From assembly GCA_913051935.1 (NCBI GenBank), contig CAJXCU010000010.1, forward strand, positions 1-49,810: a stretch of DNA of 49,810 nt, read 5' to 3'. The notes beneath the pieces are model-generated. The model saw nothing but the letters and a program-made list of their open reading frames with translations, did not search any database and was not told the origin of the DNA. Each line of letters starts with the position of its first letter. The stretch's first letter is position 1. Shown one piece after another: positions 1 through 49,810 of the stretch. Both the position numbers and the translations under genes were made by a program. This DNA is from an uncultured Flavobacteriales bacterium. Lineage in GTDB: Bacteria > Bacteroidota > Bacteroidia > Flavobacteriales_D > Crocinitomicaceae.

Positions 1-2
1 AT

Positions 3-458
3 AAAGATTTTGAAAAAGTAATTAGCTATGAGGAGCAAATTTTAGATGATCCCTCTGGTGTTTTGTTGTATAATCTTGCCGAAGCTCAATTGAAAAAGAA
101 TAACAGAAAAAAAGCAGATAAATATTTCAGCGCATTCATTTCAAATTTTGATTACATTAACTATTATCCATATGTGAAAATAGAGTTTGACAATACTGTA
201 CATCATTTGGAACCTGTTGAATTAGAATTATTAGGAGATTTTTATGTTACAAGTAATGAAGAACTTGCATGTAAATTATATGACAATGCAAATAAGATAT
301 TAAGTGATTCAAATGAAGAAAGATTTTATAAACAGCAGATGATGACAATTCAAGACGAGACAGTAAAGAAAAAAATGATTGAAGAGTTCGAGAAACATAA
401 AATTGAACAACAAGAATTGCAAGGCCGTATCATCAATAGATTAAAGAACTGTAGATAA
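3..458 (+). CDS. C-terminal part of a helical, TPR-like protein (truncated by window edge)
   Basis: The frame is open to the first base of the window, so the start codon lies outside; a TTG at 63 is only an internal codon. The visible ~151 residues are charged and predicted mostly helical. An early stretch (YNLAEAQLKKNNRKKADKYF) has the spacing of a tetratricopeptide-type helix pair. The C-terminal third is a Lys/Glu/Gln-rich segment that could form a coiled coil. No catalytic motif is visible. It may be the tail of a TPR scaffold protein, but this is only a structural impression. The next gene starts about 60 bases downstream and has its own promoter-like box. Confidence 0.6.
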   Translation, partial: KDFEKVISYEEQILDDPSGVLLYNLAEAQLKKNNRKKADKYFSAFISNFDYINYYPYVKIEFDNTVHHLEPVELELLGDFYVTSNEELACKLYDNANKILSDSNEERFYKQQMMTIQDETVKKKMIEEFEKHKIEQQELQGRIINRLKNCR

Positions 459-499
459 AAAACCTTGTTAAGGGCTAAAATCAAGTTTTTGGATTGTAT

Positions 500-507
500 T
501 ATTTTTG
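500..507 (+). promoter_or_regulatory. -7 box (TATTTTTG) of the sirtuin gene
   Basis: This is an exact match to the Bacteroidota -7 consensus TAnnTTTG. It ends 11 nt before the ATG at 519, so a transcript starting 4-5 nt after the box would have a leader of only about 6-7 nt. No well-placed -33 TTTG was seen. Confidence 0.5.
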
Positions 508-518
508 GATCAAATAGC

Positions 519-1187
519 ATGAAACATATCGTAATTCTTAGTGGTGCAGGGATGAGCGCGGAAAGTGGGCTCAAAACTTTCAGAGATAGCAACGGATTAT
601 GGGAAGGACATGATGTGATGGAGGTTGCCTCTCCCCAAGGTTTTGAAAAAAATCCTGCCTTAGTTTTAGAATTTTACAACCAACGCCGAAGACAGCTACT
701 AGAGGTTGAACCAAATCGTGCCCACCTAGCTTTAGTTGAATTGGAAAAGAAGCACAAGGTATCCATAGTCACACAAAATGTCGACGACCTTCACGAAAGA
801 GCAGGTAGCAGCTCGGTATTGCACTTACATGGTGAGCTCTTCAAAGTGCGAAGCACATATGATGCAAGCGATGTTCAAGAATGGAAAAAGGACCTTAATG
901 TGGGAGACATTTGCAACAAAGGTCATCAGCTAAGACCTCATATCGTTTGGTTTGGAGAGGAAGTTCCGGCCATTCCTAAAGCGATTTCAATTTGTCAAAC
1001 GGCAGATGTTTTGATTATTATTGGAACTTCGATGCAGGTTTACCCCGCAGCAAGTTTGATGAATTATGTGGGGTCAGCAACAAAGATTTACTACATCGAT
1101 CCAAATCCTGCTACCATCCAAAATGATCAAGTTGTTGTCATTTCCGAGCCGGCAAGCACAGGAATTGATAAAGTAAAAATAGATTAA
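519..1187 (+). CDS. cobB: NAD-dependent protein deacylase, SIR2 family (CobB/SIRT5-like)
   Basis: Removes acyl groups from protein lysines using NAD+. From the ATG at 519 (222 aa) the NAD-binding GAGMSAESGL is at residues 9-18, TQNVDDLHERAG at 85-96 and the catalytic His is in LHLHGEL (His104). Tyr53 and Arg56 in EFYNQRRRQ form the YxxR pair that class III sirtuins use for negatively charged acyl groups such as succinyl, so desuccinylase activity is plausible. The small zinc domain is reduced: between HGEL and RPHIVWFGE only one Cys (132) remains instead of four. The frame extends upstream to a TTG at 465, but the ATG places the Rossmann motif at the usual distance from the N-terminus and follows a promoter-like box. 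Confidence 0.92.
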   Translation: MKHIVILSGAGMSAESGLKTFRDSNGLWEGHDVMEVASPQGFEKNPALVLEFYNQRRRQLLEVEPNRAHLALVELEKKHKVSIVTQNVDDLHERAGSSSVLHLHGELFKVRSTYDASDVQEWKKDLNVGDICNKGHQLRPHIVWFGEEVPAIPKAISICQTADVLIIIGTSMQVYPAASLMNYVGSATKIYYIDPNPATIQNDQVVVISEPASTGIDKVKID

Positions 1188-1193
1188 AAGAAG

Positions 1194-1268
1194 TGGGCTA
1201 TACTGGATTCGAACCAGTGACTTCCACCCTGTCAAGGTGACACTCTAAACCAACTGAGTTAATAGCCC
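1194..1268 (-). tRNA. tRNA-Val, anticodon GAC
   Basis: On the minus strand a 75-nt cloverleaf folds. The acceptor stem is GGGCTAT/ATAGCCC with discriminator A, the D stem ACTC/GAGT, the anticodon arm TCACC-TTGACAG-GGTGG, and the T arm ACTGG-TTCGAAT-CCAGT. The anticodon loop TTGACAG reads GAC, which decodes GUC/GUU valine codons. CCA is not encoded. It lies between the convergent ends of the sirtuin gene and the SPFH gene. Confidence 0.95.
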
Positions 1269-1275
1269 TTTATAA

Positions 1276-2220
1276 TTAAGAATCAGTATCAGGTTCAGAT
1301 TGCCCTTTGGTCTCATTTTCATTGAGTTTATTACCCACAAACGTACCTGATATAATTTGGTCTTGGAATGCTCTCATACCACCTGGAGAATGAGGCATTA
1401 AAATTGAAGAATTCTTTGAATTTGCTCCGATATCTTTAATCGTATCAAAATACTGGGTCATCAATACGAACTGCATGATCTCCTCATGGGTTACTGTATC
1501 GAGTGACTTCTTAAAATCTTCAACGGATTCTTTGAATCCACGAACAATCTCTAATCTTTGCTGCGCAATTCCTTCACCAGAAAGTCGTTTGGACTCTGCT
1601 TCGGCCTCGGCCTGCTTTACAATCATAATTTTCTTTGCTTCACCATCTTCATGAGCAGCTTCACGGTCTCTTTTGGCCGCATTAATTCGGTTCATTGCAT
1701 CTTTTACCTTATGGTCAGGATCAATATCAGTAATCAAAGCTTTGATAATCGCATAACCATATTCAGCCATACTCTGAGAGATATTATTTTGAACCGCTAT
1801 CGCAATATCCTCTTTCTTTGCGAAGACATCATCTAATTCAAGCTTAGGTACCTCGGCACGAACATCATCAAAAACATATGAAGCAATCTGATTTTTAGCA
1901 TTGTCTAAAGAGTAGTAGGCTTCTTTTACGAACTCTCGCCTTACACGATACTGAACAGAAACCTGAAGGTTCACAAATACGTTATCCAATGTTTTTGTTT
2001 CAATAGTTACATCTAGCTGCTGAACACGAAGATTAACAGTTGCAGTTCGGTTATCAATAAAAGGAATTACCAGAGATAAACCAGATTTACGTATCGATTG
2101 GAACTTACCAAACCTTTCAATTACGGCTGCAGAGGCTTCTTTAACAACAATAAAGGTTTTTAGCAACAAAAAAACGACTAAGCCAAAAAGGATAAGCTCT
2201 GTATAATAGGGAAAAGACAT
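1276..2220 (-). CDS. SPFH/Band 7 membrane protein (stomatin/QmcA-like)
   Basis: A 314-aa protein with one N-terminal membrane segment (about residues 6-25). It is followed by the SPFH core, including AAVIERFGKFQSIRKSGLSL and the beta-rich RVQQLDVTIETKTLDNVFV. A charged helical region follows, containing the Ala/Glu-rich stretch KQAEAEAESKRLSGEGIAQQ (about 203-222), typical of stomatin-type oligomers. The C-terminal tail is polar. Family members form membrane-bound rings linked to membrane microdomains and protease control; the partner here is unknown. It starts 11 nt after dnaA stops and is probably co-transcribed, although a TAAATTTA box spans the gap. Confidence 0.85.
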   Translation of the reverse strand: MSFPYYTELILFGLVVFLLLKTFIVVKEASAAVIERFGKFQSIRKSGLSLVIPFIDNRTATVNLRVQQLDVTIETKTLDNVFVNLQVSVQYRVRREFVKEAYYSLDNAKNQIASYVFDDVRAEVPKLELDDVFAKKEDIAIAVQNNISQSMAEYGYAIIKALITDIDPDHKVKDAMNRINAAKRDREAAHEDGEAKKIMIVKQAEAEAESKRLSGEGIAQQRLEIVRGFKESVEDFKKSLDTVTHEEIMQFVLMTQYFDTIKDIGANSKNSSILMPHSPGGMRAFQDQIISGTFVGNKLNENETKGQSEPDTDS

Positions 2221-2231
2221 AGAAAATAAAT

Positions 2232-3662
2232 TTATTGAATGGTTAATTTTTTCTCAAGCTCCTCAAGGTAATGTCTGAATTGCTTGTCTGTTTCAGATAG
2301 GTTAACAACCGTTCTACAAGCATGAAGTACCGTGGCATGGTCTTTTCCTCCGCAGTGCGCACCTATATTGGCCAATGAGGATTTTGTCATCTTTTTAGAG
2401 AAGTACATCGAGATCTGTCGAGCCTGAACGACTTCACGTTTTCTTGTTTTAGACTTCAGCATTTCAATTGGAAGGTCGAAGTAATCGCATACGACTTTTT
2501 GGATGTATTCAATGGATACCTCACGTGCCGTGCTTCTTACAAACTTATCTACCATTTGCTTCGCAAGCTCAAGCGTAATTGCTTTCTTGGTCAGTGAAGC
2601 TTGGGCTAGTAATGTATTTAAAGCACCTTCAATTTCCCTTACATTGGTGTTAATGGAGTAAGCCAAATATTCAACAACTTCTTTTGGAAGCTCAATCCCA
2701 CTGCCGTACATTTTCTTTTGAAGAATAGCTATTCTTGTTTCGAGATCTGGTGTTCCTAAATCCGCCGAAAGGCCCCACTTAAACCTAGACAACAAACGTT
2801 GCTCCATTCCTTGCATTTCAACCGGTGCTTTGTCGGAGGTCAACACAATCTGTTTTCCATTTTGGTGGAGGTGATTAAATATTGAAAAGAAAACATCTTG
2901 TGTTCTTTCTTTTCCTGCAAAGAACTGAACATCATCAATGATCAAGACATCAATCATTTGATAAAAGTGAACGAAGTCATTTGTTGATTGGTTCTTAATC
3001 GCATCTATAAACTGATGCGCAAACTTTTCAGACTGAACATAAAGAACAGTTTTGTTCGGGAAGTTTTCTTTGACTGAAATACCAATGGAATGTGCTAAGT
3101 GTGTTTTACCAAGACCAACCCCTCCATATATTAATAACGGATTAAAGGCCGTACCACCTGGCTTGTTTGAAACTGCAAAACCAGAAGCCCTTGCCAATCG
3201 ATTGCATTCTCCTTCCACAAAAGTATCAAAGGTAAAAGCTGGAATAAGATTCGACTCAATGTTTAACTTTTTCAAGCCTGGGATCACAAAGGGATTTCGA
3301 ATCTGCTTTTCACTACCGCTGATTGGAACATTTACAGGTGAATTCTTTAAAGAATTCGAGCTGTGCGCCGGGATTTTAACAGTGTAAGGATTTGAGGATT
3401 TATTATTATTCTCCATAACAATGCTGTATTCTAAACTACCGTCTGCTCCTAATTGTTTTTTAACAACCTTGCGAAGAAGTGTAATGTAGTTTTCTTCTAA
3501 CCATTCGTAAAAAAAATATGAAGGAACTTGAATCGTTAAAACGGCCTTTTCAAGTTTGACCGGAACAATCGGTTCAAACCAAGTCTTAAACGCTTGCAAT
3601 GAAATGTTGTCTTTAATTACTTTCAGACATGACTCCCATGCACCCTCGTGGTTTTCACTCAT
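2232..3662 (-). CDS. dnaA: Chromosomal replication initiator DnaA
   Basis: A 476-aa AAA+ protein that binds DnaA boxes and opens the replication origin. The N-terminal domain I (1-85) is followed by a linker. The AAA+ core has Walker A GGVGLGKTH (about 180-188) and Walker B VLIIDDVQFF. The C-terminal domain carries the DnaA signature GGKDHATVLHA. Length and order are normal. Its ATG lies exactly 4 nt after a TAATTTTT box on the minus strand, which suggests a leaderless mRNA. The 216-bp gap to the divergent thioesterase gene does not contain a recognisable cluster of DnaA boxes, so no origin is called here. Confidence 0.98.
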   Translation of the reverse strand: MSENHEGAWESCLKVIKDNISLQAFKTWFEPIVPVKLEKAVLTIQVPSYFFYEWLEENYITLLRKVVKKQLGADGSLEYSIVMENNNKSSNPYTVKIPAHSSNSLKNSPVNVPISGSEKQIRNPFVIPGLKKLNIESNLIPAFTFDTFVEGECNRLARASGFAVSNKPGGTAFNPLLIYGGVGLGKTHLAHSIGISVKENFPNKTVLYVQSEKFAHQFIDAIKNQSTNDFVHFYQMIDVLIIDDVQFFAGKERTQDVFFSIFNHLHQNGKQIVLTSDKAPVEMQGMEQRLLSRFKWGLSADLGTPDLETRIAILQKKMYGSGIELPKEVVEYLAYSINTNVREIEGALNTLLAQASLTKKAITLELAKQMVDKFVRSTAREVSIEYIQKVVCDYFDLPIEMLKSKTRKREVVQARQISMYFSKKMTKSSLANIGAHCGGKDHATVLHACRTVVNLSETDKQFRHYLEELEKKLTIQ

Positions 3663-3666
3663 AGTT

Positions 3667-3674
3667 AAAAATTA
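3667..3674 (-). promoter_or_regulatory. -7-like box (TAATTTTT) 4 nt before dnaA ATG
   Basis: On the minus strand TAATTTTT is followed by AACT and then the dnaA ATG. It differs from TAnnTTTG only in the last base. The 4-nt spacing matches other genes in this window and would place the transcription start on the A of the start codon. Confidence 0.45.
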
Positions 3675-3878
3675 ATAGTTTGGTCATTTAAGCTTCGGTA
3701 AAAATCATTGTTTTTTACCTCGCTTTTGCATAGTACAAATGTTCTCATAAAAAAGTTAAAAAAAAACCACTAGGGGTATTGACTTTTTAAAATGTTTTCT
3801 TAAGAGAAATTTTCTTTCTAGAAAAGTGAGAGTTTCTTCTCTGTAAAGTAATAAATTTTTAGTTTTATTGAAAGTAAA

Positions 3879-4280
3879 ATGGAACGAAATTTAAAACATA
3901 CCACGGAAGTGCGGGTCCGTTACGGCGAAACCGACCAAATGGGCTTTTGCTATTACGGAAACTATGCACAATTTTTAGAAGTCGCTCGAGTAGAGCTACT
4001 TCGAAGTAAAGGGGTTTCATACAAAACCTTAGAATCTGAAGGAATATTACTCCCAGTTCGGTCGTTTTCTATTAAATATATTGCCCCTTCCCGGTATGAT
4101 GATTTGCTAAAAATAGAGACTGAAATTACAAAAATAGAATCCGCAAGAATTGAATTTGGTTACGTAATTAGAGACGAAAATTCAACCTTAATTGCAACAG
4201 CGAATACAGAACTTGTTTTTGTTGATGCGCAGTCTATGAAACCAATAAAAGTCCCCTCAAAAATCAGTGACCTTTATTGA
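3879..4280 (+). CDS. Acyl-CoA thioesterase, YbgC/4HBT hotdog family
   Basis: A 133-aa single hotdog-fold protein. RVRYGETDQMGFCYYGNY (about residues 12-29) is the family signature, with the catalytic Asp in ETDQMG and the aromatic/Asn pair after it. A later strand segment, RSFSIKYIAPSRYDD, is also typical. Such enzymes hydrolyse acyl-CoA thioesters; the substrate cannot be read from sequence. Its TGA overlaps the earliest possible start of hutG. A TAGTTTTA box ends 11 nt before the ATG. Sharing a transcript with histidine degradation genes is probably operon packing rather than a pathway link. Confidence 0.85.
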   Translation: MERNLKHTTEVRVRYGETDQMGFCYYGNYAQFLEVARVELLRSKGVSYKTLESEGILLPVRSFSIKYIAPSRYDDLLKIETEITKIESARIEFGYVIRDENSTLIATANTELVFVDAQSMKPIKVPSKISDLY

Positions 4281-4297
4281 AGAACAAAAAGCGAAAA

Positions 4298-5113
4298 ATG
4301 ACCTATTCGATTCAACCCTATGAGCTCATTCATCCTCAGGCCCAAAAAGTTCCTTTTGTACTGAGCATTCCCCACTGTGGAATAAAATTCCCTTCTGAAC
4401 TCAAAAATTATTTTGAGCCACATCTTACAAAAGCACCTGATGATACAGATTGGTTTTTAGACATCCTTTATGATTTTGCTGAGGAAATGGGTATTACGAT
4501 CATAAAAGCGGTCTATTCGAGATGGGTGATTGATTTAAATAGAACGCCGGAAAACCAATCATTATACAATGATGGTAGAATCATCACCTCCCTATGCCCC
4601 ACTACGACATTTTTTGGTGAAGAGCTCTATATAAATGAAGCTGATCGGCCAGATAAGCAGGAAGTTGAGAGAAGACTTGAAAAATATTATTGGCCTTACC
4701 ACAATAAAATAGATGAGCTTCTTCAATCGTGTAAGGAAGAATTTGGACAGGTCTTATTTTGGGATGCACATTCTATTCGTCGGAATGTAAAAACCATTCA
4801 AAAAGAAGATTTTCCCGACCTAATTTTAGGGAACGATGATTTAAAAACCGCAGGAAGAACTTTTATTAATAGCACGCTTCAATGCCTTGCTTCAGATAAA
4901 TTTAAGGTCAAGCACAATACCCCCTTTAAAGGCGGATACATAACACGCTCGAAAGGAAATCCAAACGAAAACATCCATGCACTTCAGCTTGAGATGTGCA
5001 AAGATCTCTATATGTCAAATAAAGAAACAAGCTATGATGCCGTAAAAGCAATGCGTGTAAAAAAATTATTAAAAAATACTTTTGAAAAATTAATATCGCA
5101 ATTGAATGGCTAA
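4298..5113 (+). CDS. hutG: N-formylglutamate deformylase (N-formylglutamate amidohydrolase)
   Basis: Catalyses N-formylglutamate to glutamate plus formate, the last step of the five-step histidine route. The FGase fold is visible: VPFVLSIPHCGIKFPSEL near the N-terminus with the metal-site His, DDTDWFLDILY, and RWVIDLNR, then VLFWDAHSIRR and the C-terminal TPFKGGYITRSKGNP and IHALQLEMC. The frame can start at a TTG at 4277 that overlaps the thioesterase stop, but the ATG at 4298 (271 aa) is preferred. The end overlaps hutF by 8 nt, so the two are translationally coupled and act consecutively. Confidence 0.9.
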   Translation: MTYSIQPYELIHPQAQKVPFVLSIPHCGIKFPSELKNYFEPHLTKAPDDTDWFLDILYDFAEEMGITIIKAVYSRWVIDLNRTPENQSLYNDGRIITSLCPTTTFFGEELYINEADRPDKQEVERRLEKYYWPYHNKIDELLQSCKEEFGQVLFWDAHSIRRNVKTIQKEDFPDLILGNDDLKTAGRTFINSTLQCLASDKFKVKHNTPFKGGYITRSKGNPNENIHALQLEMCKDLYMSNKETSYDAVKAMRVKKLLKNTFEKLISQLNG

Positions 5114-6473
5114 ATTTTCTTTTAAGGGTTTGTTACAATCCGATGGGTGGCATGACAACGTAATTCTGACAACAGACAGTCACGGTATTCTGACAGATAT
5201 CTCCTCAAATTGTGATAACCAAGACTGCAAAGATTATGCGCTACCCGGGTTTCAAAATGCCCATTCGCATGCCTTTCAATATGCAATGGCTGGTTTGGCA
5301 GAGCTTCATGCACCCAATCAACAAAAGAATGACTTCTGGAGCTGGAGAAAGTCCATGTATCATTTGGCTTTATCCATGAGTCCAGAACAAATGGAATCCA
5401 TCGCCGCCATGCTTTATCAAGAGATGTTAAGACACGGCTACACCCACGTTGCGGAATTTCATTATGTCCACCATGATAAAAATGGCCAGCCCTATCAAAA
5501 TAAAGCGGAGCTTAGTGAACGGATTGCGAGAGCCGCTGAAAGGGCTGGAATCAACCTGACCATTATTCCAATTTATTACGAACAAGGTGGTTTTGGAATT
5601 CCCGCGCAAGCAGACCAAAAAAGATTCCTTTCAAAATCATTAGATGACTACTTAGAGCTCTACCACCAGGTAGAAACAATGGCGACTGACTACGCTAATT
5701 GCTCAGTAGGACTTGGTGTACATTCCATGCGTGCAGTCGCCTTAGATAACATTATCAGATTGGCAGAATTTAGACAGCATAAAGTTCCCTTTCACATTCA
5801 TGTTGCAGAGCAGCTTAAGGAAATCGAGTCATGTTTAGCTCATACTGGTTTGAGGCCTGTAGAATGGCTCTTGAAAAATATGGAGATAAATGAGGATTTT
5901 CACCTCGTACATGCCACACATCTCAATGATAATGAAGTTTCAGGATTGGCAAAATCAAAAACAAATGTTGTACTCTGCCCATCAACCGAAGGGAATCTGG
6001 GAGATGGTTTGTTTCCGCTTGATTCATATTTGACTCATAAGGGAAATTGGTCGATTGGAACTGATAGCCACATTGGACTCAATCCCTTCGAAGAATTACG
6101 CATTCTAGATTATGGCCAACGCTTGATTTCACATAGCCGAAATACATTTGGAAATAATACATCCGGAGATAATGGGGCATTGGCTATTGACGCTGTATTG
6201 CGAAATGGCAGACGAGCTATGGGTTCAGAAATAAAGCATTATTTTGAAGTAGGAAAACCACTTAATGCATTTGTTATGTCTGCTGAACATCCATTAATTC
6301 AAATGACAGGCAAACAAAATTTAACAAATACCCTTGTATATGCCTCTGACCCAACAATGAATAAGGGAACGATCGTAAATGGTAGCTGGAAAATAAAAGA
6401 CAATAAAGTAGAGCATAATGCAATTCAAGAAGACTTTTTAAAAACAATGAACGCTTTATCAAACCGGTTCTAA
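5106..6473 (+). CDS. hutF: Formimidoylglutamate deiminase
   Basis: Converts N-formimidoyl-L-glutamate to N-formyl-L-glutamate and ammonia, feeding HutG. A 455-aa amidohydrolase-superfamily protein. The metal-binding motif GFQNAHSHAFQYAMAGLAE (about 49-67) is highly characteristic of HutF. Further metal and substrate His residues lie in LGVHSMRAV, PFHIHVAEQ and LVHATHLND, and the conserved Asp is in SIGTDSHIGLNPFEE. The earlier enzymes HutH, HutU and HutI are not in this window. Together with hutG it shows the formylglutamate branch rather than the formamide-releasing HutG route. Confidence 0.93.
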   Translation: MAKFSFKGLLQSDGWHDNVILTTDSHGILTDISSNCDNQDCKDYALPGFQNAHSHAFQYAMAGLAELHAPNQQKNDFWSWRKSMYHLALSMSPEQMESIAAMLYQEMLRHGYTHVAEFHYVHHDKNGQPYQNKAELSERIARAAERAGINLTIIPIYYEQGGFGIPAQADQKRFLSKSLDDYLELYHQVETMATDYANCSVGLGVHSMRAVALDNIIRLAEFRQHKVPFHIHVAEQLKEIESCLAHTGLRPVEWLLKNMEINEDFHLVHATHLNDNEVSGLAKSKTNVVLCPSTEGNLGDGLFPLDSYLTHKGNWSIGTDSHIGLNPFEELRILDYGQRLISHSRNTFGNNTSGDNGALAIDAVLRNGRRAMGSEIKHYFEVGKPLNAFVMSAEHPLIQMTGKQNLTNTLVYASDPTMNKGTIVNGSWKIKDNKVEHNAIQEDFLKTMNALSNRF

Positions 6474-6526
6474 ATTTTTAGGGGTAGACATTTTTAATTT
6501 TGAGTTTTCTTTAGTATCTTATAGTA

Positions 6527-8740
6527 ATGCTTAAAAATCTAAAACTTGTCCGAGATTTCTTTCCATTTGTGTTGCTAAAATTTCACATTAAGTACAATTT
6601 TTTCGGTCTTCTCTATTGGGCACTTCTTTTCAGCATACTTTTTGGATTACTTGGCTCGAATTTCGGTGTCCCGTATCTTTTTTATTCACCAGACTACCTT
6701 GGTGAGGTTGGTTTATGGTCCTTCGCATTATTAGGATTCTCGGTTGGAGGTTTTTGTATGGCTTTTAACGTATACAGCTACATTAAACTCGGTCCAAGAT
6801 TTCCCTTTTTAGTCGTTGTTTCTACACCATTTTTTCGTTTTTGTATCAATAATTTCTTGCTTCCATTAAGCTACATCATCGTTTATTTAGTAAAAATGTC
6901 TCAATTTCAGCTGAATGAGGAACTTGCGAGTTCTAGTGATGTACTCATTTACAATGTATCTTTTTTCATTGGCTTCTCTCTTTTTATATTTTTAAGTATA
7001 CTGTATTTTTTTCCACTCAGAACCAACAAGGATGCGGACGACTCTATCACAGAATCAAATCCAGTATCAACAATTACAAGCAAAGGAATCGGGCAAAAAT
7101 GGTACAATTACTTTCGTGAAAAAAGGACGCGTCCCATATATTACATAGGTCGAAGTTTCAAGCTATACAAAAGCAGAAGTGTCGCCCACCTGGATAAAGG
7201 TGTTGTGGAAGGTGTTTTTTCTAAAACGAGAATCAATGCATTTATTTTTGAGGTATTGACCATCACTGCATTCATTAGCTTAAGCTTTTTTCGGAACTAC
7301 TCGCTTTTTGAGGTGCCAGCAGCAATGAGCATTTTGATGCTCCTAACTATATTATCAATGGTCATAGGTGCATTAAATTCTTGGTTTCACAGATGGACCT
7401 ATCCACTGATTTTTTTCATTGTGATTTTAATGTCTTTTCTCTCTTCAAGGGTGGATCTTTTTCGCTATACAAGTTTTGCTTTAGGTCTAGATTATAGTAA
7501 GGAAAGCATCATCAATTACAGTCCAGAAAACATCAGAAAAAACCATAAGCTCGCGCCAACAGATAGCACCTCGGAAAAAAACATCATTAAAATTCTCGAG
7601 CATTGGAAAAGATCAACGGGTGAAGAAAAACCCAAACTCATTATTGTAAATACCTCTGGTGGAGGTTTAAGGAGCGCATTATGGACCTTTACCGTACTTT
7701 CAAATGCAGACGAAATGCTCAATTCAAAGCTGAGCAAACACCTTCAGATGATTACAGGTGCTTCGGGAGGCATGATTGGTGCAGCCTATTTTCGTGAAAT
7801 CAATCTTCGCAAAAAACTAAAAACACTTCGTGGAGACAACTTGTTTTTTAAATCTCGTCTCAGCAAGGACCTTTTAAACAGATTGTCTTTCTCAGCTTCA
7901 ACCAGCGATCTATTTATGCGTTACAAGGAACTTACCTACAATGGAAAAAAATATACCCAAGAACGAGGAAGCGAATTTGAAGCAGAGCTTCACCAAAACC
8001 TTCAAAACTATCTAGAGCATCCACTCGGATATTATGAAAAATATGAGCAATCGAGCAGTATTCCGCTCATGATTTTTAGTCCTACCATCGTGAATGACGG
8101 TAGAAGAATGTTAATTTCTGCACAAAACTTAAGCTTCATGATTGGAAATAATCTGAATACCAGCTTTGAAAACATTGATTTCCAGTCCTTTTTCAAAAAG
8201 AACAACCCTAATGAAATCAGATTTTCCTCCGTTTTAAGAGCAAGTGCTACCTTTCCTATGATCATGCCAATGATGGCAATGCCTACAACACCAGAAATAC
8301 AGCTCATGGATGCCGGGATCAGAGATAATTACGGCGGAAAGGTTTCCGTAGATTACCTTTTCGCACTAAACGATTGGATACTTAAAAACACCTCAGGTAT
8401 CATTATCCTTGAAATTAGAGATACCAAAAGAATCATGAGTAATGAAAAATATAAAGAGGTTTCATTGATGGATAAACTTTTTCTGCCTTTTGGCAATTTG
8501 CTCACCAATTTTACGCGAACACAGGACCTCGATCAAGAGCAGCTCATCAAACTTTGTAAAAGTAGTTTTGACTTTCCTGTCGATAAAATCACATTTAATT
8601 TGAGAGAAGACTACAACGAAAGAATTTCTTTATCATGGCATTTGACAAAGAGAGAAAAACAAAAAATTGAGGCAGCATTTTCGAGTCTTGAGAATCAAAT
8701 CGCCCTAAAAAAACTCGATAAACTGACGAAATCTGAATAA
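6527..8740 (+). CDS. Membrane-anchored patatin-like phospholipase/acylhydrolase
   Basis: A 737-aa protein. The N-terminal ~315 residues contain about seven hydrophobic segments (near 25-47, 62-87, 93-125, 138-165, 238-256, 265-287 and 290-313). The C-terminal part is a patatin domain: oxyanion loop TSGGGLRSA (about 372-380), nucleophile elbow GASGG with Ser413, and the dyad Asp in DAGIRDNYGG (Asp595). The catalytic dyad looks complete, so lipid acyl-hydrolase activity is expected at the membrane; the substrate is unknown. The joining of a polytopic membrane region to patatin is less common than soluble or beta-barrel-linked versions. A weak TATCTTAT box lies 4 nt before the ATG. Confidence 0.82.
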   Translation: MLKNLKLVRDFFPFVLLKFHIKYNFFGLLYWALLFSILFGLLGSNFGVPYLFYSPDYLGEVGLWSFALLGFSVGGFCMAFNVYSYIKLGPRFPFLVVVSTPFFRFCINNFLLPLSYIIVYLVKMSQFQLNEELASSSDVLIYNVSFFIGFSLFIFLSILYFFPLRTNKDADDSITESNPVSTITSKGIGQKWYNYFREKRTRPIYYIGRSFKLYKSRSVAHLDKGVVEGVFSKTRINAFIFEVLTITAFISLSFFRNYSLFEVPAAMSILMLLTILSMVIGALNSWFHRWTYPLIFFIVILMSFLSSRVDLFRYTSFALGLDYSKESIINYSPENIRKNHKLAPTDSTSEKNIIKILEHWKRSTGEEKPKLIIVNTSGGGLRSALWTFTVLSNADEMLNSKLSKHLQMITGASGGMIGAAYFREINLRKKLKTLRGDNLFFKSRLSKDLLNRLSFSASTSDLFMRYKELTYNGKKYTQERGSEFEAELHQNLQNYLEHPLGYYEKYEQSSSIPLMIFSPTIVNDGRRMLISAQNLSFMIGNNLNTSFENIDFQSFFKKNNPNEIRFSSVLRASATFPMIMPMMAMPTTPEIQLMDAGIRDNYGGKVSVDYLFALNDWILKNTSGIIILEIRDTKRIMSNEKYKEVSLMDKLFLPFGNLLTNFTRTQDLDQEQLIKLCKSSFDFPVDKITFNLREDYNERISLSWHLTKREKQKIEAAFSSLENQIALKKLDKLTKSE

Positions 8741-8745
8741 AAAAA

Positions 8746-8761
8746 GGGGGCCGGAGCCCCC
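8746..8761 (+). terminator. GC hairpin after the patatin gene
   Basis: GGGGGC and GCCCCC form a perfect 6-bp stem with a CGGA loop. The hairpin is preceded by an A-run and followed by a short T-containing tail (TTGATTT). It is placed 5 nt after the stop codon, as expected for an intrinsic terminator of the upstream gene. The weak T-tract lowers certainty. Confidence 0.65.
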
Positions 8762-8902
8762 TTGATTTCATTAACCTGTAGCAAAGTTAATCTAAATACA
8801 ACATCGTTTAACGGAATAAAGTCAAAATGGTTTCATCCTGCAATTAACATTTTAGCATTGATAAACAATTTACGGCTATGATGAACGATTGGACTCCTTC
8901 AA

Positions 8903-8910
8903 TATATTTG
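8903..8910 (+). promoter_or_regulatory. -7 box (TATATTTG) 4 nt before ATG of the SirB1-like gene
   Basis: Exact TAnnTTTG, followed by TTAC and then ATG at 8915. The geometry implies a leaderless transcript starting on the A of the start codon. Confidence 0.6.
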
Positions 8911-8914
8911 TTAC

Positions 8915-9799
8915 ATGAGTAAGGCAAAACCTTCCATTTCAGCACTTGTCAAGCTAATTGATGACCCGGATGAAGATGTGTTCCTCCATGTGCGTGATGA
9001 AATCATAAAATGTGGTAGCACTGCCATTCCTTACCTCGAGAAGTCTTGGGAAGAAGACTACTACGGTTTAGTTTTTCAAAGTAGAATTGAAAATATTATT
9101 CATGATATCCAATTTGAAGAGGTCAAGACGAGTCTCGAAAAATGGAACAATTGTGATGAAAAGGACCTACTTGATGGAGCAATCATTGTGGCAAAATACC
9201 AGTACCCTGGCTTAGATGAGGAATCAATACGAAGCTTTATTCAAACCATCAGACAGGATATCTGGCTGGAGCTCAACGATCATTTGACCGCCTATGAGCA
9301 AGTGAAAATTTTCAATCGAATCTTTTTCAAGGCACATAAATTTCATGGTGATAGCAAAAACTACCACTCGCCTGTTAATTCATATATCAATACAGTACTA
9401 GAAAGTAAAAAGGGCAATCCCTTGAGCATATGTTTATTGTATAGCATTATCGCACAATCATTGGATCTTCCAATCTATGGGGTAAATCTTCCTAATCACT
9501 TTGTATTGGCTTACATCGATACGCGAGGAAGTGTGGCAATGATCAATGAAGAAAATGAATTCGGGGTACTATGCTACATCAATGCTTTTTCTAATGGTGT
9601 AATTTTCAATACGAATGAAATCAAACAATTTCTCGATGAACTAAAACTACCGCACAGACGAGAATACTTTGAGCCATGCTCAAACTCAGCAATTATCAAA
9701 AGGATGCTCAACAATCTAATATCTTCCTTTCAGCGGGTCGGAAACTCGGAAAAAGTAGAGGAATTAACACTTCTAAGAAACATCATTCAAGGTAGTTAA
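8915..9799 (+). CDS. SirB1-like protein with transglutaminase-related fold
   Basis: A 294-aa protein. Residues from about 1-50 look like a HEAT-type helical repeat (SALVKLIDDPDEDVFLHVRD). The central part (about 165-210) has the SirB1/transglutaminase-like signature: KKGNPLSICLLYSIIAQSLD, then LPIYGVNLPNHFVLAYID. Whether this family is enzymatic is unclear; a Cys lies in SICLLY and a His in PNHFV, but I cannot assign a catalytic triad with confidence. In many bacteria such proteins are of unknown function. The gene has its own promoter-like box and is followed closely by pepT, which also has its own. Confidence 0.75.
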   Translation: MSKAKPSISALVKLIDDPDEDVFLHVRDEIIKCGSTAIPYLEKSWEEDYYGLVFQSRIENIIHDIQFEEVKTSLEKWNNCDEKDLLDGAIIVAKYQYPGLDEESIRSFIQTIRQDIWLELNDHLTAYEQVKIFNRIFFKAHKFHGDSKNYHSPVNSYINTVLESKKGNPLSICLLYSIIAQSLDLPIYGVNLPNHFVLAYIDTRGSVAMINEENEFGVLCYINAFSNGVIFNTNEIKQFLDELKLPHRREYFEPCSNSAIIKRMLNNLISSFQRVGNSEKVEELTLLRNIIQGS

Positions 9800-9819
9800 A
9801 TCTGAAGGGATAGGATTCG

Positions 9820-9827
9820 TATATTTG
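9820..9827 (+). promoter_or_regulatory. -7 box (TATATTTG) 4 nt before pepT ATG
   Basis: Exact TAnnTTTG, then GGGT, then ATG at 9832. Same geometry as at 8903 and therefore probably a leaderless mRNA. No TTTG at the usual -33 distance was seen. Confidence 0.6.
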
Positions 9828-9831
9828 GGGT

Positions 9832-11079
9832 ATGAAGTACAACCATACTGTAGAAGAACGATTCATTAGGTACGCAAAGATAGATACCACAGCAGATCCA
9901 AATTCAACCACTTTCCCATCATCAGAAATACAAAAAGACCTTGGTCGTCTTCTGGTTGATGAGCTTAAAGCGATGGGGGCTTCAGACGTTGAAATGGATA
10001 AATGGGGATATGTTTTTGCGACAATTCCTTCTAACTCTGAAAAGTCTAATGTACCAACCATATGCTTTTGCTCTCACATGGATACCGCACCTGACTGTAG
10101 TGGAACAAACGTAAAACCAATGGTACACAGAAACTACCAAGGTGAACCAATTGTCCTTCCAGACGACACAACGCAAATTATAACCAAAGAAAAACAAACC
10201 TACCTTCAGGGGAAATATGGAGACGATATAATTACAGCAAGTGGTGAAACCCTCCTTGGCGCCGATGATAAGGCGGGTATCGCGATCATAATGGATTTTG
10301 CCAAGTACATGCTAGAACACCCGGAATTAAAACATGGAGACATCAGAATATTATTTACTCCCGATGAAGAAATTGGCAAAGGAGTAGATCACCTCGATAT
10401 GGAAAAACTTAATGCGGACTTCGGCTATACTTTGGATGGAGGACCTGAGGGCTCCATTGAAGATGAGTCTTTTTCAGCAGATGGTATGAAGGTGACCATA
10501 GAGGGTTTGAGTGCACACCCAGGTTATGCAAAAGGAAAAATGGTCAACGCAATTAAGATGGCAGCATTGCTCGTAGATTCATTACCAAAAGATAGCTTAA
10601 CACCGGAAACCACATCGAATAGAGAAGGTTTTATTCACCCATTCGCAATTGAAGGTGCGCTTGAAAAAGCTTCTGTCGAATTTATCATTCGTGATCATCA
10701 GACATCAAAACTTGCAGAATACGAAAAATTGATTTCTGAAACCATGCAGTCAATTGCTGATAATCATCCAGGAATTGAATATAATATTGAAATCTTCGAG
10801 CAGTACAGAAATATGAAGGAAATTCTCAATGAGCACCCTCAGGTTTGCGACTATGCAGGGGAAGCCATGGAGAAAGTTGGTGTAAAACCAATATATAAAA
10901 TCATTCGTGGGGGCACTGATGGATCCCGGATGTCCTTTATGGGGATGCCCTGTCCAAATATTTTCACTGGTGAAATGGCGATACATTCAAGACAAGAATA
11001 TGTGGTTGTTCAGGACATGGAAAAGTCTGTGCGTACGCTGATCGAGCTGATTCAAATTTGGGAGAAAAAGCATGAATGA
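9832..11079 (+). CDS. pepT: Peptidase T (tripeptide aminopeptidase)
   Basis: Cytosolic M20-family zinc peptidase that removes the N-terminal residue from tripeptides. A 415-aa protein, close to the usual ~408. Zinc and catalytic motifs are in order: FCSHMDTAPDCSG (His82, Asp84), LLGADDKAGIA (bridging Asp), FTPDEEIGKG (catalytic Glu pair), YTLDGGPEG and the C-terminal FTGEMAIHSRQEYV with the last zinc His. IRGGTDGSRMSFMG is also typical. The end overlaps holA by 8 nt, so pepT, holA and rsmE form one expression unit. Confidence 0.97.
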   Translation: MKYNHTVEERFIRYAKIDTTADPNSTTFPSSEIQKDLGRLLVDELKAMGASDVEMDKWGYVFATIPSNSEKSNVPTICFCSHMDTAPDCSGTNVKPMVHRNYQGEPIVLPDDTTQIITKEKQTYLQGKYGDDIITASGETLLGADDKAGIAIIMDFAKYMLEHPELKHGDIRILFTPDEEIGKGVDHLDMEKLNADFGYTLDGGPEGSIEDESFSADGMKVTIEGLSAHPGYAKGKMVNAIKMAALLVDSLPKDSLTPETTSNREGFIHPFAIEGALEKASVEFIIRDHQTSKLAEYEKLISETMQSIADNHPGIEYNIEIFEQYRNMKEILNEHPQVCDYAGEAMEKVGVKPIYKIIRGGTDGSRMSFMGMPCPNIFTGEMAIHSRQEYVVVQDMEKSVRTLIELIQIWEKKHE

Positions 11080-12073
11080 AAGGCTGATTCTAAAAGAAAT
11101 TGAAAAAAAATCTTTTCAATCCATTTATCTGCTGCACGGTGAGGAACCCTACTTTATTGACCTCATCTCAAATGCACTAATTGACAATGTTTTAAAGGAT
11201 GATGAAAAAGAATTCAACCAAGGTATTCTTTATGGCAAGAGTACCGACTTGAATATCCTTGTCAACGAGCTAAGGTCATTTCCAATGGGTAGCGAAAAAC
11301 GTCTAGTTGTATTAAAAGAGGCGCAAGACTTTAAAAATTTCGAAGCACTATGCCCCTATTTTGAAAACCCAAACCCTACGACAATATTTGTGATTTGCTA
11401 TAAGTATAAAAAGTACGACGCTCGTAAAAAGTCACTCAAGCTTGTCGCAAAACAAGGTACGGTATTCCTCTCTGAAAAAATTAAAGAATACCAACTAAAC
11501 GAATGGATTCAACGCTATGTAACCGGACGCGGATTTAGTCTAAATTCAAAAGCAACAATGCTACTCAACGAGTTTTTAGGCAATGACCTTGGACGCATCG
11601 TTAATGAAGTTGAGAAGCTGGGAATCATCTATCCAAAAGGGACAGCACTCGATGAAAAGCATATAGAGGAAAACATTGGGATCTCTAAAGACTATAATTT
11701 ATTTGAGCTTACCAATGCCGTTGCAGCACAAGACATCCACAAAGCATTTAAAATCATTCACTATTTTGAGATGAATCCAAAAGCCGCCCACATCACCACA
11801 GTTGTTTCTTCACTTTTTACATTTTTCTCAAACATACTCAAAATTCACTTCTTAAAATTTACTGCTAGAGAGGCCATTGCGAAAGAACTACGCGTTCATC
11901 CTTTTGTTGCTGGAGAGCTTAATAAAGCGAAAGCAAAATTTAGCCCCAAAAAAATCGCATTTAATATGGAAGTTCTTCAAGAATATGATTTAAAGTCAAA
12001 GGGCTATGGTAATACAAGTTCAAGCCAAGCAGAGCTAATGAAAGAAATGGTTTTTAAATTATTAAACCCATGA
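11072..12073 (+). CDS. holA: DNA polymerase III delta subunit
   Basis: Clamp-loader subunit that opens the beta clamp. A 333-aa protein with the family layout: an N-terminal segment SIYLLHGEEPYFIDLISNAL, the region ENPNPTTIFVICYKYKKYDA equivalent to the AAA+ core, a middle helical part with LNEFLGNDLGRIVNEVEKL, and a C-terminal collar domain with LKSKGYGNTSSSQAELMKEM. It has no functional Walker motifs, as expected for delta. It overlaps pepT by 8 nt and rsmE by 4 nt (ATGA), consistent with coupled translation. Confidence 0.93.
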   Translation: MNERLILKEIEKKSFQSIYLLHGEEPYFIDLISNALIDNVLKDDEKEFNQGILYGKSTDLNILVNELRSFPMGSEKRLVVLKEAQDFKNFEALCPYFENPNPTTIFVICYKYKKYDARKKSLKLVAKQGTVFLSEKIKEYQLNEWIQRYVTGRGFSLNSKATMLLNEFLGNDLGRIVNEVEKLGIIYPKGTALDEKHIEENIGISKDYNLFELTNAVAAQDIHKAFKIIHYFEMNPKAAHITTVVSSLFTFFSNILKIHFLKFTAREAIAKELRVHPFVAGELNKAKAKFSPKKIAFNMEVLQEYDLKSKGYGNTSSSQAELMKEMVFKLLNP

Positions 12074-12750
12074 TTTTCTATGCTCCAGACTGTACGATGC
12101 AGCATTCGGAATACACGCTCTCAGAGCTTGAATCCAAACATTGCATTAAAGTATTAAGAAAAGTAAATGGAGACAGAATTGAACTCGTAAATGGAAAGGG
12201 AGGACAATTCATTTGTGAAATCATAGACCACCACTTCAAAAAATGTAGGGTTAAAATCATTGAGCGTACATATCATGAACCGCAAAATAAAGCGCTTCAT
12301 ATAGCCATGGCGATTCCAAAAAGTAGTGACCGTCTAGAGTGGTTTCTCGAGAAGGCAACAGAGCTGGGATTTTCAAAGCTTTCTCTTATTAATTGTACGA
12401 ACAGTGAACGCAAATCAATCAATCAAAAAAGACTGGAAAAAATAGCCATTTCGGCATTGAAGCAATCAAAGAGATACTATCTCCCTACGATTGAAACTCC
12501 CGTCCCTTTTTTGACATTTATTAAAAAGGAACCTAATGGGTATATTGGTCATTGCTACGAGGCAAAAAAAAAACATGCCAAAACAATATCGCAAGTTGCC
12601 CCTATTCTTATCGGACCTGAAGGTGACTTTTCGCTCAAAGAAATTGAAAATGCCAAGTCTTCTGGGTACATTGAAATAGAGCTGAGTAAAAATAGATTGC
12701 GGACAGAAACTGCGGCACTTTGCGCTGTTTTTTACCTGTCAAATGTATAA
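12070..12750 (+). CDS. rsmE: 16S rRNA (uracil-1498-N3)-methyltransferase RsmE
   Basis: SPOUT-class methyltransferase that modifies U1498 in the small ribosomal subunit with SAM. A 226-aa protein. The N-terminal PUA-like domain contains HCIKVLRKVNGDRIELVNGKGG. The C-terminal knot has LIGPEGDFSLKEIE (about residues 178-191) and the final LSKNRLRTETAALCAV, both hallmark SAM-binding loops. MAIPKSSDRLEWFLEKATELG is also conserved. The 3' end overlaps the convergent folA end by 19 bp, so transcripts of the two operons are antisense to each other at their tails. Confidence 0.95.
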   Translation: MIFYAPDCTMQHSEYTLSELESKHCIKVLRKVNGDRIELVNGKGGQFICEIIDHHFKKCRVKIIERTYHEPQNKALHIAMAIPKSSDRLEWFLEKATELGFSKLSLINCTNSERKSINQKRLEKIAISALKQSKRYYLPTIETPVPFLTFIKKEPNGYIGHCYEAKKKHAKTISQVAPILIGPEGDFSLKEIENAKSSGYIEIELSKNRLRTETAALCAVFYLSNV

Positions 12751-13241
12751 CGGAAAACTTCGAAGCTGTTTTTGTGACGGTCGTCTATTTCTTGCTTAAG
12801 CACCAATTCTTTGCTCCACTTACTTTCGTCAAATTCTGGAAAAAAAGTATCTGCATCATAATCGCCATCGATATGCGTGATGAACATTTCATCCACAACT
12901 TCTTGTGCTAAAGCCAGGGTATAAATCTGTCCCCCACCAATAATAAAAATGGTTTTTTCTGAATCGTGTTTATATGCCCCAAGGGCATCATCTAAGGAGT
13001 TGAACACATCACAGTCTTCCGCTTTGAAGTTGGAATTGCGCGTGAGGATAACATTCCTTCGATTTGGCAGAGGTCTGTATTTCTCTGGTATCGAATCATA
13101 ATTCTTCCTTCCCATGACCACAATATGATGTGCCGTATTTTCCTTAAAAAACCGCATATCATTCGGTAGATGCCACATAAGGTCATTGTTTTTTCCAATC
13201 CCCCTATTCTTATCCATTGCTACGATTAAAGATACTTTCAT
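12732..13241 (-). CDS. folA: Dihydrofolate reductase
   Basis: Reduces dihydrofolate to tetrahydrofolate with NADPH, regenerating the folate oxidised by ThyA. A 169-aa protein of normal size. Motifs are SLIVAMDKNRGIGKNNDLMWHLPNDM (split here as MDKNRGIGKNN and MWHLPNDM) at the N-terminus with the catalytic acidic Asp, VVMGRKNYDSIP, ILTRN, and FIIGGGQIYTLAL. The start ATG overlaps the thyA stop as TAATG, so it is coupled to thyA. Confidence 0.97.
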   Translation of the reverse strand: MKVSLIVAMDKNRGIGKNNDLMWHLPNDMRFFKENTAHHIVVMGRKNYDSIPEKYRPLPNRRNVILTRNSNFKAEDCDVFNSLDDALGAYKHDSEKTIFIIGGGQIYTLALAQEVVDEMFITHIDGDYDADTFFPEFDESKWSKELVLKQEIDDRHKNSFEVFRYTFDR

Positions 13242-14035
13242 TATATGGCCACTGCAGCTTTAATATGTGGATGAGGGTCATAATTCAATAATTCAAAGTC
13301 TTCAAATTTGAATTCAAAAAGATCTTTCACCTCGGGATTTATTTTCATTGTGGGAAGCGGTCTAAAATCTCTCTCTAGCTGAAGTCGAGCTTGATCAAGG
13401 TGGTTGGAATAAAGGTGGGCATCACCGAGTGTATGAACGAAATCTCCCAGTTCCAAATCACAAACTTGAGCAATCATCATTGTCAAAAGTGCATAAGAGG
13501 CAATATTGAACGGCACTCCTAGAAAGGTATCGGCACTTCTTTGATAGAGCTGACAGCTGAGCTTATTATTGGCGACATAAAATTGAAAAAAGGCATGACA
13601 AGGAGGTAAGGCCATTCCAGGTATTTCCGCTACATTCCACGCTGAAACAATGATTCTTCTGGAATCGGGGGTCTCTTTAATTTGCCTAAGTATTTGCTTA
13701 ATTTGATCTATACTCTCTCCATTCGCAGTTGGCCAGCTGCGCCATTGAGATCCGTAAACAGGACCCAAATCACCATTATCATCTGCCCATTCATCCCAAA
13801 TTGAGACCTTATTTTCTTTTAGATAACCAATATTGGTATCCCCTTTTAGGAACCATAGCAATTCGTGAATTATGGACCGTAAGTGGAGCTTTTTGGTAGT
13901 TAAACATGGAAATCCCTCACTTAAATCATAACGCATCTGGTAGCCGAAAACGGAAATTGTCCCAGTCCCAGTTCTATCCTCTTTTGTTGTTCCATTATCT
14001 AAAATATGCTGGAGCAAATCATGGTATTGTCTCAT
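13241..14035 (-). CDS. thyA: Thymidylate synthase
   Basis: Makes dTMP from dUMP using methylenetetrahydrofolate. A 264-aa protein, the typical bacterial length. [18 protein letters not shown] lies near the N-terminus, the active-site Cys is in [14 protein letters not shown], and the dUMP-binding [20 protein letters not shown] follows. The C-terminus [10 protein letters not shown] is typical. First gene of the thyA-folA pair. The ATG lies exactly 4 nt after an exact TATTTTTG box. Confidence 0.98.
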
Positions 14036-14039
14036 GTTT

Positions 14040-14047
14040 CAAAAATA
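14040..14047 (-). promoter_or_regulatory. -7 box (TATTTTTG) 4 nt before thyA ATG
   Basis: Exact TAnnTTTG on the minus strand, followed by AAAC and then ATG. A CTTG lies 22 nt upstream of the box and could be a weak -33 element. The geometry predicts a leaderless thyA-folA mRNA. Confidence 0.6.
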
Positions 14048-14141
14048 GAATTTTTTAGCACAGATTTTTCAAGGAAAGACAAGGTTTTTTTAACAAGTTA
14101 ATAACCATTAAAATACGCAGAATTGTATTAATTTTAATTCT

Positions 14142-14516
14142 ATGAAAGCGATTGTACTTTCCTATTTACTGATGACCTCATTTGGCTTAATGGCTCAGAT
14201 TAAGCGAAAAGACCTTGGTCGCTATGAAGGTACTGTACCGGCCTATAAAATCAACATTGGACAAGAACTACTGACCGTTCAAGCTAGTCCCATATCAGTG
14301 GACCTGAATAAAGAAAATATATTATTGAAAATTGGGTCGAGAGAATATACCTCAACATATCAAGTAAAAAAACTCGAAAGAAGAAGGTATGAAATTCTTG
14401 TTAGGGTCCCCTATTCGGATTTAAAAGAATCTTTCAGCTTAAATGGAAAGCGCAAAGAAATGATACGTAAAGGTATTTTCCCTCAGCCGGACTGCAAGCT
14501 CAAAAAAGGACTATAA
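14142..14516 (+). CDS. Small secreted protein of unknown function
   Basis: A 124-aa protein with a clear N-terminal signal peptide (MKAIVLSYLLMTSFGLMAQ, cleavage probably after AQ or nearby). The mature part is basic and beta-rich (ISVDLNKENILLKIGSREYT). I recognise no family. A TAATTTTA box lies 5 nt before the ATG. The 3' end overlaps the convergent histidine kinase gene by 6 bp. It probably acts in the periplasm or at the envelope. Confidence 0.7.
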   Translation: MKAIVLSYLLMTSFGLMAQIKRKDLGRYEGTVPAYKINIGQELLTVQASPISVDLNKENILLKIGSREYTSTYQVKKLERRRYEILVRVPYSDLKESFSLNGKRKEMIRKGIFPQPDCKLKKGL

Positions 14517-15845
14517 AGGAAACCTTAGTGTGAAGGTGGTCCCCTCACCTATATTACTTTTGACAGAAATTTTCCCCTTGTGTCCCGCAACGATGAGCTG
14601 AACGTAGTATAAACCAAGTCCAAAACCTTTGACGTTATGCACATTACCCGTAGGGACTCTGAAAAATTTATCAAAAATCGCCTTTTGATGTTCTTTACTT
14701 ATACCAATCCCCATATCTGAAAAATCAATCGAAATGTACTGCGAAGACACCTCTGTTTTAATTGAAATCTGAACATCTCCCTCACTGTACTTTACAGCAT
14801 TGTCCATCAGATTGTAAAACACATTGGTCAGGTGAACACGGTCCGCCAAAAGGATATGAGAGGTGGTCGATAAATTGAGTTTTAGCTGGCTTGTTTTTTC
14901 AGTCTGAAATGCTTCAAAATTTTCCTTTAACTGGGTTAAAAGTTCACGCAAATCAAATTTTTCTTTATTCAATACAAGCTCATTTTTGTCAAGCTTGGCA
15001 ACATTTAAAACCCGCTCAACTTGCTGCTCTAAGCGCTTATTTTCGTCGTAAATAATGCCTGCATACTTTTTAACTTTATCGGCAGAGGTTTGAGCATCTT
15101 GCAAAAGCATTTCAGACGATAAGCTAATGGTTGAGATAGGTGTTTTTAGCTCATGTGTCATATTATTGATGAAATCGTTCTTCACCTCTGATAGTTTTTT
15201 CTGTCGAAAAATAATCACCAAAGAATATATGAAAAAGAAAGCAACCAATAAGACAATGATACCAATATAAATCCACGGGGAGATGAACTTAACGGGTACA
15301 ATAGGCTCTGCCCTAATATTTGGAAAAAACACAGTGAAATAATGCCCGTCATTTTTAATGGTCACATTTTCAGAGGTGATTCCCTCTTGATTTTTGGAAG
15401 ATGGCTCATACAACGAATCCTTTGAAAACTTAATTAAGTTTCCGTAAACAATTGAGTCCGTAAAACAATCATAAATTCCGTACACGAAATTTTGATTAAT
15501 ATTCTGTGCATAAAAGGATTTTTTTAATAATGTCTCAAGGTAAAACGGTTGAAGCTCCTCATTGATATCAACCATAAATCGATTGGAACGAATCTGCTTG
15601 ACTGCTCCGTAAAGCTCAGAACTATCAGCAAGGTTTGTATTGATTTTCTCCAATACATTTCGCAATGCTACATGACTCTGCTCTGAAAACTCCTTGATAT
15701 TGAGACTATCCTCTTTCTCTTGAATTGCAATATTGATGTCCTGAAGCTCCATGGTCTTTCGGACCCACACCAATTGCACGACAAGAATGCTTGATATGGA
15801 TAGAACACCAAATAAAATTAAAGTATTAAGAGAATAACGCCCCAT
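14511..15845 (-). CDS. Membrane sensor histidine kinase
   Basis: A 444-aa kinase with a transmembrane segment at about 7-27, a periplasmic sensor region to about 188, a second segment at 191-213, then a DHp domain with phospho-accepting His231 in MTHELKTPIS. The ATPase domain has the N box NVFYNLMDNAVKYS, G1 DMGIGIS and G2 GFGLGLYYV. No response regulator is adjacent; two OmpR-family regulators lie 17-18 kb away in this window, and the one at 32323-33009 is a possible partner. The signal sensed is unknown. Confidence 0.9.
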   Translation of the reverse strand: MGRYSLNTLILFGVLSISSILVVQLVWVRKTMELQDINIAIQEKEDSLNIKEFSEQSHVALRNVLEKINTNLADSSELYGAVKQIRSNRFMVDINEELQPFYLETLLKKSFYAQNINQNFVYGIYDCFTDSIVYGNLIKFSKDSLYEPSSKNQEGITSENVTIKNDGHYFTVFFPNIRAEPIVPVKFISPWIYIGIIVLLVAFFFIYSLVIIFRQKKLSEVKNDFINNMTHELKTPISTISLSSEMLLQDAQTSADKVKKYAGIIYDENKRLEQQVERVLNVAKLDKNELVLNKEKFDLRELLTQLKENFEAFQTEKTSQLKLNLSTTSHILLADRVHLTNVFYNLMDNAVKYSEGDVQISIKTEVSSQYISIDFSDMGIGISKEHQKAIFDKFFRVPTGNVHNVKGFGLGLYYVQLIVAGHKGKISVKSNIGEGTTFTLRFPL

Positions 15846-15886
15846 AACTATTTGACTAGTAGGCCAAAGATAGGGAATTCAAAATT

Positions 15887-16897
15887 TTAAAATCCTTGAA
15901 CTCCATTCACTGTGGTATACTTCAAAATGTTCTTCTTATCAGGGTGAATTCGTGCAAAAGCAGACTGAACTGCCAAGGTACCCTCATGAAATCCGCACAA
16001 TATAAGCTTAAGCTTATTTGTATAAATGTTTACATCACCTATGGCATAAATTCCCGGGATATTCGTAGAATAATCTGTCGTATCTACTTTTATCGCATTT
16101 TTTTCAATTTCCAAGCCCCAATCAGCAATAGGTCCTAAGGATGGCTTTAAACCAAAAAGAGGTATAAAATGATCAGTCAGCTCCTCAAAGCTTCCTTCTT
16201 TTTGATGTTTTATGGTTAAGCTTTCTAATTTTGATTCGCCGTTTAAACCAACAACTTCAGCTTCTGTGACTAATTTTATTTGCTTTTGATCCGCTAAATC
16301 AATGACACGCTGAACAGAGTCAAGATGCCCTCTGAACGAGCTGCTTCTGTGGACGAGCACCACCTCTTTAGCAATTTTCTTTTCTGCTAAAAAGATTGAC
16401 CAGTCTAAGGCAGAATCACCTCCACCAGCAATCACACATTTTTTACCTCGGTAAAATTCTGGATCTTTTATGATGTACTCAACCCCCTTATCCTCAAAAT
16501 CGTTGATATTGGAAATCGGTGGTTTTCTCGGCTGAAATACACCAAGACCTCCGGCAATCATTACTACTGGTGCTGCATGTTCAACCCCACTCTTCGTCGT
16601 CACAATAAAAGAACCATCTTCCTGCTTATCGATGGAAACTGCTGCATCACCCAGAGTAAATCCAGGCTTAAAAGGTTCAGCTTGAACCATAAGGTTATCT
16701 ACAAGGTCTCCCGCAAGCACGGATGGAAAACCCGGAATATCATAAATAGGTTTCTTTGGATAAATTTCTGCGCACTGTCCTCCCGGAATAGGAAGCGAGT
16801 CTATTAAATGGCACTTTAGCTTTAAAAGACCTGCTTCAAAAATTGTAAATAAACCCACTGGACCAGCCCCGATTATGATAATGTCTGTTTTAATCAT
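15887..16897 (-). CDS. Ferredoxin/flavodoxin-NADP+ reductase, thioredoxin reductase-like (YumC type)
   Basis: A 336-aa FAD- and NAD(P)-binding protein. FAD motif IIIIGAGPVGLFTIFEAGLL is near residue 5, followed by PIPGGQCAEIYPKKPIYDIPGF. The second Rossmann motif CVIAGGGDSALDWSIFLAEK (about 155-174) binds NADPH. The redox CxxC of thioredoxin reductases is absent, which points to the YumC-type ferredoxin reductase. The C-terminal NIPGIYAIGDVNIY binds FAD. The frame extends 45 codons upstream into the DUF418 gene, but the ATG at 16897 places the FAD motif correctly and follows a TAATTTTG promoter box. Confidence 0.9.
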   Translation of the reverse strand: MIKTDIIIIGAGPVGLFTIFEAGLLKLKCHLIDSLPIPGGQCAEIYPKKPIYDIPGFPSVLAGDLVDNLMVQAEPFKPGFTLGDAAVSIDKQEDGSFIVTTKSGVEHAAPVVMIAGGLGVFQPRKPPISNINDFEDKGVEYIIKDPEFYRGKKCVIAGGGDSALDWSIFLAEKKIAKEVVLVHRSSSFRGHLDSVQRVIDLADQKQIKLVTEAEVVGLNGESKLESLTIKHQKEGSFEELTDHFIPLFGLKPSLGPIADWGLEIEKNAIKVDTTDYSTNIPGIYAIGDVNIYTNKLKLILCGFHEGTLAVQSAFARIHPDKKNILKYTTVNGVQGF

Positions 16898-16917
16898 TTC
16901 TTCATTTAAAAGTTTTA

Positions 16918-16925
16918 CAAAATTA
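16918..16925 (-). promoter_or_regulatory. -7 box (TAATTTTG) of the ferredoxin reductase gene
   Basis: Exact TAnnTTTG on the minus strand in the 110-bp gap after the DUF418 gene. The ATG is 20 nt downstream of the box, so this transcript would have a short leader of about 16 nt. Confidence 0.5.
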
Positions 16926-17007
16926 AAGAATTCTATAAATTCTTTACCGCATAAATAGGGTATTCTTAAAGAAACAAAAGCAAGAACAGGAAGTTCAACG
17001 ACATCAG

Positions 17008-18189
17008 CTAAAAATAAGTCAGTTTTCGCCATATCAATTCAAGAGGACCTTGTCTATATCTGTTCATTACCCAAGTTGATAGTATGAAAATTAGCACCCA
17101 AACAAAAAGAACAACTCCCCATTGTTCAAGACGATTAAATTTTGCAAAATAACCGAAGCCATGCCCATAAAAAATGAAGGTACAAACGATTGAGCTCATG
17201 ATATAATTTGTAAAGGCCATTCGGCCCACTTTTTTAAGTAAATTTTGCAATCGAGCACCAAAACCTTTTGTTGACCAGAATACCAAAATAGAAATGTAGG
17301 ATACGGCCATAAAAAAAGAGGCAATATAAGTGAATTGATGACCAACAGTCATAGACCAGGCTCCCTCCCATAGGCGCTCGTAGGAGAGATACAAACCAGA
17401 GGCGGAAATGACTAACCCTATAATTAAAAACACCAGCCCAAAGCGCAAGTAATAAACCCCACCTTTAATTGCTTTAAACCATTCTAATCGAAAGAGAAGA
17501 ATACCTGTAATCATCATCGCAGAATAGCGCCATAAACCATCATAAAGGAATAGAAATGTCTCAAGATAGTAGGCAGCTTGAGATCGAGCTTGCATTTGCC
17601 CGAAGTAAGAACTCCGGTATGCTTGAATTTCTTTTAACATATTGCTTGACTCGGGATTCCAAATAGGACCATAAATTTCCTCTAATTCTGCGGGTGATAG
17701 TGCATAATAGGTCAATAAGTCCATAAAAATTGGAATCATAAAAAGTAGGGAGGCTATAATCACCAAACGTTTTGAGCTCCAGTTTCGAATAAGAAAAACC
17801 AAACATCCACAAACGGCATAAGGGACCAAAATATCGCCCATCCAAATTAGGTGTGCATGTATGAGACCAAATCCCAACAATAGCAACATTCTTTTGTAGT
17901 GGTATGTAATAGGTTTCAATCCTCTCTTCTCGATGTTTTGGACAAACAACATCATTCCAGCACCAAATAATATGGAGAACATACTCATGAACCGCATATC
18001 CGCAAAGAGAAAGGCAAAAGAATGAAGCCACCCATTTACACCGTCAATACCGGCCCCAAGAGTTGGATTAATATACGCCACCCCAATATGCGAAAAAGAC
18101 GTGATGTTCATAATCAAAATACCAAGTATAGCAATCCCTCGTATTAGGTCGAGCGAATCAATTCTGTTCTTTGTAGGAGCTGCTTTCAT
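17008..18189 (-). CDS. DUF418-family (YeiB-like) polytopic membrane protein
   Basis: A 393-aa protein with many hydrophobic helices. The N-terminal SLDLIRGIAILGILIMNITS is the hallmark of the YeiB/DUF418 family, and the C-terminal half contains the DUF418 region (KVGRMAFTNYIMSSIVCTFI). The family is related to membrane acyltransferases of the HGSNAT type; the substrate is unknown. Its stop lies about 110 bp before the reductase start and its own start is 11 nt after the EamA gene, so it belongs to the DUF2911-EamA-DUF418 run. Confidence 0.85.
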   Translation of the reverse strand: MKAAPTKNRIDSLDLIRGIAILGILIMNITSFSHIGVAYINPTLGAGIDGVNGWLHSFAFLFADMRFMSMFSILFGAGMMLFVQNIEKRGLKPITYHYKRMLLLLGFGLIHAHLIWMGDILVPYAVCGCLVFLIRNWSSKRLVIIASLLFMIPIFMDLLTYYALSPAELEEIYGPIWNPESSNMLKEIQAYRSSYFGQMQARSQAAYYLETFLFLYDGLWRYSAMMITGILLFRLEWFKAIKGGVYYLRFGLVFLIIGLVISASGLYLSYERLWEGAWSMTVGHQFTYIASFFMAVSYISILVFWSTKGFGARLQNLLKKVGRMAFTNYIMSSIVCTFIFYGHGFGYFAKFNRLEQWGVVLFVWVLIFILSTWVMNRYRQGPLELIWRKLTYF

Positions 18190-18200
18190 GGTTTGTTTTT

Positions 18201-19100
18201 TCAGTGCAACGCTCGAACTGTCTTTTTCTTTTGTTGATTTTTAATTACGCCGTTGGCAATGACCACGAGAATAATCAAAATTGATCCTATGTAAAAATTG
18301 GACCCAAGCAACTCGTGCTCTTTTAAAATAAAGATGGCCAAAATAATTGTGTATACTGGTTCTAGGTTGATACTTAAGGAAACCGTAAACGCACCGAGTC
18401 TTTTCACGATATCAATGGTAACCAAAAAAGCAAATGAAGTGCAAATTATGGCCAAAAACAAAAGCCAATAGAAATCGGACATCGTCATCACAAACATAGA
18501 GGGGTCTAGCTTATCTGTCATAGCCATGAATATCGTCAAGCCAACAAAGCCCATTGCAAGTTCATACATGCTTATATGGGTAGATGGCATTTCTTCCACC
18601 AATTTCGCATTGGATACTGCAAAAAATGCCGCTAAAAAAGCAGAAATACCTCCAGCCAAAACAGCCCAATATTCATCCGTAGAAAAATCCCCAGAAACAA
18701 AGTAGATACCACCCACAACGACAAGCCCCAGAAGAAATTCTATCCAAGAAAATTTCTTCTTCATAATGATGGGCTCTAACCAAGCGACATGAAGTGTTGT
18801 TGTAGAGAGGCACAATATGCCAAGGGATGCCGTGGATAGCTGAATTGAGACATAAAAAGTGACCCAGTGCGCCGCAACGACAAATCCAACAAAAGAAACC
18901 TTGAAAAACTGAGATTTTGGGATTCGCAAGACCCGCTTCTTGTACGCAAGGTAGAGGAATATAACAAATGAGGCAATCCCAACTCTATACCATACAATAT
19001 ATAAAGCCTCAAGGGAAATGAGCTTTCCTAAAATTCCAGTAAACCCCCACAAGAATATAATAAAATGAAGTAAAAGATGGTACTTGTATTTGGCCAGCAC
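18201..19100 (-). CDS. EamA/DMT-superfamily transporter
   Basis: A 299-aa inner-membrane protein with about ten hydrophobic helices in two EamA repeats. The first repeat begins LHFIIFLWGFTGILGKLISL, and the second contains AGGISAFLAAFFAVSNAKLV. The C-terminal repeat has the typical LEPVYTIILAIFILKEHE. Such proteins export metabolites or amino acids; the substrate cannot be inferred. It starts only 3 nt after the DUF2911 gene ends, so the two are probably co-transcribed. Confidence 0.88.
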   Translation of the reverse strand: MLAKYKYHLLLHFIIFLWGFTGILGKLISLEALYIVWYRVGIASFVIFLYLAYKKRVLRIPKSQFFKVSFVGFVVAAHWVTFYVSIQLSTASLGILCLSTTTLHVAWLEPIIMKKKFSWIEFLLGLVVVGGIYFVSGDFSTDEYWAVLAGGISAFLAAFFAVSNAKLVEEMPSTHISMYELAMGFVGLTIFMAMTDKLDPSMFVMTMSDFYWLLFLAIICTSFAFLVTIDIVKRLGAFTVSLSINLEPVYTIILAIFILKEHELLGSNFYIGSILIILVVIANGVIKNQQKKKTVRALH

Positions 19101-19103
19101 GTT

Positions 19104-19976
19104 CTATTTCTTTTTTTTCCATTCAATAATGGACTTTTCATTCATTGCGATATATCTCTGACTATCTGATTTTTTTGCCGACTCTAATGAGAGCTCTGCG
19201 GATTCTATTGCTTCAGGATATTTACCAAGGCTTGCATAAAGCTCGGCTTGAACCCTCGTCATCCAGTAGGCCGATGTTCCACGCATCTCAATGGCCTTCG
19301 CAATCCAAACCAATGCTTTTTTAGCATCTAATCCCTCGACCAAGTAATATTTGGCTGATTTATAATAATCAGAAGCGCTTGGACCTGACATCACTGATTC
19401 AATACTCTTTACGACTTGGCTTTTTGTATCCAACTCAAATGGATAAGAAACACTTACCTGATCCCATTTAATATTCAAATTTGCAGATTTTATACCGATG
19501 TCATCGATGCTGATGGTCATGGTTTCCAAGGGTGATTTCAGGGATATTACATTCGATTTTAACCTACATACTACTTTAGCTTCATTCCATGTATCTGGTG
19601 TACCCCAATTACTTGTTTCATCGTAAAATATAAGCTCCCAGCTTTGCTCTCCTGGGATGGCAAAAAGGGCATATTTACCTTGATAAACAGTGTCTTTCCC
19701 AAAATATACATCCTCTGAAATATGAATAGTCGAATTTTTGTTTGCCCCCAGACGCCAAATTTTATCGTACGGAACAATATTTCCGAAAACAATTCGCCCC
19801 CTTTTAGAAGGACGAGAATAGTCAAGGGCTATCTCCGTCAAACCGACTGTTTGGGTAAAGTTACATCGGGGACTAAGTTCGGGTGTTTCAACCTGAGCAT
19901 AAGAGGTTAAAGCAAGCACAACAAAAGAATAAAGAGCAACATGGGATTTCCATTTTAGCAACATAGGTGAATTCAT
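19104..19976 (-). CDS. Secreted DUF2911 protein with C-terminal TPR-like region
   Basis: A 290-aa protein. A signal peptide occupies about residues 8-28 (ends in TSYAQ). The DUF2911 domain follows: LTEIALDYSRPSKRGRIVFG, then VPYDKIWRLGANKNSTIHIS and GKYALFAIPGEQSWELIFYD. From about 210 the sequence becomes helical, with a TPR-like segment (AELYASLGKYPEAIESAELS). DUF2911 proteins are common in Bacteroidota and uncharacterised. An internal ATG 4 codons in is an alternative start. A TAATTTTT box precedes the gene with a short leader. Confidence 0.82.
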   Translation of the reverse strand: MNSPMLLKWKSHVALYSFVVLALTSYAQVETPELSPRCNFTQTVGLTEIALDYSRPSKRGRIVFGNIVPYDKIWRLGANKNSTIHISEDVYFGKDTVYQGKYALFAIPGEQSWELIFYDETSNWGTPDTWNEAKVVCRLKSNVISLKSPLETMTISIDDIGIKSANLNIKWDQVSVSYPFELDTKSQVVKSIESVMSGPSASDYYKSAKYYLVEGLDAKKALVWIAKAIEMRGTSAYWMTRVQAELYASLGKYPEAIESAELSLESAKKSDSQRYIAMNEKSIIEWKKKK

Positions 19977-20114
19977 TTTCTGATTTTTAAAAAATTAGTA
20001 GCGTAAATGTAAGACCTATCGAATAGATATTAACAATCTAGTATGGTAAAAATTATTTTCATCCATTTCAAAGGCTGACAAAATATTTAAATTTAGGTAA
20101 TTAAGCACCATGCC

Positions 20115-20468
20115 ATGGATGAAATTGGAGACAATAGAGAGGAGTTGGATGAGGAATTAGAAAGATTTATTACTCTTCTGAATCAGCTGCTTCCACATTA
20201 TCATTCTCTCTTAAAGAAAGATGAGCTAGATAACGATGAAAAAACCCGTCTAGGAGAAATTGAACACTACCTAATAGGGGTGAATTCTAAAATAATGGAA
20301 ATAAAAGGGAAACTTGAGCAGGATGTATTTGGACGTTCAATTGACAGATATTACAAGCTTAAAGATTTAGCTTACGGAGGCGACCCACATTCAAAATTAA
20401 AACTTGAAAAAATACGTGATGAACTCACAAAATCACTTAAGGCCGGAGAGCTAATCAACTTTAATTAA
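20115..20468 (+). CDS. Small helical protein of unknown function
   Basis: A 117-aa acidic, almost entirely helical protein (EELDEELERFITLLNQLLPH then LGEIEHYLIGVNSKIMEIKG). It has no signal peptide, membrane segment or Cys. Low hydrophobicity and heptad-like spacing suggest a coiled-coil or helical-bundle protein. I recognise no family. Two other ATGs lie nearby at 20110 (different frame) and 20119; the ATG at 20115 is used. It has its own -7-like box (TAAATTTA, 20088-20095). gpsA follows 34 nt later with its own box. Confidence 0.6.
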   Translation: MDEIGDNREELDEELERFITLLNQLLPHYHSLLKKDELDNDEKTRLGEIEHYLIGVNSKIMEIKGKLEQDVFGRSIDRYYKLKDLAYGGDPHSKLKLEKIRDELTKSLKAGELINFN

Positions 20469-20490
20469 ATACTTCCTTTCAAGATTATAC

Positions 20491-20498
20491 TAATTTTA
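20491..20498 (+). promoter_or_regulatory. -7-like box (TAATTTTA) 4 nt before gpsA ATG
   Basis: TAATTTTA is followed by CAGC and ATG at 20503. One mismatch to TAnnTTTG (last base). The geometry matches the leaderless pattern seen at other genes here. Confidence 0.42.
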
Positions 20499-20502
20499 CA
20501 GC

Positions 20503-21507
20503 ATGGAAACAGGTCGTAATTCACGAATTCTCATTGTTGGCGGGGGAAGCTGGGCAACTGCGCTTATTAAAATTATAAGCCAAAATGAGAATAGTATATC
20601 TTGGTGGATGAGAGATGAATCTGCCATTGAGCACCTTAAGTTGCATTCCCATAATCCAAAATACCTGCAGTCTGCAGAGTTCGACATGGAGAACATAACT
20701 ATTTCCTCCGACCTAAATACGCTCATTGATGACGCTGAAACAATTGTGATTGCTGTTCCCTCTGCCTTCGTCCACGATACTTTCAAAGAAATTAAAAATG
20801 AGGCGTTGCAAGATAAATTTGTTTTCTCAGCATTGAAAGGAATGATTCCGGAGATGAATGTAATTCCAGCGCGTTATTTCCATAAAAACTTTGGCATCCC
20901 TTATTCAAAAATTGGCATTATCTGTGGCCCTTGTCATGCTGAAGAGGTTGCAATGGAAAGACTTTCCTATTTAACAGTAGCATGCTCCGAATTATCCGTT
21001 GCGAGTGAAATGGCCAAAAAATTAGAATGTAGATATATTAGGACCTCTGTATCCGATGACTTATTTGGTACCGAATTCTCTGCGATTCTCAAGAATGTTT
21101 ACGCCCTTGCCACGGGTATTTCGGCAGGTTTAGGATATGGAGATAACTTTCAGGCGGTATTAATTTCGAACTCAATTCGGGAGATAGAAAGGTTTATAGA
21201 TGCCCTACATCCAATACATAGAGACACCAAAACAAGTGCTTACCTAGGGGATCTTCTGGTTACAGCATATTCTAAATTCTCAAGAAATAGAACATTTGGT
21301 TTCATGATAGGAAAAGGCTATTCCGCAAAAGCAGCCCAGCTAGAAATGAACATGGTAGCTGAGGGCTATTATGCAGTCAAATCTTTGCACGCGATAAAAA
21401 AAGAATTTAAAGTGGATATGCCAATATTAGAATATGTTTACAATGTCCTTTATGCAGGCAAATCGCCAAAAAAAGGTCTACACTTCTTAACGGAAAAATT
21501 AGATTAA
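20503..21507 (+). CDS. gpsA: NAD(P)-dependent glycerol-3-phosphate dehydrogenase
   Basis: Makes sn-glycerol 3-phosphate from dihydroxyacetone phosphate for phospholipid synthesis. A 334-aa protein. The Rossmann motif ILIVGGGSWATALIKII is at about residues 8-24, the conserved SALKGM follows at about 110, then GIICGPCHAEEVAMERLSYL. The catalytic Lys lies in EFSAILKNVYALATGISAGL. Its stop overlaps the lysC start as TAATG. Confidence 0.95.
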   Translation: METGRNSRILIVGGGSWATALIKIISQNENSISWWMRDESAIEHLKLHSHNPKYLQSAEFDMENITISSDLNTLIDDAETIVIAVPSAFVHDTFKEIKNEALQDKFVFSALKGMIPEMNVIPARYFHKNFGIPYSKIGIICGPCHAEEVAMERLSYLTVACSELSVASEMAKKLECRYIRTSVSDDLFGTEFSAILKNVYALATGISAGLGYGDNFQAVLISNSIREIERFIDALHPIHRDTKTSAYLGDLLVTAYSKFSRNRTFGFMIGKGYSAKAAQLEMNMVAEGYYAVKSLHAIKKEFKVDMPILEYVYNVLYAGKSPKKGLHFLTEKLD

Positions 21508-22799
21508 TGAAGCCAAAGAGTAATTCAATTCTCGTTTTCAAATTTGGAGGTGCATCTGTTAAAAGTGCGAAAGCTTTAAACAATGTGATCAATATTTTAA
21601 AGCTTTATTCAAATCGAAAAATCGTTGTTGTTGTTTCTGCAATGGGCAAAACAACCAATAAATTAGAAAGTCTTTTTGAAGCAGCTCTTAATGAAAAACA
21701 CGACCTATTCATTTCACAAAAGGATGCACTTTATGACTTCCATATTGAGATGATCAAAACACTTTTTTCGAACCAAGCATATGAAACTATCAAACATGAA
21801 ATAGACCTTATATTTGATGACATTAGCGCATTTTACCAAAAGAAAAGTGATCATTCAAAAAGCCAGCGCTATGATGCCTTTATTTCTTTTGGAGAACATT
21901 TATCTAGTCTAATCCTTCAATTCAAAATAGATCAGGACCTCAAAGAAAGCCAATGGTCAGATGCACGAAAGATGATTAAAACAGATGACCAGTTTCAAAA
22001 GGCGAACGTGGATTGGCAAACATCTATTGAATTGATTAAAACTCACTGCCTCGAGGCTTTAGATGCAAACAGAATCATCGTTACACAAGGATTTGTATCC
22101 TCCAACGCTTTGGGAGAAACCACAACATTGGGAAGAGAAGGTTCAGATTATAGCGCGGGCATTTTTGCGCATGCTTTGGATGCGGAATCTGTAACAATTT
22201 GGAAAGATGTTCCCGGAATGCTGAATGCAGATCCAAAATTCTTCGAGGACACGCAAAAATTAGATCGAATATCCTTTAGAGAAGCGATTGAATTATCCTA
22301 TTACGGTGCAAGTGTAATTCATCCCAAAACACTCAAACCTCTTCAGAACAAGAAGATACCGCTTTATGTTAAGTCATTTATGCATCCCACAGAGGAGGGG
22401 ACGACAATCGATGTTGACACATCAAATGACCATATGATTCCATCTTTTATTTTTAAAAAAAATCAGGTGCTTTTCTCAATTACACCGAAGGACTTTTCCT
22501 TTTTGATTGAGGCAAACTTAGGTGATATATTCCTAAAACTTTCAGAGGCTGAGGCAGAAATAAATATTATGCAAAATTCAGCATTGAGCTTTTCGTTTTT
22601 GGTAGACTACAACGCGAATAAAATTGAATCCATTATAAAGCAACTCAGCCCATCTTATGAGGTCAAATATAATACTGACCTAGAATTGGTAACCGTGCGA
22701 CACTACGATAAAAAAACAAATAATTTTGTTTGCAAAGGTAAAAAAATACTACTCCAACAAAGAACAAGAAAAACAGCGCGGTTTGTTTTGGGAAGATGA
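21507..22799 (+). CDS. lysC: Aspartate kinase (monofunctional)
   Basis: Phosphorylates aspartate, the first step toward lysine, threonine and methionine. A 430-aa protein. The N-terminal kinase motif VFKFGGASVKSAKAL is at about residues 9-23 (GASV in place of the common GTSV), then TTLGREGSDYSAGIFAHALD and VTIWKDVPGMLNADPK, which bind aspartate and ATP. The C-terminal region carries an ACT-like regulatory part (about 310-400). Coupled to gpsA by TAATG; the metabolic link between them is not obvious. Confidence 0.93.
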   Translation: MKPKSNSILVFKFGGASVKSAKALNNVINILKLYSNRKIVVVVSAMGKTTNKLESLFEAALNEKHDLFISQKDALYDFHIEMIKTLFSNQAYETIKHEIDLIFDDISAFYQKKSDHSKSQRYDAFISFGEHLSSLILQFKIDQDLKESQWSDARKMIKTDDQFQKANVDWQTSIELIKTHCLEALDANRIIVTQGFVSSNALGETTTLGREGSDYSAGIFAHALDAESVTIWKDVPGMLNADPKFFEDTQKLDRISFREAIELSYYGASVIHPKTLKPLQNKKIPLYVKSFMHPTEEGTTIDVDTSNDHMIPSFIFKKNQVLFSITPKDFSFLIEANLGDIFLKLSEAEAEINIMQNSALSFSFLVDYNANKIESIIKQLSPSYEVKYNTDLELVTVRHYDKKTNNFVCKGKKILLQQRTRKTARFVLGR

Positions 22800-22841
22800 A
22801 AATACCGCCTATTAGGTATACATGTTGTTTACATATAGGGT

Positions 22842-22849
22842 TATATTTG
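22842..22849 (+). promoter_or_regulatory. -7 box (TATATTTG) upstream of the metal transporter operon
   Basis: Exact TAnnTTTG about 120 nt before the first ATG at 22969. Unlike most promoters in this window it gives a long leader (about 115 nt), and the predicted transcription start falls inside an inverted repeat. Confidence 0.5.
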
Positions 22850-22884
22850 CAGACTACGTTCATGTCTAAAAGTGTCTGCATGAA
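22848..22884 (+). promoter_or_regulatory. Overlapping inverted repeats in the metal operon leader
   Basis: TGCAGAC (22848-22854) pairs with GTCTGCA (22874-22880), and TTCATG (22859-22864) pairs with CATGAA (22879-22884). The two pairings are mutually exclusive because the second arms overlap. The position just at the predicted start suggests an operator for a metal repressor or an alternative RNA fold. I do not recognise a known riboswitch. Confidence 0.35.
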
Positions 22885-22968
22885 CTTTATAATTTGAATA
22901 AAAACAGAAATAGTACCCTCTTCTGTTTGTGTTGGTGCAAACAGAGAAATCAAAGAAGAAAAAAGAAA

Positions 22969-23895
22969 ATGAATCTAAGAAAATATATGCCCACCGGTTT
23001 TTTCATCTTAATCATTGGTCTCTTATTAAGTTGTGGAGACAATAAACCATCAAGCGAAAATAAAAAGGTCATTTGTACAACAAATGTAATTGCCGACGCA
23101 ATAAGCAATATTCTACCCCCAAATTTTGAGGTTAAATCATTGATGGGTCCGGGAGTAGATCCACACACCTACAAAAGCAAAACCTCAGAAATAAAAAACA
23201 TGCAAAATGCTGATGTGATAGTATATAATGGTATCGATTTTGAGTCAAATTTAATCGATGCAATCGAAGAAATTGGTAAATCAGGATTTGTCATTAGCTT
23301 GGGAGATCTAGTTCCTAAAGAGAGATTAAGAAAAACAACAGACTTTGGCTCTGCTTACGATCCGCATTTTTGGCATGATGTAAATTTATTTTCAACATCT
23401 GTGACCATAGCCGGTGAACAATTGTCGGCGAAATTTCCAAATTCAAAAAATTACATTGACTCAGCTACTGCCGCTTACACCGAAAAATTACTTGAAACCG
23501 AAAATTATGTTCGTAGCGAAATATCGAAAATACCAAGCAACGCCAGAGTATTAATTACTGCGCATGATGCATTTGGTTACTATGGAAGATCTTTCGGTAT
23601 ACAGGTCAAAGGAATACAGGGCATTTCTACTGCCTCAGACATTTCGATAAGGGGAATTACAGAGCTCACCGACTTCATTGTTGCTCGAAGTATTCCTTCA
23701 ATATTTGTTGAAAATTCAGTTTCACAAAAAAATATCAATTCCGTTATTGAAGGATGCCAATCCAAAGGATTAAACCTTACCATTGGAGGTACATTATATA
23801 GTGATGGTTTGGGGGATACAAAAAGTGGTGCTGATACGTACATAAAAATGATCAGAAAAAATACGAATGCCATTGTTAGCGGATTAGGAAGATGA
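22969..23895 (+). CDS. Metal-binding lipoprotein of a Zn/Mn ABC transporter (TroA-like)
   Basis: Captures divalent metal at the cell envelope and passes it to the ABC permease. A 308-aa protein from the ATG at 22969; an upstream frame to 22894 adds an unlikely Cys-rich extension. The lipobox LLLSC gives Cys22. Candidate metal ligands are His66 (VDPHTYKS), His133 or His136 (DPHFWHDV), His199 (TAHDAFGYYG) and Asp279 (LYSDGLGD), the His3-Asp arrangement of TroA-type proteins. There is no His-rich loop like that of E. coli ZnuA. Zinc or manganese are both possible. It overlaps the ATPase gene by 4 nt. Confidence 0.9.
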   Translation: MNLRKYMPTGFFILIIGLLLSCGDNKPSSENKKVICTTNVIADAISNILPPNFEVKSLMGPGVDPHTYKSKTSEIKNMQNADVIVYNGIDFESNLIDAIEEIGKSGFVISLGDLVPKERLRKTTDFGSAYDPHFWHDVNLFSTSVTIAGEQLSAKFPNSKNYIDSATAAYTEKLLETENYVRSEISKIPSNARVLITAHDAFGYYGRSFGIQVKGIQGISTASDISIRGITELTDFIVARSIPSIFVENSVSQKNINSVIEGCQSKGLNLTIGGTLYSDGLGDTKSGADTYIKMIRKNTNAIVSGLGR

Positions 23896-24680
23896 TTAAA
23901 AAAGTGGAGAACCCCATACTTGAAGTTCGTGACTTGACCGTTACCTACGACAGCAAACCTGCGCTTTGTGATGCCAATTTTGGCATCCCACAAGGAAGTA
24001 TGGTCGGATTGGTTGGTCCTAATGGCGCTGGGAAATCTACCTTACTTAAAGCGCTCATGGAACTCATACCTAAGTCAAGCGGTAATGTGAAATTTTTTAA
24101 TGAAAATTTGGAGTCGGTAAGAAAAAAGATTGCCTATGTACCACAAAAAGAATCAGTTGATTGGGATTTCCCCGCAACTGTTTTTGACATCGTAGAAATG
24201 GGACGTTATGGAAGTAAAAGTCTTTTTAAAAGATTAACTAAAAATGACAAAGAAATTGCGAGGGAAGCGCTCACTAAGGTAAAAATGCTCGATTTTGCTG
24301 ATAGACATATTTCAGAGCTTTCAGGAGGTCAACAGCAAAGAGTCTTTATAGCACGTGCATTGGCTCAGAAAGCGGATGTTTATTTGATGGACGAGCCTTT
24401 TGCAGGAGTTGATGTCGCTAGTGAAAAAACAATTGTAAATGTTTTAGTTCAACTTCAAAATGAAGGCAAAACGATTTTTGTTGTTCACCACAATTTACAA
24501 AGCGCCGCGGAATATTTCGATTGGATGATTCTAATCAATAAAAATATTGTCGCAAGTGGTCCAATTAAAGATGTTTTTACACCCGAATTGCTTCAAAAAA
24601 CATACGATGGAAACCTAACAACACTTGAACAAATTGGGCAAACAATCCAAAAGCAACAATTTCCGATAAGAGAATCATAA
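23892..24680 (+). CDS. Metal ABC transporter ATP-binding protein
   Basis: A 262-aa ABC ATPase. Walker A is GPNGAGKSTLLK (about residues 39-50), the signature is LSGGQQQRVFIARALA, Walker B is VYLMDEPFAGVD and the switch His is in VVHHNL. YVPQKESVDWDFPATVFDIV is typical of the Zn/Mn family. It energises the two permeases encoded downstream. The start overlaps the lipoprotein end (ATGA) and the stop directly abuts the first permease. Confidence 0.95.
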   Translation: MIKKVENPILEVRDLTVTYDSKPALCDANFGIPQGSMVGLVGPNGAGKSTLLKALMELIPKSSGNVKFFNENLESVRKKIAYVPQKESVDWDFPATVFDIVEMGRYGSKSLFKRLTKNDKEIAREALTKVKMLDFADRHISELSGGQQQRVFIARALAQKADVYLMDEPFAGVDVASEKTIVNVLVQLQNEGKTIFVVHHNLQSAAEYFDWMILINKNIVASGPIKDVFTPELLQKTYDGNLTTLEQIGQTIQKQQFPIRES

Positions 24681-25598
24681 ATGGATTTTTGGAGTGACTT
24701 TTTATATTTTTTTTCGTTTGCAGATACAAACATTAATAATGTTTTAATAGGAACTTCAGTGCTCGGCTTTACCTGCGGTATCGTAAGTGTTCTTGTCGTT
24801 TTAAGCAAAAAAGCACTCATCGTGGATGCCATATCACATGCCGTTTTACCAGGTATTTGCATTGGATTTATGTTTACAGGTGTTAAAAACCCCATCTATT
24901 TGAGTATTGGAGGAATGGCAGCAGGAGCAGTCGCTGTGTATCTGGTTGATTGGATTTCCCGAATCTCTCGAATTAAAAAAGACGCTTCCATTGCCATTTC
25001 ATTATCTGTTTTATTTAGCCTCGGCGTGATTCTATTGAATATTATTCAACACTCAGGAAATAGCAATCAAAGTGGCTTAACAGATTTTCTTTTTGGAAAA
25101 GCCGCTACAATTATTCAATCTGATTTATATCTTTTCGGAGCGGTTTTTATTTTCGTAATCTTAACACTCTTAATCTTTTACCAACATCTAAAAATAGCTC
25201 TTTTTGATGCTGGTTTTGCCAAAACAATAGGTCTTAGCGAAAAGTTAACCCAAGGGTTAATATCCGGCCTTGTTATCATCAGCACTGCCGTCGGAATTCA
25301 GACCGTTGGTATTATTTTAATGAGTGCATTGCTGATTTCACCTGCCTCTGCGGCGCTTTTTTGGACCAATAACTTTAAAAAGGCAATTTTAATATCTGGT
25401 TTATTTGCAACTCTAAGCAGTGTTTTGGGAGTTTTTGTTTCTTTTTTATCGGCAGACATGCCTACTGGTCCCTGGATTATAGTTGTGCTCTCGTGCTTTG
25501 CTTTATTTTCAGCTTTCCTCTCGAAAAAAGGAGTAATCACAAAAAAAATAAGGGCGAAAATAGATGCTTCTTATAATTTAAAGGAAAAAGAAAATTAA
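24681..25598 (+). CDS. Metal ABC transporter permease (first of two)
   Basis: A 305-aa ABC-3 family permease with about eight or nine membrane helices. Family motifs are VVLSKKALIVDAISHAVLPG (about 33-52) and a C-terminal QTVGIILMSALLISPASAAL. It begins immediately after the ATPase stop and overlaps the second permease by TAATG. Two different permeases suggest a heterodimeric channel, as in TroCD. Confidence 0.93.
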   Translation: MDFWSDFLYFFSFADTNINNVLIGTSVLGFTCGIVSVLVVLSKKALIVDAISHAVLPGICIGFMFTGVKNPIYLSIGGMAAGAVAVYLVDWISRISRIKKDASIAISLSVLFSLGVILLNIIQHSGNSNQSGLTDFLFGKAATIIQSDLYLFGAVFIFVILTLLIFYQHLKIALFDAGFAKTIGLSEKLTQGLISGLVIISTAVGIQTVGIILMSALLISPASAALFWTNNFKKAILISGLFATLSSVLGVFVSFLSADMPTGPWIIVVLSCFALFSAFLSKKGVITKKIRAKIDASYNLKEKEN

Positions 25599-26461
25599 TG
25601 TTTGATTTTTGGATCATATTAACAGCCTGTATAATAGCTATAAACTCTAGCTTGCTCGGTAGCTTTTTGGTACTAAGAAAAATGAGTTTAATTGGTGATG
25701 CCCTATCCCACTCTGTATTACCTGGAATAGTAATTGCTTTTTTAATATCAGGAGAAATAAATTCTTTTTGGATGCTAATAGGGGCCAGTGGCTTCGGTAT
25801 TTTTGCTATTCTTATCATCGATTGGCTGAACCGCTTTGGAGGATTTGGTAAGGATAGTTCCATTGGGATTGTTTACACTTTGCTATTTGCCATTGGCATT
25901 ATACTCATCACATCAATTGCAAAAAATTCAGATATCGATGTAGACTGTGTGCTCTTCGGTGACATAAATACCGTTCCGCTTCTTCCAAAGATTTTCACAA
26001 TTCCCGTTCCAACATTTAACCTATTGATTATTGCCGTTATTGTCACACTAACCATACTATTCGGTTTAAAAGGTTTTAAGATCAGTACCTTTGATAAAAG
26101 TCATGCGCAAACCTTGGGAGTATCAATTACATTTTGGAACTACCTACTCTTGGGACTTTCTAGCATTTCAACTGTCTTTAGTTTCGACAGTGTTGGTGCA
26201 ATCATGGTTATTGGATTAATAGTCATACCGCCTTCTTTTGCAAATATTATCACAAGAAAGCTATCTCGATTTCTGATAATATCTGTCTCCTTTGGAGTCG
26301 TTAGTTGTATAATCGGCCATTGTATAGCCATTTATTTGGATATCCCGACAGTTCCAACCATTGGTTTTTTGATGGGTTTAATTTTAATTCTAACACTTGT
26401 TTTTCAAACTTTCAAAAAGAATTTTCAACAACGTACGAAAGCGAAAATTATTAAACAGTGA
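25598..26461 (+). CDS. Metal ABC transporter permease (second of two)
   Basis: A 287-aa ABC-3 family permease, paralogous to the one upstream. Motifs include VLRKMSLIGDALSHSVLPGI near the N-terminus and VGAIMVIGLIVIPPSFANII in the C-terminal half. Several helices are visible. The gene order lipoprotein, ATPase, permease, permease is the same as troABCD. No DtxR-family regulator lies next to it. Confidence 0.93.
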   Translation: MFDFWIILTACIIAINSSLLGSFLVLRKMSLIGDALSHSVLPGIVIAFLISGEINSFWMLIGASGFGIFAILIIDWLNRFGGFGKDSSIGIVYTLLFAIGIILITSIAKNSDIDVDCVLFGDINTVPLLPKIFTIPVPTFNLLIIAVIVTLTILFGLKGFKISTFDKSHAQTLGVSITFWNYLLLGLSSISTVFSFDSVGAIMVIGLIVIPPSFANIITRKLSRFLIISVSFGVVSCIIGHCIAIYLDIPTVPTIGFLMGLILILTLVFQTFKKNFQQRTKAKIIKQ

Positions 26462-26689
26462 AAATAATTTAGGTGAACAGGCAGATTCTTTCATTCCTAA
26501 ATAGACTTTTACCCGAAGCATGTATTGGAGACTTGGAAACCAAATGAAAAGATGCTTACGTTGCTAAAATGTGCTAAAAGATATGACCCGTGTGCCTTTT
26601 AAAGCAACCCTTCCGATGTTGTTAATGTTCTGTTAATTATTTTTTCAGGAGAAGTCTTCTTCGTATTTTAGGGTATCAAAAAAAACAAA
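26462..26689. other. Intergenic region with a possible long-range RNA stem
   Basis: No gene is visible in these 228 bp. GTTGCT (26560-26565) can pair with AGCAAC (26603-26608), and inside it AAAAG (26576-26580) with CTTTT (26596-26600). AAGCAT and ATGCTT form a further weak pairing upstream. A TATTTTAG box at 26664-26671 is a plausible promoter of the DUF1573 gene, with a leader of about 15 nt. The stem would then be the 3' region of the transporter operon. Confidence 0.3.
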
Positions 26690-27133
26690 ATGAAAAAATT
26701 ATTTATCCTATCCATTCTATTCATAGCTGCCTTAGCCATGAATGTCAATGCACAAGCTGAAGTTCAAAGCGGTGCAAAAATCGAATTCACCAAAGAGGTG
26801 CATGACTACGGTAAAATCAAATACAACGGAGATCCTTATTGTATGTTTGAATTTAAAAATACTGGTGATCAACCATTAATTATTTCAAATTCAAAGGGTT
26901 CGTGTGGATGTACTGTTCCAACATGGCCGAAAGAACCAATCGCCCCAGGCGCTACAGGGACGATTAAAGTAAAGTATGATACGAAAAGACCAGGACCTAT
27001 CAGTAAAAGCGTAACCATTACCTCTAACGCTGTTAATGCCGCTACCAAAGTTCTTCGAATCAAGGGAGAGGTTGGCCAAGCACCAAAAAGTGGCGCTCCA
27101 GTAAATAGCGCAGGTGCTCCGGCAAAAATGTAA
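26690..27133 (+). CDS. Secreted DUF1573 (MSP/ASPM-like) protein
   Basis: A 147-aa protein. Signal peptide MKKLFILSILFIAALAMNVNA, then a single immunoglobulin-like DUF1573 domain: EFTKEVHDYGKIKYNGDPYC, FKNTGDQPLIISNSKGSCGC and APGATGTIKVKYDTKRPGPI. The conserved Cys pair is in SCGC. The C-terminus is a short low-complexity tail rich in Gly, Ala and Pro. DUF1573 domains are widespread in Bacteroidota envelopes and of unknown function. The next gene, a shorter paralog, starts one base after the stop. Confidence 0.85.
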   Translation: MKKLFILSILFIAALAMNVNAQAEVQSGAKIEFTKEVHDYGKIKYNGDPYCMFEFKNTGDQPLIISNSKGSCGCTVPTWPKEPIAPGATGTIKVKYDTKRPGPISKSVTITSNAVNAATKVLRIKGEVGQAPKSGAPVNSAGAPAKM

Positions 27134-27134
27134 T

Positions 27135-27533
27135 GTGAGAACTACACTTATTTTATTCATCTTATTTAAAACCGCCATTGTCATTGGACAATCGGCGGTT
27201 TTTTCTGTAAAATATAAAACGATAAAATTTCCACCAACAAAAGAAGGTGAGGTTCTTAAGTTTAGCTACCAGGTAAAAAATACCGGGAAGGCTCCTTTAG
27301 AAATATACTCAGCAGAGACAGAATGCTCATGCACCGACGTTACCCTTCCAGCTGACAAGATTCTTCCAGGGCAATTTGGGATAATTCAAGTGGTTTTCGA
27401 TACCAAAGGCAAATACTATTTCCAAAATAGAATCATATACCTTAATACAAATAGCAGGAGACGAAAAGAACTTGTAAGATTTAAAGTTTTTATTGAGCCT
27501 TCACCGGAACGAGAGTTAGAGAAAAACCCTTAG
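27135..27533 (+). CDS. Second DUF1573-like secreted protein
   Basis: A 132-aa protein from the GTG at 27135, one base after the upstream stop; a GTG at 27114 in the same frame is possible but would overlap. The signal peptide (RTTLILFILFKTAIVIGQS) is followed by a DUF1573 domain with FSYQVKNTGKAPLEIYSAET, ECSCTDVTLP and PGQFGIIQVVFDTKGKYYF. The Cys pair is conserved. A strong hairpin with a T-run is embedded in the signal-peptide codons (27168-27204), so expression may depend on translation starting right behind the first gene. The end overlaps the convergent gene by 4 nt. Confidence 0.75.
   Translation: MRTTLILFILFKTAIVIGQSAVFSVKYKTIKFPPTKEGEVLKFSYQVKNTGKAPLEIYSAETECSCTDVTLPADKILPGQFGIIQVVFDTKGKYYFQNRIIYLNTNSRRRKELVRFKVFIEPSPERELEKNP
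27168..27204 (+). terminator. Terminator-like hairpin inside the second DUF1573 gene
   Basis: AAAACCGCC (27168-27176) pairs with GGCGGTTTT (27194-27202), and ATTGTC (27177-27182) with GACAAT (27187-27192). One C bulges at 27193 and the loop is ATTG. The stem runs directly into six T. It starts 35 nt after the first DUF1573 stop but lies within the signal-peptide codons of the second gene. It could terminate the first transcript or act as a translation-sensitive attenuator. Confidence 0.7.
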
Positions 27534-29359
27534 TCATATTTAAAAACTTTTAAGGTCTTGTTTTCTTCTGGAGTAATGAAGTGAAGCAGATAAGTACCCG
27601 CAACGAGTCCACGAGTATTCAAATTAAAAATCCATCCATCCAAGGTCTCTATTATTTCTATTTCGACGGGGACGGATTTTCCGCTCACATCTTCAAGAGA
27701 AATTATAAAGTCGTCAGAAAGATAATCTTGAACAGTTAATTGTATATGATCATAAAACGGATTCGGAAAGGCTGCCAAACTCATTTGATGCTGTGTTTGA
27801 GGTGCGCAAATTGACTCCCTAATTAAAGCAATAAATTCATCAGGTGCTACAACACGAACTCCTTCATCAAGTAGCGCATTAACATACAACAAGCTATCCA
27901 CTGAATTCGACCAAGCGTGCACAGCAACTAAAGTATATCCTTCTACAGAATATGGATCCTTTGAGGCATTATTTAACTTCTGTGCCAAACTTTCACCAGT
28001 CTCAAAACCACCCCATAGATTATATTTTGCCGATACGATTGGCTTTAACCCATAACAGTCCATACTTCCTTTCATTCTACTATAATTTGAATAATCGTAA
28101 TAAAACAAACCGTCCACCTGTTCTTGCTTTAGGTATTCTTTTAGTTCGGGCTGGTAGATAGAATCATTGTATGCATTACCAAGTATATTTACAATACTTA
28201 AGTCCGACTTTTCGAGGTACCCATTCATTATTGCGCAAGAAGCTTCCAGCTCGGGAAATAATTCGGGAAAATGATAAGTATGACCTGAAGGACCAGCAAC
28301 AAAATAATCTTTACCTAAATCTGTTGAAGCGGCCATCGAATATATTTTAGCCATAACGGTAGGTGCAATTTCAGAAAGAGATGGGGGAATTGTCCAACCT
28401 ATGTCCATTAACCCTCTATTTTCTGAACCAAACCAACGACTGTCCTCTGCAAATAAATTGAGCATCCATTGAATATTATCACCATCAGACATTAAAAAAC
28501 AAACCGTATGCGTATTTTCTTGAATTTCCGCCGCCGCGGTGCTCACTTGCTGCTTTGTTTGTGCATTAAAATTTGTAAGAGTGGAAATATTGAAGCCCCA
28601 ATCAGCAGGATGAACTCCAATTGAATATCCCGAAGCTTTCGCCACTGTTTGATACTCATCATCTCCCCATCCAAATAGAACAGAATTAGGTTCCAATTGA
28701 GCAAACGCATTTTCAGTAGTAGCGCTGTGAATATCGTCATAAAAATGCAGAGCATTAGAAAGGATGGAATAATCCCCGAGAAATAAACATTTATCTTCCC
28801 TTTGGTAGGTAATAATTCGCTCATTCATCAAGGCAGCATAATTATCTATAACCCATTGCTCATCTTTATCCCGCACATCTAATATTTGAGTGTAGCCTTT
28901 GCTCTCAATTAGAACTTGTAGCTCTGGTGTTACTGCTAGCGCATTAAAGGGGCCGCATAATGAATTGGCTACATTGCTCGAGTTATCGTTCATATTACAT
29001 AAAATATAACCGTAAACATCAGGGGGTATCAAGGTGAGCGCAGTATCAATATTTCCGTCCATTTCATAAGAAACATGTACGCCATATTCATCCTTCAAAT
29101 CTTGAATCCAAATGGAGCTTCCGCTGCCCTTATCTCGGTATATTTTAGGTTTTATTTTTGCACACAATCCCTGAATACTTTGCAAAAGTAAAAGCTCTGA
29201 ATGTGTAAACAATTCATCGCTAAAAACAAAAAGTGTATCGGGCTGCACACTTGAAGGATAGGGGCTATTCTCAATTCTATGAATTAGAGATTGACCAAAA
29301 CAATTGAATCCAATCTGTAGAATCGATACCCATAAAACCAATGACTTAAGTAAATTCAA
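27530..29359 (-). CDS. Secreted GxGYxYP-family protein with T9SS-type C-terminal domain
   Basis: A 609-aa protein. The N-terminal signal peptide (about 1-22, ending in CFGQ) is followed by the GxGYxYP N-terminal region with IQGLCAKIKPKIYRD. The middle domain contains VCFLMSDGDNIQWML and GWTIPPSLSEIAPTVMAKIY. The family is linked to carbohydrate processing, but no activity is proven. The last ~80 residues (FPNPFYDHIQLTV, then GLVAGTYLLHF and KTLKVFK) match type IX sorting domains, so export to the cell surface is likely. The only in-frame start is a TTG at 29359, since a stop lies four codons upstream. Confidence 0.85.
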   Translation of the reverse strand: MNLLKSLVLWVSILQIGFNCFGQSLIHRIENSPYPSSVQPDTLFVFSDELFTHSELLLLQSIQGLCAKIKPKIYRDKGSGSSIWIQDLKDEYGVHVSYEMDGNIDTALTLIPPDVYGYILCNMNDNSSNVANSLCGPFNALAVTPELQVLIESKGYTQILDVRDKDEQWVIDNYAALMNERIITYQREDKCLFLGDYSILSNALHFYDDIHSATTENAFAQLEPNSVLFGWGDDEYQTVAKASGYSIGVHPADWGFNISTLTNFNAQTKQQVSTAAAEIQENTHTVCFLMSDGDNIQWMLNLFAEDSRWFGSENRGLMDIGWTIPPSLSEIAPTVMAKIYSMAASTDLGKDYFVAGPSGHTYHFPELFPELEASCAIMNGYLEKSDLSIVNILGNAYNDSIYQPELKEYLKQEQVDGLFYYDYSNYSRMKGSMDCYGLKPIVSAKYNLWGGFETGESLAQKLNNASKDPYSVEGYTLVAVHAWSNSVDSLLYVNALLDEGVRVVAPDEFIALIRESICAPQTQHQMSLAAFPNPFYDHIQLTVQDYLSDDFIISLEDVSGKSVPVEIEIIETLDGWIFNLNTRGLVAGTYLLHFITPEENKTLKVFKYD

Positions 29360-29404
29360 ATTTTCAAATTATTTGGGACACAATAATACATGAAGTAGTC
29401 AATT

Positions 29405-30934
29405 TTATTTGGCATAATGGACAGACCTTTTCTCTCGTATTACAGTGATTCGAACCTGACCCGGATAAGTCATCTCAGTTTGAATTTTTTCAGAAATTTG
29501 AAAGGATAATTCTTCTGCTTTGTTATCTGAAACACGATCTGACTCAACCATTACTCTTAACTCTCGGCCAGCCTGAATTGCATAGGCACTTGCTACACCG
29601 TCAAAAGACATTGCCAAGGATTCTAAGTCTTTAATCCGCTTCACATATGCTTCAACGATTTCTCTCCTTGCTCCTGGCCTAGCACCTGATACTGCATCAC
29701 AAACCTGAACAATCGGAGAGATAAGTGTTGTCATTTCGATCTCATCGTGATGGGCCCCGATTGCATTAAGTACATCTGGTTTCTCGCCATATTTTTCAGC
29801 AAGTTTCATTCCTAATATAGCGTGAGGTAATTCTGGTTCATCCTCAGGAACTTTCCCTATGTCATGTAATAAACCTGCTCTCTTTGCTATTTTTGGATTC
29901 AACCCTAGTTCAGATGCCATCGTCGCGCATAGATTAGCAACTTCTCGAGAATGTTTTAGAAGATTTTGACCATAAGAAGACCTGTATTTCATTCTACCGA
30001 CCATTTTCATGAGCGCTGGATGTAATCCATGAATACCTAAATCTATACATGTCCTTTTTCCCGTCTCCACGATTTCTTCTTCGAGCTGTTTCCCGGTCTT
30101 TGAAACAATTTCTTCGATACGGGCCGGGTGAATTCTTCCATCGGTTACAAGCTGATGTAGCGCCAAACGAGCAATTTCTCTTCTAACTGGATCAAAACAT
30201 GAAAGCATAATGGCCTCAGGAGTATCATCAACAATAATCTCTACGCCAGTCGCTGCCTCTAAGGCACGGATATTTCGGCCTTCACGACCAATAATGCGTC
30301 CTTTGATATCATCTGAATCAATATTAAAAACAGAAACCGCATTTTCAACAGCTTGTTCTGTAGCAACACGTTGAATGGATTGGATTACAATTTTTCGTGC
30401 CTCCTTATTTGCATTTAGTTTGGCTTCTTCTGTGATTTCTTTGATTTTCACCATCGCCTCGGTTTTTGCCTCATCAACCAATGCTGACATCAAAGATTCT
30501 TTGGCGTCCTCTGCCGACATTCCACTGATTTTTGACAACTCTTGTACTCTTTTTTCTTGGGTCTTGTCTAGCTCTTTCATGCGGATTTCAAGACCTTTAT
30601 ACTTGACATCAAAATCAGATTTAATTTTCTCAATATCCTTTTCTTTACGCTGAATGTCGGATAGCTTGTGATCTAATTTCTTTTCTTTCGCTTTAGCGCG
30701 GTCCTCGGTTGATTGAATGCGTCTTTCACGTTCTTTAACCTTCGCTTCATGTTCTTGCTTCAGCTTCAAAAACTTTTCCTTTGCCTTAAAGGCTTTATCT
30801 TTTCTAATGGACTCTGCCTTGGATTCGGCAGCATTTATGATACTATCCGCTTTACTTTTAAGGAGCATTTTTTGTACGAACACACCAAGAACTAAACCTC
30901 CAATAAGGCCAGCCACAATAAATATAATTTCCAT
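29405..30934 (-). CDS. rny: Ribonuclease Y
   Basis: Membrane-anchored endoribonuclease that initiates mRNA decay. A 509-aa protein. It has an N-terminal membrane segment (about 2-20), a long charged coiled coil to about 190, a KH domain with [20 protein letters not shown], and an HD domain with [14 protein letters not shown] and GAHHDEIEM. The C-terminal [20 protein letters not shown] is conserved. It follows zapA by 38 bp, a gap filled almost entirely by a perfect inverted repeat. Confidence 0.97.
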
Positions 30935-30938
30935 TCTT

Positions 30939-30963
30939 ACACAATTAAAGTTAATAATTGTGT
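30939..30963 (-). promoter_or_regulatory. Perfect 9-bp inverted repeat in the rny leader
   Basis: ACACAATTA and TAATTGTGT flank a 7-nt spacer. The repeat occupies the gap between zapA and rny and ends 5 nt before the rny ATG. It could be a protein-binding operator or an RNA hairpin that affects initiation. No T-run follows it, so it is not a terminator. Confidence 0.45.
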
Positions 30964-30972
30964 TACCCTACA

Positions 30973-31275
30973 CTATGTTTGATGATTTGCCGCATCGAGC
31001 TGGTCCGAAATAGACTTGAGCGCCTGGTCTATTGGTCCTAGGTCTTGATCAGCATTATCAGATGATTTCTGATTTGAATCTTTCTTAATAATCAATTGAA
31101 GAGCGGTCATGGCAATTAAATCCTGTGGATCTTTCACAGCGTAATTCTTTTTTAAATGATCAATGGCCGAATTAATATTTTCTACGGCTGATAGCACACC
31201 CTGCTTTTCGCTCTCATTAATCGTCAAGGGATAGCTTCTTCCTGCTATATTTACTTTTAAAGATATCTTAGCCAT
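30973..31275 (-). CDS. zapA: Cell division protein ZapA
   Basis: A 100-aa protein that binds and bundles FtsZ at the division site. The N-terminal beta-hairpin region LKVNIAGRSYPLTINESEKQ is typical, followed by a helix with VLSAVENINSAIDHLKKNYA and KDPQDLIAMTALQLIIKKDS and a predicted coiled coil. Length is normal. It is the second gene of the coiled-coil-zapA-rny set commonly seen in Bacteroidota. Confidence 0.9.
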   Translation of the reverse strand: MAKISLKVNIAGRSYPLTINESEKQGVLSAVENINSAIDHLKKNYAVKDPQDLIAMTALQLIIKKDSNQKSSDNADQDLGPIDQALKSISDQLDAANHQT

Positions 31276-31277
31276 GT

Positions 31278-31571
31278 TTATTTTTTAAGCTCTTCTATAC
31301 AAATTTCAATTTCTTTCACTAGTGCGTCTATCTCTTTATTTTTTAACTCGATATTTTTTGAGCTAGACTCGGTAACATTTTTTTTTGTAGCTGTAATTGT
31401 TGATTCTAAATCTTCACGATGCTTATTGCTTAAATTCACGAGTTCAAGGTCCTTATTTCTTAATGCTTCAGAAAGATTTTGATTCTCGATTTTAAGCGCC
31501 GATAGAGCTTTGACAAGCACATTAACTTTTTCTGAAATCTCAGAAATGCGATTTTGAATTTGGTCAACCAT
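31278..31571 (-). CDS. Small coiled-coil protein upstream of zapA
   Basis: A 97-aa protein from the ATG at 31571; the frame is open to 31640, but that extension is not coil-forming. It is almost entirely heptad-like (VDQIQNRISEISEKVNVLVK, then DLELVNLSNKHREDLES), with no Cys and no signal peptide. It ends two bases before the zapA start. Its position and structure suggest a division-associated coiled coil similar to ZapB, but sequence similarity cannot be judged here. Confidence 0.65.
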   Translation of the reverse strand: MVDQIQNRISEISEKVNVLVKALSALKIENQNLSEALRNKDLELVNLSNKHREDLESTITATKKNVTESSSKNIELKNKEIDALVKEIEICIEELKK

Positions 31572-31660
31572 TTCAGACAACTTTACTACAAAGTTAAGAT
31601 TGTAAGTAAATTTTAGCTGCCTAAACAGATTTATTTTCAAAAAAGTAGTTTATTCGAAAT

Positions 31661-32323
31661 TTATGAGTGGAGGCCAAATGTTTTTAAATAAAGTGGTTTA
31701 CAATTAGCGAGATGATCAAAGTTTTGATTTAAATATCGCATTAGTGCGAGCCCAACTTGACCCTTAGCACTGATTTTTAGAAAAGGATCAAATTCAGCAT
31801 TTCTATTTTTCCAAAGCTTGTGAATCTTTGGCGCACCATCCCCGAAATAGATGAAAGGCTCTTGATCGACAAAAGTATCTTCCTCAATCACTAAAGATTC
31901 TAGGTCATGAAGCACTGAGCCATCTGCTTTGATCGTTTTGGTATAGACTTCCATTCTTCGTGCATCAAGCATTCCACAGATAATACGGCCTGGGTGTTTA
32001 AGTTTGCCTTGTGCCAAAAGGCTGTCCAAAGTTGGAATACAAATGATCGGAATCTGTAAACCCATACACAATCCTTTTGCTGTAGATAGTCCTATTCTCA
32101 ACCCCGTATATGAACCAGGTCCGATTGAAACGGAAATTGCATCTAATTCTGTTGCCAACAGCTTTGCTTCTTTCAGTACGTCAATAATAAATAATGTCAA
32201 TGATTCTCCATGAATGTAAGCATCAGTCTCTTTCTCAACCGAGGCTAGTAAATCCTCCCCTTTGGACACAGCCACTGAACATATCTTTGTCGCGGTCTCA
32301 ATATGTAAAATACGGGGCTGCAT
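31661..32323 (-). CDS. tsaB: tRNA threonylcarbamoyladenosine biosynthesis protein TsaB
   Basis: A 220-aa ASKHA-fold protein needed with TsaC, TsaD and TsaE for the t6A37 modification of ANN-decoding tRNAs. The N-terminal RILHIETATKICSVAV and the central SIGPGSYTGLRIGLSTAKGL are typical. It is shorter than TsaD and lacks its metal-binding His pair, as expected. The start overlaps the response-regulator stop as TAATG, so its translation is coupled to that gene. Confidence 0.93.
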   Translation of the reverse strand: MQPRILHIETATKICSVAVSKGEDLLASVEKETDAYIHGESLTLFIIDVLKEAKLLATELDAISVSIGPGSYTGLRIGLSTAKGLCMGLQIPIICIPTLDSLLAQGKLKHPGRIICGMLDARRMEVYTKTIKADGSVLHDLESLVIEEDTFVDQEPFIYFGDGAPKIHKLWKNRNAEFDPFLKISAKGQVGLALMRYLNQNFDHLANCKPLYLKTFGLHS

Positions 32324-33009
32324 TACTCAGGAATCTCAAACTTAAAACCAACACCATGCAAATTTGATATTACGATTCTCGGGTCTTCTGCAAAATATTT
32401 TCTAAGCTTTGTGATGAATACGTCAAGACTTCTTCCAACAAAATAGTCGTCTTGCCCCCAAACTCCCTTTAAAATAATTTCTCGAGAAATGACTTGATTT
32501 TTATACTTATAGAGGAAACGTAAAATCTGAGCCTCCTTTTTAGTTAAGGTTTTTTCCTTACCCGAAATGCTTAAAATTTGATTCTCTTTATCGTAGCTAT
32601 ACAAACCAATGTTATATACTTTTTCATCTTCTGTTTTAGCTACTTGCACCCTTCTAAGAAGTGCCTTCACCCTAAGTTGAAATTCCTGTATGCTAAACGG
32701 TTTTGTTAGGTAATCATCACCTCCTGCCTCAAAACCAGTAATTTTGTCCTCTGTCATTGACTTTGCCGTGAGAAATAGAATAGGAACTTGAGCATTCACT
32801 TTTCTGATATCCTTTGCCAAAGAAAAACCGTCAAGTACCGGCAGCATGACATCTAAAATACATAAATCAAATGCGCTCTCATTGAATTTAACCAATCCTT
32901 CAGAACCATCCTCAGCACAAGTTACATCATAATCTAAAGACTTTAAATGATCTGAAATCACAAGGCCTAAATTCACATCGTCTTCTACAAGTAAAATCCT
33001 AGTTTTCAT
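32323..33009 (-). CDS. OmpR/PhoB-family response regulator (RprY-like)
   Basis: A 228-aa regulator. The receiver domain (1-115) has VEDD near the start, the phosphorylation Asp in DLCILDVMLP, and the Lys in DDYLTKPF. The C-terminal winged helix contains LTKKEAQILRFLYKYKNQVI and GRSLDVFITKLRKYFAEDPR. No kinase is adjacent; the sensor kinase at 14511-15845 is a candidate partner. A terminator-like hairpin ends 15 nt before its ATG, so expression may be attenuated or the hairpin ends a separate small RNA. It runs into tsaB. Confidence 0.92.
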   Translation of the reverse strand: MKTRILLVEDDVNLGLVISDHLKSLDYDVTCAEDGSEGLVKFNESAFDLCILDVMLPVLDGFSLAKDIRKVNAQVPILFLTAKSMTEDKITGFEAGGDDYLTKPFSIQEFQLRVKALLRRVQVAKTEDEKVYNIGLYSYDKENQILSISGKEKTLTKKEAQILRFLYKYKNQVISREIILKGVWGQDDYFVGRSLDVFITKLRKYFAEDPRIVISNLHGVGFKFEIPE

Positions 33010-33021
33010 TAAAGCGAAGGT

Positions 33022-33120
33022 ACAAAAAAAGAGCTCATTTTCAGAGCTCTTCTACTAAATCAACCTAACCTACCGTAACCTAAAGATAGTGCTTAATATG
33101 CCTGTTTTAGCATATTTTCT
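33022..33120 (-). ncRNA. Candidate small RNA or attenuator before the response regulator
   Basis: On the minus strand AAGAGCTC (51-44 of 330xx) pairs with GAGCTCTT (33036-33029) around a 7-nt loop, followed by a T-run: an intrinsic terminator ending near 33024. Upstream, AATATGC and GCATATT (33116-33110 and 33101-33095) form a second hairpin. Between them lies a G/T-rich linker with repeated GGTTA/GGTTG. The terminator sits 20 bp before the regulator ATG. Either it ends a ~100-nt RNA or it attenuates the regulator mRNA. The 5' end is a guess; a TATAAATC box lies just upstream. Confidence 0.5.
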
Positions 33121-33178
33121 GTTTGATTTATACACATGTTTTACACAATCTATCATCTTTACATACGCTAAAGAATAC

Positions 33179-33186
33179 TATCTTTG
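33179..33186 (+). promoter_or_regulatory. -7 box (TATCTTTG) 4 nt before ATG of the 33191 regulator
   Basis: Exact TAnnTTTG, then ACAG, then ATG. A TTTA lies 17 nt upstream and may serve as the -33 element. Predicts a leaderless mRNA. Confidence 0.6.
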
Positions 33187-33190
33187 ACAG

Positions 33191-33859
33191 ATGCAGAAAA
33201 AATCAATTCTTATTGTAGATGACGATGATGACATAAGACATCTTCTTTCCTATAACCTAGAAAAAAATGGTTTTTACGTCGAAACTGCTGGAAACGGGAA
33301 AGAATGTCTTAAAAAACTAAAAAGTAAAAAACCAAATCTCATTTTACTCGATGTAATGATGCCAGAAATGGATGGTCTTCAGGTATGTGAAAAGATCAAG
33401 TCAGAAAAAGAAAATGCAGACATTCTAATTTGCTTTCTCACCGCGAGAGGTGAAGATTACAGTCAAATTGCGGCGCTCGAAGCCGGCGGAGACGATTATG
33501 TAACCAAACCAATAAAACCAAAAGTTCTATTGAGCCGAATAAATGCAATTCTTCGCAGAACAAAGGGTGAAGTTGATTCCACAGCCAACGGAGTCCGAAT
33601 TGACCACGATAAATATGTTGTCCATAAAAATGGTGAAGAGTTACTCTTTCCGAAGAAGGAATTTGAGTTGCTTTCCCTTCTCATGTCTAAACCTGACCAT
33701 GTATTTAGACGCAATGAAATTTTAGACTCCGTATGGGGTTCGGATATCATCGTTGGGGACCGAACCATTGATGTGCATATTAGAAAACTCAGAAGGAAAC
33801 TTGGAGAAGAGCAAATATCAACAGTGAAGGGTATTGGATATAAGTACAATTCCAAATAA
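33191..33859 (+). CDS. PhoB-like OmpR-family response regulator
   Basis: A 222-aa regulator. The receiver domain has IVDDDDDIRH at residues 6-15, the phosphorylation Asp in LILLDVMMPEMDG, and Lys in DDYVTKPIKP. The C-terminal winged helix has LFPKKEFELLSLLMSKPDHV and VGDRTIDVHIRKLRRKLGEE. The sequence resembles the PhoB/RprY group, but its regulon cannot be read. It stops 8 nt before the first hairpin of the small-RNA array, which is transcribed in the opposite direction. No kinase is adjacent. Confidence 0.92.
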   Translation: MQKKSILIVDDDDDIRHLLSYNLEKNGFYVETAGNGKECLKKLKSKKPNLILLDVMMPEMDGLQVCEKIKSEKENADILICFLTARGEDYSQIAALEAGGDDYVTKPIKPKVLLSRINAILRRTKGEVDSTANGVRIDHDKYVVHKNGEELLFPKKEFELLSLLMSKPDHVFRRNEILDSVWGSDIIVGDRTIDVHIRKLRRKLGEEQISTVKGIGYKYNSK

Positions 33860-33862
33860 TAC

Positions 33863-33951
33863 AAAAAACACTACCCGAAAGCAGTGTTTTAAGTGATTTG
33901 AGTTATAGTCTTAGTGTATTTAAGACGCAACTCATTTTCTTAAAGTTGCAT
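33863..33951 (-). ncRNA. Small RNA array, unit 1
   Basis: An 89-nt unit read on the minus strand. It starts ATGCAACTTTAAG, 4 nt after a TAATTTTT box (33956-33963). An internal 7-bp stem TTTAAGA/TCTTAAA forms near the 5' end. It contains the family core ACACTAAGACTATAACTC and ends with the hairpin AACACTGC-TTTCGG-GTAGTGTT and a T-run. One stem pair is G-U on this strand. The 5' AUG frame reads MQL and stops. Confidence 0.7.
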
Positions 33952-33955
33952 CAAT

Positions 33956-33963
33956 AAAAATTA
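33956..33963 (-). promoter_or_regulatory. -7-like box (TAATTTTT) of array unit 1
   Basis: On the minus strand TAATTTTT, then ATTG, then the ATGCAAC that begins unit 1. The spacing of 4 nt is the same as at dnaA. Confidence 0.4.
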
Positions 33964-33989
33964 TTTTTTTTGGTTTTAATTTCTTTTGA

Positions 33990-34193
33990 TTATTTATACT
34001 TGGCTCTCAGTCTAAATAAAAGCCAGAACAAAATAATCATCAGGGGCAATTGACGCAATGCAACTCGTAATATCAATTCAGAAATTTCCATTGAATTTAC
34101 GTCGGTAACCAATCGGTTAGACCTGATTTCTGAGACAATCATGATGATAATAGACCCAACAATCAAATTATTTCTTTCCGTTGAATATTTCAT
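33990..34193 (-). CDS. Possible small membrane protein between array units 1 and 2
   Basis: A 67-aa reading frame from the ATG at 34193. It has a hydrophobic stretch NLIVGSIIIMIVSEI near the N-terminus and another at the C-terminus (LPLMIILFWLLFRLRAKYK) followed by positive charges, so two membrane helices are plausible. No family is recognised. It starts about 13 nt after the T-run of unit 2, with no promoter box of its own, so it might be expressed by read-through of that terminator. It explains the larger gap between units 1 and 2. It may also be a chance frame in AT-rich DNA. Confidence 0.4.
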   Translation of the reverse strand: MKYSTERNNLIVGSIIIMIVSEIRSNRLVTDVNSMEISELILRVALRQLPLMIILFWLLFRLRAKYK

Positions 34194-34205
34194 TCTGGGA
34201 AGGTT

Positions 34206-34297
34206 AAAAAAAAACACTGCCCGAAAGCAGTGTTATTTGTGATTGAGTTAAAAGTTTTAGTGTTATGATGACGCACGGTTATTTAAAAAAGTTGCAT
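34206..34297 (-). ncRNA. Small RNA array, unit 2
   Basis: A 92-nt unit that starts ATGCAACTTTTTTAAATAA, 4 nt after TACTTTTT (34302-34309). It contains GTGCGTCAT and ACTTTTAACTCAATCACA and ends with the perfect hairpin AACACTGC-CTTTCGG... closing with GCAGTGTT, then nine T. It is nearly identical to unit 3 over its first 30 nt. The AUG frame reads MQLF and stops. Confidence 0.72.
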
Positions 34298-34301
34298 CGA
34301 T

Positions 34302-34309
34302 AAAAAGTA
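34302..34309 (-). promoter_or_regulatory. -7-like box (TACTTTTT) of array unit 2
   Basis: TACTTTTT, then ATCG, then ATGCAAC on the minus strand. Same 4-nt geometry as unit 1. Confidence 0.4.
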
Positions 34310-34355
34310 TTTTCGCAGTTGAGCGGTTTTTTATTTTAAAAATTAACTTAACCGC

Positions 34356-34446
34356 AAAAAAAACACTACCCGAAGATAGTGTTTTCTGTGATTGAGTTAA
34401 AAGTCTTAGTGTTAGTATGACGCACGATTATTTAAAAAAGTTGCAT
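34356..34446 (-). ncRNA. Small RNA array, unit 3
   Basis: A 91-nt unit that starts ATGCAACTTTTTTAAATAA, 3 nt after TATTTTTT. The core is GTGCGTCAT, ACACTAAGACTTTTAACTC and AATCACA. Its terminator stem AACACTA/TAGTGTT carries a compensatory T-A pair where unit 2 has G-C, with eight T after it. The AUG frame reads MQLF and stops. Confidence 0.72.
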
Positions 34447-34482
34447 CAAAAAAAATAACCAAACGGATTTAAATATTGATAT

Positions 34483-34572
34483 AAAAAAACACCGCCCAAA
34501 AGCGGTGTTTAATATCATTGAATTAATAGTATTAGCAATTTCAAGACGTGAATTTATTTCTTGAAGTTGCAT
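34483..34572 (-). ncRNA. Small RNA array, unit 4
   Basis: A 90-nt unit that starts ATGCAACTTCAAGAA. The 5' part can form a 12-position stem, GCAACTTCAAGA with TCTTGAAATTGC, with one mismatch. The terminator AACACCGC/GCGGTGTT has a C-G pair where unit 2 has T-A, again compensatory, followed by seven T. No good -7 box is seen. The AUG frame stays open for 46 codons and runs into unit 3. Confidence 0.65.
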
Positions 34573-34639
34573 CTGTCTAGAAGAAAAAACCATCTTCTAA
34601 AAATATCTAGCACAATTTCCAAATAAATGAGAGGTAAAC

Positions 34640-34737
34640 AAAAAAAGCACCGCCATGCAGTGCTTTTTTATAAGAGTAAAATGTTTAAGTTTTCGTAGTC
34701 TGTTATATTGACGGATTGTAATTCATAAAAGTTGCAT
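34640..34737 (-). ncRNA. Small RNA array, unit 5
   Basis: A 98-nt unit that starts ATGCAACTTTTATGAATT. The middle, TACGAAAACTTAAACATTTT, is shared with unit 6 rather than units 1-4. The terminator GCACTGC-ATG-GCGGTGC has a U-G pair on this strand, followed by seven T. The AUG frame reads MQLL and stops. A weak TAAAAATT box lies 5 nt upstream. Confidence 0.65.
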
Positions 34738-34831
34738 TTGTTAATTTTTACCTCGCAGTTTATGATTTGTAATTTAGGAAGACAAGAATTAAAAATTGTA
34801 CAATACGGCAAAAATAGATTTGTCTAAAAAG

Positions 34832-34928
34832 ACAAAAACACCGCTCGTTTGCAGTGTTTTTGTTGATAAGAGTAAAAATGTTTTAAGTTTCGTAATAAGA
34901 GACGTGAGACTTTTTATAAAAGTTGCAC
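34832..34928 (-). ncRNA. Small RNA array, unit 6
   Basis: A 97-nt unit that starts GTGCAACTTTTATAAAA. It shares TACGAAACTTAAAACATTTT with unit 5. The terminator ACACTGC-AAACGA-GCGGTGT has a U-G pair on this strand and a T-run after it. The first codon is GTG and the frame reads V/MQLL then stops. A TATTTTTC box lies 2 nt upstream. It is divergent from the pafA-like gene, whose promoter box is about 36 bp away. Confidence 0.62.
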
Positions 34929-34963
34929 AAGAAAAATAAATCTTTTTAAAAACATATAATGAT

Positions 34964-34971
34964 TAAATTTA
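34964..34971 (+). promoter_or_regulatory. -7-like box (TAAATTTA) 4 nt before ATG of the PafA-like gene
   Basis: TAAATTTA, then TTCC, then ATG at 34976. One mismatch to TAnnTTTG. Consistent with a leaderless transcript divergent from array unit 6. Confidence 0.42.
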
Positions 34972-34975
34972 TTCC

Positions 34976-36607
34976 ATGAAATTTCTTTCTGTTACAGCAG
35001 CCTTGATCATTGTTTTTATCACACATTCCCAAAAGGAATCCCCAAAAATTGTGATTGGTATTGTTGTGGATCAAATGTGCTATGATTATTTGTATCGATT
35101 TGAAAAAAACTATTCCAAGCGTGGCTTTAAAAAACTGATGAATAACGGTAGCCACTTAAAAAACATGCACTTTAATTATATCCCGACTTATACTGGTCCG
35201 GGACATGCATCTATATATACAGGAACAACTCCGAGAAACCATGGAATTATTGCAAATGACTGGTTAGAACGATCATCACTACAAAATGTAAACTGTGTTA
35301 GCGACAATGGTGTAAAGGGAATAGAAAGTAGTGCCCTTTATGGTAAATCCTCTCCGCATAGATTGAATGTACAAACTGTCACAGACCAATTAAAAAAATC
35401 CTACCCAAAATCAAAAGTCATATCGATTTCTATAAAAGACCGTGGAGCGATTCTCCCGGGAGGACACAACAGTGATGGTACTTACTGGTTCGATTACGGT
35501 AAAGGTACATTCATCACAAGCTCATATTTCAAAATTAAGTTACCCAAATGGCTACAAGATTTTAATGAAAATAATAATGCCGCCTCCTATGCTGATGTTT
35601 GGACTCCTTTACTCAAAGAGTCAGCCTATTCAGCGATTGATAACAGCCCTTACGAAAAGATTTTAGCCGGTAAAACGACGCCAACCTTCCCCTATGACAT
35701 TCCAAATTTGTGCAAAACAAGCGCTTCGCTTCAACCCTTTACGATGTCTCCATTTGCAAATACCCTTCTAACAGATTTGGCATTGGATGCAATTGAGCAT
35801 GAACATCTAGGTATAGACGAATCCCCGGACATGCTTTGCATTAGCTATTCATCCCCTGATATCGCAGGCCATGCGTTTGGTCCTGACTCAAAAGAAATTG
35901 AAGACATGTACATCCGACTTGATCTTGAGCTTGCCCGATTTTTAGAATCGCTCGAAAAATTATTCGGGAAAGACGGTTTTATTTTATTTCTCACTGCAGA
36001 CCATGGAGTGGTGCCTGTACCACAAAAGCTGGTTGATGACGGTTTTTCTGGAGGATATGTTTTTGTAGATCAAATGATTCATCAGCTTCGAGCCTCATGT
36101 ATTGAAAAATTTGGTGTGGACTTTATTCTTGGACAGGATAATCTAAATATTTATCTGGATTATAATCTAATGAACAATCATAAAGACTCAATCAACCAGG
36201 ATCAAATTTTATCCTTATTCGAAGAGGAATTACTAAATATTGATGGATTGAAACAAACAGCACGGAGATCGGAATTAATGAAAGGTATTCAGCATAAAGG
36301 CCCCTTAGTTCAGATGCTTTTCGAAGGGTTTGATCCAAAACGAAGCGGTGACCTATTGCTCATTTTAGAGTCTGGTTATTTACCAAAATCAACGCTTTCC
36401 TTGAACCCTCATCAAGGAACCTCGCACGGCTCTGGATATAGCTACGACACACACGTTCCATGCCTTTGGTATGGTGGTGGAATTAGAAAAAATGAAATAC
36501 TTGAGCCGCTAAATATTACAGATATTGGCCCCACATTATTGGAGCTCCTAAATCTTCCAAGGCTAGAATCTATGGTAGGTTCAACAATCAAAGCAATTAA
36601 ACCATAA
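34976..36607 (+). CDS. PafA-like alkaline phosphatase (exported phosphomonoesterase)
   Basis: A 543-aa protein. A signal peptide (about 1-18) precedes VIGIVVDQMCYDYLYRF with metal-binding Asp32. The nucleophile is Thr73 in YTGPGHASIYTG. Further active-site residues are Asn94 (IIANDW) and Lys154/Arg156 (SIKDRGAIL), the KxR and Asn set seen in Chryseobacterium/Elizabethkingia PafA. The second metal site is in SPDIAGHAFGPDS and LTADHGVVP. It releases phosphate from organic monoesters outside the cytoplasm. A nucleotide pyrophosphatase is possible but less likely. The aminotransferase gene follows 9 nt later. Confidence 0.85.
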   Translation: MKFLSVTAALIIVFITHSQKESPKIVIGIVVDQMCYDYLYRFEKNYSKRGFKKLMNNGSHLKNMHFNYIPTYTGPGHASIYTGTTPRNHGIIANDWLERSSLQNVNCVSDNGVKGIESSALYGKSSPHRLNVQTVTDQLKKSYPKSKVISISIKDRGAILPGGHNSDGTYWFDYGKGTFITSSYFKIKLPKWLQDFNENNNAASYADVWTPLLKESAYSAIDNSPYEKILAGKTTPTFPYDIPNLCKTSASLQPFTMSPFANTLLTDLALDAIEHEHLGIDESPDMLCISYSSPDIAGHAFGPDSKEIEDMYIRLDLELARFLESLEKLFGKDGFILFLTADHGVVPVPQKLVDDGFSGGYVFVDQMIHQLRASCIEKFGVDFILGQDNLNIYLDYNLMNNHKDSINQDQILSLFEEELLNIDGLKQTARRSELMKGIQHKGPLVQMLFEGFDPKRSGDLLLILESGYLPKSTLSLNPHQGTSHGSGYSYDTHVPCLWYGGGIRKNEILEPLNITDIGPTLLELLNLPRLESMVGSTIKAIKP

Positions 36608-36616
36608 TACAGCGTG

Positions 36617-37804
36617 ATGCACAATAAAAAGGTTTTTGTAAACCATCTTGGACAAACCACTGGACACCCATTACTCCTTGAAATTGACCATGCGGAAGGT
36701 ATCTATCTTTATGATAAAAGCGGAAAACGCTATATGGATATGATCTCAGGCATAGCTGTGAGCAGTTTAGGTCATGGACATCCAAGGATTAAAGAAGCAT
36801 TAAACAAACAAATAGAAAAACACCTTCACGTGATGGTTTACGGTGAGTTTATTCAAGACGCTCAGCTAGAACTTTCAAAAAACTTAAGGGCACTTTTACC
36901 TGATGAGCTGAATGGCTTATATATTGTCAATTCCGGTACAGAAGCAAATGAAGCTGCAATAAAACTTTGTAAAGTTTTTACAGGAAGATCCGAAATTATC
37001 TCTTTTAAAGGAGCCTATCACGGAAGCACAAATGGTTCTTTGAGTATTTCTAGTAATGAAAAAAGAAAAAAACCTTTTAGGCCATTGCTTTCAAATATTC
37101 AATTCATTGAGCTCAATCAAATAGATGACCTGAAATTAATCACAAAAAAGACTGCAGGAGTATTTCTTGAAACCATACAAGGCGATGCTGGGGTACAAAT
37201 TCCTGATCGTAATTTTATGACTGCATTACGGCAAAGATGTTCGGAAACAGGTAGTCTTTTAATTCTCGATGAAATTCAGTGTGGGCTTGGTAGAACTGGG
37301 CAATACTTTGCCTTTGAGCATTATGGAATTGTTCCTGATATTCTTACACTAGGAAAAGCGCTTGGAGGAGGACTACCAATAGGTGCACTTGTAGCTCCCC
37401 AAAATATCTTATCCACATTTAGCCACAATCCAGAGCTAGGTCATATCACAACCTTTGGCGGACATCCCTTAAATGCAACATCTGCCGCTGTTTTTTGCGA
37501 TATATTAGCAAAAGAAATTGACCTAAAAGAAGTTGAGCGCCTTGGAAAGATACTTGAACAAATGCTGAGTAAACACCCTGCCATTAAAGCATCTCGAAGA
37601 AAAGGAATGCTTTTTGCTTTTGATATGGAAAGTAATGTGCAAGTAGCGAAGGTTGTTGAATCCTGTCTTAAAAATGGATTGATTTTATTTTGGTTCCTAT
37701 CGCATCCAAATAGCTTTAGAATTTCACCTCCTTTAAACATTACGGAGAATGAGATTGTTGATGCAGGCAAAATAATCTACAACGCAATTGAAGAAAGTAT
37801 TTAA
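36617..37804 (+). CDS. Class III aminotransferase (acetylornithine/ornithine type)
   Basis: A 395-aa PLP enzyme. NSGTEANEAAIKL (about 105-117) binds PLP phosphate, SFKGAYHGSTNGSLSIS follows, then ILDEIQCGLGRTG with the PLP-binding Asp, and the Schiff-base Lys in TLGKALGGGLPIGA. The C-terminus is conserved. The ATG at 36617 is used rather than the GTG three bases earlier. Substrate could be acetylornithine, ornithine or another omega-amino acid; neighbours do not decide. Confidence 0.85.
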   Translation: MHNKKVFVNHLGQTTGHPLLLEIDHAEGIYLYDKSGKRYMDMISGIAVSSLGHGHPRIKEALNKQIEKHLHVMVYGEFIQDAQLELSKNLRALLPDELNGLYIVNSGTEANEAAIKLCKVFTGRSEIISFKGAYHGSTNGSLSISSNEKRKKPFRPLLSNIQFIELNQIDDLKLITKKTAGVFLETIQGDAGVQIPDRNFMTALRQRCSETGSLLILDEIQCGLGRTGQYFAFEHYGIVPDILTLGKALGGGLPIGALVAPQNILSTFSHNPELGHITTFGGHPLNATSAAVFCDILAKEIDLKEVERLGKILEQMLSKHPAIKASRRKGMLFAFDMESNVQVAKVVESCLKNGLILFWFLSHPNSFRISPPLNITENEIVDAGKIIYNAIEESI

Positions 37805-37859
37805 ACTTATTCAAGGTTGAAATCGACGTATTCTTTATTTTTATGATTGAAAGATTCTT

Positions 37860-38810
37860 ATGAAAGTAACCGACTATATAAAAAGCGCCAAACAAACATT
37901 GTTCTCATTTGAAATACTTCCTCCCTTGAAAGGAAAAAGTATTCAGTCTATCTACGACGGAATTGACCCTTTAATGGAATTCAAACCCAAGTTTGTGAAT
38001 GTAACCTACCACAGAGAAGAATACATCTACAAGGAAAAAGGCAATGGATTGCTAGAAAAGGTTGCAATCCGAAAAAGACCCGGAACTGTGGGGATTTGTG
38101 CTGCAATAATGAACAAATATAAGGTAGATGCGATACCTCATCTCATCTGTGGTGGATTTAGCAAAGAAGAAACTGAAAACGCATTAATTGACCTTCAGTT
38201 TCTTGGTATAGATAATGTTTTGGCTTTGCGAGGTGACCCCATTAAAACAGAAAATATCTTCAAAGCCCACCCTAAGGGTCATCAGTTTGCCTCAGATTTA
38301 ATTCATCAAGTAAATGACATGAACCATGGCAAATACTGTATCGATGACATAAAGATGGCACCAACCGATTTTTGTATAGGTGCAGCGGGTTATCCCGAAA
38401 AGCATTTTGAGGCAATGAATCTCAAGACAGACTTAATTCACCTAAAAGAGAAAGTGGATGCAGGAGCAACCTATATTGTAACACAAATGTTTTTTGATAA
38501 TAAAAAATACTTTGACTTTGTAGAGGCTTGCAGAGAATTTGGTATCAACGTCCCGATTATTCCAGGTTTAAAACCCATCAAGACCCTAAACCATATCACA
38601 TTTTTACCCAAGTTTTTTCATATTGATTATCCGGAAGAATTGTCAAACGAGCTCCTCAAATGCAAAACGAATGCCGAAGTAGAAAAGGTTGGTATCGAAT
38701 GGGGAATTCAACAATCCAAAGAACTTATGCAAAAAGAGGTACCTTGCATACATTATTACACCATGTCAAATTCAGATGCTGTAAAGGCCATCGCTGGAAA
38801 TATTTTTTAA
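37860..38810 (+). CDS. metF: 5,10-methylenetetrahydrofolate reductase
   Basis: A 316-aa flavoprotein barrel that makes methyl-THF for methionine synthesis. Motifs are FSFEILPPLKG near residue 16, FVNVTYH, PHLICGGFSKEE, NVLALRGDPIK and GAAGYPEKH. The C-terminal DAGATYIVTQMFFDNKKYFD is the FAD/substrate loop. Length is normal. A TATTTTTA box precedes the ATG with a leader of about 12 nt. The next gene begins right after its stop. Confidence 0.95.
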   Translation: MKVTDYIKSAKQTLFSFEILPPLKGKSIQSIYDGIDPLMEFKPKFVNVTYHREEYIYKEKGNGLLEKVAIRKRPGTVGICAAIMNKYKVDAIPHLICGGFSKEETENALIDLQFLGIDNVLALRGDPIKTENIFKAHPKGHQFASDLIHQVNDMNHGKYCIDDIKMAPTDFCIGAAGYPEKHFEAMNLKTDLIHLKEKVDAGATYIVTQMFFDNKKYFDFVEACREFGINVPIIPGLKPIKTLNHITFLPKFFHIDYPEELSNELLKCKTNAEVEKVGIEWGIQQSKELMQKEVPCIHYYTMSNSDAVKAIAGNIF

Positions 38811-39341
38811 ATGAAAAACAAAAAACTTTTATTTCTTCTTATAAGCATTTTGAGTGCATTATGCGTTCAGGGGCAAGAGAATAAAACCTTAGTAATCGGT
38901 CAATTTGACAAACCTGATGAGCGATATGCCATAGAGGTAGCCATTACAGATATATTTGCCCGAAATGGCATACCATCGGTACCGTCTTTAAATGTAATCA
39001 AACAAGGGGCAGATCCTTCAATATTGGCGGTAGATAGCATTCAAGCCAAATTAAAGCAGGCGGGAATAAATAGAATTGCGATTGTAAATGTTCGCGGATA
39101 TGACAGAAAATTTAAGCTTAGTGACAAAGAAACAAGCCTAAAAGAAACCCTTGGTCGGACAAGTATCTATCATATTTACAGAGAGGAAGCTACATCTGTT
39201 AGTTTTGAATTCATATTCTACAAGGAAAATAAGATGACCTTTCGTGATATTTTGAAATGCAGCAACGTTTCTGATAGAGACTCTGTTATAAAAAGAATCA
39301 GAAAAAAACTGCCAAAGAGAATGGCCAAAAAATGGTCATAA
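38811..39341 (+). CDS. Secreted protein of unknown function
   Basis: A 176-aa protein that starts directly after the metF stop. A signal peptide is clear (KKLLFLLISILSALCVQGQ). The mature part has an alternating helix/strand look (LVIGQFDKPDERYAIEVAIT, IARIAIVNVRGYDRKFKLSD), with a predicted Rossmann-like or flavodoxin-like pattern, but no motif I recognise. The C-terminus is basic. Its role near metF is unclear and may only reflect co-transcription. Confidence 0.7.
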   Translation: MKNKKLLFLLISILSALCVQGQENKTLVIGQFDKPDERYAIEVAITDIFARNGIPSVPSLNVIKQGADPSILAVDSIQAKLKQAGINRIAIVNVRGYDRKFKLSDKETSLKETLGRTSIYHIYREEATSVSFEFIFYKENKMTFRDILKCSNVSDRDSVIKRIRKKLPKRMAKKWS

Positions 39342-39343
39342 AA

Positions 39344-40243
39344 TTAAAAGTTTCCTGAACGAAACTTCTTGTCGAAGTTCATTTCACTTGGGTCTCCATA
39401 TGCACCACATTTAGGAACACGTTCAAATAGCTTTATAAATTTTAGTTTTAAAAGTACCGGCCAATAGCGGGATGAAAACCAATTCCACTTTGCGTTTAAA
39501 CCATTCCACTCGTGGATTCCAAGTAACGGAATTTCAAGTGTCGGTATCATCATCCAAGCACGATTAAATCTCACACCAATCCCCAAGCTGTAATGAAACT
39601 GAAGGTTGTACGGGCCTTGAAATTTTTGAGGAAGTGCATAAGAAGAAAAGTCGCCATTGTAAATTGTATCAGCTGAACCAGGACGATATTCAAAGTTAAG
39701 TCCAAATGCATTGTCAAGAAAATGCTTTCTAGCTTTGTCTATTTTTTTCTTTCCAAAATATATTAACGAATGAGCCGACATCCGAGCGGAAAACATGCCC
39801 AGTTTAAATGAACCAAAACCTTCATTTGAATCAATAGTCACTCCAAAAGCATCTAATTCACTTGTGCTTGTCCTTTCGTTGCCAGAAAAAACTTTATAAC
39901 CCAATCCCCAATCAAAGTAATCCCATATCCTACTTTTTCGTAGAAACTTAATTGGAATTCCCTTCCACTTTGGAAAATGAGCAAAACCTAGCTCCGCAGC
40001 ATAACCCAATCGACCCTCAGGAACAATGGAATACGCTTCTCGGTTACCGCTTAATAAATCTGCATCATTTTCTCCACTAATCTCTTTACCCGGTATAAGG
40101 TACGTAGCAGCAACTGAAAACTGAATTCCGTCATTAACGACAACGATATAATCATTTCCTTTGGATGTCTTTTTAAAACCTCCTTGACCCATAAAATTAT
40201 GGGATATAAGCAACAATAAAGCAAAACATACTTTTTTTGTCAT
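39344..40243 (-). CDS. Outer-membrane beta-barrel-like protein of unknown function
   Basis: A 299-aa protein with a signal peptide (MTKKVCFALLLLISHNFMGQ). The mature part alternates short amphipathic strands and Gly/aromatic turns (YAAELGFAHFPKW, DWGLGYKVFSG, YNLQFHYSLGIGVRFNRAWM), a pattern typical of outer-membrane barrels. No family is recognised. The start overlaps the kmo stop by 4 nt (ATGA). It is probably part of the kmo operon. Confidence 0.68.
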   Translation of the reverse strand: MTKKVCFALLLLISHNFMGQGGFKKTSKGNDYIVVVNDGIQFSVAATYLIPGKEISGENDADLLSGNREAYSIVPEGRLGYAAELGFAHFPKWKGIPIKFLRKSRIWDYFDWGLGYKVFSGNERTSTSELDAFGVTIDSNEGFGSFKLGMFSARMSAHSLIYFGKKKIDKARKHFLDNAFGLNFEYRPGSADTIYNGDFSSYALPQKFQGPYNLQFHYSLGIGVRFNRAWMMIPTLEIPLLGIHEWNGLNAKWNWFSSRYWPVLLKLKFIKLFERVPKCGAYGDPSEMNFDKKFRSGNF

Positions 40244-41616
40244 ATTTCAAAATTAAAGGACTTACTCTCCTCTGAAATCAATTCCATCACCTCATCACTA
40301 TCCCATTCTGACTCTATGTTAGGGAACTGCATAACGCGATCCATGATGCCATCTTGAATTTTCCCCTGTCTGTATGCGACACTGTATGGAATCGTACTGA
40401 AGGTTACTTGAGAGTATAACGGCAGCCATTTTTTTGGATACAGCTTTGTGTATTTCGCCTCTATTTTTTTTCTGAGTAAAAAGCTTTCATCTGCTACATA
40501 GTCTCGCATTTCATGGTAATTATCTAAAGAAAGATCCTGTAAAGCATCACCATCCTGCTTTCTAGTTGCGTTGTATTCTTCAAATACAGCCTCCCAATTT
40601 TCGTTGTGCTTCAACATTAAATCGTTCAATACGGTACAATCTTCAAAACCAGAGTTCATTCCTTGACCATAAAAAGGAACCGTTGCATGTGCCGAATCTC
40701 CAATTAAAGCTACCTTGCCGTGTGTCCAGGGGAAGCAACGTATAATCGCTAAGGAAGCCAGAGGATGGTCTTCCCATGCTTCTCCAACATTTGGCATCAT
40801 TTCATAAAAATCAGGAAAAACATCTTTGAAGAAGGTATCTACATCCTCCTTTGTCTTAAGTTTATCAAAAGAATATTTATGGTTTTCATGAGGCATAAAT
40901 AGCGTACACGTAAAAGAGCCGTCTTCATTTGCCAAAGCGATCATCATGAATCGACCACGAGGCCAAATATGTAATGCGTTTTTGTCCATTAGATACGCTC
41001 CATTCGGACCAGCTGGAAGAAGAATCTCTCTGTAACCGTCTTCGATAAAACGCTGGCTAAAATTAAAACGAGGTAGCTTTTGCATGGAGTTATATCGAAT
41101 CGCAGAAAAAGCACCGTCGGCAGCAAAAATCAAATCGGACTTCACCTCGAATTCCTCGTTGGTTTTGGTGTTTCTGATATACGAGATTGAATTTTGAAAA
41201 TCTACCTTGTAGCATTCATGGTGATAATGAATTTCCGCATTTCCGTGATTCTCCGCAATGTCCATCATTCGCGCATTAATATGTCCTCTTGAAACAGAAT
41301 AAATCACCTGTCCTTCCGCTCCATATGGTTGGTAAGTAAGCTCGCCATCTTCAGCATGCATTACCCTACCATGCATAGGAATTGCGATTTCACGAACAGA
41401 GTCACCAACACCAACATCGTCAAGTGCTTTCCATCCCCGCACGGACAACGCTAGATTGATAGATTTACCCGCTTGAATATCTGCTTTCCTAATGTCGGAT
41501 CTTCTTTCATAAATGGTGACCTTATATCCTGCCCTTGATAGATAAACAGCCCATAACGAGCCGACTAGACCAGCCCCAATAATCGTTGCATTTTTGTTCG
41601 TTGAATCCATTGTCAT
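40240..41616 (-). CDS. kmo: Kynurenine 3-monooxygenase
   Basis: Hydroxylates L-kynurenine with FAD and NADPH in tryptophan degradation. A 458-aa protein. The FAD motif ATIIGAGLVGSLWAVYLSRA is near the N-terminus, then GKSINLALSVRGWKALDDVG, typical of KMO, and VALIGDSAHATVPFYGQGMN with the second FAD-binding Asp. The C-terminal hydrophobic part anchors eukaryotic KMO but is short here. The ATG at 41616 overlaps the small membrane gene by 4 nt, which supports this start over an ATG two codons in. Confidence 0.93.
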   Translation of the reverse strand: MTMDSTNKNATIIGAGLVGSLWAVYLSRAGYKVTIYERRSDIRKADIQAGKSINLALSVRGWKALDDVGVGDSVREIAIPMHGRVMHAEDGELTYQPYGAEGQVIYSVSRGHINARMMDIAENHGNAEIHYHHECYKVDFQNSISYIRNTKTNEEFEVKSDLIFAADGAFSAIRYNSMQKLPRFNFSQRFIEDGYREILLPAGPNGAYLMDKNALHIWPRGRFMMIALANEDGSFTCTLFMPHENHKYSFDKLKTKEDVDTFFKDVFPDFYEMMPNVGEAWEDHPLASLAIIRCFPWTHGKVALIGDSAHATVPFYGQGMNSGFEDCTVLNDLMLKHNENWEAVFEEYNATRKQDGDALQDLSLDNYHEMRDYVADESFLLRKKIEAKYTKLYPKKWLPLYSQVTFSTIPYSVAYRQGKIQDGIMDRVMQFPNIESEWDSDEVMELISEESKSFNFEI

Positions 41617-41822
41617 TTTCTCCAGTGTTTCGAATAAGGCGAATCAAAGTAAGTACTTTTAAATCTACTTTTGTTTTTTTTGTTTTGATACGCGATTAAA
41701 GCCCGCCAAAATAAAATACCGACAATCAAAATTCCAATCGTTTGCGCAGAGATATTTATATAGTCACTGAGCACGGAGACCGAACCGGTGTATTTTGCTT
41801 GGATAAGTTCTTGAGGCGTCAT
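41613..41822 (-). CDS. Small membrane protein preceding kmo
   Basis: A 69-aa protein with one clear membrane helix (ISAQTIGILIVGILFWRALI, about 24-43) followed by a basic cytoplasmic tail. No family is recognised. Its stop overlaps the kmo start by 4 nt, so it is probably a real gene, translated with kmo. It could anchor or assist the monooxygenase, but there is no direct evidence. A TAAATTCG box lies upstream. Confidence 0.65.
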   Translation of the reverse strand: MTPQELIQAKYTGSVSVLSDYINISAQTIGILIVGILFWRALIAYQNKKNKSRFKSTYFDSPYSKHWRK

Positions 41823-41897
41823 TTCGATAGCTTAAACACGAATTTACTTAGTTTGTTGTCATTACCGATGAGATAAATAAAGAATTATCCACAGCGC

Positions 41898-42830
41898 TTA
41901 TTTTGAAGTTGGATTGACGAAAAATACATTTCGCTTGATCCCTTTGAACTTTGCTCTTTTTATTGGACTTCGCTTTAACAATTCTCGATATGTTTCTTCG
42001 TTTAGGTCCATCCAATCTTTTTTGGTTAAATCAAGAAGTTTAGGATTTTGAAATCGTTCTTCCCTGTTTGGTTTAGATAATCTGTTCCAAGGGCAAACAT
42101 CCTGACATACATCGCAACCGAATGCCCAATTATTCATTTTATCTTTAAACTCGTTAGGAATAACTTGGTCTTTTAGCTCTATTGTCAAATAGGAAATACA
42201 TCGAGAGGCATCTACGAGTTGTGGCTCAACAATCGCATCTGTCGGACAATGGTCGAGGCACTTCGTACAGCTACCACAGTAGTCCTTTACAGGACCATCT
42301 TGGTCAAACTCTAAATCTGTAATTAGCTCAGCAATAAAGAAAAAACTACCTGCCTTCGGATGAATTAGATTTGAATTTTTACCAATCCAGCCTAAGCCGG
42401 ACTTCTTTGCCCATGCCCGGTCCATTACCGGTGCAGAGTCCACAAAAGCTCTACCCTCAACATCCCCTACGGTCTCTTTTAAAAATTCAAAAAGAGCAAG
42501 TAGCCGTTCTTTTACAACAAAATGATAATCCTCTCCATATGCATATTTTGAAATCTTAGGAGCTTCTGAATCGGTCTGCACCTCATCGCTGGCATAGTTA
42601 AAAAGCAGAGAAATAACCGATTTGGATCCAGGCACTAGCTTGGTTGGGTCCAGCCTTTTGTCAAAATGATTTTCCATGTAAGACATCTTGCCGTGGTGGT
42701 TCTTCTTGAGCCAATTTTCAAGTCGAGGTGCTTCTTCTTCTAAAAACCCTGCCTGAGAGAATCCACAATAAAAAAAACCAAGCTCCTGTGCTTTGGAGAC
42801 AATGCTTCGCTTATGTCGATTGGCATCCAT
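41898..42830 (-). CDS. queG: Epoxyqueuosine reductase QueG
   Basis: Cobalamin and iron-sulfur enzyme that makes queuosine from epoxyqueuosine in tRNA. A 310-aa protein. The N-terminal half has [20 protein letters not shown] and [20 protein letters not shown]. Two 4Fe-4S clusters are bound by [12 protein letters not shown] and [10 protein letters not shown]. Length is a little short of E. coli QueG, which has a C-terminal HEAT extension. It starts immediately after the ruvB stop. Confidence 0.95.
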
Positions 42831-43871
42831 TTAGAACAAGCCTCCCTGGCTATATCCCTTATCAATACCGATATGTTTATATGCCTTTTCTGTTGCTTTG
42901 CGACCTCTCGGTGTTCTCATCAAAAATCCCTCTTGAATCAGAAAGGGTTCATACACCTCCTCGATGGTTCCGGCGTTCTCCCCAATGGCGGTTGCAATTG
43001 TAGTCAAACCGACAGGACCTCCTGCAAATTTTTCAACGACAGCCTTTAAAATCCGTAAATCCATTTCATCGAGTCCGTTGGCATCTACATTCAGTGCTTT
43101 CAATGCAATTTCAGTGATGGCCTCATCAATTTTTCCGGAGCCTTTAATTTGTGCAAAATCTCGGACCCTTCTCAACAAAGCATTTGCAATTCGAGGAGTA
43201 CCTCTGCTCCTACTCGCAATTTTTATTGCCGCTCGCTCGTCAATTTCAATTTCTAATAGACCCGCAGAGCGCTGTATGATTGCCGTCAAAGTCTCTGTAT
43301 TGTAATATTCAAGACGAGAGTTAATGCCAAATCGAGCACGAAGAGGACTCGTTAAAAGCCCCGAGCGGGTTGTCGCCCCAATAAGCGTAAAAGGATTTAA
43401 AGTAATTTGAACTGTCCGGGCATTCGGCCCAGAGTCAATCATTATATCAATCGCATAGTCCTCCATGGCGGAATATAAATACTCCTCAACAACTGGACTT
43501 AAACGATGAATTTCATCAATAAATAATACATCCCCTGTGGCAAGATTGGTCAACAAACCAGCTAAATCTCCTGGCTTGTCTAAAACTGGTCCGCTCGTCA
43601 CTTTGAAACCAACAGCCATTTCATTGGCAATGATATTGGCCAAGGTTGTTTTTCCAAGTCCTGGAGGGCCATGCAGTAAGACATGGTCGAGGGGTTCATT
43701 TCGGAGCGTGGCGGCCTTGACAAAAACTTCTAAATTTTCAACAATACTTGGCTGGCCTGCGAAATCAGTCAGCTTTTGAGGACGCAGGACCTTGTCAAAT
43801 TCTTTTTCGGAATTATTCTCGGCCTCCTCTTGATAATCAAATGAATCTTCCAACGAGTGTCTTTCTAACAA
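42831..43871 (-). CDS. ruvB: Holliday junction branch migration helicase RuvB
   Basis: AAA+ motor that drives branch migration with RuvA. A 346-aa protein. [20 protein letters not shown], then Walker [15 protein letters not shown], Walker [17 protein letters not shown], sensor [19 protein letters not shown] and the C-terminal [19 protein letters not shown]. The TTG start at 43871 overlaps an exact TAAATTTG promoter box, so a second TTG at 43853 may be the true start; both give a normal N-terminus. The stop abuts queG. Confidence 0.95.
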
Positions 43872-43876
43872 ATTTA
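43869..43876 (-). promoter_or_regulatory. -7 box (TAAATTTG) overlapping the first ruvB TTG
   Basis: Exact TAnnTTTG on the minus strand. If used, transcription would start near 43864, inside the annotated ruvB frame, and only the TTG at 43853 would be translated. Confidence 0.4.
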
Positions 43877-43928
43877 CAAAAGAAACAATAGCATTGTATG
43901 AATCCTTAAAAGGAAAATCAACGGCAAA

Positions 43929-44603
43929 CTATTCATGCTTTATAACTTTCAACATTTCAGACATATCATCAAAAAGATAATCGGCTACATTCATTTTTGA
44001 ATTTGGCTCATGTGTTTTTTCAGGAATGCAAACAACATCCATCTTTGCTGCTTTACCGGCTATTACACCATTAAATGAATCTTCTATAACGAGGCACCTC
44101 GAAGGCTTTATACAAAGTGCTTCGGCTGCTGAAATATAGACTACTGGGTGCGGCTTTCCATAGGATTCATTTTCCGCAGAATGTACAAAATCAAAATATT
44201 CTTCGATCTTCAAAGCTGACAATACTGCATTAAGGAGCCTATACGGAGAAGATGTAGCCAAACCAATTTTAATATTTGATTTTTTTAAAAATTCAAGAGT
44301 CTCGTTGACCCCATGTAATGGAATTGGATTCGCTTGAACCAAAAGAATCATCTGATCAATAATTGCCTCTTCTACAGCTTTTTCATCTTGAATCCCAAGC
44401 TCTTTTTGCTGGTTCCAAAAGGCAATCACCTCATCAATACGAAGACCAACTGTCTTTTGGAAATCCTTTCGTGCCATTTCTAAACCAACCGATTTAAAAA
44501 CATTCTCCATCGCAATTTTCCACTGAGGTTCAGAATCTATAAGAACACCATCCATGTCAAAGATAACCGCATCATAGTTTACCAAAGATAGTCTTGTGCT
44601 CAT
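43929..44603 (-). CDS. HAD-family sugar phosphatase (HxpB/YniC-like)
   Basis: A 224-aa HAD hydrolase. Motif I is DAVIFDMDGVLIDSEPQWKI with the nucleophile Asp and acid/base Asp, motif II is LATSSPYRLL, motif III has the Lys in ESYGKPHPVVY, and motif IV is CLVIEDSFNGVIAGKAA. The cap contains QKTVGLRIDEVIAFW, similar to hexitol phosphatase HxpB. A sugar phosphate or hexitol phosphate is the likely substrate; beta-phosphoglucomutase is an alternative. It overlaps the lipoprotein gene by 4 nt. Confidence 0.85.
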   Translation of the reverse strand: MSTRLSLVNYDAVIFDMDGVLIDSEPQWKIAMENVFKSVGLEMARKDFQKTVGLRIDEVIAFWNQQKELGIQDEKAVEEAIIDQMILLVQANPIPLHGVNETLEFLKKSNIKIGLATSSPYRLLNAVLSALKIEEYFDFVHSAENESYGKPHPVVYISAAEALCIKPSRCLVIEDSFNGVIAGKAAKMDVVCIPEKTHEPNSKMNVADYLFDDMSEMLKVIKHE

Positions 44604-45457
44604 AGTTTGATGATTTTCATTTTTTGTCTACCTACTCGGCTTTTTTCAGCTACAATCCTTATTTCATTTTCTGTTTCAACACATATTCCTTCCCATTGTT
44701 GAATAGGACCCAAATTCTTTTTAAGAAGCAATTTGAATTGACCTTGTCTGCGCTCAAATATGTATAGTCGTTTATAGGTCAAAACATATAGTTTATTGTT
44801 GAAATAATCGCAGCCCGTTACCGAACCTGTTAACCAAGAAAGACCTTTTAATTGAATCTCCTGAAGCAGTCTTATCTGAAGTGGTTTGTTTGAAGAGTCT
44901 ACCTCATAAATTTTACATAAACCCTGGTAAGGCTTAGACCTGTCCTTGGATAAAATCAATAATTTTCCATCCGCTTGGGTAAGTGCTTCTGAGTCAAAGT
45001 TCATTCGGCTATCCTTTGGTGGAAAACTTATTTGATCAGGATAATTTAATGGACATGGTTCTGCTCTTAGCGTATCAGGTAAATTATGGTGGAGTTTTCC
45101 ATCGATATACTGATATCCTATTAAATTATTAAGTGAAATACGATAAACCATCAAATCCTTTCTTTGATTTCGATTATTCCCAATATCACCAATGTAAATA
45201 AAATCATCATCACAGGATAAGTCCTCCCAATCAATATTTTTAGCTCCCGTGATAAATATTTTATGAAAAATAATACCATCACTTTTCAATGCATATATAA
45301 TTGGTTCGTCTCCACTATCATTGATTGCAAAAAAGGTACCCCGCGATAGACTCTCAATCCCAGAAATTTCACTGAGCTGACTAGATAAAGGATACTTCGT
45401 TGAGGAGCATGACGCCAAAAAAAGAAACAATAAGAGAAAAAAACAGAAACGTTTCAT
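44600..45457 (-). CDS. Lipoprotein with beta-propeller-like repeats
   Basis: A 285-aa protein. The lipoprotein signal FLLLFLFLASCSS has its Cys at about residue 17. The mature part has repeated strand motifs with ISGIESLSRGTFFAINDSGD, then IDWEDLSCDDDFIYIGDIGN and DSEALTQADGKLLILSKDRS, a pattern seen in SdiA-regulated or esterase-like beta-propellers. No catalytic triad is assigned. It overlaps both neighbours by 4 nt, so it belongs to the CNNM-lipoprotein-phosphatase operon. Confidence 0.72.
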   Translation of the reverse strand: MKRFCFFLLLFLFLASCSSTKYPLSSQLSEISGIESLSRGTFFAINDSGDEPIIYALKSDGIIFHKIFITGAKNIDWEDLSCDDDFIYIGDIGNNRNQRKDLMVYRISLNNLIGYQYIDGKLHHNLPDTLRAEPCPLNYPDQISFPPKDSRMNFDSEALTQADGKLLILSKDRSKPYQGLCKIYEVDSSNKPLQIRLLQEIQLKGLSWLTGSVTGCDYFNNKLYVLTYKRLYIFERRQGQFKLLLKKNLGPIQQWEGICVETENEIRIVAEKSRVGRQKMKIIKL

Positions 45458-46722
45458 TGTTTTAGATAAACACTTACAATTTCGATTCTACGGTCTGTCA
45501 CCTCATCAACAACGAAAGAAAAACCATCCATTTTCAAGCGTGAGTTTTTTTCGGGAATATTTGCTAGCTCAAATAAAATTAAGCCTCCGAGAGTCTCATA
45601 CTCCTCGGACTCAGGAATATCTAATTGATATTGCTCATTTAGATAATCAATCTCGGTTCTTGCGGAAAATCGAAAATGTGTTTCAGATACTTTCTCCTCA
45701 ACAAGATTATCTTTATCATGCTCATCCTCTATTTCACCAAAAATCTCTTCGATTACATCCTCTAAAGTGACCATTCCTGCAGTTCCCCCGTATTCATCTG
45801 ATACAATCGCAATATTCCCAGATTGTTCTGTAAACTTTGATAGTAATTCCTCTCCAGTCGTTACCGATGGCACAAAATGAATGGGTAATAAAATTTGTTT
45901 AATTGATTGAGGAGATTTAAATAAATCATATGAATGAACATAACCTATGATGTTATCAATACTATCTCGGTAAATGATTACCTTGGATAAACCTTTGGCA
46001 ATAAAAAGCTGCATTACAGTATCTAAAGAATCATCAATGTCCACAGCAATAATTTCAGTTCTCGGAATCATGCAGTCGCGTGCCTTTACATTTGAAAAAT
46101 CAAGCGCGTTTTTTAAGAGGTTCATATCTTCGGAAGAAACTTCTTCACTATCTATACGTTCTGAAATATCATCTACAAAATGTTCTAAATCGACCTTAGA
46201 AAAAACTTTTTGATTGGTTTTTTGATCATAACCAAATGCCTTAAGGACAATCCAACTAATCGCAAGAACAATATGCGTTGGAACAAATAGGATAAGGTAC
46301 AATATAAATAAAGGAAAGGTTCCTATCTTCAAAAATCTATTAGGATTATACTGAACAAGGCTTTTAGGAATAAATTCGGCGGCAACAAGTACGAGTATTG
46401 TCGACAACAAAGTCTGTAGAAGGAGCAATCCTGCTTCAGATTCAATTCCCCATCCTGTCAATACTGGTCCTAATAATTTTGCAGCTGAAATACCATAAAC
46501 AACCAGAGAGACATTATTTCCGAGTAATATAAAGGCAATAATTTTAGATTCATTTCGATAAAAGATGGTCTGTAATTTGCTCAGGAGCGTACCTTTTGTT
46601 TTATCAACCTCAATCTTCAGTCGATTTGAGGCCAAAAATGCAATTTCCATTGCCGAAAAAAATGCTGAAAAGATGAGCGCTAGAAAAAGGAAAAGAATTG
46701 CGTTGAACATAGTGTACAACAA
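45454..46722 (-). CDS. CNNM/CorC-family membrane protein (hemolysin C-like; GldE-related)
   Basis: A 422-aa protein. Four membrane helices form the CNNM domain in the first ~170 residues (FSAFFSAMEIAFLASNRLKI near the N-terminus). Two CBS domains follow (about 200-320; DCMIPRTEIIAVDIDDSLDT and IAIVSDEYGGTAGMVTLEDV), then a CorC_HlyC domain to the end. Such proteins are linked to Mg2+/Co2+ efflux; in gliding Bacteroidota the paralog GldE exists, but no gld genes are near. First gene of a three-gene operon. A second ATG four codons in is an alternative start. Confidence 0.85.
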   Translation of the reverse strand: MLYTMFNAILFLFLALIFSAFFSAMEIAFLASNRLKIEVDKTKGTLLSKLQTIFYRNESKIIAFILLGNNVSLVVYGISAAKLLGPVLTGWGIESEAGLLLLQTLLSTILVLVAAEFIPKSLVQYNPNRFLKIGTFPLFILYLILFVPTHIVLAISWIVLKAFGYDQKTNQKVFSKVDLEHFVDDISERIDSEEVSSEDMNLLKNALDFSNVKARDCMIPRTEIIAVDIDDSLDTVMQLFIAKGLSKVIIYRDSIDNIIGYVHSYDLFKSPQSIKQILLPIHFVPSVTTGEELLSKFTEQSGNIAIVSDEYGGTAGMVTLEDVIEEIFGEIEDEHDKDNLVEEKVSETHFRFSARTEIDYLNEQYQLDIPESEEYETLGGLILFELANIPEKNSRLKMDGFSFVVDEVTDRRIEIVSVYLKQ

Positions 46723-46730
46723 TGTAAGGA

Positions 46731-48008
46731 TTATTTGATTAAATCAGACCCAATATCCTTTCTGTAGTTCATACCCTCAAAGCTTATTTTATCAATCGCT
46801 TCGTATGATTTCTTAATGGCGAATTCAATATTTTTACCGTATGAAGTAACAGCCAAAACCCGACCTCCAGAAGTTACTGATGAAGGACCATCCGACCTAG
46901 TACCCGCATGGAAACAAAGACTGTCGACCACACTATTTAGTCCATAAATTTGCTTTCCTTTTTTATACGCCTTTGGATAGCCACCCGAAACCAACATTAT
47001 CGTAGCTGCACTTTTATCATAAAACTGAATATCTCTCTCAGAAAGTGTATTCGTTGCAATGCCCTCAAACAAATCGAGAATATCAGATTTTAAACGTGGA
47101 AGCACGACCTCCGTTTCAGGATCACCGAGACGGCAATTATATTCAATAACGTAAGGATCGCCTTTGACATTAATCAATCCAAAAAAGATAAACCCTTTGT
47201 AGTGAATCCCTTCAGATTTCAATCCTTTCGTAGTCGGAACAATGATTTGATTGTGAACTTTATCCATAAAGGCAGCATCAGCAAATGGAACTGGACTGAC
47301 TGCACCCATACCTCCCGTGTTTAAACCCGTATCCCCCTCTCCTATTCTTTTGTAATCCTTGGCTTCAGGTAAGAGCTTAAATGATTGACCATCTGTAATG
47401 ACAAATACAGAAACCTCTCGACCATCAAGGAATTGTTCAACAACGACCTTTGCGCTGGCATTACCGAATTTAGAATCCATGAGCATACTTGTAAGCTCTC
47501 GCTCAGCCTCAGCTAAATCATTTAAAATCAATACCCCTTTCCCAGCGGCAAGACCATCTGCCTTTAGCACATAGGGAGCATTCATCCCTCTTAAAAATGC
47601 AATCCCTTTCTCAAGAGAATCTTTGGTAAATGTACCGTACTTGGCGGTAGGTATATTGTGTCTCTTCATGAAAGCCTTTGCGAAGTCTTTACTTCCCTCC
47701 AATTGGGCGCCCTCTGCGTCTGGACCAATCAATGAAACATTTGAAAGCATTGGATCACTATTAAAGAAATCGGCAATCCCATTTACTAAGGGCTCTTCAG
47801 GCCCAACAACAACAAGCTCAATATTATTTTCTAAAACAAAATCCTTTACAGCTGAAAAGTTATTTGGGTCAATTGCCACATTTTTTCCATGTTTTCTCGT
47901 CCCCGAATTTCCTGGTGCGATATAAAGCTCATCTAAAATAGAACTTTGTGCCATTTTCCATGCGAGCGCATGCTCTCTGCCTCCTGAACCGAGTAATAAA
48001 ATTTTCAT
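46731..48008 (-). CDS. purD: Phosphoribosylamine-glycine ligase
   Basis: Second step of de novo purine synthesis: phosphoribosylamine + glycine + ATP to GAR. A 425-aa ATP-grasp protein. MKILLLGSGGREHALAWKMA is at the N-terminus, VLKADGLAAGKGVLI at about 135-150, then GGMGAVSPVPFAD and YNCRLGDPETEVVLPRL. The ATG at 48008 overlaps the purQ stop as TAATG; a TTG two codons earlier is not needed. With purQ it forms a purine operon. Confidence 0.96.
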   Translation of the reverse strand: MKILLLGSGGREHALAWKMAQSSILDELYIAPGNSGTRKHGKNVAIDPNNFSAVKDFVLENNIELVVVGPEEPLVNGIADFFNSDPMLSNVSLIGPDAEGAQLEGSKDFAKAFMKRHNIPTAKYGTFTKDSLEKGIAFLRGMNAPYVLKADGLAAGKGVLILNDLAEAERELTSMLMDSKFGNASAKVVVEQFLDGREVSVFVITDGQSFKLLPEAKDYKRIGEGDTGLNTGGMGAVSPVPFADAAFMDKVHNQIIVPTTKGLKSEGIHYKGFIFFGLINVKGDPYVIEYNCRLGDPETEVVLPRLKSDILDLFEGIATNTLSERDIQFYDKSAATIMLVSGGYPKAYKKGKQIYGLNSVVDSLCFHAGTRSDGPSSVTSGGRVLAVTSYGKNIEFAIKKSYEAIDKISFEGMNYRKDIGSDLIK

Positions 48009-48694
48009 TAGCAATGTTTTAATAATGACTCAAACAAAGATGCTCCATCGCGATTCTGTAAAATCGGATCTGACGATCGTTCGGGGTGCGGCATCATACC
48101 GAATATATTTTTAGTCTTATTTGTTATTCCAGCAATATTTAAAATCGAACCATTTGGATTGGATGCATCCTCTTGTGCCCCATTTTCATCGCAATATTTA
48201 AACAGTATTTGGTCATTCTCCTTCAGTTTTGCGATTGTATCATCTGCCGCATAATATCTACCCTCACCATGTGCAATTGGAATAGAGTATGCTTTGTCAT
48301 GATCTAATCCCTTGGAAATCGCTGCAGTTTTGGAAACCGGATTCAAAAACACATTTTTACAAATGAACTTTTGGTTGTTGTTGTGGAGCAAGGCTCCGTC
48401 AAGAAGTCCGGTTTCGGTAAGTATTTGGAAACCATTACAAATACCTAAAACATAACCACCTTTTTCAGCATGACCGACAACCTCGTTCATAATTGGAGAA
48501 AATTTGGCAATGGCACCCGAACGCAAATAGTCTCCGAAAGAAAAACCTCCGGGTAATACAACCATATCTACTCCTTGTAAATCTCTTTCCTTATGCCAAA
48601 GAGGTACTACCTCCTGATTCAAAACATCCTTGAGAATATAAATCATGTCCTGATCACAGTTTGAGCCAGGGAATGTTACTACACCAAATTTCAT
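48008..48694 (-). CDS. purQ: Phosphoribosylformylglycinamidine synthase glutaminase subunit
   Basis: Glutaminase that feeds ammonia to small PurL, with PurS. A 228-aa class I glutamine amidotransferase. FPGSNCDQDM near the start, VVLPGGFSFGDYLRSGAIA, nucleophile Cys in GICNGFQILTETGLL and C-terminal GMMPHPERS with the catalytic His-Glu. Its presence implies the split PurQLS enzyme, not one large PurL. It precedes and is coupled to purD. Confidence 0.96.
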   Translation of the reverse strand: MKFGVVTFPGSNCDQDMIYILKDVLNQEVVPLWHKERDLQGVDMVVLPGGFSFGDYLRSGAIAKFSPIMNEVVGHAEKGGYVLGICNGFQILTETGLLDGALLHNNNQKFICKNVFLNPVSKTAAISKGLDHDKAYSIPIAHGEGRYYAADDTIAKLKENDQILFKYCDENGAQEDASNPNGSILNIAGITNKTKNIFGMMPHPERSSDPILQNRDGASLFESLLKHC

Positions 48695-48741
48695 CGTATC
48701 TATCTTTAGTCTGCGAAATTAATCAATAATCCATTTTCAAT

Positions 48742-49692
48742 CTATGCGAAAATGAAAAACTTCATAACAGAAAACACCAAAAGCAGGTAAAAAGCTCCAC
48801 TTGCTGCCATACCGAGAGATTCGCTTCTAAATGCAAAAGGAAGAAGCAGACAAATCGGCAATAATAAAAGGCTAAAAAAATCCATTTGTTGAAAACTTAA
48901 TAAATGAACCAATGCAAGAATTAAAAAAGATACAAACAAAACGAGCAACATTTGAAACTGACTTTTTGTACGAATCGCACTTTTTTGCCATTGACTCAAG
49001 AAAGAAATAAAACCAATTGTTGCTGAAATCGCCAATAAACCAATGACAACAAGCCAATCCCCGTTTAATGAACTTTCAATAGAATTCAAAATAGCGGGGT
49101 AATTGGAATATCCTAAAATATAGAAAGCGGCATACAAATATATAAATGGCAATACTGCAGCAATTAATCCAACCAAAACATCTCTGAATCTCAAAGGCCT
49201 TATACAACGTATCATAACTAAAATCATTGGGAGAACAAAAATGATAGATGGTAAAAATGTAGCGGCAACACCTGCCAAAAACATCGCATTAAATAAGTGC
49301 GATTTTGATTCATCATTTTGATGCAATTCAAAGAGTTGTTGAAGCATAAAAATCAAAAAGAAATGGGCAACCAGCATTCCTCCAAAGGTAAAAGCAGTCT
49401 CAAAGAAGGTCATCAATACCAGGTAGAATGGTGCAATGAGGTAAGTTATGCGATCAAAAAAATTAGACCTATTAAATAACCTATTTAATAAAATCGCATT
49501 CATCAAAACGAGAAGCGCAGAAACCGAATTCATTTCAATATGGAATGAATGAAAAAATTCATTCCAGGCACCAAAATTTAATTCTTGATTTGAATAAAAA
49601 TCACTGGTGTAATTTACAAAGTGGTACAGAGAAATAAAAAGAGGCAATAGGAGTAATACAACGGTTCTATTTCCTGAAAATAACTTTAACAC
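48742..49692 (-). CDS. DUF6427-family polytopic membrane protein
   Basis: A 316-aa protein with about eight hydrophobic segments (for example VVLLLLPLFISLYHFV, MLVAHFFLIFMLQQLF, VLVGLIAAVLPFIYLYAAFY). A GTG at 49692 is the start; no ATG is in frame nearby. DUF6427 proteins are conserved in Flavobacteriia, often near purD and uracil phosphoribosyltransferase, and their function is unknown. Its stop is 47 bp before purQ, which may have its own promoter. The 118 bp to the end of the window show no further gene. Confidence 0.75.
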   Translation of the reverse strand: MLKLFSGNRTVVLLLLPLFISLYHFVNYTSDFYSNQELNFGAWNEFFHSFHIEMNSVSALLVLMNAILLNRLFNRSNFFDRITYLIAPFYLVLMTFFETAFTFGGMLVAHFFLIFMLQQLFELHQNDESKSHLFNAMFLAGVAATFLPSIIFVLPMILVMIRCIRPLRFRDVLVGLIAAVLPFIYLYAAFYILGYSNYPAILNSIESSLNGDWLVVIGLLAISATIGFISFLSQWQKSAIRTKSQFQMLLVLFVSFLILALVHLLSFQQMDFFSLLLLPICLLLPFAFRSESLGMAASGAFYLLLVFSVMKFFIFA

Positions 49693-49810
49693 TAGGACTA
49701 TTTTAAATGCTTGAGAAAAGTATAAAATTAATAGGATTTAAGTCAATATTAGGTCAAAAAAGAATGTAAATAATATAGATTTATTGTCGGTAGAACGCTA
49801 AAAATGATAT

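Follow-up and report, generated by a model that had tools for sequence, protein, structure and literature searches.

The window analysed here, the whole stretch of 49,810 nucleotides, carries on its minus strand six small-RNA units in tandem (3' ends from 33863 to 34832), each with its own promoter and its own terminator. Unit 6, of type D, consists of an ECF-type promoter (34901..34927), in which the -35 box TGCAACTT and the -10 box CGTC are 15 nt apart, and a predicted RNA with its terminator (34832..34894), placed by folding and by an alignment of the unit types. The same box pattern gave the promoters, and folding and alignment the predicted RNAs with terminators, of unit 5 (type C; 34710..34736 and 34641..34703), unit 4 (type B; 34545..34571 and 34484..34538), and the three type-A units, unit 3 (34419..34445 and 34357..34413), unit 2 (34270..34296 and 34208..34263), and unit 1 (33924..33950 and 33864..33917), all on the minus strand. 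The units start 346, 149, 126, 158, and 191 nt apart. A preliminary description of this DNA had claimed six minus-strand units with these 3' ends, spaced by 126-191 nt except between units 1 and 2, and both claims hold.

The array lies between a gene for a PafA-like alkaline phosphatase (pafA, 34976..36607, plus strand; 566 bits with a cut-off of 650) and a gene for an OmpR-family response regulator (33191..33859, plus strand; best NCBIfam model PhoB, below cut-off). It reads away from pafA, to which it is divergent, and head-on into the response-regulator gene, so it does not serve as leader to a neighbouring gene on its strand. Unit 6 and pafA are divergent, with no more than about 50 bp separating the promoter of the former from the start of the latter (34901-34976), which means that they necessarily have overlapping control regions. 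On the other side, the regulator gene stands back to back with a second OmpR-family response-regulator gene (32323-33009, minus strand), and this pair beside the array is conserved in the clade. Between units 1 and 2, where a small reading frame had been proposed, there is a hydrophobic frame of 67 aa (33990-34193, minus strand). It had no Pfam or NCBIfam match, no match at E 1e-3 across eight array loci, and a match of only E 0.13 in L132, and it is probably no gene.

The preliminary description had treated the conserved 5' ends and the CGTC motif as parts of RNAs of about 90-98 nt. Our comparisons divide the units differently: the most likely reading of TGCAACTT and CGTC is as the -35 box and the -10 box of a promoter for an ECF sigma factor, each unit is promoter plus RNA, and the predicted RNA measures about 54-65 nt. 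The two boxes are 15 nt apart in 6/6 units. In the 49.8-kb window TGCAAC-N17-CGTC occurs six times, always within the array stretch, where 0.03 occurrences were expected, and none of 100 shuffles reached six. The own genome (G000; 2.36 Mb, 91% complete) has seven exact TGCAACTT-N15-CGTC sites, six of them within the array, compared with 0 for the reversed control. Across the 41 full units aligned, which come from eight genomes, the two boxes line up without gaps; they are exact in 36 and carry one or more changes in five. Pairwise identity between loci was 0.95-1.00 for the boxes versus 0.46-0.63 for the spacer inside the promoter, and a constant box distance around a freely varying spacer is how a two-box promoter behaves. 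AAC at -35 plus CGT at -10 is the signature of an ECF-type promoter. A CGT -10 box is known in Flavobacterium psychrophilum, according to the available part of PMC9723704.

The seventh exact site in the own genome lies upstream of a gene for a secreted-looking protein. The looser pattern TGCAAC-N17-(A/C)GTC was found 15 times there versus four times for the control, namely at the six array units, at one sigma factor gene described below, and at eight other sites. Outside the array and the sigma gene, one further site of this promoter is common to the two closest genomes (G000:C44:15509-15535 and G198:C89:4919-4945); what follows it in G000 is the gene of a long, repetitive protein that looks secreted.

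With the RNA start assumed about 6-7 nt past CGTC, each predicted RNA comprises an unpaired leader of 26-35 nt and an intrinsic terminator. Folding gave the same picture for 6/6 units, an unpaired leader, a terminator hairpin, and then T (z from -3.4 to -4.7), so the earlier claim of individual terminators was borne out; the minimum-energy fold of unit 4 has an additional weak hairpin that is absent from its centroid. In the type-A terminator stem 136/136 cells were paired, 14 of them double-changed, and 0/500 shuffles were as high. Double-changed pairs made up 3/8 of this stem, a value equalled in 74/500 shuffles. Searched with Rfam 15 at gathering scores, the array matched no family, and the sole match in the window was one tRNA elsewhere. 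A relaxed search of the array gave sub-threshold matches only and no credible family. RybB and MicA, which are both among the Rfam families, gave no gathering-score match to the array in the Rfam search.

From unit 1 to unit 6 the types in the window are A, A, A, B, C, and D. Each type is conserved between species, and in the main group their order from the pafA side is D-C-B-A-A(-A); at one locus (L083) type C is missing and the A-like units number four. The 28-nt leader core of type D was identical in 8/8 aligned units, and types A, B, and C are less strict. An AACTC or ACTC core had been described for every unit; unit 4 has AATTC instead. Between loci, pairwise identity was 0.75-0.89 for the RNA bodies and 0.70-0.98 for the terminators. 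For the 40 nt upstream of the units it was 0.31-0.43 in types A-C and 0.68 in type D; the latter is expected because pafA is so close, and is not specific to the RNA. The first impression of an old duplicated and diverged family is right as to the old duplication, but the divergence is not random, as the conservation of four types demonstrates.

A diverged sub-clade (G203, G209, G212, and G224) is alike in place, promoter, and terminators, and its leaders differ. G203 has four near-identical leaders and one odd unit adjoining pafA. The core of the sub-clade, TTTTAACTCTTATC, resembles TTTTACTCTTATC of types C and D. At two loci of the sub-clade (L131:2891-2917 and L133:219-245) the pafA-side unit has a quite different leader, GGGCTCAG ... 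ACCCTTATC, which may form a hairpin of its own.

Within a single genus of Flavobacteriales, 13 genomes have the array in this position, and it is flanked by the same two genes wherever the contig was long enough. A model built from the six units matched 7/200 genomes of the family, including one false positive (G127), a terminator-like stretch directly 3' of a reading frame that the model of 41 units did not match. The latter matched 12/86 genomes of the genus and 12/399 genomes of the order, all within 1/70 genera; the thirteenth array (G209) is partly masked and was found via the PafA locus. All six model matches in the own genome fell at the array locus, so the units are not a dispersed repeat. 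A search of the genome contigs for tandem promoters, covering gaps of 104-134 nt and TGCAACT boxes only, yielded 11 stretches, eight of them in the array clade (seven genomes). The other three (L076, L077, and L080) are unrelated to the array. In G200, a draft genome with masked letters, pafA is a 60-residue piece directly followed by an aminotransferase gene (L132:2087-2266) and the array is intact, a finding that speaks against the array as a mere appendage of pafA. In another draft genome pafA is split into two frames (L083:3673-5296), by a frameshift or an assembly error.

In a PafA tree of 27 genomes, a single branch with support 100/100 separated the 12 genomes with the array from 15 without, and a single gain is the simplest reading. 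Six of the 15 array-free relatives (G121, G040, G084, G127, G145, and G204) have a similar promoter at the same spot, in G204 with a CGTT box. It points away from pafA, and downstream lies another gene whose product has a start like that of a secreted protein. No promoter site with up to 2 mismatches was found at the spot in the other nine. A promoter of this kind may have been the origin of the array. A derivation of the type-D leader from the signal-peptide start of such a gene is borderline, with 6.5% and 7.1% of shuffles as high in two comparisons and 12% and 31% by other measures.

Of the 11 Sigma70_r2 matches in the own genome, one ECF gene encoding 177 aa (G000:C27:12649-13179) has TGCAACTTTTAAGAATAAATATCAGTC 15 nt upstream of its ATG, which is the array promoter with one change. 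The orthologues carry TGCAAC-N17-(A/C)GTC 13-15 nt upstream of the ATG in 18/18 genus members tested (six with the array and 12 without it). At paralogous ECF genes the motif was present at 0/12 loci, with GGCAAC instead in 11/12. This sigma gene therefore appears to control its own expression, and the motif to be particular to it. The array promoters combine an AAC-type -35 box, a CGT-type -10 box, and a fixed distance with a form common to the promoter of an ECF gene. The -10 box of the sigma gene reads AGTC in 14/18 members, including all six array genomes tested, and CGTC in 4/18. One base thus differs between the array promoter and most sigma-gene promoters and the match is imperfect; the A/C difference may set promoter strength.

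The gene downstream of the sigma factor encodes a partner protein in which the type IX secretion domain CHU_C exceeded its Pfam cut-off in 18/18 members; 0/2 paralogue partners tested had this domain. At the paralogous ECF loci (L106-L116, e.g. G000:C39:8506-9021) the partner has about 410-430 aa. The partner of the sigma factor has a hydrophobic stretch near residue 50 and its CHU_C domain is C-terminal, features that make a membrane anti-sigma factor facing the secretion machinery plausible. Of 25 NCBIfam models listed for this sigma factor, the one for the general sigma70-ECF superfamily alone exceeded its cut-off, and for this reason we give the protein no family name. The array seems to be a principal output of a single sigma factor linked to secretion.

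We propose, from the sequence and by analogy, that the array is a battery of sRNAs under one autoregulated ECF sigma factor that act by base pairing in secretion or envelope stress, a reading that we consider somewhat probable. The partner with its hydrophobic stretch and CHU_C domain would probably hold the sigma factor, and a fault in secretion or in the envelope would release it. Freed sigma factor would raise its own gene and the array, and all RNAs would rise together, each of the six RNA genes (four types) having a separate promoter and a separate intrinsic terminator at which its transcription stops. The unpaired, conserved leader would then be the base-pairing seed, and our guess is that the leaders repress a few mRNAs for proteins that are secreted or lie at the surface, in a way similar to RybB and MicA in the sigma E response. 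The boxes, the terminators, the conservation, the promoter form common to sigma gene and array, and the lack of a conserved peptide can be read directly from the sequences; transcription, its start sites, its dependence on the sigma factor, the anti-sigma function, and the signal are inferred, and pairing and the nature of the targets are guesses. Sigma release and induction are proposed from sequence and analogy, target repression by analogy with RybB/MicA and FopS as presented in the available parts of PMC1804206 and PMC11697453. The array itself is real, clade-wide, and ordered, a battery of probable sRNA genes that its sequence ties to one ECF sigma factor.

The preliminary description had likened the array to LhrC and Qrr as regulators with partly redundant targets; the layout supports the comparison, and no target was found that would support the redundancy. 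LhrC is regulated by a two-component system and is partly tandem in layout, and CcsR1-4 of Rhodobacter are tandem sRNA copies under another type of sigma factor. The following comparisons rest on the available parts of the papers cited. LhrC of Listeria resembles the array in its multi-copy homologous sRNAs with single-stranded pairing stretches, and differs in its CU-rich motifs, an additional stem-loop, and the phylum (PMC13350326). RybB and MicA are likewise short sRNAs with terminators under an envelope-stress sigma factor, and in Salmonella they exert feedback on it; they are two unrelated single-copy genes of Proteobacteria with known omp targets, whereas here there is one family in a tandem array (PMC1804206). 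FopS/GibS of Bacteroides thetaiotaomicron are also a paralogous sRNA family of Bacteroidota, with an RRM protein in both cases, but FopS has 14 members with housekeeping-type promoters in place of one array with ECF-type promoters (PMC11697453), and no Rfam or sequence link with the array was found. A further parallel is the SM6 class of ECF promoters, with the sRNA Rfp11, in F. psychrophilum: it has the CGT -10 box, and the SM6 regulon contains an ECF/anti-sigma pair, at least one sRNA, and type IX secretion genes; the sRNA there is single (PMC9723704). FoxJ of Fusobacterium is an sRNA driven by an alternative sigma factor outside the enterics, for which the text at hand describes no array (PMC11005410). 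Among the literature matches listed, whose scope excludes subscription papers and preprints, we found neither this family nor an ECF-driven tandem sRNA array in Bacteroidota; the parts of the array are of known kinds, and their combination is absent from these matches.

Target searches gave null results. Against 678 gene start regions (800 kb of G192) the duplex energies of the leaders were no better than those of shuffled leaders, and types C and D paired rather worse than these. Type B exceeded all 30 shuffles at one threshold in mid-gene control windows and not in start regions. Exact seeds occurred at chance (k = 9, 103 vs 100.7; k = 10, 23 vs 29.4; k = 11, 5 vs 7.4). The complement of a first 12-nt core had 39 matches across 12 genomes (arrays, 25; other places, 14) compared with 61 for the reversed control, and that of a second had 19 in nine genomes (16 in arrays and three elsewhere) compared with 13. 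One of the 14 non-array sites lies 16 to 5 nt upstream of a start codon (L196, in G200) and was seen in G200 only. Two pairs of close sisters each have one non-array site of the first complement in common, and for both complements no site outside the array was conserved beyond sister genomes. Conserved mRNA complementarity was thus seen neither with the 678 genes of one relative nor with the two 12-nt cores, a result compatible with a small number of targets whose seeds are short or interrupted, or with an effect on a protein.

Action on a protein would make the RNAs decoys: the repeated leader core (TTTTAACTC / TTTTACTCTTATC) would titrate an RNA-binding protein, for instance the single RRM protein of the own genome, and translation or decay would change indirectly through the titrated protein. 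The failure to find a base-pairing target favours this, as do the short core common to the types and the diverged sub-clade and, in the part of PMC11697453 available, the binding of a multi-copy sRNA family by an RRM protein in Bacteroides. That same family, however, is described there as base pairing at start codons, and four types conserved beyond their common core are more easily understood as several pairing specificities than as a single site for a protein. We therefore hold decoys to be unlikely. More doubtful still is a reading in which sigma control holds but the RNAs themselves do nothing, the array serving as a stock of spare ECF promoters for titration of the sigma factor, silenced by the terminators. 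Such a role would explain why six of the seven exact promoter sites of the genome are within the array, but not why the RNA bodies are conserved (0.75-0.89) when the spacer (0.46-0.63) and the 40 nt upstream of types A-C (0.31-0.43) are not, nor why the four types keep their order.

That the units encode small peptides is very improbable. Comparison of the sequences revealed no conserved peptide, and in the 45 nt examined 16/18 type-A and 6/7 type-C units were without a start codon. Type B has an ATG at a constant place in 7/8 units, but its frames vary in end and length. Type D can be read in frame from ATG (3/8) or TTG (2/8) as MKLKTFLLLS, which is signal-peptide-like; its start codon is not conserved, yet the 28-nt core is invariant and without silent changes. 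Own promoters and intrinsic terminators without a conserved reading frame are what sRNA genes look like. A non-transcribed repeat element or a chance assembly of terminators, which the repetitive layout and the contigs of G136 and G198 that break inside the array might suggest, is hardly credible given a single locus per genome, constant neighbours, a fixed register of promoter and terminator, and conservation throughout the clade.

Our preferred reading remains that of base-pairing sRNAs under the ECF sigma factor. Beyond it, we offer as a tentative and rather doubtful idea that in this clade an ECF sigma factor, held by a partner with a type IX domain, acts mainly via a non-coding output: the promoter at this spot, which drives a secreted-protein gene in array-free relatives, would have multiplied into an ordered battery of four RNA types, whose origin may lie in the beginning of a gene of that kind. 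To our knowledge, few environmental Bacteroidota sRNAs have a known regulator. Here sequence alone links an entire array of sRNAs with a single sigma factor and with the partner that carries the secretion domain, giving a circuit that can be tested in a phylum whose translation for the most part begins without Shine-Dalgarno pairing, and the array-free relatives, some with a similar promoter before another gene, offer a view of the birth of a multi-gene sRNA family.
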